A DNA stretch of 64,000 nt from Nocardioidaceae bacterium SCSIO 66511. Its GTDB lineage: Bacteria; Actinomycetota; Actinomycetes; Propionibacteriales; Nocardioidaceae. Location: positions 3,286,001 to 3,350,000 of the forward strand of contig CP095846.1 of assembly GCA_023100825.1 (NCBI GenBank), in the 5' to 3' direction. Below, piece after piece: positions 1 through 64,000 of this stretch (positions are counted from its first letter, which is position 1; each line of letters starts with the position of its first letter). A program made the translations under genes and the position numbers. Under the pieces are notes generated by a model. The model searched no databases, had not been told where the DNA came from, and worked only from the letters and a program-made list of their open reading frames with translations.

Positions 1-1446
1 GCCGACCCGATGAGCATCTACGAGGTGCACCTCGGCTCCTGGCGGAAGGGGCTCACGTACCCCGAGCTCGCGCAGGACCTCGTCGCGTACGTGACCGACC
101 TCGGTTTCACCCACGTCGAGCTGATGCCGGTGATGGAGCATCCGTTCGGCGGGTCATGGGGCTATCAACTGTCCGGGTACTTCGCACCCACTGCGCGCTT
201 CGGCACGCCCGATGAGTTCCGTGGGCTCGTCGACGCGTTCCACGACGCCGGTATCGGCGTGATCCTCGACTGGGTGCCCGCCCATTTCCCGCGGGACGAA
301 TGGGCGCTTGCACGCTTTGACGGCACTGCTTTATACGAGCACGGCGACCCCGCGCTGGGCGAACACCCCGACTGGGGCACGTACGTGTTCGACTTCGGCG
401 ACCGCGACGTGCGCGACTTCCTGATCGCCAGCGCCCTGTTCTGGCTGGAGGAGTTCCACGCCGACGGTCTGCGGGTGGATGCGGTCGCCTCGATGCTGTA
501 CCGCGACTACTCCCGACCGAACGGCACCTGGTCGCCCAACGTGCACGGCGGCAAGGAGAATCTCGAAGCGGTCGAGTTTCTGCGTGAGCTGAACACCGCC
601 TGCTACGAACGCAACCCAGGCATCGCGATGATCGCCGAGGAGTCGACGGCGTGGCCCGGGGTGACGCGGCCCGCGCACCTCGGCGGGCTGGGGTTCGGGC
701 TGAAGCAGAACCTCGGCTGGATGCACGACAGCCTCGCGTACCTCGGAACCGACCCCATCGCCCGCCAGCACGAACACGAGCGGATGACGTTCGCGATGAT
801 GTACGCGTACGCCGAGAACTTCGTGCTCCCGCTGTCCCATGACGAGGTCGTGCACGGCAAGGGTTCGCTGCTCTCTCGGATGCCCGGTGACTCCTGGCAG
901 CAGCTCGCGAACCTGCGCGCGTACCTCGCCTACGTGTGGGCGCATCCGGGCAAGCAACTGGTGTTCATGGGCACCGAGCTCGCGCAGCGCGGTGAGTGGT
1001 CCGACGACGGCTCGCTGGAGTGGGAGCTGCTCGCAGAGCCCGGTCATGCCGGGGTGCAGCGTCTGGTCGGTGATCTGAACTCCGCGTACCTCGAGCATTC
1101 GGGGATGTGGCGGCTGGATCAGCAGCCCGCGGGCTTCTCGTGGATCGAGGCGAACGACGCCACCGGGAACGTCTTCTCGTTCGTACGCACCGACGGCGCC
1201 GACAGCATCGTGTGCATCGCCAACTTCGCCGGTATCCCGTACGAGACGTACCGCCTCGGCATGCCGGCGAGCGGTGTCTGGACGGAGATCATCAACACCG
1301 ATGCGGTCGAGTACGGTGGGTCGGGCGTCGGCAACCTCGGCACGGTCATCGCCGAGCCGACGAGCATGCACGGACGGGTCGCGTCGGCGCAGTTGCGGCT
1401 GCCGCCGCTCGGGGTCCTGTGGCTCCACCGAGAGGTAACGCAATGA
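1..1446 (+). CDS. glgB: 1,4-alpha-glucan branching enzyme, 3' part
   Basis: Introduces alpha-1,6 branches into glycogen in the cytoplasm. The reading frame is open from base 1, so the N-terminal part lies outside the window. The visible GH13 features are GLRVDAV with the catalytic Asp (about 470-485), IAEEST with the acid/base Glu (about 630), and [16 protein letters not shown] (about 828-875), which holds the transition-state-stabilising Asp and is typical of GlgB. A beta-sandwich C-terminal domain follows. The stop overlaps the next start as ATGA, so the downstream fusion gene is probably translationally coupled. The family assignment is secure; only the 5' end is unknown. Confidence 0.96.
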
Positions 1447-2339
1447 GCGGCGGGGAGAGAGCGAGGCACGAGCGGCTCGACGCCGAGGGCGGTGTTGCGT
1501 TGCGGCCTCGAGTTTCGTCCGGCGACGACCAGGTCGACGCGTACTCGGTCGAGCAGGACGGCGAGCCGGTAGGCACCGTTGAGCTTCGCCGACTCGGTGA
1601 CGACCGTGGCGAGCTGACCTGGGCGACCGACCCGGCGCACCGCGGACGCGGCGTGGCGACGGCGGCGGTGCGTCGACTGATCGAGTACGCGTTCGCCGAC
1701 CGCGGGCTGGCCCGAGTCGAGGCGCGGGTCGATCCGGACAACCGCGCGGCACTTCGGGTCGCCGCTCGATCGGGTCTGCGGTTGGAGGGCAGGTTGCGCG
1801 CGCACGGCGCCGCGGGTGATGAGCGGCAGGATCTGATGCTGCTGGCGCGGATCGCTCGCGACCCCGATGTACGCGAGCGCGACGGGTTCATCGGCATCCT
1901 GAACTCCAGCCTGCCGCGCAAGCGGGTCATCGCGCAGGCGTTGCTGTACGACGAGCGCGGCCGGATCCTGCTGTGCGAGCTGACGTACAAGCGTGAGTGG
2001 GATCTGCCGGGCGGTGTGGTCGAACCCGACGAGTCGCCCGCCGATGCGCTCGTCCGCGAGCTGAACGAGGAGCTCGGCATCGAGGCGGAACTGCACGGGC
2101 TGCGTACGGTGAACTGGCTGCCGGCGTGGGCCGGATGGGACGACGCGATCGTGCTGGTTTTCGATCTCGGCGTCGTCGACGCGTCGCTCACCTCGTCGAT
2201 GCGTCTGCAACGTACCGAGATCAAGGGTGTGCACTGGTGCGATGCGGCGACCGTCCGCGAGCGCGCGACCGCCGTGACGATCGAGCTGCTCGACGCGTTG
2301 GACGCCGGGGCTCCGGCGTACCGCGAGCACGGTCGGTGA
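1443..2339 (+). CDS. GNAT acetyltransferase-Nudix hydrolase fusion protein
   Basis: A 298-residue two-domain protein. Residues about 15-135 look like a GNAT N-acetyltransferase, with the acetyl-CoA-binding loop HRGRGVA at 66-72 and the [14 protein letters not shown] segment typical of RimJ-like enzymes. Residues about 155-290 form a Nudix domain with a complete Nudix box from G191 to I213, including E197, R205-E206 and E209-E210. Start chosen at 1443 because its ATG overlaps the glgB stop. The substrates of both halves are unknown. The pairing suggests one modified or damaged nucleotide-linked substrate, or simply coupled housekeeping, but this is inference. It is followed within 10 bases by a strong hairpin. 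Confidence 0.88.
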
Positions 2340-2348
2340 CCGCCGGCC

Positions 2349-2382
2349 CGGCCGTTTACCATGTTCGCATGGTAAACGGCCG
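2349..2382. repeat. Hairpin PalA, left copy
   Basis: Perfect 15-bp inverted repeat with the loop TTCG; the arm core is GGCCGTTTACCATG. The same arm sequence recurs with loop CAAA at 3599-3636. It lies 9 bases after the GNAT-Nudix stop, so it could also end transcription. No U-tract follows. Confidence 0.9.
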
Positions 2383-2413
2383 CTTTGCATGGCGGCGCCG
2401 CCATGCAAAGCGG
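2380..2413. repeat. Perfect palindrome PalB, left copy
   Basis: A 34-base perfect palindrome with no loop, built on CTTTGCATGGCGGC and its complement, directly abutting PalA. A weakened version occurs at 3556-3597 and a decayed one at 24414-24441. Confidence 0.9.
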
Positions 2414-2550
2414 TGCGTTGCCGTGCAAGGCGTACGGGAGCGGGGTAAGGAGCGCGAGCTCACGCCGGGTTTTACCCACAAGCGCGAGGTTCTCCACATT
2501 CGGTCGTACGCCGGCGCCAACTCGACACGGGCGGCGGCACCTTGCCTGGT

Positions 2551-3531
2551 ATGGACCTTCTCGTCGCAACTGCTGCCGCTAACGGCGGCTACTTTCGTAC
2601 GTACCAGGCGCTCGACTCCGGCTACCACCGGCGAGACCTACAGCGAGCGGTGCGTACGAAAGTCATTCATCGCATTCGGCACGGCACCTATGCCTTCGCT
2701 GAGATGTGGGATGACCTGACGCCAGAGCAGCGACACGTCGTGCTGACGAAATCGGTCGTCCGCGAGTCCAACGGTGCCGTTGCCGCCTGCTCGGTCAGTG
2801 CTTGCGCTCTCCGGGGCATGAGTCTGTGGGGTCACGACCTGTCGCAAATCCACGTCATGCGCCTGGGCGGCGGCGCGAGTAGGCGCGAGGCTGGCGTAGT
2901 GCACCATCGTGCGGCGATCGCAGAATCCGAAGTCGAGATTGTCGACGGGATCCCGTCGGTGAGTGCTGCGCGCGCGGCCTGCGAAGCCGGCTCTCGAGTC
3001 GGTCTCGAAGCCGGGATTGTCTTGTACGACTCGGGTTTGAGGCTCGGAGCAGTCACCGAGGAGTCGCTCGACCGACAAGCGGCCCTGATGGAGCGCCACC
3101 CGGGCACGCGCAAGGTGCGCTTCGGCGTACGCCTCGCCGATGGTCGCGCCGAAAGCCCGGGCGAGTCGCGCAACCGCTTCCTGTTCTACAGGTTCAACGT
3201 ACCGACACCCGACCTGCAAGTGTCGGTTCATGACTCAGCTGGGTTGTTGATCGGCATCACCGACTTCGGATGGGAGCTGTACTGCCACGTCGGCGAGTTC
3301 GACGGCATGATCAAGTACCGCCGTCGCTCCAACGGCGATCGGGATCCGGAAGCGGTCGTCATCGATGAGAAGAGGCGCGAGGACAAGATCCGCGCGCAGC
3401 GACGCGGCGTGACACGTACGATCTGGGCCGACCTGAACGGCAAGCAGGCCGCGCGTACCGCGGATCGTACGAAAGCCGATCTGGAGCAGTCCAGGCAGCA
3501 GTTCACGCGCAATCGCGTCACGATCGTCTGA
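2551..3531 (+). CDS. AbiEi-like winged-helix / Vsr-like PD-(D/E)XK domain protein A
   Basis: A 326-residue protein. The N-terminal ~90 residues resemble the winged-helix region of AbiEi-type antitoxins (GGYFRTYQALDSGYHRRDLQ, then RIRHGTYAFAE). Residues about 200-295 resemble DUF559/Vsr-like endonuclease folds: E205 in SPGES, D238 in ITDFGW, E249 in EFDGMIKY with K255, then EKRREDKIRAQRRG. These spacings fit a PD-(D/E)XK active site. No AbiEii toxin gene is adjacent. Start taken at the ATG at 2551; an in-frame TTG lies 9 bases upstream. Enzyme activity is inferred from motifs, and DNA binding from the winged-helix fold. It is paralogous in layout to the gene at 49313-50239, which is also bracketed by hairpins. 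Confidence 0.75.
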   Translation: MDLLVATAAANGGYFRTYQALDSGYHRRDLQRAVRTKVIHRIRHGTYAFAEMWDDLTPEQRHVVLTKSVVRESNGAVAACSVSACALRGMSLWGHDLSQIHVMRLGGGASRREAGVVHHRAAIAESEVEIVDGIPSVSAARAACEAGSRVGLEAGIVLYDSGLRLGAVTEESLDRQAALMERHPGTRKVRFGVRLADGRAESPGESRNRFLFYRFNVPTPDLQVSVHDSAGLLIGITDFGWELYCHVGEFDGMIKYRRRSNGDRDPEAVVIDEKRREDKIRAQRRGVTRTIWADLNGKQAARTADRTKADLEQSRQQFTRNRVTIV

Positions 3532-3555
3532 TCGGTGGTCGATCCCGGGGCACTG

Positions 3556-3597
3556 TGCATGGTGAACGTCCGCCTTACACGGCACCGCCGCCATGCA
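3556..3597. repeat. Degenerate PalB, right copy
   Basis: TGCATGG at 3556-3562 pairs with CCATGCA at 3591-3597, and the right half retains GCCGCCATGCAA of PalB. The interior no longer pairs well. Orientation relative to PalA is the mirror of the left side. Confidence 0.65.
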
Positions 3598-3598
3598 A

Positions 3599-3636
3599 GC
3601 CGGCCGTTTACCATGCAAACATGGTAAACGGCCGGC
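3599..3636. repeat. Hairpin PalA, right copy
   Basis: Perfect 17-bp inverted repeat with loop CAAA. The arm core GGCCGTTTACCATG is identical to the left copy at 2349-2382; only the loop and the outer bases differ. It lies 17 bases beyond the stop of the leftward lipoprotein gene. Confidence 0.9.
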
Positions 3637-3653
3637 CCCAGGAACCGCCGCCG

Positions 3654-4637
3654 TCAGTAGCCCTCGCCGTCGACGATGCCGCCGTACTGGCCGATCGCAT
3701 GCGGTTTGCCGTCGCCGGACTCCGGTACGTACAGCAGCACCTGATGCAGGTAGCGCAGCTTGCCGCGGGCGTAGAGCTTGCCGCCGAGGAACGCGCGTTG
3801 CGGTGAACCCTTCGGCCAGTCGACGTATACGCCGTCTTTGATCCGGTAACGCTCGTTGCGGGCGAACGTCGCGAAGACGAGCGCTCCCCCGTCGGCGGTA
3901 CGTACCGCGTACTTGACGCGCTTCGGCTTCCAGGTCTGCTCGTACTTGACGCCGGTGATGCCCGAGAAGTCCCGTACGGACTCGCGAACGTGCTCGATGA
4001 ACGCGTCATCGGCGATGGACTTGGCAGCGGCCGAGTTCGGGTTCGCCAGAGCGTTGGCGTAATCCTCGACTACTCGCTTCGGCGGGTCGACCAACCCCGC
4101 TCCGTCGCTGGCCGAGAGCGTCTTCAATGCACCCTCGGCGTCGAAGGCGAGATCGGGCAATACCTCTTCGGAGGTCGTCTCCGGGCTCGCGACCAGTGCC
4201 CACTGCATGGCCGCACTCGGGCGTTCGTACACCTGCACGCGCGTGAGGTCGCGGTCTTCGTCCTGCACGAGCGCGACGAACCACAACGGGTATTCGCCGA
4301 ACCGGGGCGAGTAGACGTCGAGCACGGTCATATCCGAGCTGCTCACGGCATCGTCGGGCGCCTTCTCCCCGAGCAGTCGATGGACCGAGATGGCGCCCGC
4401 GTCGATCTCGAGCACCGAGCCGGACTCGATCGTTCCCAGCGGCGCAGGGTTCAGCAGGTCGTACGCGGTGGCGCGTACGTCGGCGTATCGGTCGAAGATC
4501 GTCGTCGCCTCGGCCCGGGTCGCCGCGACCTTCTCCGGCTTGCCGCGATCGCTTCGAGACGGCAGATCACCGCATCCGGCGAGCCCAACCATCAACGTGG
4601 CAAGGAGGATGAGCAGCACAACTCTATGAGGGCTCAT
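3654..4637 (-). CDS. Putative secreted lipoprotein
   Basis: A 327-residue protein with a hydrophobic signal peptide and lipobox LAGC (Cys22), so probably anchored on the outer face of the membrane. The mature part contains a long mixed alpha/beta region ending in a segment rich in aromatic residues (VLLYVPESGDGKPHAIGQYGG). I recognise no catalytic motif and give no function. Its start lies 14 bases inside the 3' end of the membrane-protein gene upstream, so the two form an operon and may work together at the envelope. Confidence 0.8.
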   Translation of the reverse strand: MSPHRVVLLILLATLMVGLAGCGDLPSRSDRGKPEKVAATRAEATTIFDRYADVRATAYDLLNPAPLGTIESGSVLEIDAGAISVHRLLGEKAPDDAVSSSDMTVLDVYSPRFGEYPLWFVALVQDEDRDLTRVQVYERPSAAMQWALVASPETTSEEVLPDLAFDAEGALKTLSASDGAGLVDPPKRVVEDYANALANPNSAAAKSIADDAFIEHVRESVRDFSGITGVKYEQTWKPKRVKYAVRTADGGALVFATFARNERYRIKDGVYVDWPKGSPQRAFLGGKLYARGKLRYLHQVLLYVPESGDGKPHAIGQYGGIVDGEGY

Positions 4638-5355
4638 GCTTGTCTCCCGTCACATCGACGATCTCGTACTCCTCCAGCTCATCGAGCGGCACCAACGTCT
4701 CGTTGCCGTCGGGGTCGACGTAGACGTACACGTATCCGTTCGCATCGACGACGTGGGGGCCTCTGCGTCCGCGCCAGACCACGATCGCCGTGAGGATCAG
4801 CCCGAGCCCGATCGCAGCCATGCCGAGCCCGATCGCGAATCCCCCGCGAACGTAGTAGGAACCCGTGACTTTCAACCCAGACAGGTCGTTCGCGCCGACG
4901 GCAAGTACGGCGATCGAGACGGTTTCGTCGGTGAGGTCCAGGTCGAGCGCAGCGCCGCCCATGCCACTGGCCTGCTCGGTCCACCAGTCGATCGCCAGCG
5001 GCGACGCCGGCAGCCACGCCTTACCGCTCTGCTCGCTCGTCTCGATGTCCCACGGCACATCGACGGAGTCGATCCGCAGCGCGCGCGTATCGGACAGGTA
5101 GTCCTCGACGTCGACGCTGTTACCGACCCCGAGGAACACCGGTTTGCGCTCGGGGACCTGCACGTCGATCGTCACCGTCGCATCGGTCCAGGCGATCGCA
5201 TCGGGCGCAGTCACGACGGCGACGCCCTTGGCGTCGATGCGATGTGCACTGGTCGACACCCGGTTGTCGGGACCGACCACGACCGCCAGAGCGGCACCGA
5301 GGACGAGGACGCACAGGCCGACGAGGGCGAGCGCGACCCCCGCGATACGCCGCAT
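4624..5355 (-). CDS. Membrane protein of unknown function
   Basis: A 243-residue protein with one N-terminal membrane segment (about residues 4-28), a ~140-residue extracytoplasmic region, a second membrane segment (about 173-195) and an acidic cytoplasmic tail (DPDGNETLVPLDELEEYEIV). The outer region carries GVGNSVDVEDYL. No enzyme motif is evident. First gene of a two-gene operon with the lipoprotein downstream; the overlap of the two reading frames supports joint expression. Function unknown. Confidence 0.8.
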   Translation of the reverse strand: MRRIAGVALALVGLCVLVLGAALAVVVGPDNRVSTSAHRIDAKGVAVVTAPDAIAWTDATVTIDVQVPERKPVFLGVGNSVDVEDYLSDTRALRIDSVDVPWDIETSEQSGKAWLPASPLAIDWWTEQASGMGGAALDLDLTDETVSIAVLAVGANDLSGLKVTGSYYVRGGFAIGLGMAAIGLGLILTAIVVWRGRRGPHVVDANGYVYVYVDPDGNETLVPLDELEEYEIVDVTGDKHEPS

Positions 5356-5425
5356 CGATGCCCCTTGTCGTATTCGGCCTTTGCGATCAGATTACGGCCG
5401 TTGTCGGCTCAGTGGGGTTCGACGC

Positions 5426-6334
5426 TCAGAACAGCGCGGCGGCGAGGTCGCGGCGAGCCCGGCCCACTCGCGGGTCGTCGTTGCCGACCACGGTGAACAG
5501 ATCGATCAGGCGCAGGCGTACGCGCTCACGGTCGTCGCCGAACGTACGCCGGACGAGGTCGATGAGCCGGCCGAACGCGTCATCGACATGCCCGCCGCTG
5601 ACATCGAGATCGGCAACGAGCAGCTGCGCGTCGATGTCGTCGGGGTTGTTCGCGGCTTCATCGCGGGCGGCGTTCAGGTCGGCGCCGGCAGTACGCTTCA
5701 TCAGCTTCACGCCCGCGAGCCGCTCACCGGCCTCGGCGTCGGCCGGGTTCGCGGCCACCAGTGCCTCGTACGCCGTGATCGCGCCGTCGAGGTCGCCCGA
5801 GCCGAGTGCCTCGTCGGCCGCCGCGAAGCGCGGGTCGCTGCCGCCGTCGTCGTCATCGGCGGCGGTTTGGCGCGGCGTGGCAGTGCCGGTGATCCCATTG
5901 CTGACGGCGAGCTCGAGCAGCTTGTCGAGGTACTCCTTGGCGGTTGCCTCATCGGCCGTGCCTTGGAACAGCGGCACCGGCTGGCCTTGCACGAGTCCGA
6001 GCACGTACGGCACGCCCTTGACCTGGAGCGCCTGCGCGATCTGCGGGCTGGCGTCGACGTCGAGGCGGGCGACGACGAGCCTGCCCTGGTAGGAGTCGGC
6101 GAGCTTCGACAGCGTCTCGTTCAGCGTGACGCTCTCGGGTGCGCGCGGAGACCACAGCGACAGGACGACGACGTGACGCATCGACGCCTCGGCCACCTCG
6201 CTCTGGAACGTCTGCTCGGTTGCGTCGAACGCGTACGCGCCGGACGCGGCCGGTGCACCCGGCTCACCGCCCTGGCCGCCGCTCAGTCCGGACAGGTCGA
6301 CAGCGCCGGGTCGAGAGAACGAAGTCATACCCAC
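5426..6334 (-). CDS. Thioredoxin-fold co-chaperone-like protein lacking CXXC
   Basis: A 302-residue cytoplasmic protein. Residues about 45-145 have a thioredoxin fold (VVVLSLWSPRAPES, later VARLDVDASPQIAQALQVKGVPYVLGL with the cis-Pro loop). The usual CXXC is replaced by SPRA, so it cannot act as a dithiol reductase. Residues about 165-302 form tetratricopeptide-like helices (LGSGDLDGAITAYEALVAANPADAEAGERL). This layout matches the YbbN/CnoX group of co-chaperones, in which many members have lost the redox pair. Actinobacterial relatives are often annotated as tetratricopeptide thioredoxins. A chaperone-holdase role is inferred from family. Confidence 0.85.
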   Translation of the reverse strand: MGMTSFSRPGAVDLSGLSGGQGGEPGAPAASGAYAFDATEQTFQSEVAEASMRHVVVLSLWSPRAPESVTLNETLSKLADSYQGRLVVARLDVDASPQIAQALQVKGVPYVLGLVQGQPVPLFQGTADEATAKEYLDKLLELAVSNGITGTATPRQTAADDDDGGSDPRFAAADEALGSGDLDGAITAYEALVAANPADAEAGERLAGVKLMKRTAGADLNAARDEAANNPDDIDAQLLVADLDVSGGHVDDAFGRLIDLVRRTFGDDRERVRLRLIDLFTVVGNDDPRVGRARRDLAAALF

Positions 6335-6392
6335 ATTGTGGCGCGGTCGACTCTCGGCGCCACGACAGGGTCGTACCGACGGGCGGTCATCC

Positions 6393-9300
6393 TCACCCTC
6401 GCAACGCCGACGGGCGGCCGGTTCGTACGACGACTCGCGCGATGAACGCGGACACGACCACCAGCACCGTGAACACGCCGAACCCGAGGACCAACAGCGC
6501 GTTCGGATCGATCTCGGCCAGCACCCGCGGCGTCCCGACCTCTACTGTGCCCAGGCGGGTGCCGCGTACGGCGATCTGCGCAGCACCCGCTCCGGCCGCC
6601 GTTCCCAACAATGTCGCGATTGCGACGACGGCACCGATCTCCGAGACCGCCGCGAGCCACACCGCCCGCTCGCGTACGCCCGTGACGCGAAGCGCCGCGG
6701 CGTCCTTGCGTCGCGAGCGGACCTGCACGGCAAGGCTCACCACCACGCCGATCACGGCGAGGACGAGCGTTGCGACGGCCGCAACGGCGTACAGCCGGAG
6801 CGACAGTGCGTACGCGTCGTTGTCGTACGTGGCCCGCACCTGCGACAGCAGCATCGGATTCGAGGTGTGCACGCCCGCGTCGGCCAGCTCTGCGACAACC
6901 GAATCCGGCACGTCATCGGTGGCGAGGATCCGAGTCTTGCGCTCGGCCGATTTGGGACTGGCCCGGGTCATCGTGGTCAGATCGGCCATCACCCCGTGCG
7001 AACCCACAACGGGGAGCGCCTCGGCGGTCCGTACCCGCGCTAGCCGGTACTCCGCACTCGGACCGGTCGAGACGCTCGCTGCGCTGTCGATCCCCAGGCT
7101 CGGCGACTCGCGCCCCGCGACGGCGGGTGGCACTACGGGAGTCCCGACCGGCTGGAGCAGGACCGAGGTCTGCGCACCATGCGAGTCGATGTCCAGCGCC
7201 GTACCTTCCGGCTCCGCCTCCGACAAGGTGAGGTCGGGATCGCCGCTCTCCGCGACGGTCGGCTGCCATCGGGCAGGATCTCGGAATGCGTCCTGCGCGC
7301 GGCCGTCGACCGCGATCTCCTCGAACGCAAAGGTGCCGGCCATCTCACTGAGGGTGCCCGCGACCGCGCCGACCTGTACGCCGGTCAGATCGCACCCCTG
7401 CTCGCACGCTCGCAGGTTCGCCCTGCGAGTGACGCTGTCGCCACGTGGATAAGGGCCCAAAGAGACGCTGTGCGGCCGGCCGGCCGAATCGAGGAGTGCC
7501 AGCGTTGCGTACATCCGCTCGCCGGAGTCGATCGTCGACGTCGCACGCAGGCTGATCGTGCGGCCACGGAGCTCCGGATCGTCGACCGGTCGAAGGTCCT
7601 CGCTGACAGACGGGAGGCTGTCCGGGCCGGTCCACGAGTCGGGCCACTCGGCGACCGACTCGAGGCGCGGCGAGTCGACCAGAATCTGCAAGTCGCCGGC
7701 ACGGGTGGCCAACGACGTCGCCATCAACCATTTCCCGTCGGGATCGACCCGGTGGGTGAGAGTCGCTGCGGCGACCGGGTTCAACGACGTGGAGTACGAA
7801 CGGTCGGCGCCGATCTCGGCGGCAGCGGCGCTGGCCCGCCACTGGTCGGCGGTCGACCAGACGCCGACGGCGAACACGGCGACCGTCATGGCCACCGTGA
7901 TCGGGAAGACGAGCAGCGCACCGTCTCGGCGCCGGGCGATCGCCCTCGCCTGAAGGAACCGCACCGTCGATCCCCGTCCCGACGTACGCCGGACCAGCCA
8001 GCGGGCCGCCCACAGCGTGAGCGCCGTCGTCAGCACCGCCGCCGCCATCCCGACGATCGCCGGCATCGACTGGGCTACCAGTCCGGGAGCCGACGACTCC
8101 CCCGCAGTGACCGCGAGAGCGACGGCCACGACGGCGGCGGCCACCACCAGCCCACGCAGGATCCGCACGCTTCGACGCACCGGCGCCGGCGCCGCGGTCG
8201 CCTCGAGCTGATCGCGCAGGGACTCGGTTGCGACCGCTCTCGTCGCAAGCACGGCGGCGCAGACCGCAACGACCAGCACGAGCACCGACATCACGCCCGC
8301 GGCGAACGACATGGAGGTGGGCGTACCCGCGCGCAGCCACGCATCGGTGAGCAGCGAGGCGCTCGGCACGGCCAGGATGACCCCGCCGATCCAGCCGGCG
8401 ACGAGCAGGGCAAACGGCTCGGCAAGTGTCATGGTCCGCAACCGACGACCGGTCCAGCCCCGGACCTTCAGCAGCGCGACTTCGGGACGGCGCAGGTCGG
8501 CCGCTGCCGCTACCAGCCGAAAGAGCAGTACGACGCAGACGATGATCAGCGACAGCGATGCGGGCAGGATGGTCTGGATCGCCACGTCGGTCTCTGCGGC
8601 GATGTCGTCGCGGATCGATGCGAGCTCGACGGGCTGGGCCTTGCTGAGCGTGCCACCGGCAACCTCCTGCCGGCCGCGGTTCACCTCGTCGGCAGCGGAT
8701 TCGACCAGCGCGGTCAGCTCCTCCTGGCCGAGGTCACCCGGAGCGTGCAGCGCCCGGTCGACTCGGACGACCCGGTCAGCGGCCGGCAGGGAGGCGAGCT
8801 CGTCCGGCGTGACGAGGAACGGCGACGGGCTGTACGCAATGTCCTTCGCCGAGCCGGCCTGGAACGGCGTACTGACGTAGCGCACCGGGTCGTACCAGTA
8901 GTCGGAGCCCGGATCATCGAGCACGTACGAACCCACGACCCGCAGCCGGTGGCCGACGCCGAGATCCGCCTCGGACCCGACCGCGTATCCGCCGCGGCCG
9001 ACGTCGACCTCGGCGACCATCATCTCGCCCGGTGCGCGGGGACATCGCCCCTCGACGACCCGTACGTGCTGGCACAGGCCGGCGCGGGCCTCCATCCGCC
9101 AGCGGACCTCACCTAGGTTCTGCGGCAGGTCGGTGTCGTAAGTGTGCGGTCCGGTCGTCCACGCGACCTGTGGTGCGGCGTAGTAGTCGTCGTCGACCCG
9201 GTCGCCGGAGACCGAAGCCACGGCGTCGGAACGGACCTGCTCCCAGCTCGCGTCACCCGCCGGCCGGAACTCCCACGACAGGTTGCGCAGCGTGCCGGAC

Positions 9301-9467
9301 TTCTCCTCGACCCGATCGACCCGCAGCGACGTCAACGACGACGATACGTACATCGGTCCGATCGCTCCGGCGACGACCGCGACCATGGTGAGCGCGACAA
9401 TGCCGCACGAGAGCCACCATCTGTGCCGGAGTCCGCGCAGCACGACGATCGCCGCGGCACGCATCAC
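6393..9467 (-). CDS. FtsX-family ABC transporter permease (large)
   Basis: A 1024-residue membrane protein with a hydrophobic N-terminal segment, a ~250-residue extracytoplasmic domain, a cluster of membrane segments in the middle, a second large outer domain, and three or four terminal membrane segments (YALSLRLYAVAAVATLVLAVIGVVVSLAVQ onwards). This is the duplicated MacB/FtsX permease layout. It is the last gene of a four-gene leftward operon; its start overlaps the end of the second permease by 4 bases. Such systems act on envelope lipids, lipoproteins or peptides, but the substrate cannot be read from sequence. Confidence 0.88.
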   Translation of the reverse strand: MMRAAAIVVLRGLRHRWWLSCGIVALTMVAVVAGAIGPMYVSSSLTSLRVDRVEEKSGTLRNLSWEFRPAGDASWEQVRSDAVASVSGDRVDDDYYAAPQVAWTTGPHTYDTDLPQNLGEVRWRMEARAGLCQHVRVVEGRCPRAPGEMMVAEVDVGRGGYAVGSEADLGVGHRLRVVGSYVLDDPGSDYWYDPVRYVSTPFQAGSAKDIAYSPSPFLVTPDELASLPAADRVVRVDRALHAPGDLGQEELTALVESAADEVNRGRQEVAGGTLSKAQPVELASIRDDIAAETDVAIQTILPASLSLIIVCVVLLFRLVAAAADLRRPEVALLKVRGWTGRRLRTMTLAEPFALLVAGWIGGVILAVPSASLLTDAWLRAGTPTSMSFAAGVMSVLVLVVAVCAAVLATRAVATESLRDQLEATAAPAPVRRSVRILRGLVVAAAVVAVALAVTAGESSAPGLVAQSMPAIVGMAAAVLTTALTLWAARWLVRRTSGRGSTVRFLQARAIARRRDGALLVFPITVAMTVAVFAVGVWSTADQWRASAAAAEIGADRSYSTSLNPVAAATLTHRVDPDGKWLMATSLATRAGDLQILVDSPRLESVAEWPDSWTGPDSLPSVSEDLRPVDDPELRGRTISLRATSTIDSGERMYATLALLDSAGRPHSVSLGPYPRGDSVTRRANLRACEQGCDLTGVQVGAVAGTLSEMAGTFAFEEIAVDGRAQDAFRDPARWQPTVAESGDPDLTLSEAEPEGTALDIDSHGAQTSVLLQPVGTPVVPPAVAGRESPSLGIDSAASVSTGPSAEYRLARVRTAEALPVVGSHGVMADLTTMTRASPKSAERKTRILATDDVPDSVVAELADAGVHTSNPMLLSQVRATYDNDAYALSLRLYAVAAVATLVLAVIGVVVSLAVQVRSRRKDAAALRVTGVRERAVWLAAVSEIGAVVAIATLLGTAAGAGAAQIAVRGTRLGTVEVGTPRVLAEIDPNALLVLGFGVFTVLVVVSAFIARVVVRTGRPSALRG

Positions 9468-11767
9468 CGATCACCCTCTCGCCGCAGTAGGGCCGGACGC
9501 GCTGCGAACCGGTCTCGCCGACGGGCCAACAGGACGCCACCAGCACTCAGGATCAGTGCCGACACAGCGATCAGCACGACCGCTCCGGGCCGCGTCGATA
9601 CATCGACCGACGGTTCGAACGGGCCCGGCACAGCGAGTACGAGTGCCTTCCGCGTGCACCACCAGGTCACCAGTGCGACCAACACGCCGACCCCGATGCC
9701 CAGGACCGAGAGGACGCCCACCTCGTACCGTGTCGCAGTCGCGAGCGCACCCGACGAGACGTACGAAGACCGCAGCCCGGCGTCGTCCAACCGCGTACGC
9801 CGACGTCCGAGCGTCACCGACTGGATCGCGACCGTCGCGCTCAGAAGCGCGACCACTGCAGCGAGCACCGACCACGCCAAGGCCCCGCGGCCGACTTCTG
9901 AGTCGGCAAGGTCGTCGCTCACCTGGTCTGCGTTCGTCGCCTGTCCGGTGTCGATTCCGTGCTCGGAGAGCGCTGCGAGTACCGAGGGTGGAGTGTCCGC
10001 ACGCGCAAAGACGCGCACACGTGAACCTGCCGGCTCGTCGTAGGAGTCGAGCACGACATCCGGGAGGTTTCCGAGGTAACCGTGGCTGCCGATCAACGGG
10101 AGGTACGCATCGCGCGCCACCAGCTTGCTCGGCGCGGTCGCCGGGTCGAGACCGATCGCCTGGTCCGGGATCCGGGTCGTACCTGCCGCGACGACGCGCC
10201 GGACGAGATGCGCCGACGACGGCACGACCGCGGCCGCAGCTGTCAGGCCGTGCGCCGCGAACCTGATCTCGAGCCCGGCTGCTGTGCCGCGTACCTCGAC
10301 CGGTTGTCGCGGTGCAGTGCTCGCCGCGAGATCGGGACTCCAGGTAGGGCCAGCATCGGGTGTCCAGCGGTCGACGACCGGGTCCCCGTCGACGGTCAGC
10401 TTCCGTACGACGATCCGTCCGGTCAGATCGATCGGAGCACCCGCATCGGTCGCGAACTCCAGCTTCCGCAGCACGCACCCGTCGGAGCAGCCGCGCACGC
10501 GCCCGCGCAGATGGCCGCCGCGATCGGGAATCGGCATACCTGTCGACACGATCTCGCCATCGGAGCGCAACATGCTCAGGTTGAGGTACGCGCGGTCGCC
10601 GCCCGACCGATGCAGCTCACCGTCCAGGTCGGCCTGCACCTCGCCGTCGCCGATCAGCACCGGCTTCCACGTATCGTCGCGAAACGTGTGCGCGATTGCC
10701 TCCCCTGCGCCGGAGCCCGACGGCCACGACGTTCCGACTACCCGCTCCCAACGTGTCAGGTCGGCAAAGCCGTTGTACTTCTCGGCATCGATGCTCGTTG
10801 GCGCGGCCTCGATAGCCATCAGCCACCTGCCGTCCGGGTCTGCGGCGCGGGTGGCGAGGAACGTCGCCGTTGCTGTGCTCGGGGACTCGTACACGTCGAC
10901 ACCGCCGGTCGAGATGGCCGCCACATCGTCGCGCCACTGCGCACTCGCCTGCCGGGCGGTCATCCCGAACACCGCGAGGACGACCGCACCCGCGATGCAG
11001 GCGAATGCGACGGAAAGCGTGCTCGTACGACGCAGCCGCCTGACGGCCAGGTAGCGCCCCAGCCCGGTGGTACGCCGGAACAACGAGATTCCGAGCGCGC
11101 CGACGCCCCGGGCGAGCCAGCCGCAGACGACGACGGTGGCGAGCGCGGCGGCGAGCGGAGTCAGCGAGACCGTTACGGACGCATCGCCGTGCTCGGTGGC
11201 CGCAGCGCTCACCAGCAACCACCCGCACGCAGCAACGGCTGCGCACTCCGCGGCGGCGATCCAGACGGGGCGCCGAGACGCACGCTTCGCAAGGGGATTC
11301 GCGCTCGCGAATCCGATGCAGGCCGCAGTGGTGAGAACGCACAACACCATCGCGCCGAGCATCGCCGCGGCGATGAGCGCGAGCGTATCCACCCGGTTGC
11401 GGCCGGTCGCCTCGAGGGACCAGACGACACCTCCGGCGAGCACACAGCCCACCAGTGCGCCGACGACAGCGGCGAGCAGCGGCTCGGCGAGCTGCCATCG
11501 CCACATCCGCATCCGGGTGTAGCCGCGTACGGTCGCCAACCGGATCTCGTCCGACTTGGCACGCACCGCCCCGACGACGATCGTCGCGCTGGCAAGACTG
11601 CCGCCCACCCCGATACCGAGCAGCGTCACCAACATGACCGCGTGGGCATCGCCGGCGGCCGGGAAGGCAACTACACAAGTGGCTCCGACGACCGTGACAG
11701 CGCACGTGACGGCGAGACATAGCGCGTCGGCCGGCCGAGCACGCGCGGCGCGGAGCGTACGCCTCAC
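9464..11767 (-). CDS. FtsX-family ABC transporter permease (second subunit)
   Basis: A 767-residue permease of the same type as its downstream neighbour, with paired membrane clusters and two large outer loops. The GTG at 11767 is taken as the start because it overlaps the stop of the upstream ATPase gene as GTGA; the open frame continues further upstream without a better start. Together the two unequal permeases probably form a heterodimer served by one or both ATPases. Substrate unknown. Confidence 0.85.
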   Translation of the reverse strand: MRRTLRAARARPADALCLAVTCAVTVVGATCVVAFPAAGDAHAVMLVTLLGIGVGGSLASATIVVGAVRAKSDEIRLATVRGYTRMRMWRWQLAEPLLAAVVGALVGCVLAGGVVWSLEATGRNRVDTLALIAAAMLGAMVLCVLTTAACIGFASANPLAKRASRRPVWIAAAECAAVAACGWLLVSAAATEHGDASVTVSLTPLAAALATVVVCGWLARGVGALGISLFRRTTGLGRYLAVRRLRRTSTLSVAFACIAGAVVLAVFGMTARQASAQWRDDVAAISTGGVDVYESPSTATATFLATRAADPDGRWLMAIEAAPTSIDAEKYNGFADLTRWERVVGTSWPSGSGAGEAIAHTFRDDTWKPVLIGDGEVQADLDGELHRSGGDRAYLNLSMLRSDGEIVSTGMPIPDRGGHLRGRVRGCSDGCVLRKLEFATDAGAPIDLTGRIVVRKLTVDGDPVVDRWTPDAGPTWSPDLAASTAPRQPVEVRGTAAGLEIRFAAHGLTAAAAVVPSSAHLVRRVVAAGTTRIPDQAIGLDPATAPSKLVARDAYLPLIGSHGYLGNLPDVVLDSYDEPAGSRVRVFARADTPPSVLAALSEHGIDTGQATNADQVSDDLADSEVGRGALAWSVLAAVVALLSATVAIQSVTLGRRRTRLDDAGLRSSYVSSGALATATRYEVGVLSVLGIGVGVLVALVTWWCTRKALVLAVPGPFEPSVDVSTRPGAVVLIAVSALILSAGGVLLARRRDRFAARPALLRREGDR

Positions 11768-12423
11768 GGAGCCGCCGCGGATACGATCGCGCCGTCGTCG
11801 AGGCGATACTCGCGGTCGCATTGCGCGGCGACCTCGGCGTCGTGGGTGGCGATGACGACTGCCGCACCGCGTTCGGCCTCTCGCCGCAGCTCGCCGACGA
11901 CGCGATCACGGTTGTACTCGTCGAGCTCGCTTGTCGGCTCGTCGGCCAACAACAGCGCCGAATCGACGACCAGAGCACGCGCACACGCGACCCGCTGCGC
12001 TTGACCGCCGGAAAGCTCCTGGACGAGCCGCTCGCCGAGATCGGTGATGCCGACTCGCTCCAAGGCGTGTGCTGCCGCGGAGTCGGCGGCGTCGGGGAGT
12101 ACGCCGCGAGCGCGCAGCGCGATCGAGACGTTCTCCGCCGCCGTCAGGATCGAGACCAGACCGTACGACTGCAAAACGAACGCCACATCGGGACGCGGGT
12201 CACCGGAACCGAGCCAGGTCGACTCACCGTCGAGCGTCGCGGTGCCCTCATCGGGTCGGAGCAGGCCACCGGCCACGTTGACAAGAGTCGTCTTGCCGGA
12301 GCCCGAAGGTCCGGTCAGCGCAACCAGCTCGCCGGCGGCGGCGTACAGCGACACCTCGGACAGGATCTGCCGCGTGCCCGCACGCACGACGACGCGTTCT
12401 GCGACCAGTTTCCCGCCGATCAT
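11764..12423 (-). CDS. ABC transporter ATP-binding protein (MacB/LolD type)
   Basis: A 219-residue ATPase with Walker A GPSGSGKTT, Q-loop LQSYGL, signature LSGGQAQR, Walker B LLLADEPTSELD and H-loop THDAEV. Start set at 12423, where the ATG overlaps the preceding gene's stop by 4 bases. It lies between another ATPase and two permeases, so the complex may use two different ATPases. The role is energising FtsX-type export or mechanotransmission. Confidence 0.92.
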   Translation of the reverse strand: MIGGKLVAERVVVRAGTRQILSEVSLYAAAGELVALTGPSGSGKTTLVNVAGGLLRPDEGTATLDGESTWLGSGDPRPDVAFVLQSYGLVSILTAAENVSIALRARGVLPDAADSAAAHALERVGITDLGERLVQELSGGQAQRVACARALVVDSALLLADEPTSELDEYNRDRVVGELRREAERGAAVVIATHDAEVAAQCDREYRLDDGAIVSAAAP

Positions 12424-13259
12424 GGCGATTCGTCCCGACTCAACAGCAGATCTTCGTCTTCGGGCTCGATGCGCACCATCGTGCCCTGTGGCCACTGCTC
12501 GACGAGGTGTGCCGGAAGTTGCAGAACGCCCTCGGCGCCGATGACCACGTACTCGACGCCGTCACGACCTTCGAGGCCGACCCGGCCGGACTTGATCGTG
12601 ACCGTACGCGGAAATGTCGCCGAAACGGCCGAGTCATGCGTCACGACCACAACGGTCGTACCGAGCTCGGCACCGATTTCGTGGAGTAGGGCGAGTACCT
12701 GGTCGCGGTCGTCGTCGTTGAGCTGGCTCGTCGGCTCATCTGCGAGCAGCAGCCGCGGATGCACCGCGACGGTCGCGGCGAGCGCAGCACGCTGGCGTTG
12801 CCCGCCCGAGAGGGTCGCGACCGGCTGGTCGGCCTGCTCGCTCAACCGTACGCGCGCCAGTAGCTCGTCGGGGCTCGCGAGCGTACGACGCTGCGCGCGA
12901 GGCACCGCGAGCTGCGCGAACTCGACGTTCTGCCGCGTCGTCGCGTACGCGAGCAGGTTTCGGTCTGCGCCCTGCAGCATCGTGCTGACCGACGACGATC
13001 TCAGTCGGCTCAGCTCGCCTTCGCTCATCCGCGAGACCTCGCGGTCTCCGAGGCGGATCCGCCCCGCCGACGGCTGCTGGATTCCTCCGAGCAGGGCGAG
13101 CAGCGTCGACTTACCTGATCCCGACGGTCCGAGCAGTGCAACGCGTTCGCCCGCCGCGATGTGCAGGTCGACGCCTTGTAGCGCGACCACGTCGTGGCCC
13201 TGCACCGTGCGGTACAGGTGTACGACGCCCTCGCAGCTGACCGCGAGTCCTGCGCTCAT
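12420..13259 (-). CDS. ABC transporter ATP-binding protein with AbrB-like C-terminal extension
   Basis: A 279-residue protein and the first gene of the four-gene ABC operon. The ATPase core shows Walker A GPSGSGKST, signature LSGGQRQR, Walker B LLLADEPTSQ and H-loop THDSAV. About 50 extra residues follow (GVEYVVIGAEGVLQLPAHLV, then WPQGTMVRIEP). Their strand pattern and the GxLQLP motif recall AbrB-type swapped-hairpin domains. Start at the ATG 13259, preceded by the ribosome-binding sequence GGGGGAG. The extension may mediate dimerisation or regulation; that is inference. Confidence 0.88.
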   Translation of the reverse strand: MSAGLAVSCEGVVHLYRTVQGHDVVALQGVDLHIAAGERVALLGPSGSGKSTLLALLGGIQQPSAGRIRLGDREVSRMSEGELSRLRSSSVSTMLQGADRNLLAYATTRQNVEFAQLAVPRAQRRTLASPDELLARVRLSEQADQPVATLSGGQRQRAALAATVAVHPRLLLADEPTSQLNDDDRDQVLALLHEIGAELGTTVVVVTHDSAVSATFPRTVTIKSGRVGLEGRDGVEYVVIGAEGVLQLPAHLVEQWPQGTMVRIEPEDEDLLLSRDESP

Positions 13260-13386
13260 GCGTACCGCTCCCCCTGGAGTCGCGCCGACGATCGACCGTT
13301 GCAACCTGCCACTATCCCGTTCGTCGGCTCAAGTGCGCATGGCCGATAGTTAGCCACTCGTGACCGGGCCGCCTGCCCGCGGTCCC

Positions 13387-13416
13387 TTGACAGGACAAAT
13401 CGGGCGGGCCTAGCCT
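13387..13416 (+). promoter_or_regulatory. Probable sigma-70-type promoter of the sugar transporter operon
   Basis: TTGACA at 13387-13392, an 18-base spacer, then TAGCCT at 13411-13416. The LacI-type operator begins 11 bases after the -10 element, the usual position for repression. Confidence 0.55.
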
Positions 13417-13426
13417 CGGCACATTC

Positions 13427-13440
13427 TGAAATCGATTACA
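13427..13440. promoter_or_regulatory. LacI-family operator, copy 1
   Basis: TGAAATCGATTACA is a near-symmetric operator with the central CG step typical of LacI/GalR proteins. The 17-base string TCTGAAATCGATTACAC containing it is repeated exactly at 18248-18264, upstream of the glycosidase operon. Confidence 0.85.
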
Positions 13441-13458
13441 CGGTCCGCAGAGGTAGCC

Positions 13459-15011
<1,553 letters not shown>

Positions 15012-15015
<4 letters not shown>

Positions 15016-16058
15016 CCACCGATACCGTCGCGTCCGCGCCGAACCCACCGGAGCCGGAGCGTACGACCAAGCGCCGCTTCGTCATCCCGGAGCGATTCTT
15101 CACGCTGCAGAGCTATGTCGCGCTCGCGCTCGTCTTCGCTCTGTCCGTAGCGATCTCGCCGAGGCGGGACGGGGAGATCCTGTTCCTCGACACCGACAAC
15201 CTGCTCGAGATCCTGCGCCAGGTGTCCGAGATCGGGATCATCGCGGTCGGCATGACGTTCGTCATCCTGATCGCCGGCATCGACTTGTCCGTTGGCGCAG
15301 TACTCGGCCTCGCGTCGACCGGAGTCGCGTCACTGTTGGTCTTCGATGGTTACGGCGTACTGCCCGCGGTACTTCTCGTACTGCTCATCGGCCTCGCGTT
15401 CGGCGCGGTGCAGGGCACGCTGACGACCTATCTCGGCATCCAGGCGTTCATCGTGACGCTCGCGGGTATGCAGGTCGCACGCGGGCTCGCTCGGATCTGG
15501 TCCGACGGCCAGGTCATCGGCATCTCGTACGGCGGCGGCAAGGGCACCGTGCCGGACGGGTTCGAGCTGCTGGACTCTCGTACGTTCAACGGCACGATCC
15601 CGATCCCAGCACTGATCTTCGTCGGCGTGGCCATCATCGCGCTCCTCGTCGTGCGCTACACCGTCTTCGCCCGCTACGTGTACGCCATCGGCGGCAACGA
15701 GCGCGCAGCTCGACTGTCCGGCATTCCCGTCGCTCGGGTGAAGATCACCGTGTTCGCCGTCGCGGGGCTGCTGTCCGCCCTGGCCGGAATCATCCACGCC
15801 GGCCAGTACAACCAGGGCGACCCGAACGCCGGAATCGCGTACGAGCTCGACGCCATCGCCGCAGTCGTCATCGGCGGCACGAGCCTGATGGGCGGTGTCG
15901 GCAGCGTCTCCGGAACACTCGCCGGCGCCCTCCTGCTCGGCATCCTGAACAACATCCTGCTCCTGAAGAACATCGACTCCGACGTGCAGCTGGTGATCAA
16001 GGGCCTGATCATCGTCGCCGCTGCCGGCATCCAGGTGTTCCGCCCCAAGCAACGCTGA
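15012..16058 (+). CDS. Sugar ABC transporter permease (RbsC type)
   Basis: A 348-residue inner-membrane permease with 8-10 hydrophobic segments and the family signatures GMTFVILIAGIDLSVGAVLGL and AIGGNERAARLSGIPV (EAA-like loop that contacts the ATPase). Its ATG overlaps the end of the ATPase gene by 4 bases. It forms the translocation channel with the RbsA-type ATPase. The hydrophilic N-terminal ~25 residues are typical of actinobacterial members. Confidence 0.93.
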
Positions 16059-16108
16059 CTCCTCAGCGCGGTACGTAGACCCGAATTGCACCTCAGAAAG
16101 GAACACCC

Positions 16109-17131
16109 ATGACAACTCTCCTCCCGAGGTCGCGTCGCCTCACCGCGATCGCGGCGATCGGTGCAACCGCCGCCATCGCCCTGACCGCCTGTGGCACCGA
16201 GTCCGATGCCCCGGCCGGCGACGGTCCGGCTTCGCAGGCCGAGTGTCAGGGCCCGGACGGCGACTACCTGATCGGTATGAGCCAGGCGAACAACGCCGAG
16301 CCGTACCGGGTGCAGATGAACGACGACATCCAGGCCGCAGCGTCCGAGATCGACCAGTTCGACGTCAAGATCGCCGACGCCGCGCAGGACAGCGCCACCC
16401 AGGTCTCGCAGGTGCAGAACTTCATCACGCAGAAGGTCGACCTGCTGATGATCAGCCCCAACGAGGCCGCGCCGCTGACGTCGGTCGTCGCCGATGCGTA
16501 CAACCAGGGCATCCCGGTGATCGTGCTGGACCGCAAGGTCGAGGGCGATGCGTACACCCAGTTCGTCGGCGCCGACAACGCCGAGATCGGTAAGCGCGCA
16601 GGCGAGTTCGTCGCCAAGGAGCTGTTGCCCGACGGTGGCAACGTCGTCGAGATCCGCGGACTGTCCGGCTCGACACCGGCCAAGGAGCGCGAGGACGGCT
16701 TCGCCAAGGGCATCGCCGGCAACCCGGGCATCAAGATCATCGACTCGGGCGACGGCGACTGGCTGCTCGAGAAGGGCCAGGCCGAGGCACAGGCGATGTT
16801 CAAGGCACACGACGACATCGACGTCGTGTACTCCCACAACGACCCGATGGGTCAGGGTGCGGCTGCGGCAGCCGAGGACGCCGGCGTCAAGGACAAGATC
16901 GACATCATCGGTATCGACGGACTCCCCATCCCCGCCGGTGGCCTGAAGTCGGTCGAGAAGGGCGATCTGACCGCGACGTTCGTCTACCCGACCGGAGGCA
17001 AGGAAGCCGTCGAATCGGCCAAGCAGATCCTGATCGACTGCGAGGACGTCCCCAAGGACATCACCTTGGAGACCGAGCAGGTCACCAAGGAGAACGCCGC
17101 CGAGGTGTACGCCAAGAACGAGACGAAGTAG
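16109..17131 (+). CDS. Sugar-binding lipoprotein (RbsB type)
   Basis: A 340-residue substrate-binding protein with a signal peptide and lipobox ALTAC, so membrane-anchored on the outer face. The mature part is a periplasmic-binding-protein type I fold (SQVQNFITQKVDLLMISPN, VIVLDRKVEGDAYTQFVGADN, IDIIGIDGLPIPAGGL), the class that binds ribose, xylose, galactose or similar sugars. Third gene of the transporter operon after a 50-base gap with AAAGGAAC as ribosome-binding site. The exact sugar is not readable from sequence. Confidence 0.93.
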   Translation: MTTLLPRSRRLTAIAAIGATAAIALTACGTESDAPAGDGPASQAECQGPDGDYLIGMSQANNAEPYRVQMNDDIQAAASEIDQFDVKIADAAQDSATQVSQVQNFITQKVDLLMISPNEAAPLTSVVADAYNQGIPVIVLDRKVEGDAYTQFVGADNAEIGKRAGEFVAKELLPDGGNVVEIRGLSGSTPAKEREDGFAKGIAGNPGIKIIDSGDGDWLLEKGQAEAQAMFKAHDDIDVVYSHNDPMGQGAAAAAEDAGVKDKIDIIGIDGLPIPAGGLKSVEKGDLTATFVYPTGGKEAVESAKQILIDCEDVPKDITLETEQVTKENAAEVYAKNETK

Positions 17132-17147
17132 GAGATCGCAGACGACC

Positions 17148-18143
17148 TCAGCGGATCGAGCTCTCGCGGACGTGCAGCGTCGGCGAGAGCACGATCGTGC
17201 GCGGCACGGCGTCGTCGCCTGCGATACGCCCGGACAGTGCTCGGCCCGCCTCTCGGCCCATCTCGTACGTCGGCTGAGCGACCGTCGTGAGCTGCGGCCG
17301 GGTGAGGTCGGCCCATGGCAGATGGTCGAAGCCGACCAGCGCGATGTCTTGCGGAATCTTGACGTCGCGGTCGACGAGCGCAGACAACGCACCGACCGTC
17401 ATCAGGTTGTTTGCGACGAACAAACCGTCCGGCGGCTCGTCGAGGGCGGTGAGTCGATCCGCGCCCGCGCGGCCGCCGTCCTCTTTGAAGTTCTCGCGTA
17501 GCACCAACTCGTCGTCGACGTCGATGTCTCGCGCGCGATGTGCGTCGAGGAACCCCTGTAGTCGTTGGTATGCGGTGGTCGTACGGGTCGGTCCGGTGAT
17601 GCACGCGACGCGTTCGCAGCCCTGGTCGAGTAGATGAGCGGTGCCCAGCTGCGCGCCGCGGGCGTTGTCGACCATGACGGTGTCGACATCGACGCGCTCG
17701 AGGCGCCGGTCGACCGCGACAACGGGGATCCCACGGTCGATCAACGGCGACAGGTCGCTGTCAGCCTCGGACGCGGCCGCGATGATGACGCCTGCCATCT
17801 GCTCATCGAGGGCGACGTCGACGTATCGGCGTTCCTTCTCGAGGTTCTCGTCGCTGTTGCACAGAACGAGCGAGTAGCCCTGCTCATGTGCGGCGTCCTC
17901 CATGCCGCGCACCATCGCCGTGAAGAACGGGTTGCCGATATCCGGGATGATCACGCCCCAGACCGTCGTGCCCCGGCGACGGAGGTTACGCGCGACGGCG
18001 TTCGGCCTGTAATCGAGTTCCTCGACCGCCTGCCTGACGCGGTCCGTCAGGTCCGACGACACCTCGGTCTGACCGTTCAGCACTCGCGAAACGGTCGCAG
18101 CCGAAACGCCCGCACGGCGGGCAACATCGTGAATCGTCGGCAC
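17148..18143 (-). CDS. LacI-family transcriptional regulator of the sugar regulon
   Basis: A 331-residue repressor. Residues 2-55 hold the LacI helix-turn-helix and hinge (PTIHDVARRAGVSAATVSRV); the remainder is a sugar-binding core of the same fold as the RbsB-type protein. The GTG at 18143 is chosen because AGGAGG lies 6 bases upstream and the HTH starts immediately. It lies between the transporter operon and the catabolic operon. The two identical TGAAATCGATTACA sites at 13427 and 18250 are its probable targets. The inducer is presumably the imported sugar or its phosphate. Confidence 0.93.
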   Translation of the reverse strand: MPTIHDVARRAGVSAATVSRVLNGQTEVSSDLTDRVRQAVEELDYRPNAVARNLRRRGTTVWGVIIPDIGNPFFTAMVRGMEDAAHEQGYSLVLCNSDENLEKERRYVDVALDEQMAGVIIAAASEADSDLSPLIDRGIPVVAVDRRLERVDVDTVMVDNARGAQLGTAHLLDQGCERVACITGPTRTTTAYQRLQGFLDAHRARDIDVDDELVLRENFKEDGGRAGADRLTALDEPPDGLFVANNLMTVGALSALVDRDVKIPQDIALVGFDHLPWADLTRPQLTTVAQPTYEMGREAGRALSGRIAGDDAVPRTIVLSPTLHVRESSIR

Positions 18144-18249
18144 CGAAAACCTCCTGGCTACTGCCCCGATCATATGCCTCGAACCGGCGGCTTCGCCGAA
18201 CAAAGTTCGAGCCCAGGTCTTGCATTGCGGCGCAGATGATGCTTGGCTC

Positions 18250-18263
18250 TGAAATCGATTACA
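18250..18263. promoter_or_regulatory. LacI-family operator, copy 2
   Basis: TGAAATCGATTACA, identical to copy 1 within a shared 17-base string. It lies 26 bases before the start of the GH172 gene, in the divergent region shared with the LacI gene. It should repress the glycosidase operon and possibly the regulator itself. Confidence 0.85.
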
Positions 18264-18289
18264 CCATATAGCCCGTCCGGGAGGACCCG

Positions 18290-20797
18290 ATGGCACGCAG
18301 TGCATCGACTCTGTCCGTACGTCTGGCCGCGACTATCGCGGCACTCGGGGCGACGATCGCCATGGCCGCACCGGTCACGGCGGATGACAACCGACCAGAA
18401 ATCGATGCCAGCCCAACCGTTGGCTGGCACACCTACGGCTCACTCGATCGGCTCCCGTACCTCGACCAGGGAACCAACACCCTGCAGTCGTCGAGCTACG
18501 ACCGGACCGGTGGGAACGACGACGGGTTCGAGGGCACGTACTCCTGCCTGCGTGAAACCGAGGCGGGCTGTGTGATCGCCGAGGACAGCGGCGCCGGCGA
18601 GATCGACGCCATCTGGTTCACCCGCGACGGCGGCATCGTGTCGAAGACCGGCAACATCCACATCGAGCTGGACGGCGAAACCGTTCTCGACGCGCCGTTG
18701 CAGGACGTCGTCGACGGCAAGCTCGGCGAACCGTTCGCGTTCCCCCTCGTCGCGAACGGCGGGCAGAGCTCGGGCGGTGTGACCATCAAGGTCCCGATGC
18801 CGTACCGCGAGTCGATGCGGGTCACGACCACCGAGAACCCGTTGTTCCACCACGTCTCGTACCGCACGTTCGCGAGCGACGACGGCGTCGAGACCTTCGA
18901 TCCCGACGAGGTGCCGACCGACGTGATCGAGACGATGCAGGCGTACGGCACGGCCGACCCGAAGCCGGCGGCCGACGGTGCCACGACCGACGACACCGAG
19001 TTCGACCTCGCGCCGGGTGCGCGCACGTCGCTCGGGTCCGTACGCGGGCCCGGCGTACTCGACGAGCTGCGCGTACGCGTGCCGCAGATCGAGGGCATTC
19101 CCGAGGACCTCTACATCACCGATGACGGCCGTGCGTTCAAGGGCGCGAGCACGTTCAAGGTCGCGATCGACCCCGAGAACGAGGGCGTACAGATCACCAA
19201 GCGCACCGACACCCTCATCGGCAACCAGCGGGCGAAGCTCATCGTCGACGGCGAAGAGGTGGGTACCTGGAAGTCCGACGAGCCCACCGGCGGCCAGTGG
19301 GAGGACCAGACCATCGAGGTCCCGGCATCGATCACGGCCGGCAAGTCCGAGCTGACCGTACGCAACGAGTTCGTCAGCAGCGACCTCGACGTCAATGAGT
19401 TCCGCTACTGGGTCGACTCGGTCAAGGGCGGTGAGGCGACGCGTACCGACACGGTCGACATCGGCCCCAGCGACGCAGGACTCGAGAGCGAGAAGGCGCA
19501 CAGCTACCAGATCGAGGACCAGGTCTGGGAGGGCTACCACACCTACACGTACCCGATCGATCCTGCGCTGGAGAAGCGGCTCGCGAAGTCCGACCGGCTA
19601 CTGCGCAAGCTGCGCCTGCAGGTGACCTTCGACGGCAAACGCATGGTCAACGCACCTCTTGGTGAGTTCTTCGGCTCCGGGCTCGGCGAGTCCGAGGTCA
19701 CGTCGCTGATGTACGCCATGCAGACAGCCGACGACGGGTCCTACTTCTCCTGGTGGCCGATGCCGTACGCCCGCTCGGCCGAGGTCGAGCTGGTCAACCG
19801 CTCCAAGCAGACGGTCGAGGGCGCCGATGCCTCGCTCACCTCGCACCGCGATGAGGACGTACGCAAGGCCTTGACCGGCAAACGGCCGACGATGGGCTAC
19901 TTCAACGCGACGAGCAAGCAGGCACATACGACGAAGGACGCCGACTGGCGATTCCTCGACGTACGCGGCAACGGCCGGTTCGTCGGCGTCAACCACACGA
20001 TGACCGGGCTGATCACCGAAGGCAACATCCGCAACTACCTCGAGGGCGATGAGCGCGTCTACGTCGACGGGTCGAAGTCGCCAGCGATCTACGGGACCGG
20101 GTCCGAGGACTTCTACGAGGGCGGTTGGTACTTCAACGCGGGCGCCTTCTCCAACCCGATGAACGGCGCTCCGCTGATGAAGACGAAGTCGTTCGGCTGC
20201 GAATACCAGTGCGACTCCGCGTACCGGCTGATGCTCGCCGACGCCGTGGACTTCACCTCGTCTCTACGGTTCGGCATCGAGCACGGTCCTACGGCCAACG
20301 AGCCGGCGATCTACAGCTCGACCGCGTTCTGGTACGGCCATCGCGGTGAGCAGCGGTCCCGTGTCGTCGACACTGTCGATGTCGGCAACCGCCGTAGCGA
20401 GCGGGCGCACGACTACCGTGGCGCCGGCGCTGTCAAGCGGCTCACGTCGGTATACGAGGGCGACGACGACACCGTCGAGGTGACCGATGACATGCGGTCC
20501 ACACACGAGGCCGTGTCGTTCACACTCACGGTCCCGAAGAACAACCGCGGAGTCCGTCTACGTCGTACGAGTGACCAGAAGGACGCGTACCAGAACGCCA
20601 AGGTGTTCGTGAACGGCAAGCTCGTGGGCACGTGGCTCCAGCCGCGTGGCAACAAGTCCCAACGCTGGCTCCAGGACTCCTTCGAGATCCCGACCTCGGT
20701 CTCGCGTCACCACCGCAAGTTGCGCGTCAAGGTGCAGCGAGTCAACGACTCACCGAAGTGGTCGGCGGCGAAGTACGAAGCGGTGAGCTACCAATGA
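18290..20797 (+). CDS. Secreted GH172 (DUF2961) glycosidase
   Basis: An 835-residue exported protein with a signal peptide (cleavage probably after VTA at residues 29-31). It shows features of DUF2961, now glycoside hydrolase family GH172: [41 protein letters not shown] and [12 protein letters not shown] second region about 665-835 repeats a beta-sandwich-like pattern with [11 protein letters not shown] and VNGKLVGTW, which also occurs near residues 300-330. GH172 contains alpha-D-fructofuranosidases and exo-D-arabinofuranosidases. First gene of a four-gene operon with 4-base overlaps throughout. D-arabinofuranoside cleavage is favoured because of the downstream isomerase and kinase. Confidence 0.88.
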
Positions 20798-22491
20798 GAC
20801 TCCGCCGCCTTCTCGCGCTCGGTGCGGCCGGTGTCGCCGTCGTGGCCACCGTCACGGCTCCGGCACCGACGCCGGCCGCACCCGCGGCCGACAACGGCAA
20901 GCGGGCGAAGGTCGTGCAGAAGCCGTACGAGAAGGTCGAGCGCGGCGTCGGTGCGGGCGAACGTTTCCGCATCTACGACCCCTCGGCCGGCGAGTCCGAG
21001 CAGTGGTACATCAACGACCACACGTTCGTCCAAGGGCCCGACGGCACCTGGCATATGTTCGGCATCACCCATGAGGAGCCGGCGAACCCACTCGACGAGA
21101 CGTACTTCGCACATGCGACGGCCGACAGCCTGACCCAAGAGCAGTGGGTCAAGCAGGACCCCGTTATGCACGCCGACGTCGACAGCGGCGAGACGCACGT
21201 ATGGGCGCCGTACGTGATGGAGCACGACGGCACGTACTACATGTTCTATGCGGGCGGCACCGACGACCACGAGAACTACCGGATGCAGCTCGCGACGTCG
21301 AAGGATCTCTACCACTGGGACCGTGACCCCGATAACCCCTTGTTCACCGACGGATACGACGCACGTGACCCGATGGTGCTCCGAGTCGGCGACCGCTGGG
21401 TCATGTACTACACGGCGAACAGCCGGCCCGACGGCGGCAACCACATCGTCGCGTATCGCACGAGCACGGATCTTCGGAACTGGAGCGAGCGCGGAGTGGC
21501 GCTGAAGCATCCGGTGCAGGGCACGTTCGGCGGCCCGACGGAGTCGCCGTACGTCGTACAGGACGGCGATGACTACTACCTGACGATGTGCTGCACGGCG
21601 AACTACACGGACACCCGCGTGCTGCACAGCAAGGACCCGCTGCACTTCGAGGTCGACGACGAGGTCGGCCAGATCGGGGAGCATGCATCGGAGGTCGTAC
21701 GCGACGGCGACGACCTCTATGTCAGCGGTGCGGGCTGGGGGCAAGGCGGGTTGTTCCTGCGACCGCTCGACCTGGACCAAGAGCTCGTCACGACGGGGCG
21801 GATCGTCAAGACGAAGCGGTATCGCCTCGACCTGCAGACCTCGCCGCATGCGAGTATCCGGTCGATGGACGTCAAGGCGTCCAACGGTTGGCGGCGCGTA
21901 CTCGACGACGACTTCCGCAGCACGGCGCCGTACCTTGCGGTCGGCAACTTCGGGAGCACCGATCCGGCGGGTGAGCCCCGGCGCATCGTCGAGAGCGCGA
22001 ACTCGCGTCGACTGGGTTTGCGCGGCGTACGCCTCGGTGACGAGCCGGCGCGGGTTGACTGGAAGTTCAGGTTCGCGCCCTCGCACTTCGACATGTCGGC
22101 CGACTGGCACATCAACGGCAAGTTGCGAGCGCCCGTGTGGGAGGTCGCCATGCCTATCGACACGGCGCTGCCGCGTGTCGGCGACGACGAGGATGTCGAT
22201 CGAGACACCGGCGACGTACCCGGCTTTCCGCGGTTCGCGCTGGCGAGCTCGAAACAAGCGACGGTTGCGGCCGCGTACCTGCACGACTCGGCCTGGCGAC
22301 GCGATAACCGCTACGTCGATCTGGCGGGCAAGGGCTTCGTCTGGCAGGCATTCTGGAAGGCGGGCGGCGGGCAGCTGGCACGTACGACCTATCCGGGCGG
22401 CACCTGGCGGATCGGCGCAAATGCGAAGGCGCACGACCGCACGCTCGGAGAGCGTCTGTACGAGTCGCTGAATGCGGGGCGTCGGCGATGA
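20794..22491 (+). CDS. Secreted five-bladed-propeller glycosidase (GH43/GH32-like)
   Basis: A 565-residue protein with a signal peptide ([13 protein letters not shown], then an Ala/Pro-rich stretch). The N-terminal ~330 residues show beta-propeller hydrolase motifs: [46 protein letters not shown] (the RDP triad) and PTESPYVV with the probable acid Glu. The C-terminal ~200 residues resemble a carbohydrate-binding beta-sandwich. ATG overlaps the GH172 stop as ATGA. It probably works outside the cell with GH172 on the same furanose polymer or oligomer. The precise family (GH43, GH32 or a relative) is not settled by reading. Confidence 0.82.
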
Positions 22492-23123
22492 GCGACGATC
22501 CCCTGCTCGATGTGGCCCGACAGACCCTGCTGACCGAGGCATCCGCGATCAAGGCGACGGCCGAGGAGATCGGAGCCGACTTCCGCAAGGCGGTCGAGCT
22601 GCTGGCCGCCGCGTCGGGCCGGGTCATGGTGACCGGCCTCGGCAAGTCGGGGCACATCGGACACAAGATGGCCGCGACGTTCGCGAGCACCGGAACGCCT
22701 GCTGCGTACGTGCACGCTACGGAGGCGCTGCACGGTGATTCCGGAATGGTGCAGGAAGGCGATGTTGCGATAGCGATCTCCAACTCCGGTACGACTGCCG
22801 AGGTGGTCGACTTCGCACGGCATCTGCACGCGCGCGGAATCGCGATCGTCGGGATGACAGCAGGCGGCGCCGGCTCGCCGCTCGGCGAGCTGTCGACCGT
22901 CGTGCTCGACACCAGAGTCGAACGCGAGGCCGATCCGCTCGGGCTCGCACCGACCACGTCGACGACGGTCACGTTGAGCCTCGGCGACGCGCTCGCGGCT
23001 GCGCTGATGACCCTGAGCGCATTCAGCCATTCCGACTTCCACGCGTACCACCCGGGCGGCTCGCTCGGCGCACGGCTCGCGACTGCCCGAAATCCCACCG
23101 CCCCCGAGGAGACCGCGGAGTGA
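22488..23123 (+). CDS. SIS-domain sugar-phosphate isomerase, D-arabinose-5-phosphate isomerase-like
   Basis: A 211-residue cytoplasmic SIS-domain protein with VTGLGKSGHIGHKMAATFAS, EALHGDSGMV and AISNSGTTAEV, very close to KdsD/KpsF motifs. It lacks the two CBS domains of typical KdsD. An actinomycete makes no KDO, so a biosynthetic role is unlikely. In this operon it more plausibly converts D-arabinose 5-phosphate to D-ribulose 5-phosphate for the pentose phosphate pathway. ATGA overlaps at its start and GTGA at its end lock it to the glycosidase and kinase genes. Confidence 0.87.
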   Translation: MSDDPLLDVARQTLLTEASAIKATAEEIGADFRKAVELLAAASGRVMVTGLGKSGHIGHKMAATFASTGTPAAYVHATEALHGDSGMVQEGDVAIAISNSGTTAEVVDFARHLHARGIAIVGMTAGGAGSPLGELSTVVLDTRVEREADPLGLAPTTSTTVTLSLGDALAAALMTLSAFSHSDFHAYHPGGSLGARLATARNPTAPEETAE

Positions 23124-24025
23124 CACAAGGTTCGGTATGCGTGCTCGGGTCGTTCATGATGGACCTCATCACCCGCGCGCCGAGACGTCCGGTACCCGGC
23201 GAGACCCTGATCGGTTCCGACTTCTCCCAGCACCTGGGCGGCAAGGGCCTCAACCAGGCCGTCGCCGCGGCGCGCTCCGGTGCGCAGGTACGGATGATCG
23301 GCGCCGTCGGCGACGACGAGTACGGACGGCAGTTCCTCAACCGCTTGGGTGACGAGCAGATCGACGCCGAGCAGGTGATGACGACACCGCGTGGCACGGG
23401 CGTCGGTCTCCCCCTCGTCGAGCCGAGCGGGGAGAACTCGATCGTCGTCGTACCGAGGGCGAACCTCGCCGTCACCCGCGAGGACATCCGTGCGGCGGCA
23501 CCAGTGCTGGAGAGCTCCGACATCGTGCTCCTGCAGCAGGAGCTCGCACCCGACGCGGTCATCGAGGCGGCGACGATCGCACGCGCTGCCGGTGTCACGG
23601 TCGTACTCAACCCTGCACCCGTCCTGGAAGGCACCCGCGACCTGCGCGGCCTCGTCGACATTCTGGTGCCCAACGAGCAGGAGGCGCGCGCCCTCGCAGG
23701 CGAAGCCGACGGCGGACCCGAGGCCGTCGGCAAGTCACTGCTCGAAGACTGGGACCTGAACGCCGTCGTACTCACCCTCGGGCACGCCGGTGCCCTCATC
23801 GTCGACCGGCAGGGCTGTACGCCGATCGCCGCGTACACCGTCGATGCGGTCGACACCGTCGGCGCCGGCGACGTCTTCTGCGGCACTCTCGCCGCGGGCC
23901 TTGCACGCAGTGAGGAGTTCCCGGCCGCGGTTCGCTACTCGAATGTCGCGGCCGCGTTGTCGGTCACTCGCTCCGGCGGTGCAGACTCCGTACCCACGTA
24001 CGCCGAGGTGCAGTCGCTGCTGTAA
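23120..24025 (+). CDS. PfkB-family sugar kinase (ribokinase-like)
   Basis: A 301-residue kinase with the PfkB signatures HLGGKGLNQAVAAARSGA near the N-terminus and DAVDTVGAGDVFCGTLAAGL near the C-terminus, the latter containing the catalytic Asp. Begins with GTG overlapping the isomerase stop. Ribokinase-like enzymes phosphorylate O5 of pentoses, which would produce exactly the 5-phosphate the neighbouring isomerase uses. The proposed substrate D-arabinose is an inference; ribose, or fructose if the glycosidases act on fructans, remains possible. Confidence 0.92.
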   Translation: MTQGSVCVLGSFMMDLITRAPRRPVPGETLIGSDFSQHLGGKGLNQAVAAARSGAQVRMIGAVGDDEYGRQFLNRLGDEQIDAEQVMTTPRGTGVGLPLVEPSGENSIVVVPRANLAVTREDIRAAAPVLESSDIVLLQQELAPDAVIEAATIARAAGVTVVLNPAPVLEGTRDLRGLVDILVPNEQEARALAGEADGGPEAVGKSLLEDWDLNAVVLTLGHAGALIVDRQGCTPIAAYTVDAVDTVGAGDVFCGTLAAGLARSEEFPAAVRYSNVAAALSVTRSGGADSVPTYAEVQSLL

Positions 24026-24298
24026 ATCCAGGGGCTTCGCCGCTGGGTTTCTGCTTCCCTCGGTGCGGCCGCACACCTGCCCGATTCCTCGTCGCTGTCG
24101 GCCTTCTGCTTCCTTCGGTTGGGGGAGAGACGCGGCGACGCGCGGAGCCGCCACTTCGGTTCGGTTGCTTGGCGGCTCTCCCGTAACCTTAATATGGGAT
24201 CAGGGTAAGGTGAGTGGCTTCCCAAGGACGATTGCCGCTCTCCACGGCGAGTGTCCCTTGGGACAGCGATCATTTGCCTTGGGGCGTACGACTGTCGG

Positions 24299-24332
24299 GT
24301 GCGGTTTGCCTTGGTACCAAGGCAAACCGCAC
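24299..24332. repeat. Perfect 34-base palindrome
   Basis: GTGCGGTTTGCCTTGGT is followed at once by its exact complement. Related CCTTGGG/CCCAAGG segments nearby (about 24221-24265) can form a second, imperfect stem. The sequence has no relation to flanking genes. Confidence 0.9.
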
Positions 24333-24413
24333 CGCGACCGGAGCGCGCGACGCGAATGAGTGGACTCCTGCCACAGTGGCCCCGTACGTACCAACGAGCA
24401 CGGCAAGGACTCA

Positions 24414-24475
24414 CTTTGCACGGTGTCGCTGCCATGCAAAGCGGCACTTCACCATGTCTACTTGGTAAACCACCA
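24414..24475. repeat. Decayed PalB-PalA copy
   Basis: CTTTGCA at 24414-24420 with TGCCATGCAAAGCGG at 24430-24444 corresponds to PalB; CTTCACCATG followed by CTTGGTAAACCA corresponds to PalA. Order PalB-PalA matches the right end of element A, but no nuclease gene is beside it. Confidence 0.65.
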
Positions 24476-24717
24476 CCCACCGACCCCGCAAAAGCCAACC
24501 GAATCGGGTTAGCCGGCAAGCAAGCCGAGCCCCGTAGCTGCGTCTCCCGCGTCGCCGCGTCTTTTGCCCGGCCGAGGTAGCGGGGAAGCCGACAGCGAGC
24601 GGAGTCGGGCAGTCGGGTGGTCGTGCCAGCAGGCGAGGGAAAGCCGACAGCGACGAGGACCGGAGGGGCGAGTAGTCGACATCAACGACTACGCGCCGAA
24701 CTCGTCGGAGCGAACCC

Positions 24718-25248
24718 TCAGATGCCCTTCTTCGGACCACGCAGACCGGAGCGCTGGATGACGCTCTGGATCGTGAGGTTGCGCGCGTTCGGGTCGCCGA
24801 TCGCGCGGATGTCGCGTAGGCCCTGCTCCTGCGCTGCGGTCTCGAAGACGAAGTGCCCGTAACCGAGGATGCGGCCGATGAACGGCTTGTTGACCGTGAT
24901 GTCGAGGATTCGCGCGATCGGCATCGTCGCGACCTTCTGGGTGAAGACTCCGCTCGCGCGGAACACGCGCATGTTCGTGATCACGAACAGGTCCATGTGC
25001 TCGCACATCATGCGATAGCCGCCGAACAGCAGGAGCCCGAACCCGACGAGCAGGAAGAACCAGCCCAGCTCGATCGGGCCGATCACGGCGATGACGAGGG
25101 CTAGTACACCGCCGAGCGAGAAGAGGATGCCGCGCACGTACGCGACCCAGTGGTGTTCGACGATGTCGATGACATGCTCGCCCTCATCGGCCAGCAGATG
25201 CTGGTGGATCTTCTGTTCGGGCAGTAACCCGAGGAGATGGCGGAGCAC
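24718..25248 (-). CDS. Membrane protein with bacterial PH domain
   Basis: A 176-residue protein with two membrane segments (about residues 38-60 and 62-82) followed by a bacterial PH-like domain (DLFVITNMRVFRASGVFTQKVATMPIARILDI, then GHFVFETAAQEQGLRDIRAIGDP). This is the bPH2/YdbS-type layout common in actinobacteria. Its molecular role is unknown; membrane-stress or envelope functions are suggested for relatives. It lies just downstream of a tiny membrane-protein gene on the same strand. Confidence 0.88.
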   Translation of the reverse strand: MLRHLLGLLPEQKIHQHLLADEGEHVIDIVEHHWVAYVRGILFSLGGVLALVIAVIGPIELGWFFLLVGFGLLLFGGYRMMCEHMDLFVITNMRVFRASGVFTQKVATMPIARILDITVNKPFIGRILGYGHFVFETAAQEQGLRDIRAIGDPNARNLTIQSVIQRSGLRGPKKGI

Positions 25249-25257
25249 ATCGTCTCA

Positions 25258-25425
25258 CTAGGAGGCAAGGCGTTCGAAGAAGTTGACGACCTGGTTGAAG
25301 CCGCTGACGACCGCGTCGACGATGCCTTGAATGAAGTCCGCTGACTGGCCGGGGCGGGTGAACAGGAAGTACAGCAAGAAGCCCACGACCAGAATGATGA
25401 TCGCTTTCTTGATGAGACCGTTCAT
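25258..25425 (-). CDS. Small single-span membrane protein
   Basis: A 55-residue protein with one membrane segment (KKAIIILVVGFLLYFLFT) and an amphipathic C-terminal helix (FIQGIVDAVVSGFNQVVNFFERL). Start taken at ATG 25425, preceded by GGAG; an upstream in-frame start gives a non-hydrophobic leader without family character. Close to and cotranscribed with the PH-domain gene (9-base gap). Function unknown; the amphipathic helix suggests membrane association. Confidence 0.75.
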   Translation of the reverse strand: MNGLIKKAIIILVVGFLLYFLFTRPGQSADFIQGIVDAVVSGFNQVVNFFERLAS

Positions 25426-25529
25426 AGCTCCAGTCCAGGTCGCCGTTACGTGAACACAAGTGTGCACGCTCTTTATAGCGAGGTCGATCCGCCACACCGC
25501 AAAGGCGCGCCGCGCGTATTCCGCTGCGT

Positions 25530-26504
25530 TCAGGGATCCCTGTGCAGTACGGCCTCGAGAAGTACGTCGGCTGCGGCGTACGGGTCGCTCTCTTGTGCGA
25601 GCACCGAGTGTGCCAGGTCATCGAGGCCGCTGCCAGCATGGACACGCGCAAGCCTGCCTCGTAATGTGGCAAGGGCGATCGCGGCAATCTCATCACGTGC
25701 GCGATGAGCCCGGCGACGCTGCAGTTCGCCCGTGTCGGCCAGCCATCGGCGGTGCTTGTCGAGCCGGTCGGCGACCTCGTCGATGCCCGTTCCGGTGCTC
25801 GCAACGGTCAGCAGGATCGGCGGCTTCCACGCGTCGGCCGGTCGCGAGCTCGGAGCAAGCATCGTACGAAGGTCGCGGCGTACCTCGGCGGCGCCGTCGC
25901 GATCGGCCTTGTTGACCACGTAGAGGTCGCCGACCTCGAGGATCCCTGCCTTCGCCGCTTGGATGCCGTCGCCCATTCCCGGTGCCAGCAACACGATCGT
26001 GGTGTCGGCGAGGCCCGCGATCTCGACCTCCGACTGACCGACACCGACGGTCTCGACGATCACGATGTCGCATCCGGCGGCATCGAGTACGCGAAGCGCC
26101 TGCGGGGTCGCCATCGACAGCCCGCCCAATTGGCCGCGGGTCGCCATCGAGCGGACGAACACACCAGGGTCGGTCGCATGGACCTGCATCCGGATCCGAT
26201 CGCCGAGCAATGCGCCTCCGGAGAACGGCGACGACGGGTCGATGGCGAGTACGCCGACCCGATGACCCGCCTTGCGCAGAGCGGTGACGAGTGCCGACGT
26301 CGACGTCGACTTACCGACACCCGGGGCACCGGTGATCCCGAGGACATGCGCGCGTCCGGTGTGCGGCGCGAGCAGGGCGGTGACCTCCCGCAGCAGCGGA
26401 GATTCCTGCTCGACCAGTGAGATCAGCCTGCCGACCGCGCGCGCGTCACCGGCGCGTGCACGCTCGACCAGCTCAGCCGGATCGGGCGTACGCGCCTGCG
26501 CCAT
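25530..26504 (-). CDS. meaB: Methylmalonyl-CoA mutase-associated G-protein chaperone MeaB
   Basis: A 324-residue G3E-family GTPase with P-loop GITGAPGVGKST, the switch region VLAIDPSSPFSGGALLGDR, ETVGVGQSE and the guanine-recognition motif NKAD. MeaB protects and reloads B12-dependent acyl-CoA mutases. The window also has an ethylmalonyl-CoA mutase-like gene (59204-61177) and an epimerase (27840). It is followed by the thiolase gene 9 bases away in the upstream direction, so the two are probably one transcript. Confidence 0.94.
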   Translation of the reverse strand: MAQARTPDPAELVERARAGDARAVGRLISLVEQESPLLREVTALLAPHTGRAHVLGITGAPGVGKSTSTSALVTALRKAGHRVGVLAIDPSSPFSGGALLGDRIRMQVHATDPGVFVRSMATRGQLGGLSMATPQALRVLDAAGCDIVIVETVGVGQSEVEIAGLADTTIVLLAPGMGDGIQAAKAGILEVGDLYVVNKADRDGAAEVRRDLRTMLAPSSRPADAWKPPILLTVASTGTGIDEVADRLDKHRRWLADTGELQRRRAHRARDEIAAIALATLRGRLARVHAGSGLDDLAHSVLAQESDPYAAADVLLEAVLHRDP

Positions 26505-26513
26505 CGACGCGGC

Positions 26514-27713
26514 TCAGCGCTTGGGTACGCGTACGATCAGCGCGTCGCCCTGTCCGCCGCCTCCGCACAGGGCCGCGGCGCCGACTCCCCCGCCACGACG
26601 GGCCAGCTCCAGCGCGAGATGCAAAGTGATGCGCGCACCGCTCATGCCGATCGGGTGACCGAGTGCGATCGCGCCACCGTTGACGTTGACCCGATCCGTG
26701 TCTATACCGAGCTCGCGAGCGCTGGCGATGCCGACGGCGGCGAACGCCTCGTTGATCTCGATCAGGTCGAGATCCGACGGCTCGATGCCTTCCTTGACGC
26801 AGGCCTTCACGATCGCGTTGGCCGGCTGCATCTGCAAGGTGGAGTCCGGTCCGGCGACGACACCCGCGGCACCGATCTCGGCGATCCAGGACAGGCCGAG
26901 CTCCTCGGCCTTGCGCTTGCTCATCACGACGACCGCGGCAGCGCCGTCGGAGATCTGCGACGCCGACCCGGCCGTGATGGTGCCGTCCTTGGCGAACGAG
27001 GGACGCAGCTTCGCGAGGGTCTCGACGGTAGTGTCGGCGCGTACGCCCTCATCGGCCGAGACGACGACGGGGTCGCCGCGGCGGGAAGGGATCTCGACGG
27101 GCACGATCTCGTCGTCGAACACGCCGTTCTTCTGCGCCTCTGCAGCGCGCTGATGGGATCGGGCGCTGAAGTCGTCCTGTTCCTCGCGGGTCAGGTTGAG
27201 CCCGTCGGTGTTGCATTGCTCGGTGAGTCCACCCATCGCCTGGTCGGTGAGGGCATCCCAGAGGCCGTCGTACGCCATGTGGTCGACGAGCGTCGTGTCG
27301 CCGTACTTGGTGCCCTCACGCGACTTCGGCAGCAGGTGCGGCGCCTGGGTCATGGACTCCTGGCCACCGGCTACGATGATCTCGTGCTCACCCGCGCGGA
27401 TGAGCTGGTCGGCCATCGCGATCGCGTTGATACCCGAGAGGCACACCTTGTTGATCGAGATCGCGGGGATGTCGAGTGGAATGCCCGCCTTGGCCGCTGC
27501 CTGCCGCGCGGGCACCTGCCCGGCGCCGGCCTGCAGGACCTGCCCCATGATCACGTACTCGACGGATTCGGGAGCGACGCCGCCTCGCTCGAGCGCGCTC
27601 TTGATGGCGACGGCGCCGAGATCGGCTGCGGACTGCGTCTTCAGACCGCCGAGTAGGCGGCCGATCGGCGTACGTGCGCCGGCGACGATGACGGACGTGG
27701 TGGACTCAGGCAT
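26514..27713 (-). CDS. Acetyl-CoA C-acetyltransferase (thiolase)
   Basis: A 399-residue biosynthetic-type thiolase with the acylated Cys in [13 protein letters not shown] (about residue 90), the catalytic His in [16 protein letters not shown], and the C-terminal Cys in [11 protein letters not shown]. It condenses two acetyl-CoA to acetoacetyl-CoA, or cleaves acetoacetyl-CoA. Start set at ATG 27713, where [18 protein letters not shown] matches thiolase N-termini; the open frame upstream is not thiolase-like. It precedes meaB and is divergent from the epimerase gene. It can supply acetoacetyl-CoA to the ethylmalonyl-CoA route. Confidence 0.95.
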
Positions 27714-27839
27714 CGGAACTCCTCGGATGGCGACCTTCGTCGATCGTAACGAGCGAGCGTCGCCGTGGGGCGGGGCCGTGCTCCACATCACGTTCGGCTG
27801 CGATGGCCGCGCATGCGTCGTTGCACCTATGTTGCTGTC

Positions 27840-28277
27840 ATGGTTCCCACCGATTTGCTGCTCGCCATCGACCATGTCGGCATCGCCGTCGCGGATCTCG
27901 ATGCGGCCAAGGAGTTCTACGCCTCGACCTTCGGGCTGCAGACGGTGCACGAGGAGACGAACGAGGAGCAGGGCGTACGCGAGGCGATGCTCGCCGTCGG
28001 CGACTCCGGTTCGTGCATCCAGCTACTGGCGCCGCTGCACGAGGGTTCGACGATCGCGAAGTTCCTGGACCGGCACGGCCCGGGCATCCAGCAGCTCGCG
28101 TACCGGGTGTCCGACATCGACACCGTGTCAGCGACTCTTCGCGACAAGGGCGTTCGGCTGCTGTACGAGGAGCCGAGGCGCGGCACATCGGACAGCCGGG
28201 TGAACTTCGTACATCCCAAGGACGCGGGCGGTGTGTTGGTGGAGCTGGTCGAGCCGCGTAGCGACGAAGGAGCGTAG
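27840..28277 (+). CDS. mce: Methylmalonyl-CoA epimerase
   Basis: A 145-residue VOC-fold enzyme with the metal-ligand pattern [31 protein letters not shown] and GGVLVELVE. It interconverts the (R) and (S) forms of methylmalonyl-CoA; homologues also act on ethylmalonyl-CoA. Start at ATG 27840; the upstream frame adds no family sequence. Oddly, the last codons ([10 protein letters not shown]) are the first unit of a tandem repeat that fills the intergenic region, so the C-terminus appears to be repeat-derived. Confidence 0.92.
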
Positions 28278-28385
28278 CGGCGAGCGCGACCATCAGCACC
28301 GTGAGCTGGTCGAGCCGCGTAGCGGCGAGCGCGACCATCAGCACCGTGAGCTGGTCGAGCCGCGTAGCGACGCAGGAGCGTAGCG
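28242..28385. repeat. Tandem repeat overlapping the epimerase 3' end
   Basis: The 22-base core GAGCTGGTCGAGCCGCGTAGCG starts at 28242, 28303 and 28348. Copies 2 and 3 are 45 bases apart; copy 1 carries a 16-base extra block that reappears as GCAGGAGCGTAGCG after copy 3. The array fills the whole gap to the next gene and includes the epimerase stop codon. Confidence 0.9.
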
Positions 28386-28387
28386 AC

Positions 28388-29005
28388 TCACTGAGGGCCG
28401 GGCGTACCCACCTGCTCGGGCGCGAGCACAGCCCGCGACAACCCGGACTGCCCGCCTGCCAGACCGCGTATGACGGGAACGATCGTGAGAGCGAACGCCA
28501 GCCCGATGCCGACCGTGAGGGCGATCTCGCCGGTTGAGGAGTCGATCCCGATCAGCTCGGCCAGATTCTGGTCATCGGATCCGTCCGGCAGCGCCCAGCG
28601 CCACAACGGATAGCTCAGACCGCCGAGCGCACCCGCCCACCATGCGATCGTCAACGACCAAGCGATGATCGCCGTCGGGAAGGTCACGATCGCGTGCAGA
28701 GCGTCGAGCCACGCGCGCTTGTCTCGGATCGCATCGAGCGAACCGCGCCATCCAGCGCGAACTGCGACCCGCTCCGGCGCGGGTACGGGCATGCCGAGGG
28801 CACGCAGGCGAAGTCGTTCGACGGATGCGAAACCGCGGGCAACCAGCAGGCTGAGTGCGAGCAGCGGCAGTCCGACGACGATCGGCAAGAGACCCACCGA
28901 AACTGCGATCGCCGTCACGACCGCGGTGAACGAGCCGATGGCGATGGGCAGGCTGGGTAGCAGGTAGGTGTTGTCGCGGCGGAACTGCACAAGTCGATTC
29001 GTCAT
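28388..29005 (-). CDS. Stand-alone putative sensor-domain membrane protein
   Basis: A 205-residue protein with about four membrane segments (YLLPSLPIAIGSFTAVVTAI, VGLLPIVVGLPLLALSLLVARGF, an AWLDALHAIVTFPTAIIAWSLTIAW pair, and GEIALTVGIGLAFALTIVPVI). The order matches the 'putative sensor' domain usually fused to actinobacterial histidine kinases. No kinase domain follows, and no kinase or regulator gene is adjacent. ATG 29005 is chosen; upstream frame is unrelated. It may be a membrane partner for a kinase elsewhere, or a remnant. Confidence 0.75.
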   Translation of the reverse strand: MTNRLVQFRRDNTYLLPSLPIAIGSFTAVVTAIAVSVGLLPIVVGLPLLALSLLVARGFASVERLRLRALGMPVPAPERVAVRAGWRGSLDAIRDKRAWLDALHAIVTFPTAIIAWSLTIAWWAGALGGLSYPLWRWALPDGSDDQNLAELIGIDSSTGEIALTVGIGLAFALTIVPVIRGLAGGQSGLSRAVLAPEQVGTPGPQ

Positions 29006-29069
29006 GCCGACAACTCTTGTCGCGCCGGCGGCGACCTGCGATGGATCTGAATCCCCGATCGGGGTGGGG

Positions 29070-29933
29070 CTAGGCCGCCACCCAGGAGAACCGGACCTGC
29101 TGGCCGGGGCGTACCTGGGCGGCACGGTCGACGTCGGCGTCGATGACGACGGCGACGACCGGGTACCCGCCTGTGACCGGGTGGTCGGCGAGAAACACGA
29201 CGGGTTGCCCGCCGGGCGGCACTTGGACCGCTCCCCGCCAGGCTCCCTCGCTCGGGAGCTGTCCGGCGGACTCGTGCGCAGGCGTGATCCGGCCGCCCTC
29301 CAGGCGCATACCGATTCGGTTGGAGTCAGGCGACGCCGTCCACACGGAGTCGACGAGTACGTCGGGCTCGGCGATGTGCCCATCGCGCGGTCCGCGGACC
29401 ACTCGCAACTCGACGTCGGTGCCTGGAGGCGACACGGGCGCCACGTCGACGCGGGGTTGCCCGCTCACCTCGGACCCGACGGAGAGCACGTCGCCCGGTT
29501 GCAGCGGCGCGGGGCCGAGCTCGGACATGACGTCGTAGCTGCGTGACCCGAGCACCACGGGCGCGTCGATGCCACCACGGACGGCGAAGTACGACCGCAG
29601 TCCGGTCGGCGGGATGCCCATCGTCAGCCGGGCGCCAGCACGCAGGAACTCGACCGAGTACGTCGCGACGGAAGAACCGTCGACGTGCATCGGCGCCGGC
29701 GCACCGGTCACAGCCACCCACAGGTCCGACCTCGCGATGACCTCGAGGCCACCGAGCGTCACCTCGATCGCCGCCGCTCCCCCGACGTTCCCGAGCAGCC
29801 GGTTGGCGAGGTCGTACGACCGTCGGTCGGCCGCCCCCGAGACACCGACGCCGATCTGAGCCAGACCGCGTCGGCCACGATCCTCGATGAGCGCCAAGGC
29901 ACCGGGGCGTACGACCTCCAGAGCGCGGCTCAT
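29070..29933 (-). CDS. pxpC: 5-oxoprolinase subunit C
   Basis: A 287-residue KipA/biotin-dependent-carboxylase-like protein with GLAQIGVGVSGAADRRSYDLANRLLGN, GIPPTGLRSYFAVRGGI and PHE-like SDSNRIGMRLEG segments typical of PxpC. With PxpA and PxpB it hydrolyses 5-oxoproline to glutamate using ATP. ATG 29933 overlaps the pxpB stop by 4 bases. Last gene of a compact pxpA-pxpB-pxpC operon read leftward. Confidence 0.93.
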   Translation of the reverse strand: MSRALEVVRPGALALIEDRGRRGLAQIGVGVSGAADRRSYDLANRLLGNVGGAAAIEVTLGGLEVIARSDLWVAVTGAPAPMHVDGSSVATYSVEFLRAGARLTMGIPPTGLRSYFAVRGGIDAPVVLGSRSYDVMSELGPAPLQPGDVLSVGSEVSGQPRVDVAPVSPPGTDVELRVVRGPRDGHIAEPDVLVDSVWTASPDSNRIGMRLEGGRITPAHESAGQLPSEGAWRGAVQVPPGGQPVVFLADHPVTGGYPVVAVVIDADVDRAAQVRPGQQVRFSWVAA

Positions 29934-30553
29934 CGCAGCTCCGTGAACCGCACGACGGAGCCTGGGGCGAGCAGCGCCGGCGGGTCTCGGTCGAGGTCCC
30001 ACAGCACCCGCTCGGTCGTACCGATCAGCTGCCACCCGCCGGGTGACGATCGCGGGTACACACCGCTGAACTCGCCGGCCAACCCGACGGCACCCGCAGG
30101 GACGCGCGTACGCGCCTCGTCACGTCTGCGCACGCGAAGCGCCGGGTCGCCGCCGACGAGGTACGCGAAACCCGGAGCGAACCCACCGAACGCGACCCGC
30201 CAGGTCGTTGCGGTGTGTGCACGGACGACCTCGCGCTCCGTGAGCCCTGTCAGCATTGCGACCTCGGCCAAGTCGGGGCCGTCGTACCGCACCGGAATCT
30301 CCACCTGTGGTGCAGAAGCCGAACCGTCATCCGAGCCGCTGTCGGGGTCGACGGCGAGTAGGAGCCGCTCCAGGTCGGCGACACCGACATCGGCCCGGCC
30401 GACCACCAGCACCGAGCGGGCGGCGGGCACGATGTCGTCGACCTCGGGCAGCGCCGCCGCCCTGAGCGCATCGGACCATTCGACGACCCGCGCCGTGTCG
30501 TCGAACTCGGCGAGCACCGCGCGGTCGCCGTACGGAAGCAGGGCCGGGCTCAC
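29930..30553 (-). CDS. pxpB: 5-oxoprolinase subunit B
   Basis: A 207-residue KipI-type protein ([63 protein letters not shown]). It forms the ATP-using complex with PxpC. Start is the GTG at 30553, which overlaps the stop of pxpA as GTGA; the longer open frame upstream is just antisense-like Arg-rich sequence. Confidence 0.93.
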
Positions 30554-31308
30554 GCGAACGGCGCGATCTCGACACCGGCCGCGGCGAGGCGCGCGCGTAC
30601 CTCCGAGGCCATCGCAACCGCGCCCGGCGAGTCGCCGTGAACGCACACCGAGTCGGCCTCTATCCGTACGTGGGAGCCGTCGACCGCGCGGATCGGGTCA
30701 CCTCTCACCATCGCGAGGACTCGCTCGGCGACCAGGTCCGGATCGTCGAGGACGGCACCCGGATCGCGTCTGCTGACCAGGGTCGCCTCCCGCGTATAAG
30801 CACGATCGGCGAAGGCCTCGCGTACGGTTCGCAGCCCGGCAGACTCGGCGCGCTCGAGCAGTTTCGACCCCGGCAGCCCCAGCACCGGGAGCATCGCGTC
30901 GTACGACCGCACGGCCTCGACGATCGCCCGTGCGTGCTCGTCGTGGTGGACGGCCGCGTTGTACAGCGCCCCGTGCGGTTTGACGTACGCGACGGCGGAA
31001 CCTGCGACCTTCGCGAACGCCTCGAGCGCGCCGATCTGGTAGAGCACATCGTCGGTGAGCTCGGCGAAGGTCGCATCGATGAAGCGGCGACCGAACCCGG
31101 CGAGGTCGTGGTACGCGACCTGCGCCCCGATCCGTACGCCGTTGTCCGCGGCGGTTCGACACGTCGTCCGTAGCGTCGACGGGTCGCCGGCATGGAAGCC
31201 GCAGGCGACGTTGGCGCTGGTGACGATGCCGAGCATCGCCTCGTCGTCGCCGAGGTCCCAGCGCCCGTACGACTCGCCGACGTCGCTGTTCAGATCGATG
31301 GTCACCAT
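30550..31308 (-). CDS. pxpA: 5-oxoprolinase subunit A (LamB/YcsF family)
   Basis: A 252-residue protein of the LamB/YcsF family: [52 protein letters not shown] and [12 protein letters not shown]. It opens the 5-oxoproline ring in the PxpABC complex. ATG 31308 gives the canonical N-terminus; an in-frame start 24 bases upstream is possible. First gene of the operon, divergent from the membrane acyltransferase. Confidence 0.94.
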
Positions 31309-31325
31309 ATGCCCTAACGCTCCCA

Positions 31326-31355
31326 TTGACATGTACGCACGGTTAACGCTAGTGG
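31326..31355 (+). promoter_or_regulatory. Possible promoter of the acyltransferase gene
   Basis: TTGACA at 31326-31331 and TAGTGG at 31350-31355 with an 18-base spacer, 75 bases before the acyltransferase start. The region also has to hold the leftward promoter of pxpABC. Confidence 0.4.
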
Positions 31356-31429
31356 GCGGGGTGTCGATTTGGTAACGAAGAGCAGCGCACGTACCGTTGC
31401 CGGGTCGCCGTCTGAGGAGTTGTTCGTCA

Positions 31430-32602
31430 ATGCGTGTCGCGCAGGTGCGCCCGCTGACCGGTCTTCGGTTCTTTGCGGCACTGTGGGTCGCGCTCTACCA
31501 TCTGACCCGCGCCAACCGCGACGTGATGATGAACCAGTTCCCGAACTCTTGGGACATCTGGCAGCCCGTCGCGATGACCGGCGTCCGCGGTGTCGACCTG
31601 TTCTTCATCCTCTCCGGCTACGTACTCGCCCTCAACTATCTCGACCGCATCGGGGGCCGCTTCTCGTTTCGCGACAGCGGGCGATTCATCTGGGCACGGC
31701 TGGCCAGGATCTGGCCGCTCTACATCGTGGCGATCCATCTTTGCGGAGCGCTCGTACTGGTCCGCCACTTCTGGTTCGACACGGGACACACCGACCGGAT
31801 GACCGGCGCTTCGTACCTCCGGCAGCTGCTGCTGATTCAGGAGTGGTCGTTGACCGGCGACCGGGTCAAGACCTGGGCCGGGCCGGGATGGTCGCTGTCG
31901 GCGGAGTGGTTCGCGTACCTGTTGTTCCCGCTGCTCGCTCTGATCGTCTTGCGCGTGGCGGTCGTAGCGCGGAGCCGGACACTCGCCGGTCTGACCATGA
32001 TGGCGATCGTGCCGCTGATGATCGTCAATGTCACCCAGCAAAGCTTCGGCGGAGACGGCTGGGTCATCCGGATCGTCTGCGAGTTCGTGGCCGGCATGCT
32101 GCTGTTCGCCGTCATCCGCAAGCTCCACCTGAGCGATTTCCAGCGGCACATCGCGGGAGTCGGCACGATCGTGATTCTCGCGGCGATCCTGGCGGTCATG
32201 TACGTCGGCGACAACCTCTGGCAGCGCGGTTTCGTTGTCGTCCTGTTCGTCCCGCTGATCGCCTGCCTAGCGGTCGGCAAGGGGCCGGTCGAGGCGGTGC
32301 TGAGTACGAAGCTGCTGGTGCTCGGCGGCGGAGTCTCGTTCGCGTTCTATCTCATCCACACCAGCGTCCTCCACTTCTACCGCGACCTCGCCGAGCACTA
32401 CGGGTGGGCGGCCGCTCAGCCGCTGTGGTCGTGGGTCGGTGAGGTGGCGATGCTCGCCGTCATCGTCGGCATGGCGTACCTGCTGTTCCGTTACGTGGAA
32501 GAACCCGCACGGCGCTCCATGCGCGGCATGCTCGACCTCCGACTCGGCGACACCCCCGCCTCGGAAGGCGAACGCGAGGCGGTCCCGACGCGCGTCGGCT
32601 GA
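31430..32602 (+). CDS. Membrane acyltransferase (acyltransferase 3 family)
   Basis: A 390-residue integral membrane protein with about ten membrane segments. The N-terminal [19 protein letters not shown] contains the catalytic His, followed by [17 protein letters not shown] and [18 protein letters not shown], which are hallmarks of OafA/YrhL-like O-acyltransferases. Such enzymes acetylate or acylate cell-surface polysaccharides or secondary metabolites; the acceptor is unknown. ATG 31430 follows TGAGGAG. No glycan-synthesis genes are next to it. Confidence 0.9.
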
Positions 32603-32697
32603 CCTCCGCAGCCACTGCGAGGTCCATCACACACGGGTGCACGACGAGGCTACTCGTCGGTACGCTCACGGCCACCACGCCGACCTCAGGAGCCCCT

Positions 32698-34035
32698 GTG
32701 CAACAGATTCTCGATGCGATCATGGCCGACGGCACGACGAGTGCGGACTTCGCCGCGCTCGACGTACCGCAGTCGTACCGCGGCGTCACGGTACGAAAAG
32801 ACGAGGTCGACCTGTTCGAAGGACGCGAGTCGAAGGACAAGGACCCGCGCGAGAGTCTCCACGTGGACGAGGTCCCGGTGCCCGAGCTCGCGCCCGGTGA
32901 GGCCCTCGTCGCGGTGATGGCGAGTGCGATCAACTACAACACCGTCTGGACGAGCATCTTCGAGCCGATGCCGACCTTCGGTTTCCTCGAGCGGTACGGG
33001 CGCACGTCGCCGTTCGCGAAGCGGCACGACCAGCCGTACCACGTTGTCGGATCCGACCTCGCCGGCGTCGTCTTGCGTACCGGTCCCGGCGTACACAGCT
33101 GGCAGCCCGGCCAGGAAGTCGTCGCGCACTGCCTGTCCGTCGAGCTGGAGAGCCCCGACGGCCACAACGACACGATGATGGATCCCGAGCAGCGCATCTG
33201 GGGCTTCGAGACGAACTTCGGCGGGCTCGCCGAGCTCGCGATCGTGAAGGCCAACCAGCTGATGCCGAAGCCGGACCATCTGTCCTGGGAGGAGGCCGCG
33301 AGCCCGGGCCTGGTCAACTCCACGGCGTACCGGCAGCTCGTCTCACGCAACGGCGCCGATATGAAGCAAGGCGACACGGTTTTGATTTGGGGAGCATCGG
33401 GCGGGCTCGGCTCGTACGCGACGCAGATGGCGCTCAACGGCGGCGCCACTCCCGTGTGCGTCGTGTCGTCGCCGCAGAAGGCAGACATCGTCCGCCGGAT
33501 GGGCGCCGAACTGATCATCGACCGTTCGGAGGAGGGCTACGCCTTCTGGAAGGACGAACACAATCAGGATCCCAAGGAGTGGCGCCGGCTCGGTGCGAAG
33601 ATCCGCGAGCTGACCGGTGGAGACGATCCCGACATCGTGTTCGAGCACCCGGGCCGTGAGACGTTCGGAGCAAGCGTGTTCGTCGCCCGCAAGGGCGGCA
33701 CGATCGTCACCTGCGCATCGACGTCGGGGTATCTGCATCAGTACGACAACCGTTACCTCTGGATGAACCTGAAGAAGATCCTCAGCTCGCACTTCGCGAA
33801 CTACCGCGAGGCGTGGGAGGCCAACCGGCTGATCGACAAGGGACTCATCCACCCGACCGTCTCGAAGGTCTATCCGATGGCAGAGACCGGGCAGGCCGCG
33901 CTCGACGTCCACCGCAACGCACATCAGGGCAAGGTCGGCGTACTGTGCCTCGCCCCCGAGGAGGGCCTCGGCGTACGCGACGAGGCCAAGCGGGCCAAGC
34001 ACCTCGAGGCGATCAACCGCTTCCGCGGCGTCTGA
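32698..34035 (+). CDS. ccr: Crotonyl-CoA carboxylase/reductase
   Basis: A 445-residue medium-chain dehydrogenase/reductase. It converts crotonyl-CoA, CO2 and NADPH to (2S)-ethylmalonyl-CoA. Diagnostic segments include SAINYNTVWTSIFEPMPTFGFLERYGR, VVGSDLAGVV, VNSTAYRQLVS, WGASGGLGSYATQMAL (nucleotide loop), VFEHPGRETFGASVFV and HFANYREAWEANRLID. GTG start with AGGAG upstream. It is the key enzyme of the ethylmalonyl-CoA pathway, which also needs the meaA product encoded at 59-61 kb. It can also supply ethylmalonyl-CoA units for polyketides, but no polyketide genes are in the window. Confidence 0.95.
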   Translation: MQQILDAIMADGTTSADFAALDVPQSYRGVTVRKDEVDLFEGRESKDKDPRESLHVDEVPVPELAPGEALVAVMASAINYNTVWTSIFEPMPTFGFLERYGRTSPFAKRHDQPYHVVGSDLAGVVLRTGPGVHSWQPGQEVVAHCLSVELESPDGHNDTMMDPEQRIWGFETNFGGLAELAIVKANQLMPKPDHLSWEEAASPGLVNSTAYRQLVSRNGADMKQGDTVLIWGASGGLGSYATQMALNGGATPVCVVSSPQKADIVRRMGAELIIDRSEEGYAFWKDEHNQDPKEWRRLGAKIRELTGGDDPDIVFEHPGRETFGASVFVARKGGTIVTCASTSGYLHQYDNRYLWMNLKKILSSHFANYREAWEANRLIDKGLIHPTVSKVYPMAETGQAALDVHRNAHQGKVGVLCLAPEEGLGVRDEAKRAKHLEAINRFRGV

Positions 34036-34089
34036 ACCCAGATCCGGCAATCGGCGGACACGCCGCCTCGACCGTGCTTTCGTTGAAGG

Positions 34090-35472
34090 GTGCCCCGCAC
34101 GGTTGAAGCCGACTATCTCGTGGTCGGCGCCGGCGCCACCGGGATGGCATTCACCGACGCGCTGGTCGACCACGCAGACGTGCGGGTTGCCGTCGTAGAC
34201 CGGCGGCACGGACCCGGCGGGCATTGGCTCGACGCCTACCCGTTCGTCCGCTTGCACCAAGCGTCGGCGTTCTATGGAGTCGCGTCGACGCTGCTCGGCA
34301 GCGGTCGCGTACAGGATCACGGTCCGGAGGCGGGGCTGCAAGAGCGGGCCTCGGCCGTTGAGATCCGCGCGTACTACGACAGGGTGCTCGCCGAGCGACT
34401 GGTCGGGTCCGGGAAGGTCGAGTTCCTCGCCTGCTGTGAGTACCTCGGAGAGCGAGAGATCGTGTCGCGCATCTCGGGACGACGGCTCCGCGTATCGCCG
34501 TCCTGCCGGGTCGTCGACGCGCACTATCTCGCCCCTGGGGTACCCGCTGACACCCGGCCGCCGTTCGAGGTGCTCGACGGCGCGCACGTGATCCCGGTCA
34601 ACGAGCTGGCCGCCGTACAGGAACCTCCCCGTCAATACGTGATCATCGGCTCCGGAAAGACCGCTACGGATGCCTGCATCTGGTTGCTCGCGGCCGGCGT
34701 CGACGCCAATGCGATCTGTTGGGTCCGACCGCGCGACCCGTGGATGTTCAACCGTGCCGTGGTGCAGCCGGACCCGGCCGTGTTCACCGCGATGGCGGCC
34801 GACACGATGCAGGCTGCCGCAGCGGCGTACTCGCTCGACGATCTGTTCCTACGGCTCGAAGACGCGGGCGTGATGGTCCGAATCGACCGTTCGGTGCTGC
34901 CGACCATGGCGAAGACTCCGACGCTCGCTACCTGGGAACTAGAACGGTTGCGCACCGTCGAGCAGGTGGTTCGCCTCGGCCATGTACGCCGTGTCGAGCC
35001 CGGACGAATGACGCTCGACGACGGGTCGATCGCACTCGCCCGCGACACTCTGATCGTGCACTGTGCCGCCCAAGGGCTTCGGTACGCGCCGCTCGTGCCG
35101 ATCTGGGGTCCGGCCGCGATCACGCTGCAACCGATCCGGGCCGGATTCCCGTGCTTCGCCGCCGCGCTCACCGGGTACGTAGAGGCCACTCGCAGCGACG
35201 ACACCGAGAAGAACCGGCTCTGCCCTCCGTCGCCGTATCCGAACACGCCCGCGAGCTGGGCCAGGATGACCGTGCTCGGCACCCGTGCGGCGATGTCGTT
35301 CGGCTCCGAACCCGACATCAAGGCATGGACGAATCGAGTCGTTCTCAACCCGGCGCGGATCTCACCGGAGCATGCCCGTTCGGCTGAGCTGGACGACGCC
35401 CTCGACCGCCTACAGAGCCACGTGACCGCAGGTCTCGCGAAACTGACCGAATTGGCACGTACGACAGCGTGA
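34090..35472 (+). CDS. FAD-dependent oxidoreductase (flavin monooxygenase-like)
   Basis: A 460-residue flavoprotein. The N-terminal VEADYLVVGAGATGMAFTDAL is a dinucleotide-binding fold; GGHWLDAYPFVRLHQAS resembles the FAD-interacting region of class B flavin monooxygenases; VIIGSGKTATDACIWLL is the second (NADPH-type) nucleotide fold. GTG start. It lies 54 bases after ccr on the same strand, so it may share its transcript. Substrate unknown. Confidence 0.85.
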   Translation: MPRTVEADYLVVGAGATGMAFTDALVDHADVRVAVVDRRHGPGGHWLDAYPFVRLHQASAFYGVASTLLGSGRVQDHGPEAGLQERASAVEIRAYYDRVLAERLVGSGKVEFLACCEYLGEREIVSRISGRRLRVSPSCRVVDAHYLAPGVPADTRPPFEVLDGAHVIPVNELAAVQEPPRQYVIIGSGKTATDACIWLLAAGVDANAICWVRPRDPWMFNRAVVQPDPAVFTAMAADTMQAAAAAYSLDDLFLRLEDAGVMVRIDRSVLPTMAKTPTLATWELERLRTVEQVVRLGHVRRVEPGRMTLDDGSIALARDTLIVHCAAQGLRYAPLVPIWGPAAITLQPIRAGFPCFAAALTGYVEATRSDDTEKNRLCPPSPYPNTPASWARMTVLGTRAAMSFGSEPDIKAWTNRVVLNPARISPEHARSAELDDALDRLQSHVTAGLAKLTELARTTA

Positions 35473-35482
35473 TCGCGATCGG

Positions 35483-36160
35483 TCAGGCCTCGCGCTCGCC
35501 GACCAGACCCGGCTGGTCGACTTCGCCGTCGACCTCGTCTGCGTCCGGCGCGTCGGCGTTCACATCCGGGGCACCGAGCAGTCGACGGCTGACGAAGTCG
35601 ATCGCGTAACCCAGCACCAGTGCGACGGCGATCGCGATTGCCGCGCCGACCACCGGCCGGTCGCCGGTGAGCCGGCCCGCAGCGGCGCCGACAACGGCGA
35701 GATAGCAGGCCCACAACAGACATGCCGTTGCGGCGAGCGGCAGATAACGACGTGTCGGGTAGCGGGTGGCTCCGGCGACGAGGTTGACGGCGATGCGGAC
35801 AACCGGAATATTTCGCCCTGTCAGGATCAGCAGCGCACCTCGACGTTCGAGGCCCTCGCGCGCCCACGCAATCACGCGTACCACCCTGGGAGTTCGCATC
35901 CAGCCGAAGCGCTCGGTTCCGATCAACCGGCCGACGGCGTACACCGATACATCACCTGCGGCGGCGCCGAGGGCGGCGCACGGCACGATCACCCACAAGG
36001 ATGGATCGCCGGTCGACGCAGAGAGTGAGCCGATCGCAACGACGATCGACTCACTGGGAACCGCCGGAAGAAAGCTGTCTCCCATGCACACCAGGACGAT
36101 CACGAGACCGATCCACGGCGACCCGGAGATATCCAGGACGGCAGCATTGATCGCATCCAT
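35483..36160 (-). CDS. DedA-family membrane protein
   Basis: A 225-residue membrane protein with DedA/SNARE-associated signatures: GDSFLPAVPSESIVVAIGSLS, ALGAAAGDVSVYAVGRLIG and RRGALLILTGRNIPVVRIAVNLVAGATR. DedA proteins include undecaprenyl-phosphate and phospholipid transporters (UptA-type). ATG 36160, preceded by a GGGGGG ribosome-binding sequence. Convergent with the flavoprotein gene. The transported lipid is not determined here. Confidence 0.9.
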   Translation of the reverse strand: MDAINAAVLDISGSPWIGLVIVLVCMGDSFLPAVPSESIVVAIGSLSASTGDPSLWVIVPCAALGAAAGDVSVYAVGRLIGTERFGWMRTPRVVRVIAWAREGLERRGALLILTGRNIPVVRIAVNLVAGATRYPTRRYLPLAATACLLWACYLAVVGAAAGRLTGDRPVVGAAIAIAVALVLGYAIDFVSRRLLGAPDVNADAPDADEVDGEVDQPGLVGEREA

Positions 36161-36281
36161 GGTCGAACCCCCCTTGCTCGCCCTGACGGATCGCATCCAG
36201 GACGCGCTAACCTGTCACCACCATCAATACCACCCGTTCCAAACTCAATAGTTCACACACTCATCGCGCCAGAGGTAATAA

Positions 36282-37469
36282 ATGTCAGATCAGCAAGGGC
36301 TGTCCATCTTCGAGTCCTCGGGAAGCCAACAGGGCTCCGGCCAGGCTCCGTCGTCGACCCCGGGGGTCGGCGACGCATTCCCCGTGGTGCGCCGCGGTGG
36401 CTACGACCGCGACGCGGTCGATCAGTACCTGCAGAGGCAATCCACCGAGGTCGAGCGGGCGGCCGGTGATGCCAAGGCCGCACAGTCGGAGTCCGACTCC
36501 CTCCGCCGTGAGATCGATCGGCTGAAGAAGCAGCTCCGGGAGGTCGAGGAGCCGACGTACACCGGGCTCGGCGGCCGTGCGGCGGAGATCCTCGGCCTCG
36601 CCGAGCAGCAGGCCGACGAGGTCGTCGTCAAGGCGAACAAGTCCGCCGAGGAGGTGCGCCGGCTCGCCGAGAGCGATGCGGCTGCGCTGCGCGCCCGGGC
36701 CGCGCAGGAGGCCGAGGACGTACGCACCGTTCAGCTGAAGGAGATCGAGGAGCGCCGCGAGCGGCTCATCTCCGAGGCGCAGCAGGAGCGTTCGCTGGCG
36801 AAGTCCGAGTCCGCCGACATCCGGGCGTCGGCCGAGCGCGAGGCGAGCCAGCTGCGGTTGGCCGCCGAGCAGGAGTCGAACGATCTGCTCACGAGCACCA
36901 AGCGCGAGGCAGAGAAGATCCGTGCGGGTGCCGACCGCGAGGTCACCGAGGCACGCCGTGTACTCGCCGTCGAGAAGGAGCGCCTCGCACGCGAGGCATC
37001 CGAGGCCCACGAGGCCGCCGCCGACGAGACCCGCAAGCTCGTCAAGGAGGCCGAGGAGCGGGCCGCATCGGCCGAGAAGCGGGCCAGCGAAGCCGTTGTC
37101 GAGGCGAACCGCCTGCGTGACGAGACCGGTGAAGAAGCCGATCGTCTGATCGCCCGTGCTCGTCGCGAGGCCGACCAGATCCTGTCCAACGCGAAGGTGC
37201 AGGCCGAGAAGACCGTCACCGATGCGACGTCCGACGTCGAGCGTCAGACGGCGCAGGCGCGTACCGACCTGGATCACGTGCAGCGTCGTCGCGATGCGGT
37301 CGTCACCCAGCTCGCGCAGCTGCGCGACATCGTCGCGTCGTTCGCGGGTGCCGACTTCTCGTTGCAGACGGGCATCAACTCGCCGGAGTCGGCAACCGCC
37401 GGCGCCCCGTCGAAGGATGATGCCACGGAGCAGACGCGCGTCCAGCCGGCCGTTTCGGACGAGGACTGA
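36282..37469 (+). CDS. DivIVA-like / Scy-FilP-like coiled-coil protein
   Basis: A 395-residue acidic protein. Residues about 31-53 (DAFPVVRRGGYDRDAVDQYLQRQ) form a DivIVA-type membrane-targeting motif. Residues about 55-345 are nearly continuous coiled coil, rich in Ala, Glu and Arg heptads (AEREASQLRLAAEQES and similar), followed by a low-complexity tail. This layout fits actinobacterial polar-growth scaffolds such as Wag31 relatives, Scy or FilP. The ribosome-binding site AGAGG lies 7 bases upstream. It probably marks cell poles and guides wall synthesis; this is inference from family. Confidence 0.85.
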   Translation: MSDQQGLSIFESSGSQQGSGQAPSSTPGVGDAFPVVRRGGYDRDAVDQYLQRQSTEVERAAGDAKAAQSESDSLRREIDRLKKQLREVEEPTYTGLGGRAAEILGLAEQQADEVVVKANKSAEEVRRLAESDAAALRARAAQEAEDVRTVQLKEIEERRERLISEAQQERSLAKSESADIRASAEREASQLRLAAEQESNDLLTSTKREAEKIRAGADREVTEARRVLAVEKERLAREASEAHEAAADETRKLVKEAEERAASAEKRASEAVVEANRLRDETGEEADRLIARARREADQILSNAKVQAEKTVTDATSDVERQTAQARTDLDHVQRRRDAVVTQLAQLRDIVASFAGADFSLQTGINSPESATAGAPSKDDATEQTRVQPAVSDED

Positions 37470-37503
37470 CTCCGTAGCACCACCGCAACACAGCCAGCTC
37501 GGA

Positions 37504-37541
37504 GACCGACCCGGGTACCCGCTTGGGTACCCGGGTCGGTC
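37504..37541 (+). terminator. Long hairpin, probable terminator
   Basis: GACCGACCCGGGTACCC, loop GCTT, then the exact 17-base complement, 34 bases after the coiled-coil gene stop. There is no U-tract, as is common for actinobacterial terminators. Confidence 0.75.
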
Positions 37542-37561
37542 GTGCAGGAAGGGATAAGCGA

Positions 37562-38686
37562 ATGGCGGACAGGATCGTGCTGCATGTCGGCACCCCGAAA
37601 ACGGGTACGTCGATGGTGCAGGACATGCTCGCTCGCAACTCCGCCACGTTGCGTGACAACGATGTGCTGGTCCCCGGCGGTGCGTTCGACCACCAGTACC
37701 GCGCCGGACTCGACCTACTCGGCGAGGCCGACGAGGACAGCCAAGGCACCTGGGACAGGATGGCCGCCCATGCGCGCCGCCATCGAGGCACCGTTGTCAT
37801 TTCCAACGAGATCCTCACCCGCGCCGAGCCTGAGCACATCGAACGAGCGGCGAGCACGCTCGGCGATGCCGAGTTCGACATCGTGCTCACCGTGCGCGAC
37901 CTCGGCCGGCAGATCCCGTCCGGCTGGCAGGAAGCCGTCAAACATCGCGCGAAGTTGCCATTCGCGGCCTTCGTGGAATCCCTGCACGCAACCCCGCCTG
38001 CCCGCCGCGTCGCGCGTGGGTTCTGGAGCGTTCAGGACTGGCCCGCCGCCGCGGAGCGCTGGGCACGGGTGAGCGAAGGTGCCCGGGTCCATGTGGTGAC
38101 CGTGCCGCCGTCGTCGGCCGACCCCGACGTCCTTCGTACGCGGGTACTCAGCGCGATGGGTATCGACGTCGAGCACGTGCCGATCCCGCCCGAGCGGATC
38201 AACACCCGGCTCGGAGCCGCGGAGGTCAAGGTGCTTCGCGGCATCAACACCCGGCTCGATCGCGAAGCCGTGCAGGCCGGCGAGTACGCAGAGTTCGTCC
38301 GCGACCGACTCGTCCGGGCGCTTGCGGACCTCGCCGACGATCCGATCCGCATCCGGCTCGCGCCGGCTGAGCACGATTGGGCGGCCGATATCTCCCGGCG
38401 TTGGATAGCCGCCGTACGCGGGCGCGGGTATGACATCGTCGGCGATCTGGATGAGCTCATGCCGACCCGCGTGGAGCCGTGGACCGACCCCGACTCCGTC
38501 GGTTCCGACACTGAGCTGGCCGCCGCCTCCAACGCGGTTGATGCTCTCCTCCTCGGTCAGATCGCCGAGCGCGACGAGAACGTCGACCGCTTCTACGAGA
38601 TCGCCCGGGCGTACGCCCGCCGGCGGGCAGGTCGGTTGCGTACCGTCCGCGGTCTGCTCCGCGCGAAGGCTCGGATCAGTCGCTGA
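37562..38686 (+). CDS. Sulfotransferase-like P-loop protein
   Basis: A 374-residue protein whose N-terminus IVLHVGTPKTGTSMVQDML matches the 5'-phosphosulfate-binding loop of PAPS-dependent sulfotransferases. VVISNEILTR and VLTVRDLGRQIPSGWQEAVKHR resemble the 3'-phosphate-binding region (R and S residues). Start at ATG 37562, right after the terminator hairpin. The C-terminal third is not recognisable. No sulfation substrate is suggested by neighbours. Its 3' end overlaps the MerR gene by 11 bases, tail to tail. Confidence 0.75.
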   Translation: MADRIVLHVGTPKTGTSMVQDMLARNSATLRDNDVLVPGGAFDHQYRAGLDLLGEADEDSQGTWDRMAAHARRHRGTVVISNEILTRAEPEHIERAASTLGDAEFDIVLTVRDLGRQIPSGWQEAVKHRAKLPFAAFVESLHATPPARRVARGFWSVQDWPAAAERWARVSEGARVHVVTVPPSSADPDVLRTRVLSAMGIDVEHVPIPPERINTRLGAAEVKVLRGINTRLDREAVQAGEYAEFVRDRLVRALADLADDPIRIRLAPAEHDWAADISRRWIAAVRGRGYDIVGDLDELMPTRVEPWTDPDSVGSDTELAAASNAVDALLLGQIAERDENVDRFYEIARAYARRRAGRLRTVRGLLRAKARISR

Positions 38687-39404
38687 GGTGGGCGGCCGGC
38701 CCCTCGAGACGCGCTTCGGTGAGCCGGTCGAGCTGCAACGCGACCATCGCCGCGGTCGCGTCTCCCGACAGCTCTCGTAGCCGCAGCATCCGCTCGCGGA
38801 GCTCATGCCAGTCGGGTTCGCCTTCGGTGGGTGAGTCCCAGCCGCCCCAGACATGCCGCACGAACAGCTCGAAGTATGCCTTGGCGATCCGGCCGGACTC
38901 GGTGCTCAACGTACGGGTCACCTCGACCACGGCCGTCGCCGGAACCCCCTCCAGAGCCAGGCGTTCGACGATTCGGAACAGTCGCGGACTCGCCACCTCG
39001 TACACGCTTTCGCCGGCAGGCTCTATCAGCCCGACCGCAACGAGATCGGCGACAAAACCCGCCGGCACGTCATCGCCCCACGGAGCCGTGATGTCGTCCT
39101 CGGACACGACCAGCTGCTCGTCGCGATCACCGTGGCTGGTCACGACCGCCCGGGCGAACTCGACGACCGACGCCTCGTCGTCGGCTCCGGCGAGCATCTT
39201 GGCGATCACACCGAGGTTGAAGCCCTCCCCGATCAACGCGCGTACGCGTTCGACCCGGCGTACGTGCTCTGTCGTGTAGTAGCCCGTGCGACCCCGGATC
39301 TCGGGCGGCGGCAGCAATCCTTTGGAGTTCCAGGATCGCAGGGCTCGTACGGTCATCCCCGTACGCTGCGCGAGCGCCTCGATCGTGAACGAGTCAGCGG
39401 GCAT
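38676..39404 (-). CDS. MerR-family transcriptional regulator
   Basis: A 242-residue protein. Residues 5-75 form the MerR winged helix (FTIEALAQRTGMTVRALRSWNSKGLLPPPEIRGRTGYYTTEHVRRVERV). The C-terminal ~160 residues are helical and contain no metal-binding Cys pair, so a drug- or metabolite-responsive type is more likely. Its target is unknown; the sulfotransferase-like gene is convergent and the next upstream gene is 250 bases away. Confidence 0.9.
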   Translation of the reverse strand: MPADSFTIEALAQRTGMTVRALRSWNSKGLLPPPEIRGRTGYYTTEHVRRVERVRALIGEGFNLGVIAKMLAGADDEASVVEFARAVVTSHGDRDEQLVVSEDDITAPWGDDVPAGFVADLVAVGLIEPAGESVYEVASPRLFRIVERLALEGVPATAVVEVTRTLSTESGRIAKAYFELFVRHVWGGWDSPTEGEPDWHELRERMLRLRELSGDATAAMVALQLDRLTEARLEGPAAHLSD

Positions 39405-39475
39405 GGGCAGATGGTAGCCGCGGCGGTACCACCGATCGCGCTACCGGGCCGGCGTACGGGCTGCGGAGAAGCTTG

Positions 39476-39532
39476 TTGCGATCGGTTACGCCCAGCTCCA
39501 CTAGGTAGCGACCTGGGCGTAACCGATCGCAA
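39476..39532. repeat. Solo long hairpin, 20-bp arms and 17-base loop
   Basis: TTGCGATCGGTTACGCCCAG pairs perfectly with 39513-39532 around the loop 39496-39512. Arm and loop size match the hairpins around element B (21-bp arms, 17-base loop) though the sequence differs. It lies between divergent genes, so a terminator role is unlikely. Confidence 0.9.
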
Positions 39533-39657
39533 AGCGCCAGCCCGCTGACGACAAATCGGCAGTCGTGTGATCCGCGCCATACGCCGTACCTGTCAGGAAT
39601 CGGGGTGCCGTCCCGCTCAACTCCCAACTGGCGATTCGAACCGAACGGGAGCAACCA

Positions 39658-40842
39658 ATGAGTAAACCTGCGAAGCATCACATCGTCATCCTCGGCGCGG
39701 GATACGCCGGGGCGTACGTGGCCGGCAACCTCGCCCGCCGCCTGTCCCCTACCGATATTGAGATCACCGTCGTCAACAGCGCGGCGGATTTCGTGCATCG
39801 CCAGCAGCTGAACCAGCTCGCGGCCGGACGGGAGATCGAGGCTCCCGACCTCGCCGATGTGTTCGCGGGGACGGGAGTTCGGCTGCGGGTGGCACGCGTC
39901 GCCGCAATCGACCCGGAGAGGCAGGTCGTTGCGGTCGCCGACGACGAAGGAGGCGGTGAGATCCGCTACGACACCCTGGTCTACGCACTCGGCAGCCAAG
40001 TCGCCGACCAGACCGTTCCCGGTGTGGCAGAGCACGCATTCAACGTAGCCGGACGACCGGCGGCGCTACGTCTGCGCGAGCACCTCTCGGACCAGGGTGC
40101 TGGCGAGTCGGTTCTGGTCGTCGGCGACGGGTTCACCGGGATCGAGACCGTCACCGAGATCGCCGAGGCCCGACCTGACCTGTCCGTGACCCTTCTCGCC
40201 CGTGGAGGGCTGGGTGACCGGCTCTCCGAGAATGCGCGTCACCACCTACGTCGGGCTTGCGACCGGCTGGGTATCAACGTTGTGGAGCACACCACGGTCG
40301 AAACCGTCGAGGCCACCGGCGTACGGTGCACCGACGGCAACGTCCTGCAGGCGGATACGACCATCTGGACGGCGGGGTTCGCGGTCAGCCCGATCGCGGC
40401 AGCTGCGGGGCTCGAGGTCACCGAACGCGGTCAGATCGTCGTCGATCGCACCATGCGGTCGGTTTCTCATCCGTCCGTGTACGCGGTCGGCGACACCGTG
40501 TTCACCCTCGGCGAGAACGGTCGACAGCTGCCCATGAACTGTGGCTCGGCCGGGTACACCGGTCGACAGGCTATCGCGGCGATCGTCGGACGCCTGACCG
40601 GCCGCGAGATCGCCAACGTCAAGTTGGTGTATCGGTACAGCGCGATCAGTCTCGGCCGTCGCGACGGCATCCTGCAGCTCATCGACGGTGAGGCACAGCC
40701 GAAGTCGAGGTACTTGGGCGGCAGGAAGGCCGTCCGGGTGAAGGCGGGGATCCAGAAGGGTGCCCTGTTGGGAACGCGGCATCCGACTCTCGGACTACCC
40801 AAACGTCGGCGCCGACTCGCTGCCGAGCCGTCGAGTACGTAA
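39658..40842 (+). CDS. NDH-2-like FAD-dependent NAD(P)H oxidoreductase
   Basis: A 394-residue flavoprotein with FAD fold HHIVILGAGYAGAYVAGNLAR, the NADH fold ESVLVVGDGFTGIETVTEIAE, and the C-terminal FAD motif SVYAVGDTV. The layout matches type II NADH dehydrogenases, which oxidise NADH and reduce quinone at the membrane without proton pumping. It lacks an obvious C-terminal membrane helix, so a soluble relative is possible. It is followed 12 bases later by an ECF sigma gene; the pair probably forms one unit, with the oxidoreductase a likely target of that sigma factor. Confidence 0.88.
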   Translation: MSKPAKHHIVILGAGYAGAYVAGNLARRLSPTDIEITVVNSAADFVHRQQLNQLAAGREIEAPDLADVFAGTGVRLRVARVAAIDPERQVVAVADDEGGGEIRYDTLVYALGSQVADQTVPGVAEHAFNVAGRPAALRLREHLSDQGAGESVLVVGDGFTGIETVTEIAEARPDLSVTLLARGGLGDRLSENARHHLRRACDRLGINVVEHTTVETVEATGVRCTDGNVLQADTTIWTAGFAVSPIAAAAGLEVTERGQIVVDRTMRSVSHPSVYAVGDTVFTLGENGRQLPMNCGSAGYTGRQAIAAIVGRLTGREIANVKLVYRYSAISLGRRDGILQLIDGEAQPKSRYLGGRKAVRVKAGIQKGALLGTRHPTLGLPKRRRRLAAEPSST

Positions 40843-40854
40843 GCAACTAAGGTG

Positions 40855-41814
40855 ATGCGCGTGGACGGCACCTCCGTCGATCGTTTCGACGTCAGCCGAT
40901 TCGAGGCGAGCCGAAACCGGCTTGCTTCGCTGGCGTACCGGCTGCTCGGTTCGGCGTCCGACGCCGAGGACGCTGTGCAGGATGCGTTCCTACGCTGGCA
41001 GTCCGCCGACCGGCAGCGGATCAAGGTTCCGGAAGCGTGGTTGACGAAAGTCGTCACGCACCTCTGCCTCGACCGGCTCCGCTCGGCGCAGTTCCGCCGC
41101 GAGCACAGTGCCGGCGCATGGCTGCCTGAACCGCTTCTCGACAGCGACCCCATGCTCGGGCCGTCGGAGACCGTCGAACAGCGTGAGTCGGTCTCCCTCG
41201 CCGTGCTCACGCTGATGGAGCGACTCTCGCCGCTCGAACGCTCCGTGTACGTGTTGCGGGAGGCGTTCTCGTACAGTCACGCCGATATCGCGGAGATCCT
41301 CGACCTCACCGAGTCGGCGAGTCAACAGCATCTGCATCGTGCGCGTCATCACATCACCACGTCGCGACGACGTTCGCTCGACGTCGATCCGGCGTCGGCG
41401 CGCAGGGTCGTCGAGGAGTTCCTCACCGCCGCGTCGTCGGGCCGCACAGAACGGCTTGTGGCACTGCTCACCGACGATGCAACGGCGATCTCCGACGGAG
41501 CCGGTCTGACCACGTCACTGCTTCGGTACGAGACGCCGGAGCGGATCGCGATCGTCGCACGAGCCGGCTTCACCCCCTCCGCCGCGAAGCGACGCTTTGC
41601 CGGCGGCACCCTTGCCGCGCACTATGCGCTCGTCAACGGCTCATCGGCGATCCTCTTCGTGCTGAGCGATCGGGTCGTGGGCGCGGTGACCTTCGACCTT
41701 GCGGGTGGCCGGATCGCGACTGTACGAGGCATCGCCGCACCTGCTCGCCTGGTCCGTCTTGCCGAGCAATGGCGACAACACGAGCCCGGGCTGCCGATCA
41801 TCGCCGAGTGGTGA
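40855..41814 (+). CDS. ECF sigma factor, ECF41/SigJ-like, with SnoaL-like C-terminal extension
   Basis: A 319-residue sigma factor. Region 2 (LASLAYRLLGSASDAEDAVQDAFLRW) and region 4 (LSPLERSVYVLREAFSYSHADIAEIL) are followed by a ~130-residue SnoaL-like domain (ARRVVEEFLTAASSGRTERLVALLTDDATA). The linker contains GAWLPEPLL, the WLPEP signature of ECF41-type factors, in which the fused domain replaces an anti-sigma factor. ECF41 genes typically lie next to an oxidoreductase or related COE gene, as here. GTG 3 bases upstream is an alternative start. Confidence 0.92.
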   Translation: MRVDGTSVDRFDVSRFEASRNRLASLAYRLLGSASDAEDAVQDAFLRWQSADRQRIKVPEAWLTKVVTHLCLDRLRSAQFRREHSAGAWLPEPLLDSDPMLGPSETVEQRESVSLAVLTLMERLSPLERSVYVLREAFSYSHADIAEILDLTESASQQHLHRARHHITTSRRRSLDVDPASARRVVEEFLTAASSGRTERLVALLTDDATAISDGAGLTTSLLRYETPERIAIVARAGFTPSAAKRRFAGGTLAAHYALVNGSSAILFVLSDRVVGAVTFDLAGGRIATVRGIAAPARLVRLAEQWRQHEPGLPIIAEW

Positions 41815-43273
41815 CTGCCAACGGTTCGGTCTCGCCTCGACGACGGAACAATGCACCGGCGACGACCGCACCGGCGACGAAGAACGCAGCGCACCACCAG
41901 TAGGCGACCGTGTAGCTGTGCACCGCCGCGTCTGCGGCGACCGTTGGCGCCGCCGCGTGCGAGGCGATGTAATCCGTCACGGCGGCGGCTGCGAGCGTGT
42001 TCAGCAGCGCCGTACCGACCGCGCCGCCGACCTGTTGACTCGTGTTGACGAGGGCCGAGGCGACCCCGGCGTGCTGCCCCTCAACACCGAGCGTTGCGCT
42101 CTGCATCGCGGCGGGGACGATCGTGCCCATCGCGGCGCCCATGAGCATCAGCGCCGGCAGTACGTCGGCTGCGTACGTACTCGACAGGTCGAGGTTGGTG
42201 AGATAGGCCATGGCGAACGCGCCGAGCAGCATGCCGATCGGCACCATGACCTTCGAACCGAGCCGGGGCACGAACAGGTTGGTGCCGAGCTGCGCAGCGA
42301 TCACCAGCATCCCGACCATGGGCAGGAACGAGAGCCCGGTCCGGATCGGCGAGTAGTCCAGCGAGACCTGCAGGAAGTACGTGACGAAGAGGAAGACGCC
42401 GAACATGCCGATTGCGGCCATGAACACCGAGACGTAGCCGGCGGCGCGATTGCGGTCGGTGAGGACCGACAGGGGCAGTAGCGGATGCGCGGTACGCCGC
42501 TGCCAGGCCACGAACCCGATGAGCAGCACTGCAGCGACAGCGAGCGTTGCCCAGGTGAGCGGGGAACCCCAACCCTCGGATTCGGCATTGGAGAAGCCGT
42601 AGACGAGGCCGAAGAGCCCGGCTGAGACGAGTAGGGCGCCGGGCAGGTCGAGTCGCGGACGCGACGCGGCCCGCTCGTTCGCTGGTACGAAGATGAATGC
42701 GCCGACCGCGGCGACCACAGCAATCACGATGTTGATGTAGAGACTCCAGCGCCAGTCGAGCTGTTGGGTGAGGAACCCACCGAGCAGCAGGCCGACCGCG
42801 CCACCGGCGCCCGCAATGGCGCCGAACACGCCGAACGCTCGAGCGCGCTCCCTTGGGATCGTGAAGGTGGTCGTGAGCACGGCGAGCGCTGCAGGGGCGA
42901 GTAGAGCGCCGAACACGCCCTGTAGAGCGCGAGCGCCGACGAGCATCCCGAAGCTGGTGGCTGCACCGCCGAGCGCGGAGGCGGCCGCGAACCCGATGAG
43001 GCCGGTCAACAAGGTGCGTCTGCGCCCGATGAGGTCGGAGAGGCGTCCGCCGAGCAACAGCAGGCTGCCGAAGGCGAGTGCGTACGCGGTGATGACCCAC
43101 TGTCGGTCTCCGTCGGAGAAGCCGAGGTCGGCTTGGGCTGACGGCAGAGCGATGTTCACGACGGTCGTGTCGAGCACGACCATGAGCTGGGCGAGCCCTA
43201 CGACGACGAGGGTCAACCAGCGGCGAGACGCCGGCGCTGCGGTCGTGGGCGGTGCAAGCGAGTTCTGTGACAT
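41798..43273 (-). CDS. MFS multidrug exporter, EmrB/QacA (DHA2) family
   Basis: A 491-residue transporter with about 14 membrane segments. Motifs include the family signature VVLDTTVVNIALPSAQADLG, and GGRLSDLIGRRRTL (MFS motif A). Such proteins export drugs or metabolites using the proton gradient. ATG 43273 is chosen; a GTG lies 9 bases upstream. Its stop overlaps the sigma gene by 17 bases tail to tail. Divergent from the TetR gene and probably repressed by it through the operators at 43299-43328. Confidence 0.93.
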   Translation of the reverse strand: MSQNSLAPPTTAAPASRRWLTLVVVGLAQLMVVLDTTVVNIALPSAQADLGFSDGDRQWVITAYALAFGSLLLLGGRLSDLIGRRRTLLTGLIGFAAASALGGAATSFGMLVGARALQGVFGALLAPAALAVLTTTFTIPRERARAFGVFGAIAGAGGAVGLLLGGFLTQQLDWRWSLYINIVIAVVAAVGAFIFVPANERAASRPRLDLPGALLVSAGLFGLVYGFSNAESEGWGSPLTWATLAVAAVLLIGFVAWQRRTAHPLLPLSVLTDRNRAAGYVSVFMAAIGMFGVFLFVTYFLQVSLDYSPIRTGLSFLPMVGMLVIAAQLGTNLFVPRLGSKVMVPIGMLLGAFAMAYLTNLDLSSTYAADVLPALMLMGAAMGTIVPAAMQSATLGVEGQHAGVASALVNTSQQVGGAVGTALLNTLAAAAVTDYIASHAAAPTVAADAAVHSYTVAYWWCAAFFVAGAVVAGALFRRRGETEPLAVTTRR

Positions 43274-43298
43274 GCCTGGCACAATATACGAGACTCCT

Positions 43299-43328
43299 TA
43301 GTTTCGAAACCCTTGAGTTCCGGAACTA
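43299..43328. promoter_or_regulatory. Paired palindromic TetR operator
   Basis: TAGTTTCGAAAC (43299-43310) and GTTCCGGAACTA (43317-43328) are each near-palindromes around CG and are inverted copies of one motif, TAGTTYCGRAAC. They lie between the divergent MFS and TetR genes, the classic place for autoregulation. Confidence 0.7.
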
Positions 43329-43370
43329 TCGAGTAACATCGGACGCACAACGGAAAGGCAGGCCGCCGCG

Positions 43371-44024
43371 ATGACCCAGTTCGGCACGCAGGAACCGACC
43401 ACCAAACTCGGTCGTAAACGCGATCCCGGACGCGATCGCGTCATCCTCGACGCCACACTCGACGTGCTCGCCGAGTCCGGCTACGACGGAATGACGATCG
43501 ACCTGGTCGCGGCGCGCGCCAAGGCGGGAAAGGCAACGCTCTACCGGCGCTGGGCGTCGAAGCGTGAGCTCGTGGCCGACGCGGTCGCGAGCGTCAAACC
43601 GCCGGCGGACCTCGACGCTCTCCCCGACACCGGCTCGTTGCGCGGCGATCTCATCGCGAGTCTGAAGGCGCCCTCGACCGAACACGCCGAGCGCAAGCTC
43701 AAGATCATGGCGGGCATCGTGTCGCTGCTGAACACCGACCCGACCCTCGCCGATGTGGTGCAGCGCGCGCTCATCGAGCCCACTGCGGCGGTCAACCGGA
43801 TCCTCATCCAGCGCGCGATCGACCGCGGGGAAGTCTCGCCGGACTGCGACATCGAGACGTTGGCCGTCGTGGCGCCCGCCATGGCGGCGTACCGCACGCT
43901 TTTTCAGCGGCTACCGATCGACAGCGACTACATCGTCTCGATCATCGACGGTGTCGTCGTGCCGACCGCTACCGGCGTGACGGCGACTGGTTTGATGGAT
44001 GCGTGCCCGAGTACTTCACCCTGA
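43371..44024 (+). CDS. TetR-family repressor of the MFS exporter
   Basis: A 217-residue TetR regulator. The N-terminal helix-turn-helix reads ILDATLDVLAESGYDGMTIDLVAARAKAGKATLYRRWASKRELV. The C-terminal ligand domain resembles TetR_C_11 types common near DHA2 exporters. Divergent from the exporter with a 97-base shared control region. Its 3' end overlaps the tgt start by 22 bases, so tgt may be read through from here, although tgt could also have its own promoter. Confidence 0.93.
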   Translation: MTQFGTQEPTTKLGRKRDPGRDRVILDATLDVLAESGYDGMTIDLVAARAKAGKATLYRRWASKRELVADAVASVKPPADLDALPDTGSLRGDLIASLKAPSTEHAERKLKIMAGIVSLLNTDPTLADVVQRALIEPTAAVNRILIQRAIDRGEVSPDCDIETLAVVAPAMAAYRTLFQRLPIDSDYIVSIIDGVVVPTATGVTATGLMDACPSTSP

Positions 44025-45202
44025 ACCACCGTCTGCCCGGCCGTCTCGGACGCACCGGCACGATCCGTACGCCCCATGGAGACATCGAAACTCCCGCGTT
44101 CATTCCGGTCGGCACCCGGGCCACCGTCAAGTCTGTGCTACCCGAGTCGATGCGCGAGCTCGGCGCACAGGCACTACTGGCCAACGCGTACCACCTGTAC
44201 CTGCAGCCGGGCGACGACCTGATCGATGAGGCCGGCGGTCTCGGCAGCTTCATGAACTGGCCCGGACCGACCTTCACCGACTCCGGCGGGTTCCAGGTGA
44301 TGTCGCTCGGCGCGGGCTTCAAGAAGGTCTTGTCGATGGACAGCAGCACCGCGCGACACGATGACGTCATCGCCGAGGGCAAGGAGCGACTCGCGCACGT
44401 CGACGACGACGGTGTGACGTTCAAGTCGCACATCGACGGATCGAAACACCGGTTCACACCCGAAGAGTCCATGCGCATTCAGCACAACCTCGGCGCCGAC
44501 ATCATCTTCGCGTTCGACGAGTGCACGACGCTGCTGAACACCCGCGGGTACCAGGAGCGGTCGCTCGAGCGTACCCATGCCTGGGCCAAACGGTGCGTGG
44601 TCGAACACGAGCGGCTCTCCGCCGCGCGCACCCACCGGCCGCCACAGGCGCTGTTCGGCATCGTGCAGGGCGCGCAGTACGAAGACCTGCGACGTACGGC
44701 CGCACGTGACATCGCCTCGATGGACTTCGACGGCTTCGGCATCGGCGGCGCGCTCGAGAAGACCGAGCTCGGCACCATCGTCGGCTGGGTCAACGAGGAG
44801 CTACCGGAGGACAAACCGCGCCATCTGCTGGGCATCGGCGAGCCCGACGACCTGTTCACGGCGATCGAGAACGGCGCCGACACCTTCGACTGCGTGTCGG
44901 CATCCCGGGTCGCCCGGAGCGGACGCGTGCTCCACCCGGACGGCCGCTTCAGCATCGTCACGGCCCGCTGTCGCCGCGACCTCTCCCCCATCGACGAGAA
45001 CTGCGACTGCTACACCTGCTGCAACTACTCCCGCGCGTACCTCCATCACTCGTTCAAGACGAACGAGATGATCTCGGCGACGCTCGCCACCATCCACAAC
45101 GAGCGCTTCATCGTCCGCCTCGTCGATGACATCCGGGCGAGCATCGTCAGCGGCGCCTTCGACGACTTCCGCAGCACGTTTCTGAACCGTTACTACGACT
45201 GA
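44003..45202 (+). CDS. tgt: tRNA-guanine transglycosylase
   Basis: A 399-residue enzyme that replaces guanine-34 in GUN-anticodon tRNAs with a queuine precursor. Motifs: FTDSGGFQVMSLG, ALFGIVQGAQYEDLR, GIGGALEKTE, VSASRVAR and the zinc site CDCYTCCNYSRAYLHH. GTG start inside the TetR 3' end. Paired in the window with a queuosine-precursor transporter (45960-46643), while no preQ0/preQ1 biosynthesis genes are present here, which points to salvage. Confidence 0.95.
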   Translation: MPEYFTLNHRLPGRLGRTGTIRTPHGDIETPAFIPVGTRATVKSVLPESMRELGAQALLANAYHLYLQPGDDLIDEAGGLGSFMNWPGPTFTDSGGFQVMSLGAGFKKVLSMDSSTARHDDVIAEGKERLAHVDDDGVTFKSHIDGSKHRFTPEESMRIQHNLGADIIFAFDECTTLLNTRGYQERSLERTHAWAKRCVVEHERLSAARTHRPPQALFGIVQGAQYEDLRRTAARDIASMDFDGFGIGGALEKTELGTIVGWVNEELPEDKPRHLLGIGEPDDLFTAIENGADTFDCVSASRVARSGRVLHPDGRFSIVTARCRRDLSPIDENCDCYTCCNYSRAYLHHSFKTNEMISATLATIHNERFIVRLVDDIRASIVSGAFDDFRSTFLNRYYD

Positions 45203-45238
45203 GGCGCGGATCGCTGCTTGGGCCCTACAGTTGGGCAT

Positions 45239-45988
45239 ATGGAGAGTCGAGGGGTGTCCAGGCGACGAGCGTGGCTGCTTGCCGCCGTCGCGGCGGCTCT
45301 CGCCATATCCGTCGTCGTCAGCACCGGCCTGCTACGTGACGAGTCCGAGTCGGCCGGCGGCCCGGTGACGCCGATTCGCCAGGCCGATGCGGACGCACCG
45401 CATGCGCTGTGGATCGGCGACAGCTACACCGTCGGTTACGGTACGAAGGGCCCAGCGTTCGGTTACGCATGCTTGGTCTCCGACCGACGCGGGTGGACCT
45501 GCGAGCTCGACGCGCAGAGCGGCACCGGCTTCGTCAACGGCGGCGCTCCGGCGAACGACTACTCGCCGCTCGATGACCGGTTGGCCCGCACCAATAGCGC
45601 ATTCGGGCCAGACCTCGTGGTGATCGACGCCGGACGGAACGACCGCGAAGTGCCGACTCCTGTGTTCAGGCGGGCAGTCACGGGCTACTTCGCCGATGTC
45701 CACGAAGCGTTCCCCGACGCACGCTTCGCCGTCGTCCTTCCGTTCCTGCTCGGTGAGACCGACGCCGAACTCGGCGCCGTCAACGGGGTGCTGCGCAACG
45801 CGGCGCGAGCGATCGACGCCACGGTCGTCGACACGACGACGCCCGAATGGACGCGGATGATCAACGGACTACCAACCGTCGATGCGATTCACCCGACGGC
45901 GGCGAGTCATGCCGTCATCGCGCGGCGGCTGGTCGGTGACTTCCGCCGCCTCCACGTGCTCACGCGTACGACGGCTCGCGCCTCTTGA
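45239..45988 (+). CDS. Exported SGNH/GDSL-type hydrolase
   Basis: A 249-residue protein with an N-terminal membrane/signal segment (WLLAAVAAALAISVVVSTGLL). SGNH blocks: LWIGDSYTVGYG (Ser nucleophile), VVIDAGRNDRE (Asn) and DAIHPTAASH (Asp/His). These hydrolases remove acyl groups from glycans or lipids outside the membrane. Between tgt and the transporter gene; no functional link to queuosine is evident. Its 3' end overlaps the leftward transporter gene by 29 bases. Confidence 0.87.
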   Translation: MESRGVSRRRAWLLAAVAAALAISVVVSTGLLRDESESAGGPVTPIRQADADAPHALWIGDSYTVGYGTKGPAFGYACLVSDRRGWTCELDAQSGTGFVNGGAPANDYSPLDDRLARTNSAFGPDLVVIDAGRNDREVPTPVFRRAVTGYFADVHEAFPDARFAVVLPFLLGETDAELGAVNGVLRNAARAIDATVVDTTTPEWTRMINGLPTVDAIHPTAASHAVIARRLVGDFRRLHVLTRTTARAS

Positions 45989-46643
45989 TCCAGCCGATCA
46001 CGGCGTACGTGACCGGCAGGAAGATCACCTCGACGGCCACCTTGTACACGTACCCGGTGATCGCGTAGTTGACGAACGTTCCACCGGTGATCACGCCGAA
46101 GAATGCGATCGTGCAGAACACCAAGGTGTCGAAGAACTCACCGACTACCGTCGAGCCGAGCAGCCTGGCCCAGAGATTGCCCTCGCGGGTGCGCTTCTTG
46201 ATTGCGACGAGCACGTACGCGTTCATCAGCTGCCCGACGAGGTAGCCGCACATACTGGCCAGCACGATCCGCGGCACGAACCCGAGGACCGCCTCGAAAG
46301 CCTGCTGGTTCTCCCAGTCGGATGCGGCGGGTGCATGCTGCACGACGAAGAACGAGATCGACGCGAGGATCGACACCGCGAACCCGATCACGATCGCCCG
46401 CCGGGCGGCGCGGAAGCCGTACACCTCGGCGAGCACGTCGCCGAGGATGTAGGTCAGCGGGAACAGGAATGCGCCGCCGTCGGTGATGATCTGCCATGGT
46501 CCGAGATCGAACTCGATCAGCTTCACCGCGCTGATGTTGGAGATCAACAACAGCGAGCAGAAGACCGCTACGACGATCTCGTAATGCCCCGTTCGCACTC
46601 GCGCGTGCGGGGCATCGCGGTCGATCCGGTTGTCGGTGGTCAT
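45960..46643 (-). CDS. Queuosine precursor transporter (YhhQ/VUT family)
   Basis: A 227-residue membrane protein with about six segments and family motifs FDLGPWQIITDGGAFLFPLTYILGDVLAEVYGF, ASDWENQQAF and STVVGEFFDTLVFCTIAFFG. YhhQ-type proteins import preQ0/preQ1 or queuine. ATG 46643 chosen from the MTTDNRID start; the open frame further upstream lies inside the dehydrogenase gene. The tgt gene nearby is the enzyme that would use the imported base. Confidence 0.9.
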   Translation of the reverse strand: MTTDNRIDRDAPHARVRTGHYEIVVAVFCSLLLISNISAVKLIEFDLGPWQIITDGGAFLFPLTYILGDVLAEVYGFRAARRAIVIGFAVSILASISFFVVQHAPAASDWENQQAFEAVLGFVPRIVLASMCGYLVGQLMNAYVLVAIKKRTREGNLWARLLGSTVVGEFFDTLVFCTIAFFGVITGGTFVNYAITGYVYKVAVEVIFLPVTYAVIGWIKRREPSYA

Positions 46644-46648
46644 CGGCC

Positions 46649-48427
46649 TCAGCTGGAGTAGTCGCGGAAGCCGCGTCCGGTCTTGCGGCCGAGGTAGCCG
46701 GCCGTCACCAGATGCTCGAGCAACGGTGCGGGCGCGAAGCCCGGCTCGCGGAACTCGAGGTACAACGTGCGCTGGATCGCCAGCGACACGTCGTTCCCGA
46801 CGACGTCCAGCAACTCGAACGGCCCCATCGGCAATGCGCAGCCGAGCTTCATCGCCGTGTCGATGTCGTCGGCGGTGGCGTAGTGCGCCTCGAGCATGCG
46901 TACGGCGTCGTTGAGGTACGGGAACAGCAGCGCGTTGACGATGAATCCCGCCCGGTCGCCGCACGAGACCGCGTGCTTGCCGACGTTGGCGCACAGCGCG
47001 CGTACCGTCTCCGCCACGTCGGCGTTGGTACGCACCGTCGAAACGACCTCGACCAGCTTCATCACCGGCGCGGGGTTGAAGAAGTGCATGCCGACAACAT
47101 CGCCCGGCCGCTTCGTGACCGATGCACACTCGATCACCGGCAAGGACGATGTCGTGGTGGCGAGGATCGCGCCCGGCTTGCAGATCTCGTCGAGGTTCTC
47201 GAACAGGGCCTTCTTGACGGCGAGGTCCTCGGCGATCGCCTCGACCACGATGTCGACATCGGCCATCGCCTCGATCTCGGTCGTGCCGATCAGGTGACCG
47301 AGCACGTCCGACTTCGCGTCCTCGTCGAGCTTGCCGCGCTGGATCGCCTTGTCGAGCGATCGGGTGATGCGCTCGCGTACGGCGTCGACCTTGCCCGCCG
47401 AGCGACCGACGTAGGTGACGTCATAGCCCGCCTTCGCGAACACCTCGACGATGCCCGAAGCCATCGTGCCGGTGCCGATCACGCCGACCTTTGCGACCTC
47501 GCGGCGCAGCTGCGGAGCTGAGTCGGCGGAGGGCGTCGACGAGTCGTCGACGACGACCGGCGAGTCCGGCCCTTCGTACGTGTAGAAGCCGCGGCCGCTC
47601 TTTCGGCCGAGCAGGCCAGCGGTGACCATCTGCTTGAGGACCGGTGCCGGCGCGTGCAGGCGGTCGCGGCCCTGGCGGTACATCGTCTCGAGGATCTCGT
47701 ACGCCGTGTCGAGGCCGATCAGATCCAGCAGCGCGAGCGGACCCATCGGGTAGCCGCAGCCGAACCGCATCGCCGCGTCGATGTCTTCGCGGCTCGCGTA
47801 CTGGCTGTCGTACATCGATGCGGCGTGGTTGAGGTAGCCGAACAGCAGCGCGTTGGCGATGAAGCCGGCCTTGTCACCTGCGACAACGGGCGCCTTGTCG
47901 AGCTGGCCCGCGAGCGCCTCGACATCCTCGATCACATCGGGCGAGGTGACGACCGTACGTACGACCTCGAGGAACTTCTGAACCGGCGCCGGGTTGAAGA
48001 AGTGCATGCCGACGACCCGACTCGGATGCTCGGTGGCGGCGGAGATCTCGGTGACCGAGAGCGACGAGGTGTTGGTCGCGAGTACGGCGTCTTCGCGGAC
48101 GATCTTGTCGAGGCGGGTGATCACGTCGCGCTTGATGTCGAGGCTCTCGACGACGGCCTCGACGACCAGGTCGCATTCGGCGACGTCGTCGATGTTCGTC
48201 GTGAACGTGACCCGGTCGAACAACGCCTGCTGATCGTCGGTCGTCAGCTTCTCCCGGCGTACCGCGCGGTCGGTCGAGTGCTGGATGTGACCGCGGCCGC
48301 GCTCCAGCTGCTCATCGCTCTGCTCGACCCCGACGACGGCGAACCCGTTGCGGGCGAACACCTCGGCGATCCCGGCTCCCATCGTGCCGAGGCCGATCAC
48401 GCCAACTTGCTTGAACTCCCGCGCCAT
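46649..48427 (-). CDS. Double-module 3-hydroxyacyl-CoA dehydrogenase
   Basis: A 592-residue protein formed of two complete dehydrogenase modules. Module 1 (about 1-285) has VGVIGLGTMGAGIAEVFAR, VVGMHFFNPAPVQKFLEVV and the CoA-binding domain ending LGRKSGRGFYTYEG. Module 2 (about 305-592) repeats VGVIGTGTMASGIVEVFA, VVGMHFFNPAPVMKLVEVV and LGRKTGRGFRDYSS. Both keep the catalytic His/Glu/Asn set. It oxidises 3-hydroxybutyryl-type CoA esters with NAD(P), or the reverse. Start ATG 48427 after AAGGAG. It suits the acetoacetyl-CoA to crotonyl-CoA leg of the ethylmalonyl-CoA pathway. Last gene before the transporter on the same strand (5-base gap). Confidence 0.93.
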   Translation of the reverse strand: MAREFKQVGVIGLGTMGAGIAEVFARNGFAVVGVEQSDEQLERGRGHIQHSTDRAVRREKLTTDDQQALFDRVTFTTNIDDVAECDLVVEAVVESLDIKRDVITRLDKIVREDAVLATNTSSLSVTEISAATEHPSRVVGMHFFNPAPVQKFLEVVRTVVTSPDVIEDVEALAGQLDKAPVVAGDKAGFIANALLFGYLNHAASMYDSQYASREDIDAAMRFGCGYPMGPLALLDLIGLDTAYEILETMYRQGRDRLHAPAPVLKQMVTAGLLGRKSGRGFYTYEGPDSPVVVDDSSTPSADSAPQLRREVAKVGVIGTGTMASGIVEVFAKAGYDVTYVGRSAGKVDAVRERITRSLDKAIQRGKLDEDAKSDVLGHLIGTTEIEAMADVDIVVEAIAEDLAVKKALFENLDEICKPGAILATTTSSLPVIECASVTKRPGDVVGMHFFNPAPVMKLVEVVSTVRTNADVAETVRALCANVGKHAVSCGDRAGFIVNALLFPYLNDAVRMLEAHYATADDIDTAMKLGCALPMGPFELLDVVGNDVSLAIQRTLYLEFREPGFAPAPLLEHLVTAGYLGRKTGRGFRDYSS

Positions 48428-48548
48428 CCATCGTCTCCTTGTCGAGCGGACGTTGCCGTACGAACACACTGTCGTACGTCGGGCGAAGTCTGTCATGCGC
48501 GGGGGTGGGCCACCATGAGATCGGTCACGCACGACCACCTAATAGCCT

Positions 48549-49229
48549 ATGCGGGTGCGTCTCGTGATCGCCCGCTGTCAGGTGGACTACGCCGGTCGAC
48601 TGACCGCCCATCTCCCCATGGCCAACCGCCTCATCCTGATCAAGTCCGACGGCTCCGTATCGGTCCACTCCGACGACCGCGCGTACAAACCGCTGAACTG
48701 GATGAGCCCGCCGTGCACGTTGCGCGAGTCTCAGGACGACGGAGTGACCGTTTGGACGGTCTCGGCGACCAAGACCGACGACACGCTGCGCATCCTGATC
48801 GAGGAGATCTTCCACGACTCGGAGCACGAGCTCGGCCCCGACCCGGGTCTGCAGAAGGACGGGGTGGAGAAGCATCTGCAAGAGCTGCTCGCCGAGCACC
48901 CGACGACACTCGGCGACGGCATCAGTCTGGTCCGCAGGGAGTACATGACCGCCATCGGCCCGGTCGACCTGCTGTGCAAGGACGACACGGGTGGCTCCGT
49001 CGCGGTCGAGATCAAGCGCCGCGGTGAGATCGATGGGGTCGAACAACTCACCCGCTACCTCGAGTTGATGAATCGCGACCCGCTGCTGGCCCCCGTACGC
49101 GGGGTGTTCGCCGCGCAGGAGATCAAACCGCAGGCGCGCGTACTCGCCCAGGATCGCGGGATCGAGTGCGTGACGGTCGACTACGACGACCTGCGCGGCA
49201 TCGACGATCCGAGCCTGCGCCTGTTCTGA
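48549..49229 (+). CDS. nucS: Mismatch-specific endonuclease NucS
   Basis: A 226-residue protein that replaces MutS/MutL mismatch repair in actinobacteria and cuts both strands at mismatches with the help of the sliding clamp. N-terminal DNA-binding/dimer domain (about 1-110), linker, and C-terminal RecB-like nuclease with D140, E154 and K156 (PVDLLC then [10 protein letters not shown]) and Q166. The C-terminus DDPSLRLF is a likely clamp-binding peptide. Convergent with the Vsr-like gene, separated by a 62-base hairpin repeat. Confidence 0.95.
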
Positions 49230-49242
49230 GGTGCTGTCGGCC

Positions 49243-49304
49243 AGAGTTTGCGGACTTTTCGGTGCTGCAGCGCGCGTACGACACCGAAAAGTCCGCAAAC
49301 TCCG
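49243..49304. repeat. Hairpin of element B, left copy
   Basis: A perfect 21-bp stem (arm begins GAGTTTGCGGACTTTTCGG, 49244-49264; complement 49282-49302) around loop CTGCAGCGCGCGTACGA. The 62 bases 49243-49304 are identical, loop included, to 50305-50366, in the same orientation. Confidence 0.95.
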
Positions 49305-49312
49305 ACACACGG

Positions 49313-50239
49313 TCAGCGTGAAGTAGCCGGCCGACGCTCGAACAGGCGCGACCACTGCTCGTCGAACACCGGCTCGGGTCCGACGTAACCTCCGGCTCGG
49401 AGTTTGGCGTGGACCCGGCGGACCACCTTGCGGGGCGCCCTTAGCCGGCGGTTCGTCACTCGATGGAAGCGCCACCCCGCGTCGTCGAAGCCCTCGATCC
49501 GGTCGAGATCGTGGTTCCACTGCGCAGTGTCCTCGGCGTGTTGGCGCCCGTCGTACTCGGTGACGAGCAGGTACGCGAGCCAGACGAGGTCGCCACAACC
49601 GAGGAAACGATCACCGTCGTAGATATCGAGATTGCACGCGTCGGGCTCGGGGAGCCCAGCCAGGACGAGCAGTAGACGAGTCACGCTCTCTCGGGGAGAA
49701 CGCACATTCGTGCGTACGTAGGGAAGCGCTAAGCGAGCATTGCGGATGCCCTCCCAGTTGTCCGTGCCTTCGACAAAGGTCACGAGCCGTTCGATTGTCG
49801 TGGCCCCGTTGTTGATCAGCCAGTCGGCTGCGGTCACCGCGTCGACGAGGTCGAGATCGAGGCAGGCATCGACCCAGCATTGCTCCGGACGCAGTGTGCC
49901 GTTGTCGTACTCGGCGAGCCGCATGCGGCGGATCACGCGTATGCCGTCCTGCTCGGTCGCTCGCCCCGCCGACGCGAAGCGCAACGGGAGCATCGAACCG
50001 AGCTCGACTCCGTAGCAGCGTAGACCGGTCAGATGAGTGGCGGCCGCATCGCCGACGACAAGTCGAGCCGCGTCGAGGTACGTTGCGAAGTCGAGCTGAA
50101 CATCCGAGCAGACATACACGCCGCGGAACACACGCTTGACCCGCGGCCCGCGCAGAAGCTGATCGCTCAGCCCATGGGCGCGCGCCGTGGAACGCGTGAA
50201 CGGCGCCTTGCGGAGCGCATCGGGTATCGCGACCTGCAC
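49313..50239 (-). CDS. AbiEi-like / DUF559-type PD-(D/E)XK domain protein B
   Basis: A 308-residue protein with the same layout as protein A (2551-3531) but diverged in sequence. N-terminal KAPFTRSTARAHGLSDQLLR and RVFRGVYV resemble AbiEi-type winged helices. The C-terminal domain has E184 (SPRES), D217 (GCGDLVW), E228-Y-D-G-R-Q-H234 and DDAGWRFHRVT, a DUF559/Vsr-like nuclease pattern. GTG start at 50239. No AbiEii-type toxin beside it. It is enclosed by identical 62-base hairpin repeats, and faces nucS tail to tail. Nuclease activity is predicted only from motifs. Confidence 0.78.
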   Translation of the reverse strand: MQVAIPDALRKAPFTRSTARAHGLSDQLLRGPRVKRVFRGVYVCSDVQLDFATYLDAARLVVGDAAATHLTGLRCYGVELGSMLPLRFASAGRATEQDGIRVIRRMRLAEYDNGTLRPEQCWVDACLDLDLVDAVTAADWLINNGATTIERLVTFVEGTDNWEGIRNARLALPYVRTNVRSPRESVTRLLLVLAGLPEPDACNLDIYDGDRFLGCGDLVWLAYLLVTEYDGRQHAEDTAQWNHDLDRIEGFDDAGWRFHRVTNRRLRAPRKVVRRVHAKLRAGGYVGPEPVFDEQWSRLFERRPATSR

Positions 50240-50304
50240 ACCCTCAGTGTGTTGCGCGCACGCCTTTTGGTGTCGCGCTCATCCACAGGCGGCCTCCGTA
50301 CGTG

Positions 50305-50366
50305 AGAGTTTGCGGACTTTTCGGTGCTGCAGCGCGCGTACGACACCGAAAAGTCCGCAAACTCCG
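50305..50366. repeat. Hairpin of element B, right copy
   Basis: Identical over 62 bases to 49243-49304. Arms 50306-50326 and 50344-50364. It lies between the VOC gene stop (50379) and the start of gene B, so it would also interrupt leftward read-through. Confidence 0.95.
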
Positions 50367-50378
50367 CAAGGCGGCGGA

Positions 50379-51239
50379 TCACGCAGCAGTCACGTGCACG
50401 CGGTTGGCCCACGGATCGTCGACGGTGACGGTACGCCCGTCGTCGCGCGGCTGCATGCCGTAGTGCTTCATTCGCTCGGTGAGTGCGCCGACCTCGTCCG
50501 CGTTCGGCACGATGATGTCGATCTGCCCGAGCCCGAGCGCGGGCTGTCGCGGACCGGCGCCGCGACTCTTCCAGACGTTCATCGCCATGTGGTGGTGGTA
50601 CTTCCCGGCGCTGACGAACAGCGCATCCGCACCGAACCACGCCGTCGCCTCGAACCCGAGCCGGTCGACGTAGAACTCACGAGCCGTATCCGTATCACCG
50701 ACCGACAGGTGGACGTGTCCGACAACGGCGTCGCCCAACCGCGGGTTGTCGATGCCCGGCTCGGTGAGGTGCTCGCGCAGGAACTCGTTCGGGTCGAGGT
50801 AGATCGTGGCCATTTCGACCTGCCCGTGGGTCCAACTCCACTGCGTACGATCGCGGTCCCAGTACAGCTCGACGCCGTTGCCCTCGGGGTCGTCGAAGTA
50901 GAACGCCTTGCTGACGAGGTGGTCGGAGCTACCCGTGAACCGCCCCGTGCCGGTACGCGCAACTGAGTTGACCGCAGCCGCCAACGCCTCCTGGGTGTCG
51001 AACAGGATCGCGGTGTGGAACAGTCCGGCCTCGCGCGGACCCGCATGCCGCAGATGTGGCGAATGCCGCAGGATCACCACCGGGTTCATCCTCCGGCCGA
51101 GCGTCACCGACCCGTCGACCTCGGCGAGTACGTCGAGTCCGATAGCGTCGCGGTAATACCGGGTCATCACGTCCAGATCGGCGACGTCGAGGGTGACGGC
51201 ACCCATCGTGGTGTCGGGGGCAATCAGTTCGCTGGTCAT
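50379..51239 (-). CDS. VOC-family dioxygenase-like protein (CatE type)
   Basis: A 286-residue protein with two vicinal-oxygen-chelate halves: MGAVTLDVADLDVMTRYYRDAIGLDV and VVGHVHLSVGDTDTAREFYVDRLGFEA. Candidate metal ligands are the His in GLFHTAIL/GHVHLSV and the Glu in GNGVELYWDR. Similar to CatE, an extradiol-type catechol 2,3-dioxygenase involved in quinone or catechol detoxification. The AT-rich palindrome-like site at 51255-51272 may bind a MarR-type regulator. Exact substrate uncertain. Confidence 0.85.
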   Translation of the reverse strand: MTSELIAPDTTMGAVTLDVADLDVMTRYYRDAIGLDVLAEVDGSVTLGRRMNPVVILRHSPHLRHAGPREAGLFHTAILFDTQEALAAAVNSVARTGTGRFTGSSDHLVSKAFYFDDPEGNGVELYWDRDRTQWSWTHGQVEMATIYLDPNEFLREHLTEPGIDNPRLGDAVVGHVHLSVGDTDTAREFYVDRLGFEATAWFGADALFVSAGKYHHHMAMNVWKSRGAGPRQPALGLGQIDIIVPNADEVGALTERMKHYGMQPRDDGRTVTVDDPWANRVHVTAA

Positions 51240-51254
51240 GCGGTGCTCCGTTCA

Positions 51255-51272
51255 TACTTGTATCTTCAACTA
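51255..51272. promoter_or_regulatory. Possible MarR-type operator
   Basis: TACTTGTATCTTCAACTA, an AT-rich imperfect palindrome (12 of 18 positions symmetric) 16 bases upstream of the VOC start. It stands out from the GC-rich context. No MarR gene is adjacent. Confidence 0.35.
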
Positions 51273-51410
51273 TTCTAACGGACGCCGACCGCCGATATTC
51301 CCTGCCCTGCGAAATGCGGAGCTGCCGTCAGACCGCAGTAGTACGCAGCGCGACCGCGGTCGCGACCTCAGCAGGACGAATGAGCGGCCTTCCGCGGCCA
51401 GGATCGACAC

Positions 51411-52100
51411 ATGACCTCAGCGCTCACCGCAATCGACCTCACCAAGACGTACGGCAAGGGCGATGCAGCCATACCCGCCCTTGCCTCCGTCAGCATCGAG
51501 ATCCCGGCCGGCCGGTCGCTTGCCATCATGGGCCCGTCCGGCTCGGGCAAGACCACCCTGCTGCATTGTCTTGCCGCCGTCGTACGCCCCGATGCGGGCG
51601 TGATCCGCTGGCGCGACACCGACCTCGCGCGAATCGGCGACGCCGACCGCACGCGGCTACGCCGCACGGACTTCGGGTTCGTGTTCCAGTCCGGACAGTT
51701 GCTGCCGGAGCTCCCGGCATTCGAGAACGTCGCGTTGCCGATGATGCTCGGCGGCGCAGACCGTACGACCTCATCGAAGCTCGCCGCTCAATGGCTCGGC
51801 TACCTCGGGCTCTCCGGCATGGAGCAACGACGACCCGGTGAGCTGTCCGGAGGGCAACAACAAAGAGTCGCGATCGCGCGAGCACTCGTGACGTCACCCG
51901 GAGTCGTGTTCGCCGATGAACCGACCGGAGCACTCGACCAGGACACCGGACACGAGGTGATGCGGGTGCTCTGCGAAGCCACGCGGGCCAACGGAACCTC
52001 CCTCGTCGTCGTCACGCACGACGCAGGAGTCGCCCGTTGGTGCGAGGCCACGGCCCATATGCGGGACGGCCGGCTGACCCGGACGGCGGTGGGCGCATGA
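51411..52100 (+). CDS. ABC transporter ATP-binding protein (MacB/LolD type)
   Basis: A 229-residue ATPase with Walker A GPSGSGKTT, Q-loop VFQSGQLLPEL, signature LSGGQQQR, Walker B VVFADEPTGALD and H-loop THDAGV. Forms an operon (4-base overlap) with the FtsX permease that follows. No sensor-kinase genes accompany it, so a bacitracin-type resistance module is not supported. Confidence 0.93.
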   Translation: MTSALTAIDLTKTYGKGDAAIPALASVSIEIPAGRSLAIMGPSGSGKTTLLHCLAAVVRPDAGVIRWRDTDLARIGDADRTRLRRTDFGFVFQSGQLLPELPAFENVALPMMLGGADRTTSSKLAAQWLGYLGLSGMEQRRPGELSGGQQQRVAIARALVTSPGVVFADEPTGALDQDTGHEVMRVLCEATRANGTSLVVVTHDAGVARWCEATAHMRDGRLTRTAVGA

Positions 52101-53425
52101 AGGCGGCGTACCGACTCCATCTACTACTGCGGCAACGTACGGTCGGTGCGGCGGACCCGCAGCGTACGACGTCGCGGCTCGCCATCATCGCGTTCGCGAC
52201 CACGACGGCACTGTTGTTGATCGTCATCGGCGGTGTCGGAGCGTTCCGGGACCGCGCCGACGGCCTGAGCAGTGACGATGTCGACAGCCAGTACCCGGCG
52301 CTCGCGATCACGGCGGCGGTTCTGCTGGTCATCCCGCTGGTCGCTCTCGGCGGCTCGGCGGCCCGACTGGCGGTGAGTCGCCGCGACGCCCGGCTCGCCG
52401 CCCTCCGGCTCGCCGGTGCGACAACGCCGCAGGTCACGCTCATCGCACTGTTGGAGGCCGTCACCCAAGGGGTGATCGGCGCGGTCGTAGGCGCCGTCGG
52501 CTATCTCGGACTGATTCCGGTGTTCGCGCTGGTGCACTTCCAGGGGCGGTCGTTCGGCCTCGGTGAGCTGTGGGTCGGTCCGCTCACTCTTGCGGCGACG
52601 CTTCTCGGCGTGATCGCACTCGCGGCGCTCTCGTCGCTGTCGAGTCTTGCGCGGGTCGCGATCACTCCACTCGGCGTGGTCAACCGCCACACGCCACTCG
52701 GCCCGACGTGGATTCGACTCGCCGTACTCGGTGCCGCACTCCTCGCATGGATCGCGGTTTCGCGCAGTCGCAATGCGGAGGCCATGACGCTGATCGTCGT
52801 ACTCGCGTTGGTGTTCGGCGCCGTATCGGTCGCGGGGCCGTTCGTGATGTGGTGCGCCGGCCGCTGGACCGTACGACGTGCCAAGGATGTGCCGACGCTG
52901 CTCGCCGGCCGACGCATCGTCGACGACCCCAAGTCGGCCTGGCGTACGGTCGGGGGCGTCTGCCTGACGACGTTCATCGCCGTGCTGGCGTGCACGATGC
53001 AGACGTTCGGGGCGGACCAGGCGGCGAGCGCCGAGGATGCGCAGCTCTTCAGCGATATGGCGACCGGCGCGTACCTCACCCTGGCTATCGCGGGCGTGCT
53101 CGCAGCGGTTTCGACCGGCGTCATCCAGTCAGCGCGAGTCATCGATCAGCGCTCGGCCTACCGGATGCTCGCCCTCTCGGGTACGGAGACCGCGACCCTC
53201 GACAAGGCCCGTGCCGCAGAGGTACGAATACCGCTGCGCACGGGCCTCATCGTGTCGCTGCTCAGTGCGACGATCTTCCTGATCCCGCTGTCGATCGGCT
53301 TCTTCTCCAACCCGATCCCGACCGTACAGCTCGCGGGGAGCCTCGCGGCGGCCGTCGTATTGGTGGAGCTGGGAGCAGCGACCGCCCGCCCCGTTCTGCG
53401 AAACGTGCTCGCGCGCGAAGACTGA
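52097..53425 (+). CDS. FtsX-family ABC permease
   Basis: A 442-residue permease with a hydrophobic N-terminal segment followed by grouped membrane helices (ALAITAAVLLVIPLVALGGSAARLAVSRRDARLAALRLAGAT). The RDARLAALRLAGAT and RMLALSGTETATL loops match the cytoplasmic coupling motif of FtsX-like permeases. ATG 52097 overlaps the ATPase stop. Substrate unknown. Confidence 0.87.
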   Translation: MKAAYRLHLLLRQRTVGAADPQRTTSRLAIIAFATTTALLLIVIGGVGAFRDRADGLSSDDVDSQYPALAITAAVLLVIPLVALGGSAARLAVSRRDARLAALRLAGATTPQVTLIALLEAVTQGVIGAVVGAVGYLGLIPVFALVHFQGRSFGLGELWVGPLTLAATLLGVIALAALSSLSSLARVAITPLGVVNRHTPLGPTWIRLAVLGAALLAWIAVSRSRNAEAMTLIVVLALVFGAVSVAGPFVMWCAGRWTVRRAKDVPTLLAGRRIVDDPKSAWRTVGGVCLTTFIAVLACTMQTFGADQAASAEDAQLFSDMATGAYLTLAIAGVLAAVSTGVIQSARVIDQRSAYRMLALSGTETATLDKARAAEVRIPLRTGLIVSLLSATIFLIPLSIGFFSNPIPTVQLAGSLAAAVVLVELGAATARPVLRNVLARED

Positions 53426-53429
53426 GCGG

Positions 53430-53954
53430 TCAGGCCCCTGCGACGGCAGGTGCGGTCGGGTCGGAGTCCTCGCCGGTCTCCTCGCGGGCGACCCAGTCCT
53501 CGATCGACTCCAGATCGTCCTTCGAGCGGGTGACGACGGCGAGCAGGTCGGTCATCTTCGCGACCTCCTCGACCTGCTCCTTGATGAACCACTGCATGAA
53601 CTGGTCAGACGCGAAGTCCTTCTCGTCACGCGCGATGCCCGTGAGCTCGTTGATCTGCTCGGTGACCCGCTTCTCCTGGTCGAGGGCGAGCTGCACGGGC
53701 TCGATGACATCGACGAAGCCGCTCTTGGGCGTCTCGACACCGGGGATGGCGACGTCCTCGTCGGCGTCGAGGAGGTACTGCACCATCATCATCGCGTGAT
53801 CGCGCTCCTCGAGCGCCTGCTGGTAGAACAGGGCCGCCATCTGCGGCATCGTGAGCGCGTCGTAGTAGGTGGCGATCGCGACGTACTGCTGGTGGGCGGA
53901 GAACTCGTTGCCGATCTGCTGCGTCAGCTGCCTGACGAACGTGGGGGCCGCCAT
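53430..53954 (-). CDS. Ferritin
   Basis: A 174-residue non-haem ferritin with ferroxidase ligands E17 (NEFSAHQQY), E50 and H53 (ALEERDHAMMM), and a second helix set around E (EEVAKMTDLL). Stores iron and removes Fe(II). Length and sequence suit the actinobacterial BfrB/FtnA group, which is normally induced by iron through IdeR. The iron box at 53993-54011 lies 39 bases upstream of the ATG. Its 3' end is 4 bases from the FtsX gene, tail to tail. Confidence 0.94.
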   Translation of the reverse strand: MAAPTFVRQLTQQIGNEFSAHQQYVAIATYYDALTMPQMAALFYQQALEERDHAMMMVQYLLDADEDVAIPGVETPKSGFVDVIEPVQLALDQEKRVTEQINELTGIARDEKDFASDQFMQWFIKEQVEEVAKMTDLLAVVTRSKDDLESIEDWVAREETGEDSDPTAPAVAGA

Positions 53955-53992
53955 GGTCCTACTCCTTCGTTCCGATGTGACCGGGTTAACTC

Positions 53993-54011
53993 TTAGGGGT
54001 GCCTAACCTTA
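53993..54011. promoter_or_regulatory. IdeR/DtxR-type iron box
   Basis: On the reverse strand TAAGGTTAGGCACCCCTAA matches 15 of 19 positions of the IdeR consensus TTAGGTTAGGCTAACCTAA. It sits between ferritin and the 56-residue gene, so it could control both. Confidence 0.75.
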
Positions 54012-54027
54012 CTGGTACCGTTATACG

Positions 54028-54198
54028 GTGCCCGCCAAGCCAAAGAAGAAGTGCTGCACTTCGAAGCCAAAGTGCAAACGGTGTCCGCTTCGGATGCTGG
54101 CCGATGGCACGCTGCCCAAGGGCTACACCGTGAAGAAGCGCAAACTGGTCAAGGTCAAGAACGCCAAGAAGAAGAACAAGCTTCCTGCCGCGGCCTGA
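54028..54198 (+). CDS. Small Cys/Lys-rich basic protein
   Basis: A 56-residue protein with about 16 Lys in total and the Cys pattern KKKCCTSKPKCKRCPLRML, then GTLPKGYTVKKRKLVKVKN. Small conserved actinobacterial proteins of this kind occur, without a known role. The CC-x6-C-x2-C spacing could bind zinc or iron. GTG start at 54028, with no clear ribosome-binding site and only 17 bases from the iron box, so the mRNA may be leaderless. It is divergent from ferritin, which suggests iron-linked expression. Function unknown. Confidence 0.75.
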   Translation: MPAKPKKKCCTSKPKCKRCPLRMLADGTLPKGYTVKKRKLVKVKNAKKKNKLPAAA

Positions 54199-54296
54199 TC
54201 TCAACCGCCTCCCGTGACTCGAACACTCCCGACAATAGGACTTTCAGCGCCACGGTTCCACGCAGGTTCGGCTGCCCTTGCGAAGGTGTGGCTTGG

Positions 54297-54908
54297 CTAT
54301 CCGGGTCGCGAAGCGGGCCAGTGCAGACAGGTCCAGTCGTCTGCGTCGGCGGCCAACTCGACGACATCGCCGTAGCCGAGACCCCTGCCGTACGCGTGGT
54401 CGTGGCGGAGGTTGGAGACGAGCCGCGGCAGTACGAGCGCCAGCACACCGCCGTGGCTGATCACCAGGACGCTCTCGCCTCGATGGAGGTCGATGATCGA
54501 CTCCAGCGCCGCACGTACGCGCTCGATCACCTGCTCGGCCGACTCACCGCCGTCGTACGTCGCAGCCAGATCGCCCGCCTTCCACGCGGCGAAGGTGTCG
54601 GCGAACGGGTTCGGCTCCTCCGGGTGTCCTTCGTACGCCCCGACCGTGAGCTCCTGCAGACCCTCGCGTACGCGGACACCGACGCCCAACTCTGCTGCGG
54701 CGATCTCGGCGGTCTGCACTGCACGCGCCAGCGGACTCGAGTAGACGTACGCGATCCGCCGACCGCGCAGCGACGCCGCCAAGTCGCGTGCTTGGTCGCG
54801 CCCGCGTACGGACAGCGATCCACCCGCGTCGGTCAGCAGCTCGGACTCGTACTCCGCCTCCCCATGCCGCGCGACGAGGAGGGTGGCCGCGCACTGCAGG
54901 TCGCTCAT
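54297..54908 (-). CDS. Histidine phosphatase-family protein
   Basis: A 203-residue phosphoglycerate-mutase-like enzyme with the catalytic LLVARHGEAEYE motif (RHG), ELTVGAYEGH and the second catalytic His in VLVISHGGVLALVLP. Such proteins act as broad phosphatases. Short arm lacking mutase-specific insertions, so phosphatase is more likely than phosphoglycerate mutase. Divergent from the ECF sigma gene 55 bases away. Confidence 0.9.
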   Translation of the reverse strand: MSDLQCAATLLVARHGEAEYESELLTDAGGSLSVRGRDQARDLAASLRGRRIAYVYSSPLARAVQTAEIAAAELGVGVRVREGLQELTVGAYEGHPEEPNPFADTFAAWKAGDLAATYDGGESAEQVIERVRAALESIIDLHRGESVLVISHGGVLALVLPRLVSNLRHDHAYGRGLGYGDVVELAADADDWTCLHWPASRPG

Positions 54909-54963
54909 ACTTCGATCCTGACATTCCCGCCCATGCCCGGCACACCGGGCGTACGCTCGACAG

Positions 54964-55533
54964 ATGGACGTCGACCCGCTGGTCGACCGCCTCCGCCGTG
55001 GGGACGAGGCGGCCTTCGTAACGCTGGTCGACCGCTACGGACGCCAACTCCTCGCTCACGCCGAGCGACTGGTGCAGAGCCATGCCGTGGCCGAAGAAGT
55101 CGTTCAAGACACCTGGCTCGCGGTGTACCAGGGCATCGACCGATTCGAGGGCAGGTCATCGCTGCTCACCTGGATCAATCGCATTCTGGCCAGACGCGCC
55201 GCAAGCACCCTCGCCCGCGAGGCTCGCGACTTGCCCGTTCAGTCGGAGCGACTCGATGAGCTCGCACCACGAGTCACCGCCGACTCCAACGCCCGGGCCG
55301 CCGATGCCGTCGACGATCGGCTGGTCGCCCAGCAAGTGCTGAACACGGTCGTACGAGTGCTGCCGCAGTTGCCAGAGGCGCAGCGCAGCGTCTGGACGAT
55401 GCACGACGTCGAGCACGCAACCACATCTGAGGTCTCAGCTCGCCTCGGCCTGTCTGCTTCGAACCAACGCGTGTTACTCCACCGCGCACGTACCCGCCTG
55501 CGCAGGCACCTCGAACCCGACCTTCGTTGGTGA
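54964..55533 (+). CDS. ECF-type RNA polymerase sigma factor
   Basis: A 189-residue sigma factor with region 2 (FVTLVDRYGRQLLAHAERLVQSHAVAEEVVQDTWLAVYQGIDRFEGRSSLLTWI) and region 4 (VLPQLPEAQRSVWTMHDVEHATTSEVSARLGLSASNQRVLLHRARTRLR). No anti-sigma gene follows in the window. The downstream methyltransferase gene starts 76 bases away on the same strand and could be part of its regulon. Confidence 0.92.
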   Translation: MDVDPLVDRLRRGDEAAFVTLVDRYGRQLLAHAERLVQSHAVAEEVVQDTWLAVYQGIDRFEGRSSLLTWINRILARRAASTLAREARDLPVQSERLDELAPRVTADSNARAADAVDDRLVAQQVLNTVVRVLPQLPEAQRSVWTMHDVEHATTSEVSARLGLSASNQRVLLHRARTRLRRHLEPDLRW

Positions 55534-55609
55534 GCGCAACCGCACACAGCGCAAGTCTGTAACGGACATGGGCATTCATCGGACTGTTCTTAGACAAGAG
55601 GTGAGTCCG

Positions 55610-56686
55610 ATGAGCGAAGCAGCCAGCCCGACGATCGACGAGGCCGCGGTAGAGCAGGTGATGGGGCAGATGGCCGGTTTCATGACCGGGCTGTCGATGT
55701 GTGCGGGGATCTGGGTTGGGGACGAGCTCGGCTTCTACCGCATCCTTGCCGGCGCCGAGCCCATGAGCGCAGACGACCTTGCAGCGGCGGCGAACACCCA
55801 CCCGAGACTCACCCGCGAGTGGCTTGACGCTCAAGCCGCCGGGTCGATCCTCGGCTACGAAGCCGCCAGCGACCGTTACGTGCTGTCGGGTGAGGTGGCG
55901 TTGGCGCTCGCCGACCCCGACTCCCCGGTCTTCATCGCCCGGGCGATGAACGCGTTGCTGTCCGTCGCGATCGACGGCCAGAAGTGCCTCGATGCGTTCC
56001 GTACGGATGGTGCGCTGAGCTGGCGCGACCACGACGAGCATCTTTTCGCCGGTACCGAGTGGCTGTTCCGCACCGGCTATCGAGCCGAGCTGCCCGGCTG
56101 GATTGCCGCGCTCGACGGAGTCGAGCAACGCCTCGAGCAGGGTGGGTCGATCGCCGACATCGGATGCGGTCACGGGGCGGCATCCATCGTGTTGGCGACG
56201 ACCTACCCGAACACGTACGTACACGGATTCGACTTCCACCAGCCGTCGATCGACACGGCCCGGCTCCGCTCGGTCGAGGCCGGCGTCGCCGATCGGGTCG
56301 AGTTCACACTGGGCGACGCCCAGAGCTACCCGGGGACCTACGACCTGATCTGCTTCTTCGACTGCCTGCACGACATGGGTGATCCGGTCGGCGCCGCAAC
56401 GTACGCACGGAAGCATCTCAACCCGGACGGCACCGTCCTGCTCGTCGAACCGTTCGCGTTGGACGATCGGGCAACGAACATCGCCGAGAACCCGATGGCG
56501 GCGATCTACTACACGGCCTCGTCGTTCATCTGTACGCCGAACTCGCTGTCCCAGGAGGTCGGATACGCAATCGGAACCCAGGCGGGCGCCGCCCGTTGGC
56601 GGGCGGCATTGGCCGACGCGGGTATGACCCACGTTCGCCAAGTGGCCACTACGCCGTTCAACCTCATCCTCGAGGTACGTCCCTAA
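55610..56686 (+). CDS. Class I SAM-dependent methyltransferase
   Basis: A 358-residue protein. N-terminal helical dimerisation/winged-helix region (FMTGLSMCAGIWVGDELGFYRILAG) and a Rossmann methyltransferase domain with the SAM-binding motif SIADIGCGHGAAS (about residue 180) and DLICFFDCLHDMGDP. This is the O-methyltransferase-like layout of many actinobacterial enzymes. ATG 55610 after AAGAGGTG. Followed 12 bases later by a 98-residue gene, so probably cotranscribed. Substrate unknown. Confidence 0.87.
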   Translation: MSEAASPTIDEAAVEQVMGQMAGFMTGLSMCAGIWVGDELGFYRILAGAEPMSADDLAAAANTHPRLTREWLDAQAAGSILGYEAASDRYVLSGEVALALADPDSPVFIARAMNALLSVAIDGQKCLDAFRTDGALSWRDHDEHLFAGTEWLFRTGYRAELPGWIAALDGVEQRLEQGGSIADIGCGHGAASIVLATTYPNTYVHGFDFHQPSIDTARLRSVEAGVADRVEFTLGDAQSYPGTYDLICFFDCLHDMGDPVGAATYARKHLNPDGTVLLVEPFALDDRATNIAENPMAAIYYTASSFICTPNSLSQEVGYAIGTQAGAARWRAALADAGMTHVRQVATTPFNLILEVRP

Positions 56687-56697
56687 GGAGCACCGAC

Positions 56698-56994
56698 ATG
56701 TTCGTCCAGCTCATCGACTCGCATATGTCCGACGTCGACACGGCATTGAGCGAGCTACACAAGGAGTACGAACGTGCAGCAGATGGCAAACACACCGTCC
56801 GCCGTGCGATCACCGCCCGAGACCGCGACGACTCGACCCATCTCGTGTCGCTGGTCTTCTTCGACTCCTACGAGTCGGCGATGCAGAACTCCGAGCTGCC
56901 CGAGACCCAGGAGATGTCAGCGAAGATGAATGCGCTGGTCGACGATGTCGAGTTCCAGAACCTCGACGTGATCGACGACCGATCGTTCACGTGA
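56698..56994 (+). CDS. Small dimeric alpha/beta-barrel-like protein
   Basis: A 98-residue protein with a pattern of strands and helices like ABM/EthD-type ferredoxin-like barrels (MFVQLIDSHMSDVDTALSEL, HLVSLVFFDSYESAMQNSELPET). These proteins act as monooxygenases, haem handlers or ligand-binding dimers. ATG 56698 after AAGGAG. Downstream of the methyltransferase gene, with its end overlapping the aminotransferase gene by 8 bases tail to tail. Function unknown. Confidence 0.75.
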   Translation: MFVQLIDSHMSDVDTALSELHKEYERAADGKHTVRRAITARDRDDSTHLVSLVFFDSYESAMQNSELPETQEMSAKMNALVDDVEFQNLDVIDDRSFT

Positions 56995-58237
56995 GCGACG
57001 TCAGTGCCTCGTCGAGCTGATCGAGCCTGCGTGCGACCCACGGAAGGGCACTCGGATCGGTTGCTTCGAGCGCCGCGGTGCGTTCGGCATCGTCTCGACC
57101 GTTCAGCATGCTCGTGGCGACTCTCAGGGTGAGCCGCTCCGGATCGTCACCGAACGCCGTGCCCGGGAGCGTCGCGATGCCGAAGCGCTCCAGCAACGTG
57201 GTGGCGAGGTCAGGGCTCGTCTCGATCGACCACCGAGCACGAAGTACGTCTCGCACTTTGTCGAACGACGGATAGAGATAGAACCCGCCGGCAGGATCGG
57301 GTACCTCGACGCCGCTGCGACGCAGTACGGCCGCCGTCGCTCGCGCGATCGAACCGTGCAGACGCCGGCTACGCGCGATGTGCTCGCCGAGCTCGGCCGG
57401 TTCGCCGTACGCCCACGCTGCCGCAGTTTGGACGGGCTGCGGGGCCGACGACCAGATCTCACTCGCGGCAGTCAGTAGCGATGCCTGCACCGTCGCGTAC
57501 CGAGGCTCAGCGGGGAAGCGCGCGACTCCGATCCGCCAGCCGCCGAGGGCCAGGCTCTTGCTCAACCCGCTCGTCATGATGGTGCGCTCCGGTACGACGT
57601 CTGCGGGGCTGAGATATGCCGTCGCAGGATCGTGCACGAGGTCGCGGTAGATCTCATCAGAGATGATCGTCAGGTCGTGGCGACGTGCCACCGTACAGAG
57701 TTCGCGTACCGTCTCGGTACGAGCGAGCGTGCCCGTCGGGTTGTCGGGCAGCGTGACGAGGACGACCCGCAAGGGGCGGCCATCGGCCGCCGACTCCCGT
57801 GCCAAGGCGTCGACGATCTCCGGATCGGGCACGCCACCCTCGCCGTAACGGGTGGGTACGTACCGCGCGTTCACTCCGAGCATCGCGGCCTGTGCCGCAT
57901 AGCTGACCCAGCTCGGTTTGGGTAGGGCGACCGATCCGCCCAGAGCCCTGAAGAGCGCGTACAGCAAGGGTTTGCTGCCTGGCCCGACGACGACTTGGTC
58001 CGCGGCCGTCGGAATCTCTCGGCGTGTCCAGTACCCGGCGGCCGCCGCACGCAAGGCCGACGAGCCGGCGACGGGACCGTAGTGGTTCTGCGCCGCGGCA
58101 TCGGCGAGACGGCGCACCAGACCAGGATGAACCGGCACGTTCGCTTCGCCGAACCCCATCGGGACCGTATCGAGCCCGTCGTGGGTACGCCGGGCGATCT
58201 CCTCGTTGATCGCCAAGGTGGGCGAGATCGTCTTCAT
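56987..58237 (-). CDS. PLP-dependent aminotransferase (class I/II)
   Basis: A 416-residue fold-type I enzyme with substrate loop PDNPTGTLARTE, the PLP aspartate in IISDEIYRDLVH, and the Schiff-base Lys in MTSGLSKSLALGGWRIG. C-terminal R in LTLRVATS binds the substrate carboxylate. Probably an amino-acid aminotransferase. Divergent from a LysR gene across 70 bases, the usual arrangement when the regulator controls it. Confidence 0.92.
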   Translation of the reverse strand: MKTISPTLAINEEIARRTHDGLDTVPMGFGEANVPVHPGLVRRLADAAAQNHYGPVAGSSALRAAAAGYWTRREIPTAADQVVVGPGSKPLLYALFRALGGSVALPKPSWVSYAAQAAMLGVNARYVPTRYGEGGVPDPEIVDALARESAADGRPLRVVLVTLPDNPTGTLARTETVRELCTVARRHDLTIISDEIYRDLVHDPATAYLSPADVVPERTIMTSGLSKSLALGGWRIGVARFPAEPRYATVQASLLTAASEIWSSAPQPVQTAAAWAYGEPAELGEHIARSRRLHGSIARATAAVLRRSGVEVPDPAGGFYLYPSFDKVRDVLRARWSIETSPDLATTLLERFGIATLPGTAFGDDPERLTLRVATSMLNGRDDAERTAALEATDPSALPWVARRLDQLDEALTSLT

Positions 58238-58307
58238 GACTCAAGGGTGCGCTGGAGCAAGCATCGACAAAAGCACGAAAACCTGAGGACGAGCATAAGA
58301 TTGACCG

Positions 58308-59201
58308 ATGCTTGACCTTCACCGACTCATGCTGCTGCAGCAGTTCGCGATTCGCGGCACCATCACGGCGACCGCGTCGACGCTCGGCTATTCATCTTCG
58401 GCAGTCTCACAGCAGCTGTCGGCGCTGGAACACGAGACCGGACTCTCGCTACTCGACCGCACCGCGCGTACGGCTGTGCTCACCGACGCTGGAAGATTTC
58501 TCGCTGAGCGCGCCGGCGACCTACTCGGCCACGCCGAGTCGATCGAGTCCCAGATCGCGGCGTACGGCACAGGCGTCCGCGGAACACTCGCTGTCAGCGC
58601 CATTCCGACGACCGCCTCAGCCGTTGCGATCGCTCTCGCAGAGGTCGCCGACGCACACCCGGAGCTCGAGACCTCACTCCGGCAAGTTGGCAGCCACGAT
58701 GCTCCACATGCCTTGCTTTCTGGCGATGTGGACATCGCGGTGATCGACACCTGGGGTGCTCCGTCGACTCCAGATGGTCTCGTCGCCGCCACTCTCGGAC
58801 GCGACCAGCTGAGCCTCGCCGTGCCACCGGACCATGCGCTCGCGACGGGGCGTACGCCAGTTGCGCTCCGCTCGGTACGCGAGCAGGCGCGCCACTCGAC
58901 GTGGCTGTGCGCTCCTGAGGGCGAGCCCTCGCGTACTGCGACCGATGCCATGCTGCGCAGTGCCGGCATCGACGCGACGCGACTCTGGGAGTTCGAGGGT
59001 CTCGACACCATCGCCGCACTCGTCGCGCAGGGCGCGGGGATCGCTGTCCTGCCCGATCTCGTACTACGCGATACCGCAGTACATGCACGGCCTCTGCGAC
59101 CCGCACGCGTACGGACGCTGCGCGCGCTCACCCGCCGGTCGGCGACCCGGCGCCCGGCCGTCAAGGCCGCGATCGCGGCGTTGCGCGCGGCGTTCACGTA
59201 G
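58308..59201 (+). CDS. LysR-family transcriptional regulator
   Basis: A 297-residue protein. N-terminal helix-turn-helix (LHRLMLLQQFAIRGTITATASTLGYSSSAVSQQLSALEHETGLSLLDRTAR) and a periplasmic-binding-like effector domain. ATG 58308. Divergent from the aminotransferase, which it probably regulates. The stop is 2 bases from the convergent meaA stop. Confidence 0.93.
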   Translation: MLDLHRLMLLQQFAIRGTITATASTLGYSSSAVSQQLSALEHETGLSLLDRTARTAVLTDAGRFLAERAGDLLGHAESIESQIAAYGTGVRGTLAVSAIPTTASAVAIALAEVADAHPELETSLRQVGSHDAPHALLSGDVDIAVIDTWGAPSTPDGLVAATLGRDQLSLAVPPDHALATGRTPVALRSVREQARHSTWLCAPEGEPSRTATDAMLRSAGIDATRLWEFEGLDTIAALVAQGAGIAVLPDLVLRDTAVHARPLRPARVRTLRALTRRSATRRPAVKAAIAALRAAFT

Positions 59202-59203
59202 TG

Positions 59204-61177
59204 CTACCGCAGTCCGTTGGCGGTACGAATCGCCGTCACGATGTGCCCCATGATCTCGGTCAGGCCGAAGTCCTTCGGCGTGAACACGGCGGCGACGCCT
59301 TGCTCCTCGAGGCGTCGCGCGTCGACCTCGGGCACGATGCCACCGACGATGACCGGGATGTCACCGGCGCCTGCGTCGCGCAAGCCGCGTAGAACATCGG
59401 GTACGAGCTCCATGTGCGAGCCGGACAGGATCGAGAGTCCGACGCAGTGGACGTCTTCGGCGACCGCCGCCGCGACGATCTCCGACGGCGTCAGCCGGAT
59501 GCCTTGGTAGATGACCTCGAATCCGGCATCGCGAGCACGTACGGCCACTTGTTCAGCGCCGTTGGAGTGCCCATCGAGACCGGGCTTGCCGACGAGTAGT
59601 CGCAGCCGCCCGCCGAGCTCCTCGCCCGTCGCACGCACACGCTCGCGTACGGCCGAGAGCTCCGTGCCGGCCTCGCTCACGCCGACGCTTCCGGTCACAC
59701 CGGTCGGAGCCCGGAACTCACCGAACACCTCGCGTAGCGCGCCCGCCCACTCGCCGGTCGTCGCGCCCGCCCGCGCCGCGGCGAGTGTCGCCTCCATCAG
59801 GTTTGTATCGGTCTTGGCCTCTGCACGCAGCCGTTCGAGCGCGGTACGCACTGCGTCGTCGTCGCGCTGGCCGCGCCACTGACGCAAGGCCTCGATCGCA
59901 CTCGCCTCGGCCTGCGGATCGGCAGTCTGGATTGACGTCTCGAGATCGGCCGTCAGAGGCGACGGCTCCGTCTCGAGGTATGAGTTGACGCCGACCACCT
60001 TCTGCTCACCGGACTCGATCGCCTCACGACGCCGCGAATGCGACGCTACGAGTGCCTGCTTCATGTAGCCCGACTCGACTGCGGCGATCGCACCGCCCAT
60101 CGCTTGTACGCGGTCCATCTCGTCCTTCGCACCCTGAACGAGCTCGTCGACCTTCGCCTCGATCACGTGCGAGCCGTCGAAGATGTCGTCGTACTCCAGC
60201 AGATCGGACTCGAACGCGAGCACCTGCTGAAGGCGCAGGGACCACTGCTGGTCCCACGGACGCGGCAGACCGAGCGCTTCGTTCCACGCTGGCAGCTGGA
60301 CGGCTCTCGCACGGGCGTTCTTCGACATCGTCACGCCGAGCATCTCGAGCACGATGCGCTGCACGTTGTTCTCGGGCTGCGCCTCGGTGAGACCCAGCGA
60401 GTTGACCTGGACGCCGTAGCGCATGCGACGCATCTTGGGGTCTTCGACGCCGTACCGCTCGCGGGTGATCTCATCCCAGAGACGCCCGAAGGCGCGCATC
60501 TTGCACATCTCCTCTACGAAGCGCACACCCGCGTTGACGAAGAACGAGATCCGCCCGACGACCCTGCCGAAGTCCTCGTCGGCGACCTGGCCCGAGTCCT
60601 TCACGGCGTCGAGCACCGCAATCGCCGTCGACAGCGCGTACGCGAGCTCCTGTACCGGGGTCGCACCGGCCTCCTGCAGGTGATAGCTGCAGATGTTCAG
60701 CGGGTTCCACTTGGGCATGTGCGCGACGGTGTACGCGATCATGTCGGATGTCAGGCGCAGCGAGTGCTCCGGCGGAAACACATACGTGCCCCGCGAGAGG
60801 TACTCCTTGATGATGTCGTTCTGGGTCGTGCCCGCCAGGCTCGACGGGTCGACACCCTGCTCCTCGGCAGTGACCTGGTACAACGCGAGCAGCCACATGG
60901 CGGTCGCATTGATGGTCATCGACGTGTTCATCTCGCCGAGCGGGATGCCGTCGAACAGCGCCCGCATCTGACCGAGGTCGGCGATCGGAACGCCGACCTT
61001 GCCCACCTCACCGCGACTCAGCTCGTGGTCGGGGTCATAGCCGGTCTGTGTCGGAAGGTCGAACGCAACCGAGAGCCCGGTCTGGCCCTTGGCCAGGTTC
61101 TTTCGGTACAGCGCGTTCGACGCCGCCGCCGAGCTGTGCCCCGCGTACGTCCGCATCACCCAGGGTTTGTCCCGCAT
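59204..61177 (-). CDS. meaA: Ethylmalonyl-CoA mutase-like B12 enzyme MeaA
   Basis: A 657-residue adenosylcobalamin-dependent acyl-CoA mutase: N-terminal barrel (VMRTYAGHSSAAASNALYRKNLAKGQTGLSVAFDLPTQTGYDPDHEL) and C-terminal B12-binding domain with DGHSNGAEQ (the His ligand, DxHxxG). Its single-chain form and N-terminus match MeaA, which converts (2R)-ethylmalonyl-CoA to methylsuccinyl-CoA; it is not the two-subunit methylmalonyl mutase. ATG 61177 chosen; a TTG lies 6 bases upstream. It complements ccr (32698-34035) and MeaB in the ethylmalonyl-CoA pathway. Methylmalonyl-CoA mutase activity is not ruled out. Confidence 0.92.
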   Translation of the reverse strand: MRDKPWVMRTYAGHSSAAASNALYRKNLAKGQTGLSVAFDLPTQTGYDPDHELSRGEVGKVGVPIADLGQMRALFDGIPLGEMNTSMTINATAMWLLALYQVTAEEQGVDPSSLAGTTQNDIIKEYLSRGTYVFPPEHSLRLTSDMIAYTVAHMPKWNPLNICSYHLQEAGATPVQELAYALSTAIAVLDAVKDSGQVADEDFGRVVGRISFFVNAGVRFVEEMCKMRAFGRLWDEITRERYGVEDPKMRRMRYGVQVNSLGLTEAQPENNVQRIVLEMLGVTMSKNARARAVQLPAWNEALGLPRPWDQQWSLRLQQVLAFESDLLEYDDIFDGSHVIEAKVDELVQGAKDEMDRVQAMGGAIAAVESGYMKQALVASHSRRREAIESGEQKVVGVNSYLETEPSPLTADLETSIQTADPQAEASAIEALRQWRGQRDDDAVRTALERLRAEAKTDTNLMEATLAAARAGATTGEWAGALREVFGEFRAPTGVTGSVGVSEAGTELSAVRERVRATGEELGGRLRLLVGKPGLDGHSNGAEQVAVRARDAGFEVIYQGIRLTPSEIVAAAVAEDVHCVGLSILSGSHMELVPDVLRGLRDAGAGDIPVIVGGIVPEVDARRLEEQGVAAVFTPKDFGLTEIMGHIVTAIRTANGLR

Positions 61178-61243
61178 AGGCAAAGGTTAGGCCCAAATGA
61201 CCGCCGAGTAACCCCCGCGTGAGACGGCTCACGCGAAGCGACC

Positions 61244-62125
61244 TCAGCGCTGGATGAGTCGCTGGCGAACATGGGTGAGCTGCTCGCGGGCGTGAGTGGC
61301 ACGCTGTTCGTCGAGCGTACTCAGTCCGTACGCGAGCACATCGGCGACCACCATCGGCGACAGCGCCTCGGCAGACATCTGCGCTGACCCACGAATCGCC
61401 AGCAGTCCGACGTCGTACGACCCTGCGAGCTGGTCGTGCAGGCGTTCGCCACTGACCAGGATCGTCGTGGCGCCGACCGAGTTCGCGTGCTCGAGGATCA
61501 CCTCGATATCGCGTAGCACCCTGCCGGGCTGAAAGACGACGACGGCATCACCGTGCCCCACCTGCATGAGGGCATCGGCAAGCAACAGACCCGTGTCGCC
61601 GATCGCACGGGTGTCGTAGCCCATGCGCGCGAGCATCCGAGCGAGATGGCTCGCTCCGTGCTCGGAGCCGCCGTAGCCGAACGTGAAGATGGTGTCTGCG
61701 TGCGCGAGCGCGCCAACGGCCGTCTGGAGGTCGGCGTCGTCGACCGCATCCCGAGTCAGCTCGAGCGACTCGATTGCATCGGCGACGATCTGCTGCCTGA
61801 TGGAGCCGATGTCCGAACCCAGCGCGGCGATGCGTTGTGACAGCCGCTCCTTGGGGTGCGCGGCCGCGCCGAGTCCGTTGCCTGCTTCGCGTTTGAGCTC
61901 GGGCAGACCCGTGTAGCCGAGCTTGCGGGCAGTACGAACGACAGTCGCGTCGCTGGTGCGAGTGAGCCGACCGAGCTGTCCGGCATTGGTGAAGATGAGC
62001 TCCTCAACCGGCATGGCCTGCACGTACTGCGCGACTCGGGTCTCGGACGGCGACAACCGCTCCAACGCAGCGCTGACTCGATTCGCCAGCGTCGTCGTCG
62101 ACGCATCCACTTCATCTGTTGACAT
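61244..62125 (-). CDS. RpiR/MurR-family transcriptional regulator
   Basis: A 293-residue protein with an N-terminal RpiR-type HTH (LSPSETRVAQYVQAMPVEELIFTNAGQLGRLTRTSDATVVRTARKLGY) and a C-terminal SIS sugar-phosphate-binding domain (ADTIFTFGYGGSEHGASHLARML). Start at ATG 62125. Divergent from the C45 acyltransferase/binding-protein operon; likely controls it. CACTAC-type repeats in the 85-base gap may be its operator, but are too short to be sure. Confidence 0.9.
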   Translation of the reverse strand: MSTDEVDASTTTLANRVSAALERLSPSETRVAQYVQAMPVEELIFTNAGQLGRLTRTSDATVVRTARKLGYTGLPELKREAGNGLGAAAHPKERLSQRIAALGSDIGSIRQQIVADAIESLELTRDAVDDADLQTAVGALAHADTIFTFGYGGSEHGASHLARMLARMGYDTRAIGDTGLLLADALMQVGHGDAVVVFQPGRVLRDIEVILEHANSVGATTILVSGERLHDQLAGSYDVGLLAIRGSAQMSAEALSPMVVADVLAYGLSTLDEQRATHAREQLTHVRQRLIQR

Positions 62126-62210
62126 GACTGAAGTATGCACTACACTCGGCGCCTGACGCACTCACGACATAGTGGGGGCGTTTCGAAATGGTCACTACAA
62201 GGAGCAGTGC

Positions 62211-63377
62211 GTGGACAGCTTGACCCTCCCGTCCGTCGAGATCAGTGGCGGCGACCACGAGCGAGGCACCCAGTACGGCGAGTTCGCCGCAGCTCAGATC
62301 CAAGCGGCACGCGACTTCTACGAGGCGTCGTTCGGCGACACGCAGGGGCTGACCTGGTCACAGGTACGCGAGTTCGCCCGCGAGTGGCTCGCCCCGAGCA
62401 CGGCCTTCGCTCCCGACCTGATCGACGAGATGCGCGGCATCGCCGACGGCTCGGGCCTCGATCTACTCGACGTTCTCGCCCTCAACGCTCGCGGTGAGAT
62501 CAGCCGGATGCGACGCGATGAGTCGCTGGGTGCGGATGCCGACGAACTCGACCTCGACGCCGACGGATGCTCGTCGTTCGCGCTGCTGGCCGATGCCACC
62601 GGTGACGGCCACGTCTACTGCGGCCAGAACTGGGACTGGCGCCACGCCGTACGTGACACCGTGCTGTTGCTACGGGTCGTACGTCCGGACAAGCCGACCA
62701 TCGTGCAGCACGTCGAGGCGGGTCAGGTCGGCCGCCAGGGAGCCAACTCCGCCGGGCTCGCGCTGAACGCCAACGGCCTCGGCGGGCGCTTCCCGGGCAC
62801 CTCTCCCGGCGTACCGCAGCCGCTGATCCGCCGCCGCGTACTCGATTCGTTCAACCCGTACGACGCGATCAAGGTGCTGCTCGACGCACGGCAGGACATC
62901 CCCAGCAATGCGCTACTGACCCATCGTGACGGCTTCGCCGTCGACCTCGAGACGACGCCGTTCGCCCACGACTGGCTGTACCCGACCGGCGGCGTGCTCG
63001 TACACGGCAACCACTACCAAGGCCGCATCCCTGCGCAGCTCGCCGACACCTACCGTCCCAACTCGGCCAGTTCGCTGTATCGCGTGCCGATCATCGAGCG
63101 CGGTCTGGCTCAGGCCGCGACGGCCGTCGATGCAGAGGCGATCCGCAAGGTCGTACACGCAACGATGTCCGACCACTTCGGCGCTCCCGAGTCCGTCTGC
63201 TCACATCCCGATCCCACCCACGACGAGCTGCGGCAGTGGTCGACCCTGCTGTCCAACTGCGTCGACCTCACGACCGGCACGTACCACCTCACCCCCGGTA
63301 TGCCGTGCCAGCACTCCTACGAGGTCGCCCCCTGGAACGTCTACGACGGTCCCGACTCACCCACTCACACGAGGTAG
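62211..63377 (+). CDS. C45-family Ntn hydrolase (acyl-CoA:6-APA acyltransferase-like)
   Basis: A 388-residue protein. GHERGTQYGEFAA near the N-terminus and the self-processing site DADGCSS (Cys120, cleaved before Cys) followed by WDWRHAVRDTVLLLRV and GLALNANGLGG mark the C45 family, which includes the penicillin acyltransferase of fungi. Bacterial relatives hydrolyse N-acyl amides. GTG 62211 follows AAGGAG. No signal peptide, so cytoplasmic. It precedes a peptide-type binding protein by 3 bases, implying its substrate is imported by that transporter. Confidence 0.88.
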   Translation: MDSLTLPSVEISGGDHERGTQYGEFAAAQIQAARDFYEASFGDTQGLTWSQVREFAREWLAPSTAFAPDLIDEMRGIADGSGLDLLDVLALNARGEISRMRRDESLGADADELDLDADGCSSFALLADATGDGHVYCGQNWDWRHAVRDTVLLLRVVRPDKPTIVQHVEAGQVGRQGANSAGLALNANGLGGRFPGTSPGVPQPLIRRRVLDSFNPYDAIKVLLDARQDIPSNALLTHRDGFAVDLETTPFAHDWLYPTGGVLVHGNHYQGRIPAQLADTYRPNSASSLYRVPIIERGLAQAATAVDAEAIRKVVHATMSDHFGAPESVCSHPDPTHDELRQWSTLLSNCVDLTTGTYHLTPGMPCQHSYEVAPWNVYDGPDSPTHTR

Positions 63378-63380
63378 ATC

Positions 63381-64000
63381 ATGAATCGCCGCATCATCGC
63401 ACCGATGGCGCTGCTCGGCGCCGCGGCCGTCGTCCTGACCGGCTGCGCCGACTCCGACTCGAGCGGAGGCAAGCCGCCGACCGAAGACGAGCTCGTCGCC
63501 ACCACCAAACCCGCTTCCGGCCCCGCCGACCGCGTCAACTGGATGCTCTCGGCCGAACCCGCCACCCTCGACTCCGACGTCGATGCCGGCGACGTCGAGG
63601 ACTCCGTGATCGCGAACGTATGCGAGCGGTTGTTCCAGGTGCAGCCGGACTACAGCATCGAGCCGCACCTCGCCAAGTCTGTCAAGCGACCGAAGCCGAC
63701 CACGGTTGTCTACACGCTGCGCGACGACGTCACCTTCCACGACGGTAGCCCGATGACCGCGGACGACGTGGTCTGGAGCATGCACCGACATGCCGAGCCC
63801 GGCGCCGACGAGTCCGATGAGTACGAAGGCGTGAAGCAGGTACGCAAGACCGGCGAGTACGAAGTGACCGTCACCCTCGCCGAGCCCGATGCGCAGTTCG
63901 ACATGCGGATGGCCGGCGACGGCGGCATCGTCTGGAACCGCAAGGTGATCGACAAGCAGGGCGACTCGTTCGGCACGCCGGACAGCCCCGACGCCTGTAG
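63381..64000 (+). CDS. Peptide/nickel-type ABC transporter binding lipoprotein, 5' part
   Basis: First 206 residues of a solute-binding protein family 5 lipoprotein; the gene runs off the window end. Signal peptide with lipobox LTGC. Characteristic start VNWMLSAEPATLDSDVDAGDVEDSVIANVCERLFQVQPDYSIEPHLAKSV and LRDDVTFHDGSPMTADDVVWSM. Such proteins bind oligopeptides or other amide-containing solutes and feed a DppBCDF-type importer, probably encoded just outside the window. Shares a probable operon with the C45 acyltransferase and control by the RpiR regulator. Confidence 0.92.
   Translation, partial: MNRRIIAPMALLGAAAVVLTGCADSDSSGGKPPTEDELVATTKPASGPADRVNWMLSAEPATLDSDVDAGDVEDSVIANVCERLFQVQPDYSIEPHLAKSVKRPKPTTVVYTLRDDVTFHDGSPMTADDVVWSMHRHAEPGADESDEYEGVKQVRKTGEYEVTVTLAEPDAQFDMRMAGDGGIVWNRKVIDKQGDSFGTPDSPDAC

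Follow-up and report, generated by a model that had tools for sequence, protein, structure and literature searches.

Nuclease genes of an AbiEi-like/Vsr-like family and their private palindromes in Actinobacteria: a possible REP/RAYT-like partnership built on an unrelated enzyme

REPs are among the commonest bacterial repeats, and the enzyme tied to them in the literature that we compared is the RAYT (REP-associated tyrosine transposase, TnpA-REP), a Y1 HUH transposase (PF01797) that cuts the palindrome as single-stranded DNA and transfers strands; the gene and its REPs together are called a REPtron. As far as the accessible parts of the sources go, every RAYT gene is described as having a REP on either side (PMC2817692), REPs have a GTAG head and usually exceed 100 copies (PMC2817692, PMC8266576), convergent REPs are no more than 20 bp from either 3' end in the two species looked at (PMC3733652), and CGTC-tagged REPs apparently lack a dedicated transposase (PMC3733652). 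Another relevant system is that of the EDxHD homing endonuclease I-Bth0305I, described in a review (PMC3943268) as forming a dimer on its target of almost 60 bp.

The locus considered here shares part of the REPtron anatomy. The gene at its centre lies between two copies of its own palindrome, as do about half of the related genes tested; the palindromes are dispersed in intergenic space, mostly beside 3' ends, and differ from gene to gene. The comparison with RAYT genes made in the original prediction thus fits the anatomy, in so far as the partial texts describe it (PMC2817692, PMC3733652). The differences concern the protein, which from its predicted structure is AbiEi-like/Vsr-like and not a Y1 HUH transposase, and likewise the palindromes, which at about 52-72 bp are longer than REPs and occupy fewer places per type, from a few (genome G006) to at least 40 (genome G037), as against the usual more than 100 for REPs. 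No GTAG head was found beside the palindromes of the window's own family (R1), the columns outside the arms being variable in an alignment of 16 copies, and in two other types (F30 and that of locus L112) GTAG occurs inside the stem and not as a head. PF01797 was found neither in G000, the genome of the window, nor in G001, its sister species and the sole other genome of the genus compared, while the search was positive in 6 of 14 control genomes; this speaks against RAYT-driven spread in both species. The gene-palindrome system is not a member of the REPtrons and works like one, if at all, by another enzyme.

By the window we mean the whole stretch of 64,000 nucleotides that was analysed. The unit occupies positions 49243-50366, and its parts and immediate context are as follows:

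48549-49229, plus strand: nucS, a neighbour (context), ending 13 bases ahead of hairpin copy 1
49243-49304, no strand: hairpin copy 1 (family R1), lying where the 3' ends of nucS and of the nuclease gene face each other; its orthologous copy in G001 is L071 3053-3111
49313-50239, minus strand: the bracketed nuclease gene, a 927-base ORF encoding 308 aa, with a predicted AbiEi-like N-terminal part and a Vsr/I-Bth0305I/DUF559-type nuclease domain
50305-50366, no strand: hairpin copy 2 (family R1), of the same sequence as copy 1; it follows the glyoxalase-family stop by 12 bases and lies 65 bases upstream of the start of the nuclease gene
50379-51239, minus strand: glyoxalase-family gene, a neighbour (context), its stop 12 bases from hairpin copy 2

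Sequence comparison confirmed the original description of two identical 62-base hairpins around a gene, each formed by 21-base arms that are 100% complementary and a 17-base loop. Folded as RNA with short flanks, the two gave z values of -4.5 and -5.8 against dinucleotide shuffles, none of 200 shuffles being as stable. The whole window contains eight inverted repeats with arms of at least 18 bases no more than 100 apart, and this sequence occurs only in the two bracketing ones; an Rfam search of window positions 49000-50600 with E up to 5 gave eight matches, every one of them far under its gathering score. Exactly one ORF, that of 308 aa, lies in the 1000 bases separating the hairpins, and its 927 bases leave no room for an AbiEii partner, in agreement with the original remark that none is present; no AbiEii nucleotidyltransferase is present between the hairpins, and the neighbours are nucS and the glyoxalase-family gene. 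Of the spacings originally given, 65 bases on the start side is correct, and 10 on the stop side is right for a 59-base core, the gap from the 62-base copies being 8. In 10 genomes, each from a different one of 10 other genera, neither a family member nor such a hairpin comes within 1.5 kb of nucS, so that in this comparison the nucS-adjacent unit was found in this genus only. The G001 orthologue of the window gene (84%) retains one hairpin only, the stretch matching copy 2 and the first codons of the gene being missing.

The only Pfam matches of the window protein, to REase_MTES_1575/DUF559, are sub-threshold (E up to 1), while among 53 family members MTES_1575 is found in 51 and DUF559 in 44 at E 0.01. 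Likewise, the PADLOC AbiEi model matches 50 of the 53 members, with no match for the window protein at E 0.01. The structure model of the 308-aa protein has a mean pLDDT of 95.3, and in this predicted model the C-terminal part, approximately residues 180-286 and matched over 181-285, resembles I-Bth0305I (3r3p; Z 11.9, rmsd 2.8 over 97 residues), Vsr (1cw0; Z 10.1, rmsd 2.3 over 99 residues) and the DUF559-like 3hrl (Z 10.8), and residues 1-176 resemble the AbiEi antitoxin 6y8q (Z 10.2, rmsd 6.0). With Foldseek by itself nothing reached E 0.001, 3r3p coming at E 0.27; in sequence, 3r3p is matched weakly (E 0.29) and 3hrl better (E 1.3e-4). Seven residues are invariant in the 53 members (S181, E184, R188, E228, G231, H234 and D244) and two nearly so (D217 and R247), and the acidic residues and a His are also invariant or nearly so in a 23-member alignment. 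When profiles are aligned with 3r3p, E228 and D244 meet its E and D, and H234 does not meet the His. The confident model is that of an AbiEi-like fold joined to a Vsr/I-Bth0305I-like nuclease domain, in which the Vsr/DUF559-like domain first recognised in the sequence would be the C-terminal part.

The EDxHD relationship concerns the modelled fold of the C-terminal domain; the gene here is free-standing between palindromes, not in an intron, and the domain is fused to an AbiEi-like one. The AbiE relationship concerns the modelled fold of residues 1-176; here no AbiEii partner lies inside the bracketed unit and a nuclease domain is present. The size of the I-Bth0305I target is about that of these palindromes, a coincidence that is suggestive only. 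Our literature search, with most subscription journals outside its coverage, found nothing linking nucleases of the I-Bth0305I/Vsr type to dispersed palindromes.

The R1 hairpin is not confined to the window. A covariance model built from 16 copies locates it in at least 21 places in G000 (42 matches on two strands, the best 150 of 3476 candidates being scored), in nine in G001, one of them weak, and in 37 further relatives as one weak match each in two. With gene limits taken from a simple codon-usage caller, 16 of the 21 copies in G000 lie no more than 20 bases behind a stop codon, nine of these between converging genes, and five lie away from stop codons (L019, L020, L028, L063, L064). The gene-end fraction expected from uniform placement in the window's gaps of at least 62 bases is 0.11 (binomial tail 3e-12), and 0.33 when each gap is weighted equally (binomial tail 7e-5). 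In other genomes 16 of 26 loci, several of them one place counted twice, are within 20 bases of a 3' end.

This position invites an explanation in which the hairpins are only strong bidirectional terminators, spread by ordinary duplication or recombination, and the nuclease gene is a bystander. Besides the gene-end preference, the great stability of the hairpins speaks for it, and a G+C-rich hairpin behind a stop codon (16 of 21 R1 copies) is what an intrinsic terminator looks like, except that the T-run is lacking: among 13 R1 copies the plus-strand side has none behind the stem, and on the minus-strand side only L027 has one, of five T. Actinobacterial terminators without a T-run are known. 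It is likely that the R1 hairpins act as terminators in addition to whatever else they do. The original argument that identical loops indicate recent duplication instead of two terminators was too sharp, since 16 of 21 copies occupy a terminator position and the R1 family may do both. The window pair is indeed identical, the next best copy reaching 91%. Nor is an R1 pair special to the nuclease gene, as two further pairs bracket unrelated genes, one an ECF-type sigma factor and a partner gene (L029 3030-4491) and the other a hydrolase gene and a MarR-type regulator gene (L025 3049-4538), all named from ORF reading. Brackets can thus arise without a nuclease gene, a point in favour of the terminator explanation, and a bracket alone proves little.

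Comparison of the two species indicates a turnover of sites. When G000 sites were traced to G001 by a mixed query, followed by stretch comparison and a model search, the R1 hairpin was present in both species at only 4 of 21 (L018/L073, L064/L068, L065/L075 and window copy 1/L071), which answers in the negative the question whether it is fixed at one place in relatives; 17 of the 21 are without the hairpin in G001. A model search of the 14 G001 stretches corresponding to 16 sites found none at the slots and one weak match, in L122, about 1 kb off; in four of the 14 comparisons (L020, L024, L026, L063) a single flank aligned near the hairpin and the slot is approximate. The reverse case also occurs, the G001 copies L069 and L070 being absent from their G000 places. 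A short match had suggested a site common to L067 and L076; it is ruled out, the counterpart L131 having no hairpin. The hydrolase/MarR block of L025 (3049-4538, hairpin to hairpin) is wholly missing in G001 L124, with another hairpin at the joint, and in G001 L128, compared with L029 3030-4491, both R1 hairpins are absent though part of the ECF-type sigma factor operon is present.

At two slots (L124, L125) a different long hairpin stands behind the same gene in G001, and after a gene read as a class II ribonucleotide reductase-like one, F30 and its gene are found in G000, an R1-type hairpin and other genes in G001. Different hairpins at the same gene ends imply that some gene-end slots are kept while the hairpin families change, and such sharing of a slot again counts in favour of the terminator explanation. 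Target-site duplications were not clear by eye at any site inspected, and the flanking bases differ as well; with two species, no such duplication and differing flanks, insertion and loss are inseparable.

The turnover bears on a further possibility, that the palindromes are operator or processing sites, the protein regulating its own gene and a regulon or cutting an RNA hairpin at 3' ends. In its favour, AbiEi antitoxins bind DNA and regulate their own expression, and the modelled N-terminal fold matches AbiEi. Vsr-like folds are moreover found in RNA-binding proteins, for example FASTKD4, according to the part of the source available (PMC11879112), and the copies are mostly in 3' regions. 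A regulon should be conserved, yet the sister species differ at 17 of 21 sites; an informal look at the neighbouring genes, without systematic annotation, showed no common theme, and operators do not usually lie behind stop codons. We consider this explanation rather unlikely.

A protein search of G000 gave seven matches including the window gene, all seven with a matched repeat on both sides, the repeat differing from gene to gene. Their flank-match scores are 62, 54, 55, 69, 37, 23 and 42 with corrected starts and 500-bp flanks; at the settings of the first set described below, five of the seven pass (L033 and L034 then score 9). The stop-side gap is no more than 38 bases in six of the seven, and L034, with the score of 23, has long gaps of 265 and 158 bases. 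A later profile search found nine family matches in G000, the bracketing result covering the first seven. The window itself contains a second member:

2348-2413, no strand: double hairpin upstream of the second member, of the GGCCGTTTACCATG type
2551-3531, plus strand: second family member, distant, 326 aa, with its own, different hairpins
3570-3635, no strand: repeat downstream of the second member, an inverted match to the upstream repeat

A relative of this second member in G001 (L174) has hairpins with the same core and changed outer arms. Four of seven matches in G001 pass (L136, L137, L174, L175), three of these four ORFs being in the wrong frame and their gaps rough; those that fail are L135, with a score of 12 despite look-alike hairpins on both sides, L134 (15) and the window orthologue (12).

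For wider sampling, the two 400-bp flanks of each member were compared by local alignment and the best match was taken as its bracketing score, with a threshold of 20, and genes of 600-1500 bp from the same loci served as controls. The first set, from relatives, comprised the best match per genome, further matches at E no higher than 1e-7, four weaker ones and the G000 matches, omitting L094, L099, L102 and L105 (edge or fragment), L163, L117 (edge), four contig-end or fragment matches and other weak matches; 36 of 74 members were bracketed, as against 4 of 1499 mismatched flank pairs and none of 154 other genes in the same loci, a count lowered by wrong ORF limits in some members (e.g. L166, L135, L033, L034). 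The second set, of named loci, mainly from Nocardioides, Aeromicrobium, Microlunatus, Phycicoccus, Serinicoccus and uncultured relatives, with 6 of 80 edge loci dropped, again gave 36 of 74, against 3 of 1500 mismatched pairs and none of 193 other genes, and is not independent of the first, the two having loci in common (e.g. L208 = L090, L231 = L101). The third set, from outside the order, consisted of 40 members among the matches listed by a profile search, free of internal stops and away from contig starts, of which 21 were bracketed, as against none of 1000 mismatched pairs and none of 63 other genes. Added up, the three partly overlapping sets give 93 bracketed among 188 tests and none among 410 other genes. 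Roughly one tested member in two therefore lies under the threshold, some through wrong ORF limits and others truly. The matched flank repeats are mostly palindromic, though in the second set not all are clean hairpins by the stem finder. Of 198 genomes sampled from the phylum, 69 contain the family by a profile search with E no higher than 1e-10.

The similarity of proteins and that of their hairpins are weakly correlated: a flank repeat is common to 4 of 29 non-syntenic pairs with at least 60% protein identity and to 2 of 1800 sampled pairs below 35%. The signal being weak beyond close relatives, we draw no argument from any joint evolution of the protein with its hairpin. Two members of G033 (L146 and L147) are 87% identical and non-syntenic with a flank repeat in common, which, to judge by their sequences, is a sign that the gene itself can duplicate.

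The palindromes of other members are dispersed as well, all eight repeat types tested being so in the genome that has the cognate gene. F30, the hairpin of a 72% paralogue (G000:C1:1932748), occurs in at least 12 full places in G000 and in none in G001 among the candidates scored, and no orthologue of its gene was found in G001, where the closest genes to the window protein are the 84% orthologue and a 45% relative. F31, the hairpin of a third member, occurs in at least 10 places in G000 and at least 25 in G001, with the gene in both at the same place (L031 in G000 and L136 in G001, loci 85% identical over 9 kb). A mixed query with the hairpins of five members from five genomes gave at least 40 places in G037 and a handful among the matches listed in G006, each match listed being that genome's own hairpin; among the matches listed there were none in G023 and G025. 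Genome G026, of the genus of G034 and with a related member (L114), had at least five matches to the mixed query. Most listed places of the L112 hairpin in G037 are 93-100% identical over the matched palindrome, centre included, a likeness of sequence that suggests a recent burst. A solo copy of a further type lies in the window:

24298-24333, no strand: solo copy of the hairpin type of L034, whose gene is L034 4926-5837 (G000:C1:2529925-2530836)

About 340 bases past it, at window positions 24676-24702 (G000:C1:3310676-3310702), there is a 27-base partial match to F30. A strong hairpin at 39476-39532, with 23-base arms 96% complementary and an 11-base loop, was the only one of its type in the G000 stretches searched, and may be yet another family.

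Taken together, the bracketing counts and the cognate dispersal tie the hairpin types to genes of the nuclease family, as the original prediction had proposed for the window, and neither of the two refuting conditions set with that prediction holds; we regard the link between the nuclease family and private palindrome families as well supported and very probably real. They also weigh on the terminator explanation, which leaves unexplained the member-specific sequence common to both sides in 93 of 188 tests and 0 of 410 other genes, the co-occurrence of the types tested with their genes and, likewise, the constancy of length in R1 and F30 while the loop sequence varies. A pure terminator reading was dropped as insufficient since paralogues have their own hairpins, and we judge it improbable that terminators with a bystander gene are the whole account.

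The anatomy of the palindromes suits a different kind of constraint. The length between anchors is 59 bases in 28 of 29 R1 copies, and it is 55 bases in 11 of 12 copies of F30, 62 bases in 25 of the 30 copies of F31 found (by a pattern that recovered 30 of 35 known places) and 52 bases in 24 of 24 copies in G037; two false pattern matches in L063 and the weak G001 copy L076 are omitted from the count, and the constancy may in part reflect searches that favour copies of like length. Arms are conserved within each type; of the four types measured, R1, F30 and F31 have a variable centre and that of G037 a conserved one (mean 0.93). A constant length around a variable centre would fit a dimer reading two inverted half-sites, whereas the loop of a terminator needs no fixed length.

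The relationship of flanking to solo copies concerns yet another explanation, that of a homing-type element in which the whole hairpin-gene-hairpin unit moves, solo hairpins being scars of gene loss by recombination between the flanking copies. In the window type (R1) and in F30 no two copies are closer to each other than the flanking ones, and such an element would agree with the modelled resemblance of the nuclease domain to a homing endonuclease, with the loss of the L025 hairpin-cargo-hairpin segment as a block in G001 and with the occurrence of the nucS-adjacent unit in this genus only. In G033, G034 and G037, however, the flanking copies are not the closest pair, some solo copy being as close or closer, and two intact sites flank the gene where homing would leave an interrupted one. 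Three of the seven unit sites were compared between the species: the gene is in both at two (window/L071 and L031/L136), G001 has other genes at the third (L030), and none of the three is a case of unit against solo hairpin of the same type. We think this explanation quite unlikely.

The reading of the locus in the original prediction is thus supported in part, and the explanation that we prefer, with somewhat better than even confidence, is a gene-palindrome partnership of the REP/RAYT kind on an unrelated enzyme, in which cutting by the nuclease would drive the spread, homogenisation or retention of the palindromes. It rests on anatomy and fold, and the role of the nuclease as mover of the hairpins is inferred. 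The AbiEi-like N-terminal part would read the palindrome arms, the protein working as a dimer with one subunit per arm, and the Vsr/EDxHD-type domain would cut at the palindrome centre; palindromes behind genes may be tolerated because they are bidirectional terminators there. A nuclease devoid of strand-transfer activity does not alone explain copying to new sites, which counts against the partnership, as do the members under the bracketing threshold, the single hairpin of the G001 orthologue, the R1 brackets around unrelated genes, the conserved centre in G037 and the solo copies as close as the flanking ones in G033, G034 and G037; candidate routes by which a cut palindrome might reach a new site are end-joining, template switching and movement of the whole hairpin-gene-hairpin unit.

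In a broader form, to which we give slightly less than an even chance, these would be a new class of dispersed palindromes with a dedicated sequence-specific endonuclease (a predicted AbiEi-like reader and a Vsr/EDxHD cutter) across Actinobacteria, each of several paralogues in a genome owning a private palindrome family copied or maintained by it, and the palindromes doubling as gene-end terminators that compete for slots. With CGTC-tagged REPs these palindromes share a dispersal at gene ends without a RAYT, the sequences and organisms being different, and RAYT-less REPs might have their missing partner in this enzyme family.

If the partnership is real, a second and unrelated enzyme would carry a REP-like signature, which would suggest that partnerships of gene and palindrome arose more than once, and there would be a handle on how REP-like repeats spread. 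It would also give a likely role to a large gene family known by domain names only (DUF559, MTES_1575, AbiEi-like). For each nuclease the private palindrome is a predicted binding site, so that the idea is testable through many natural pairs of enzyme and site.
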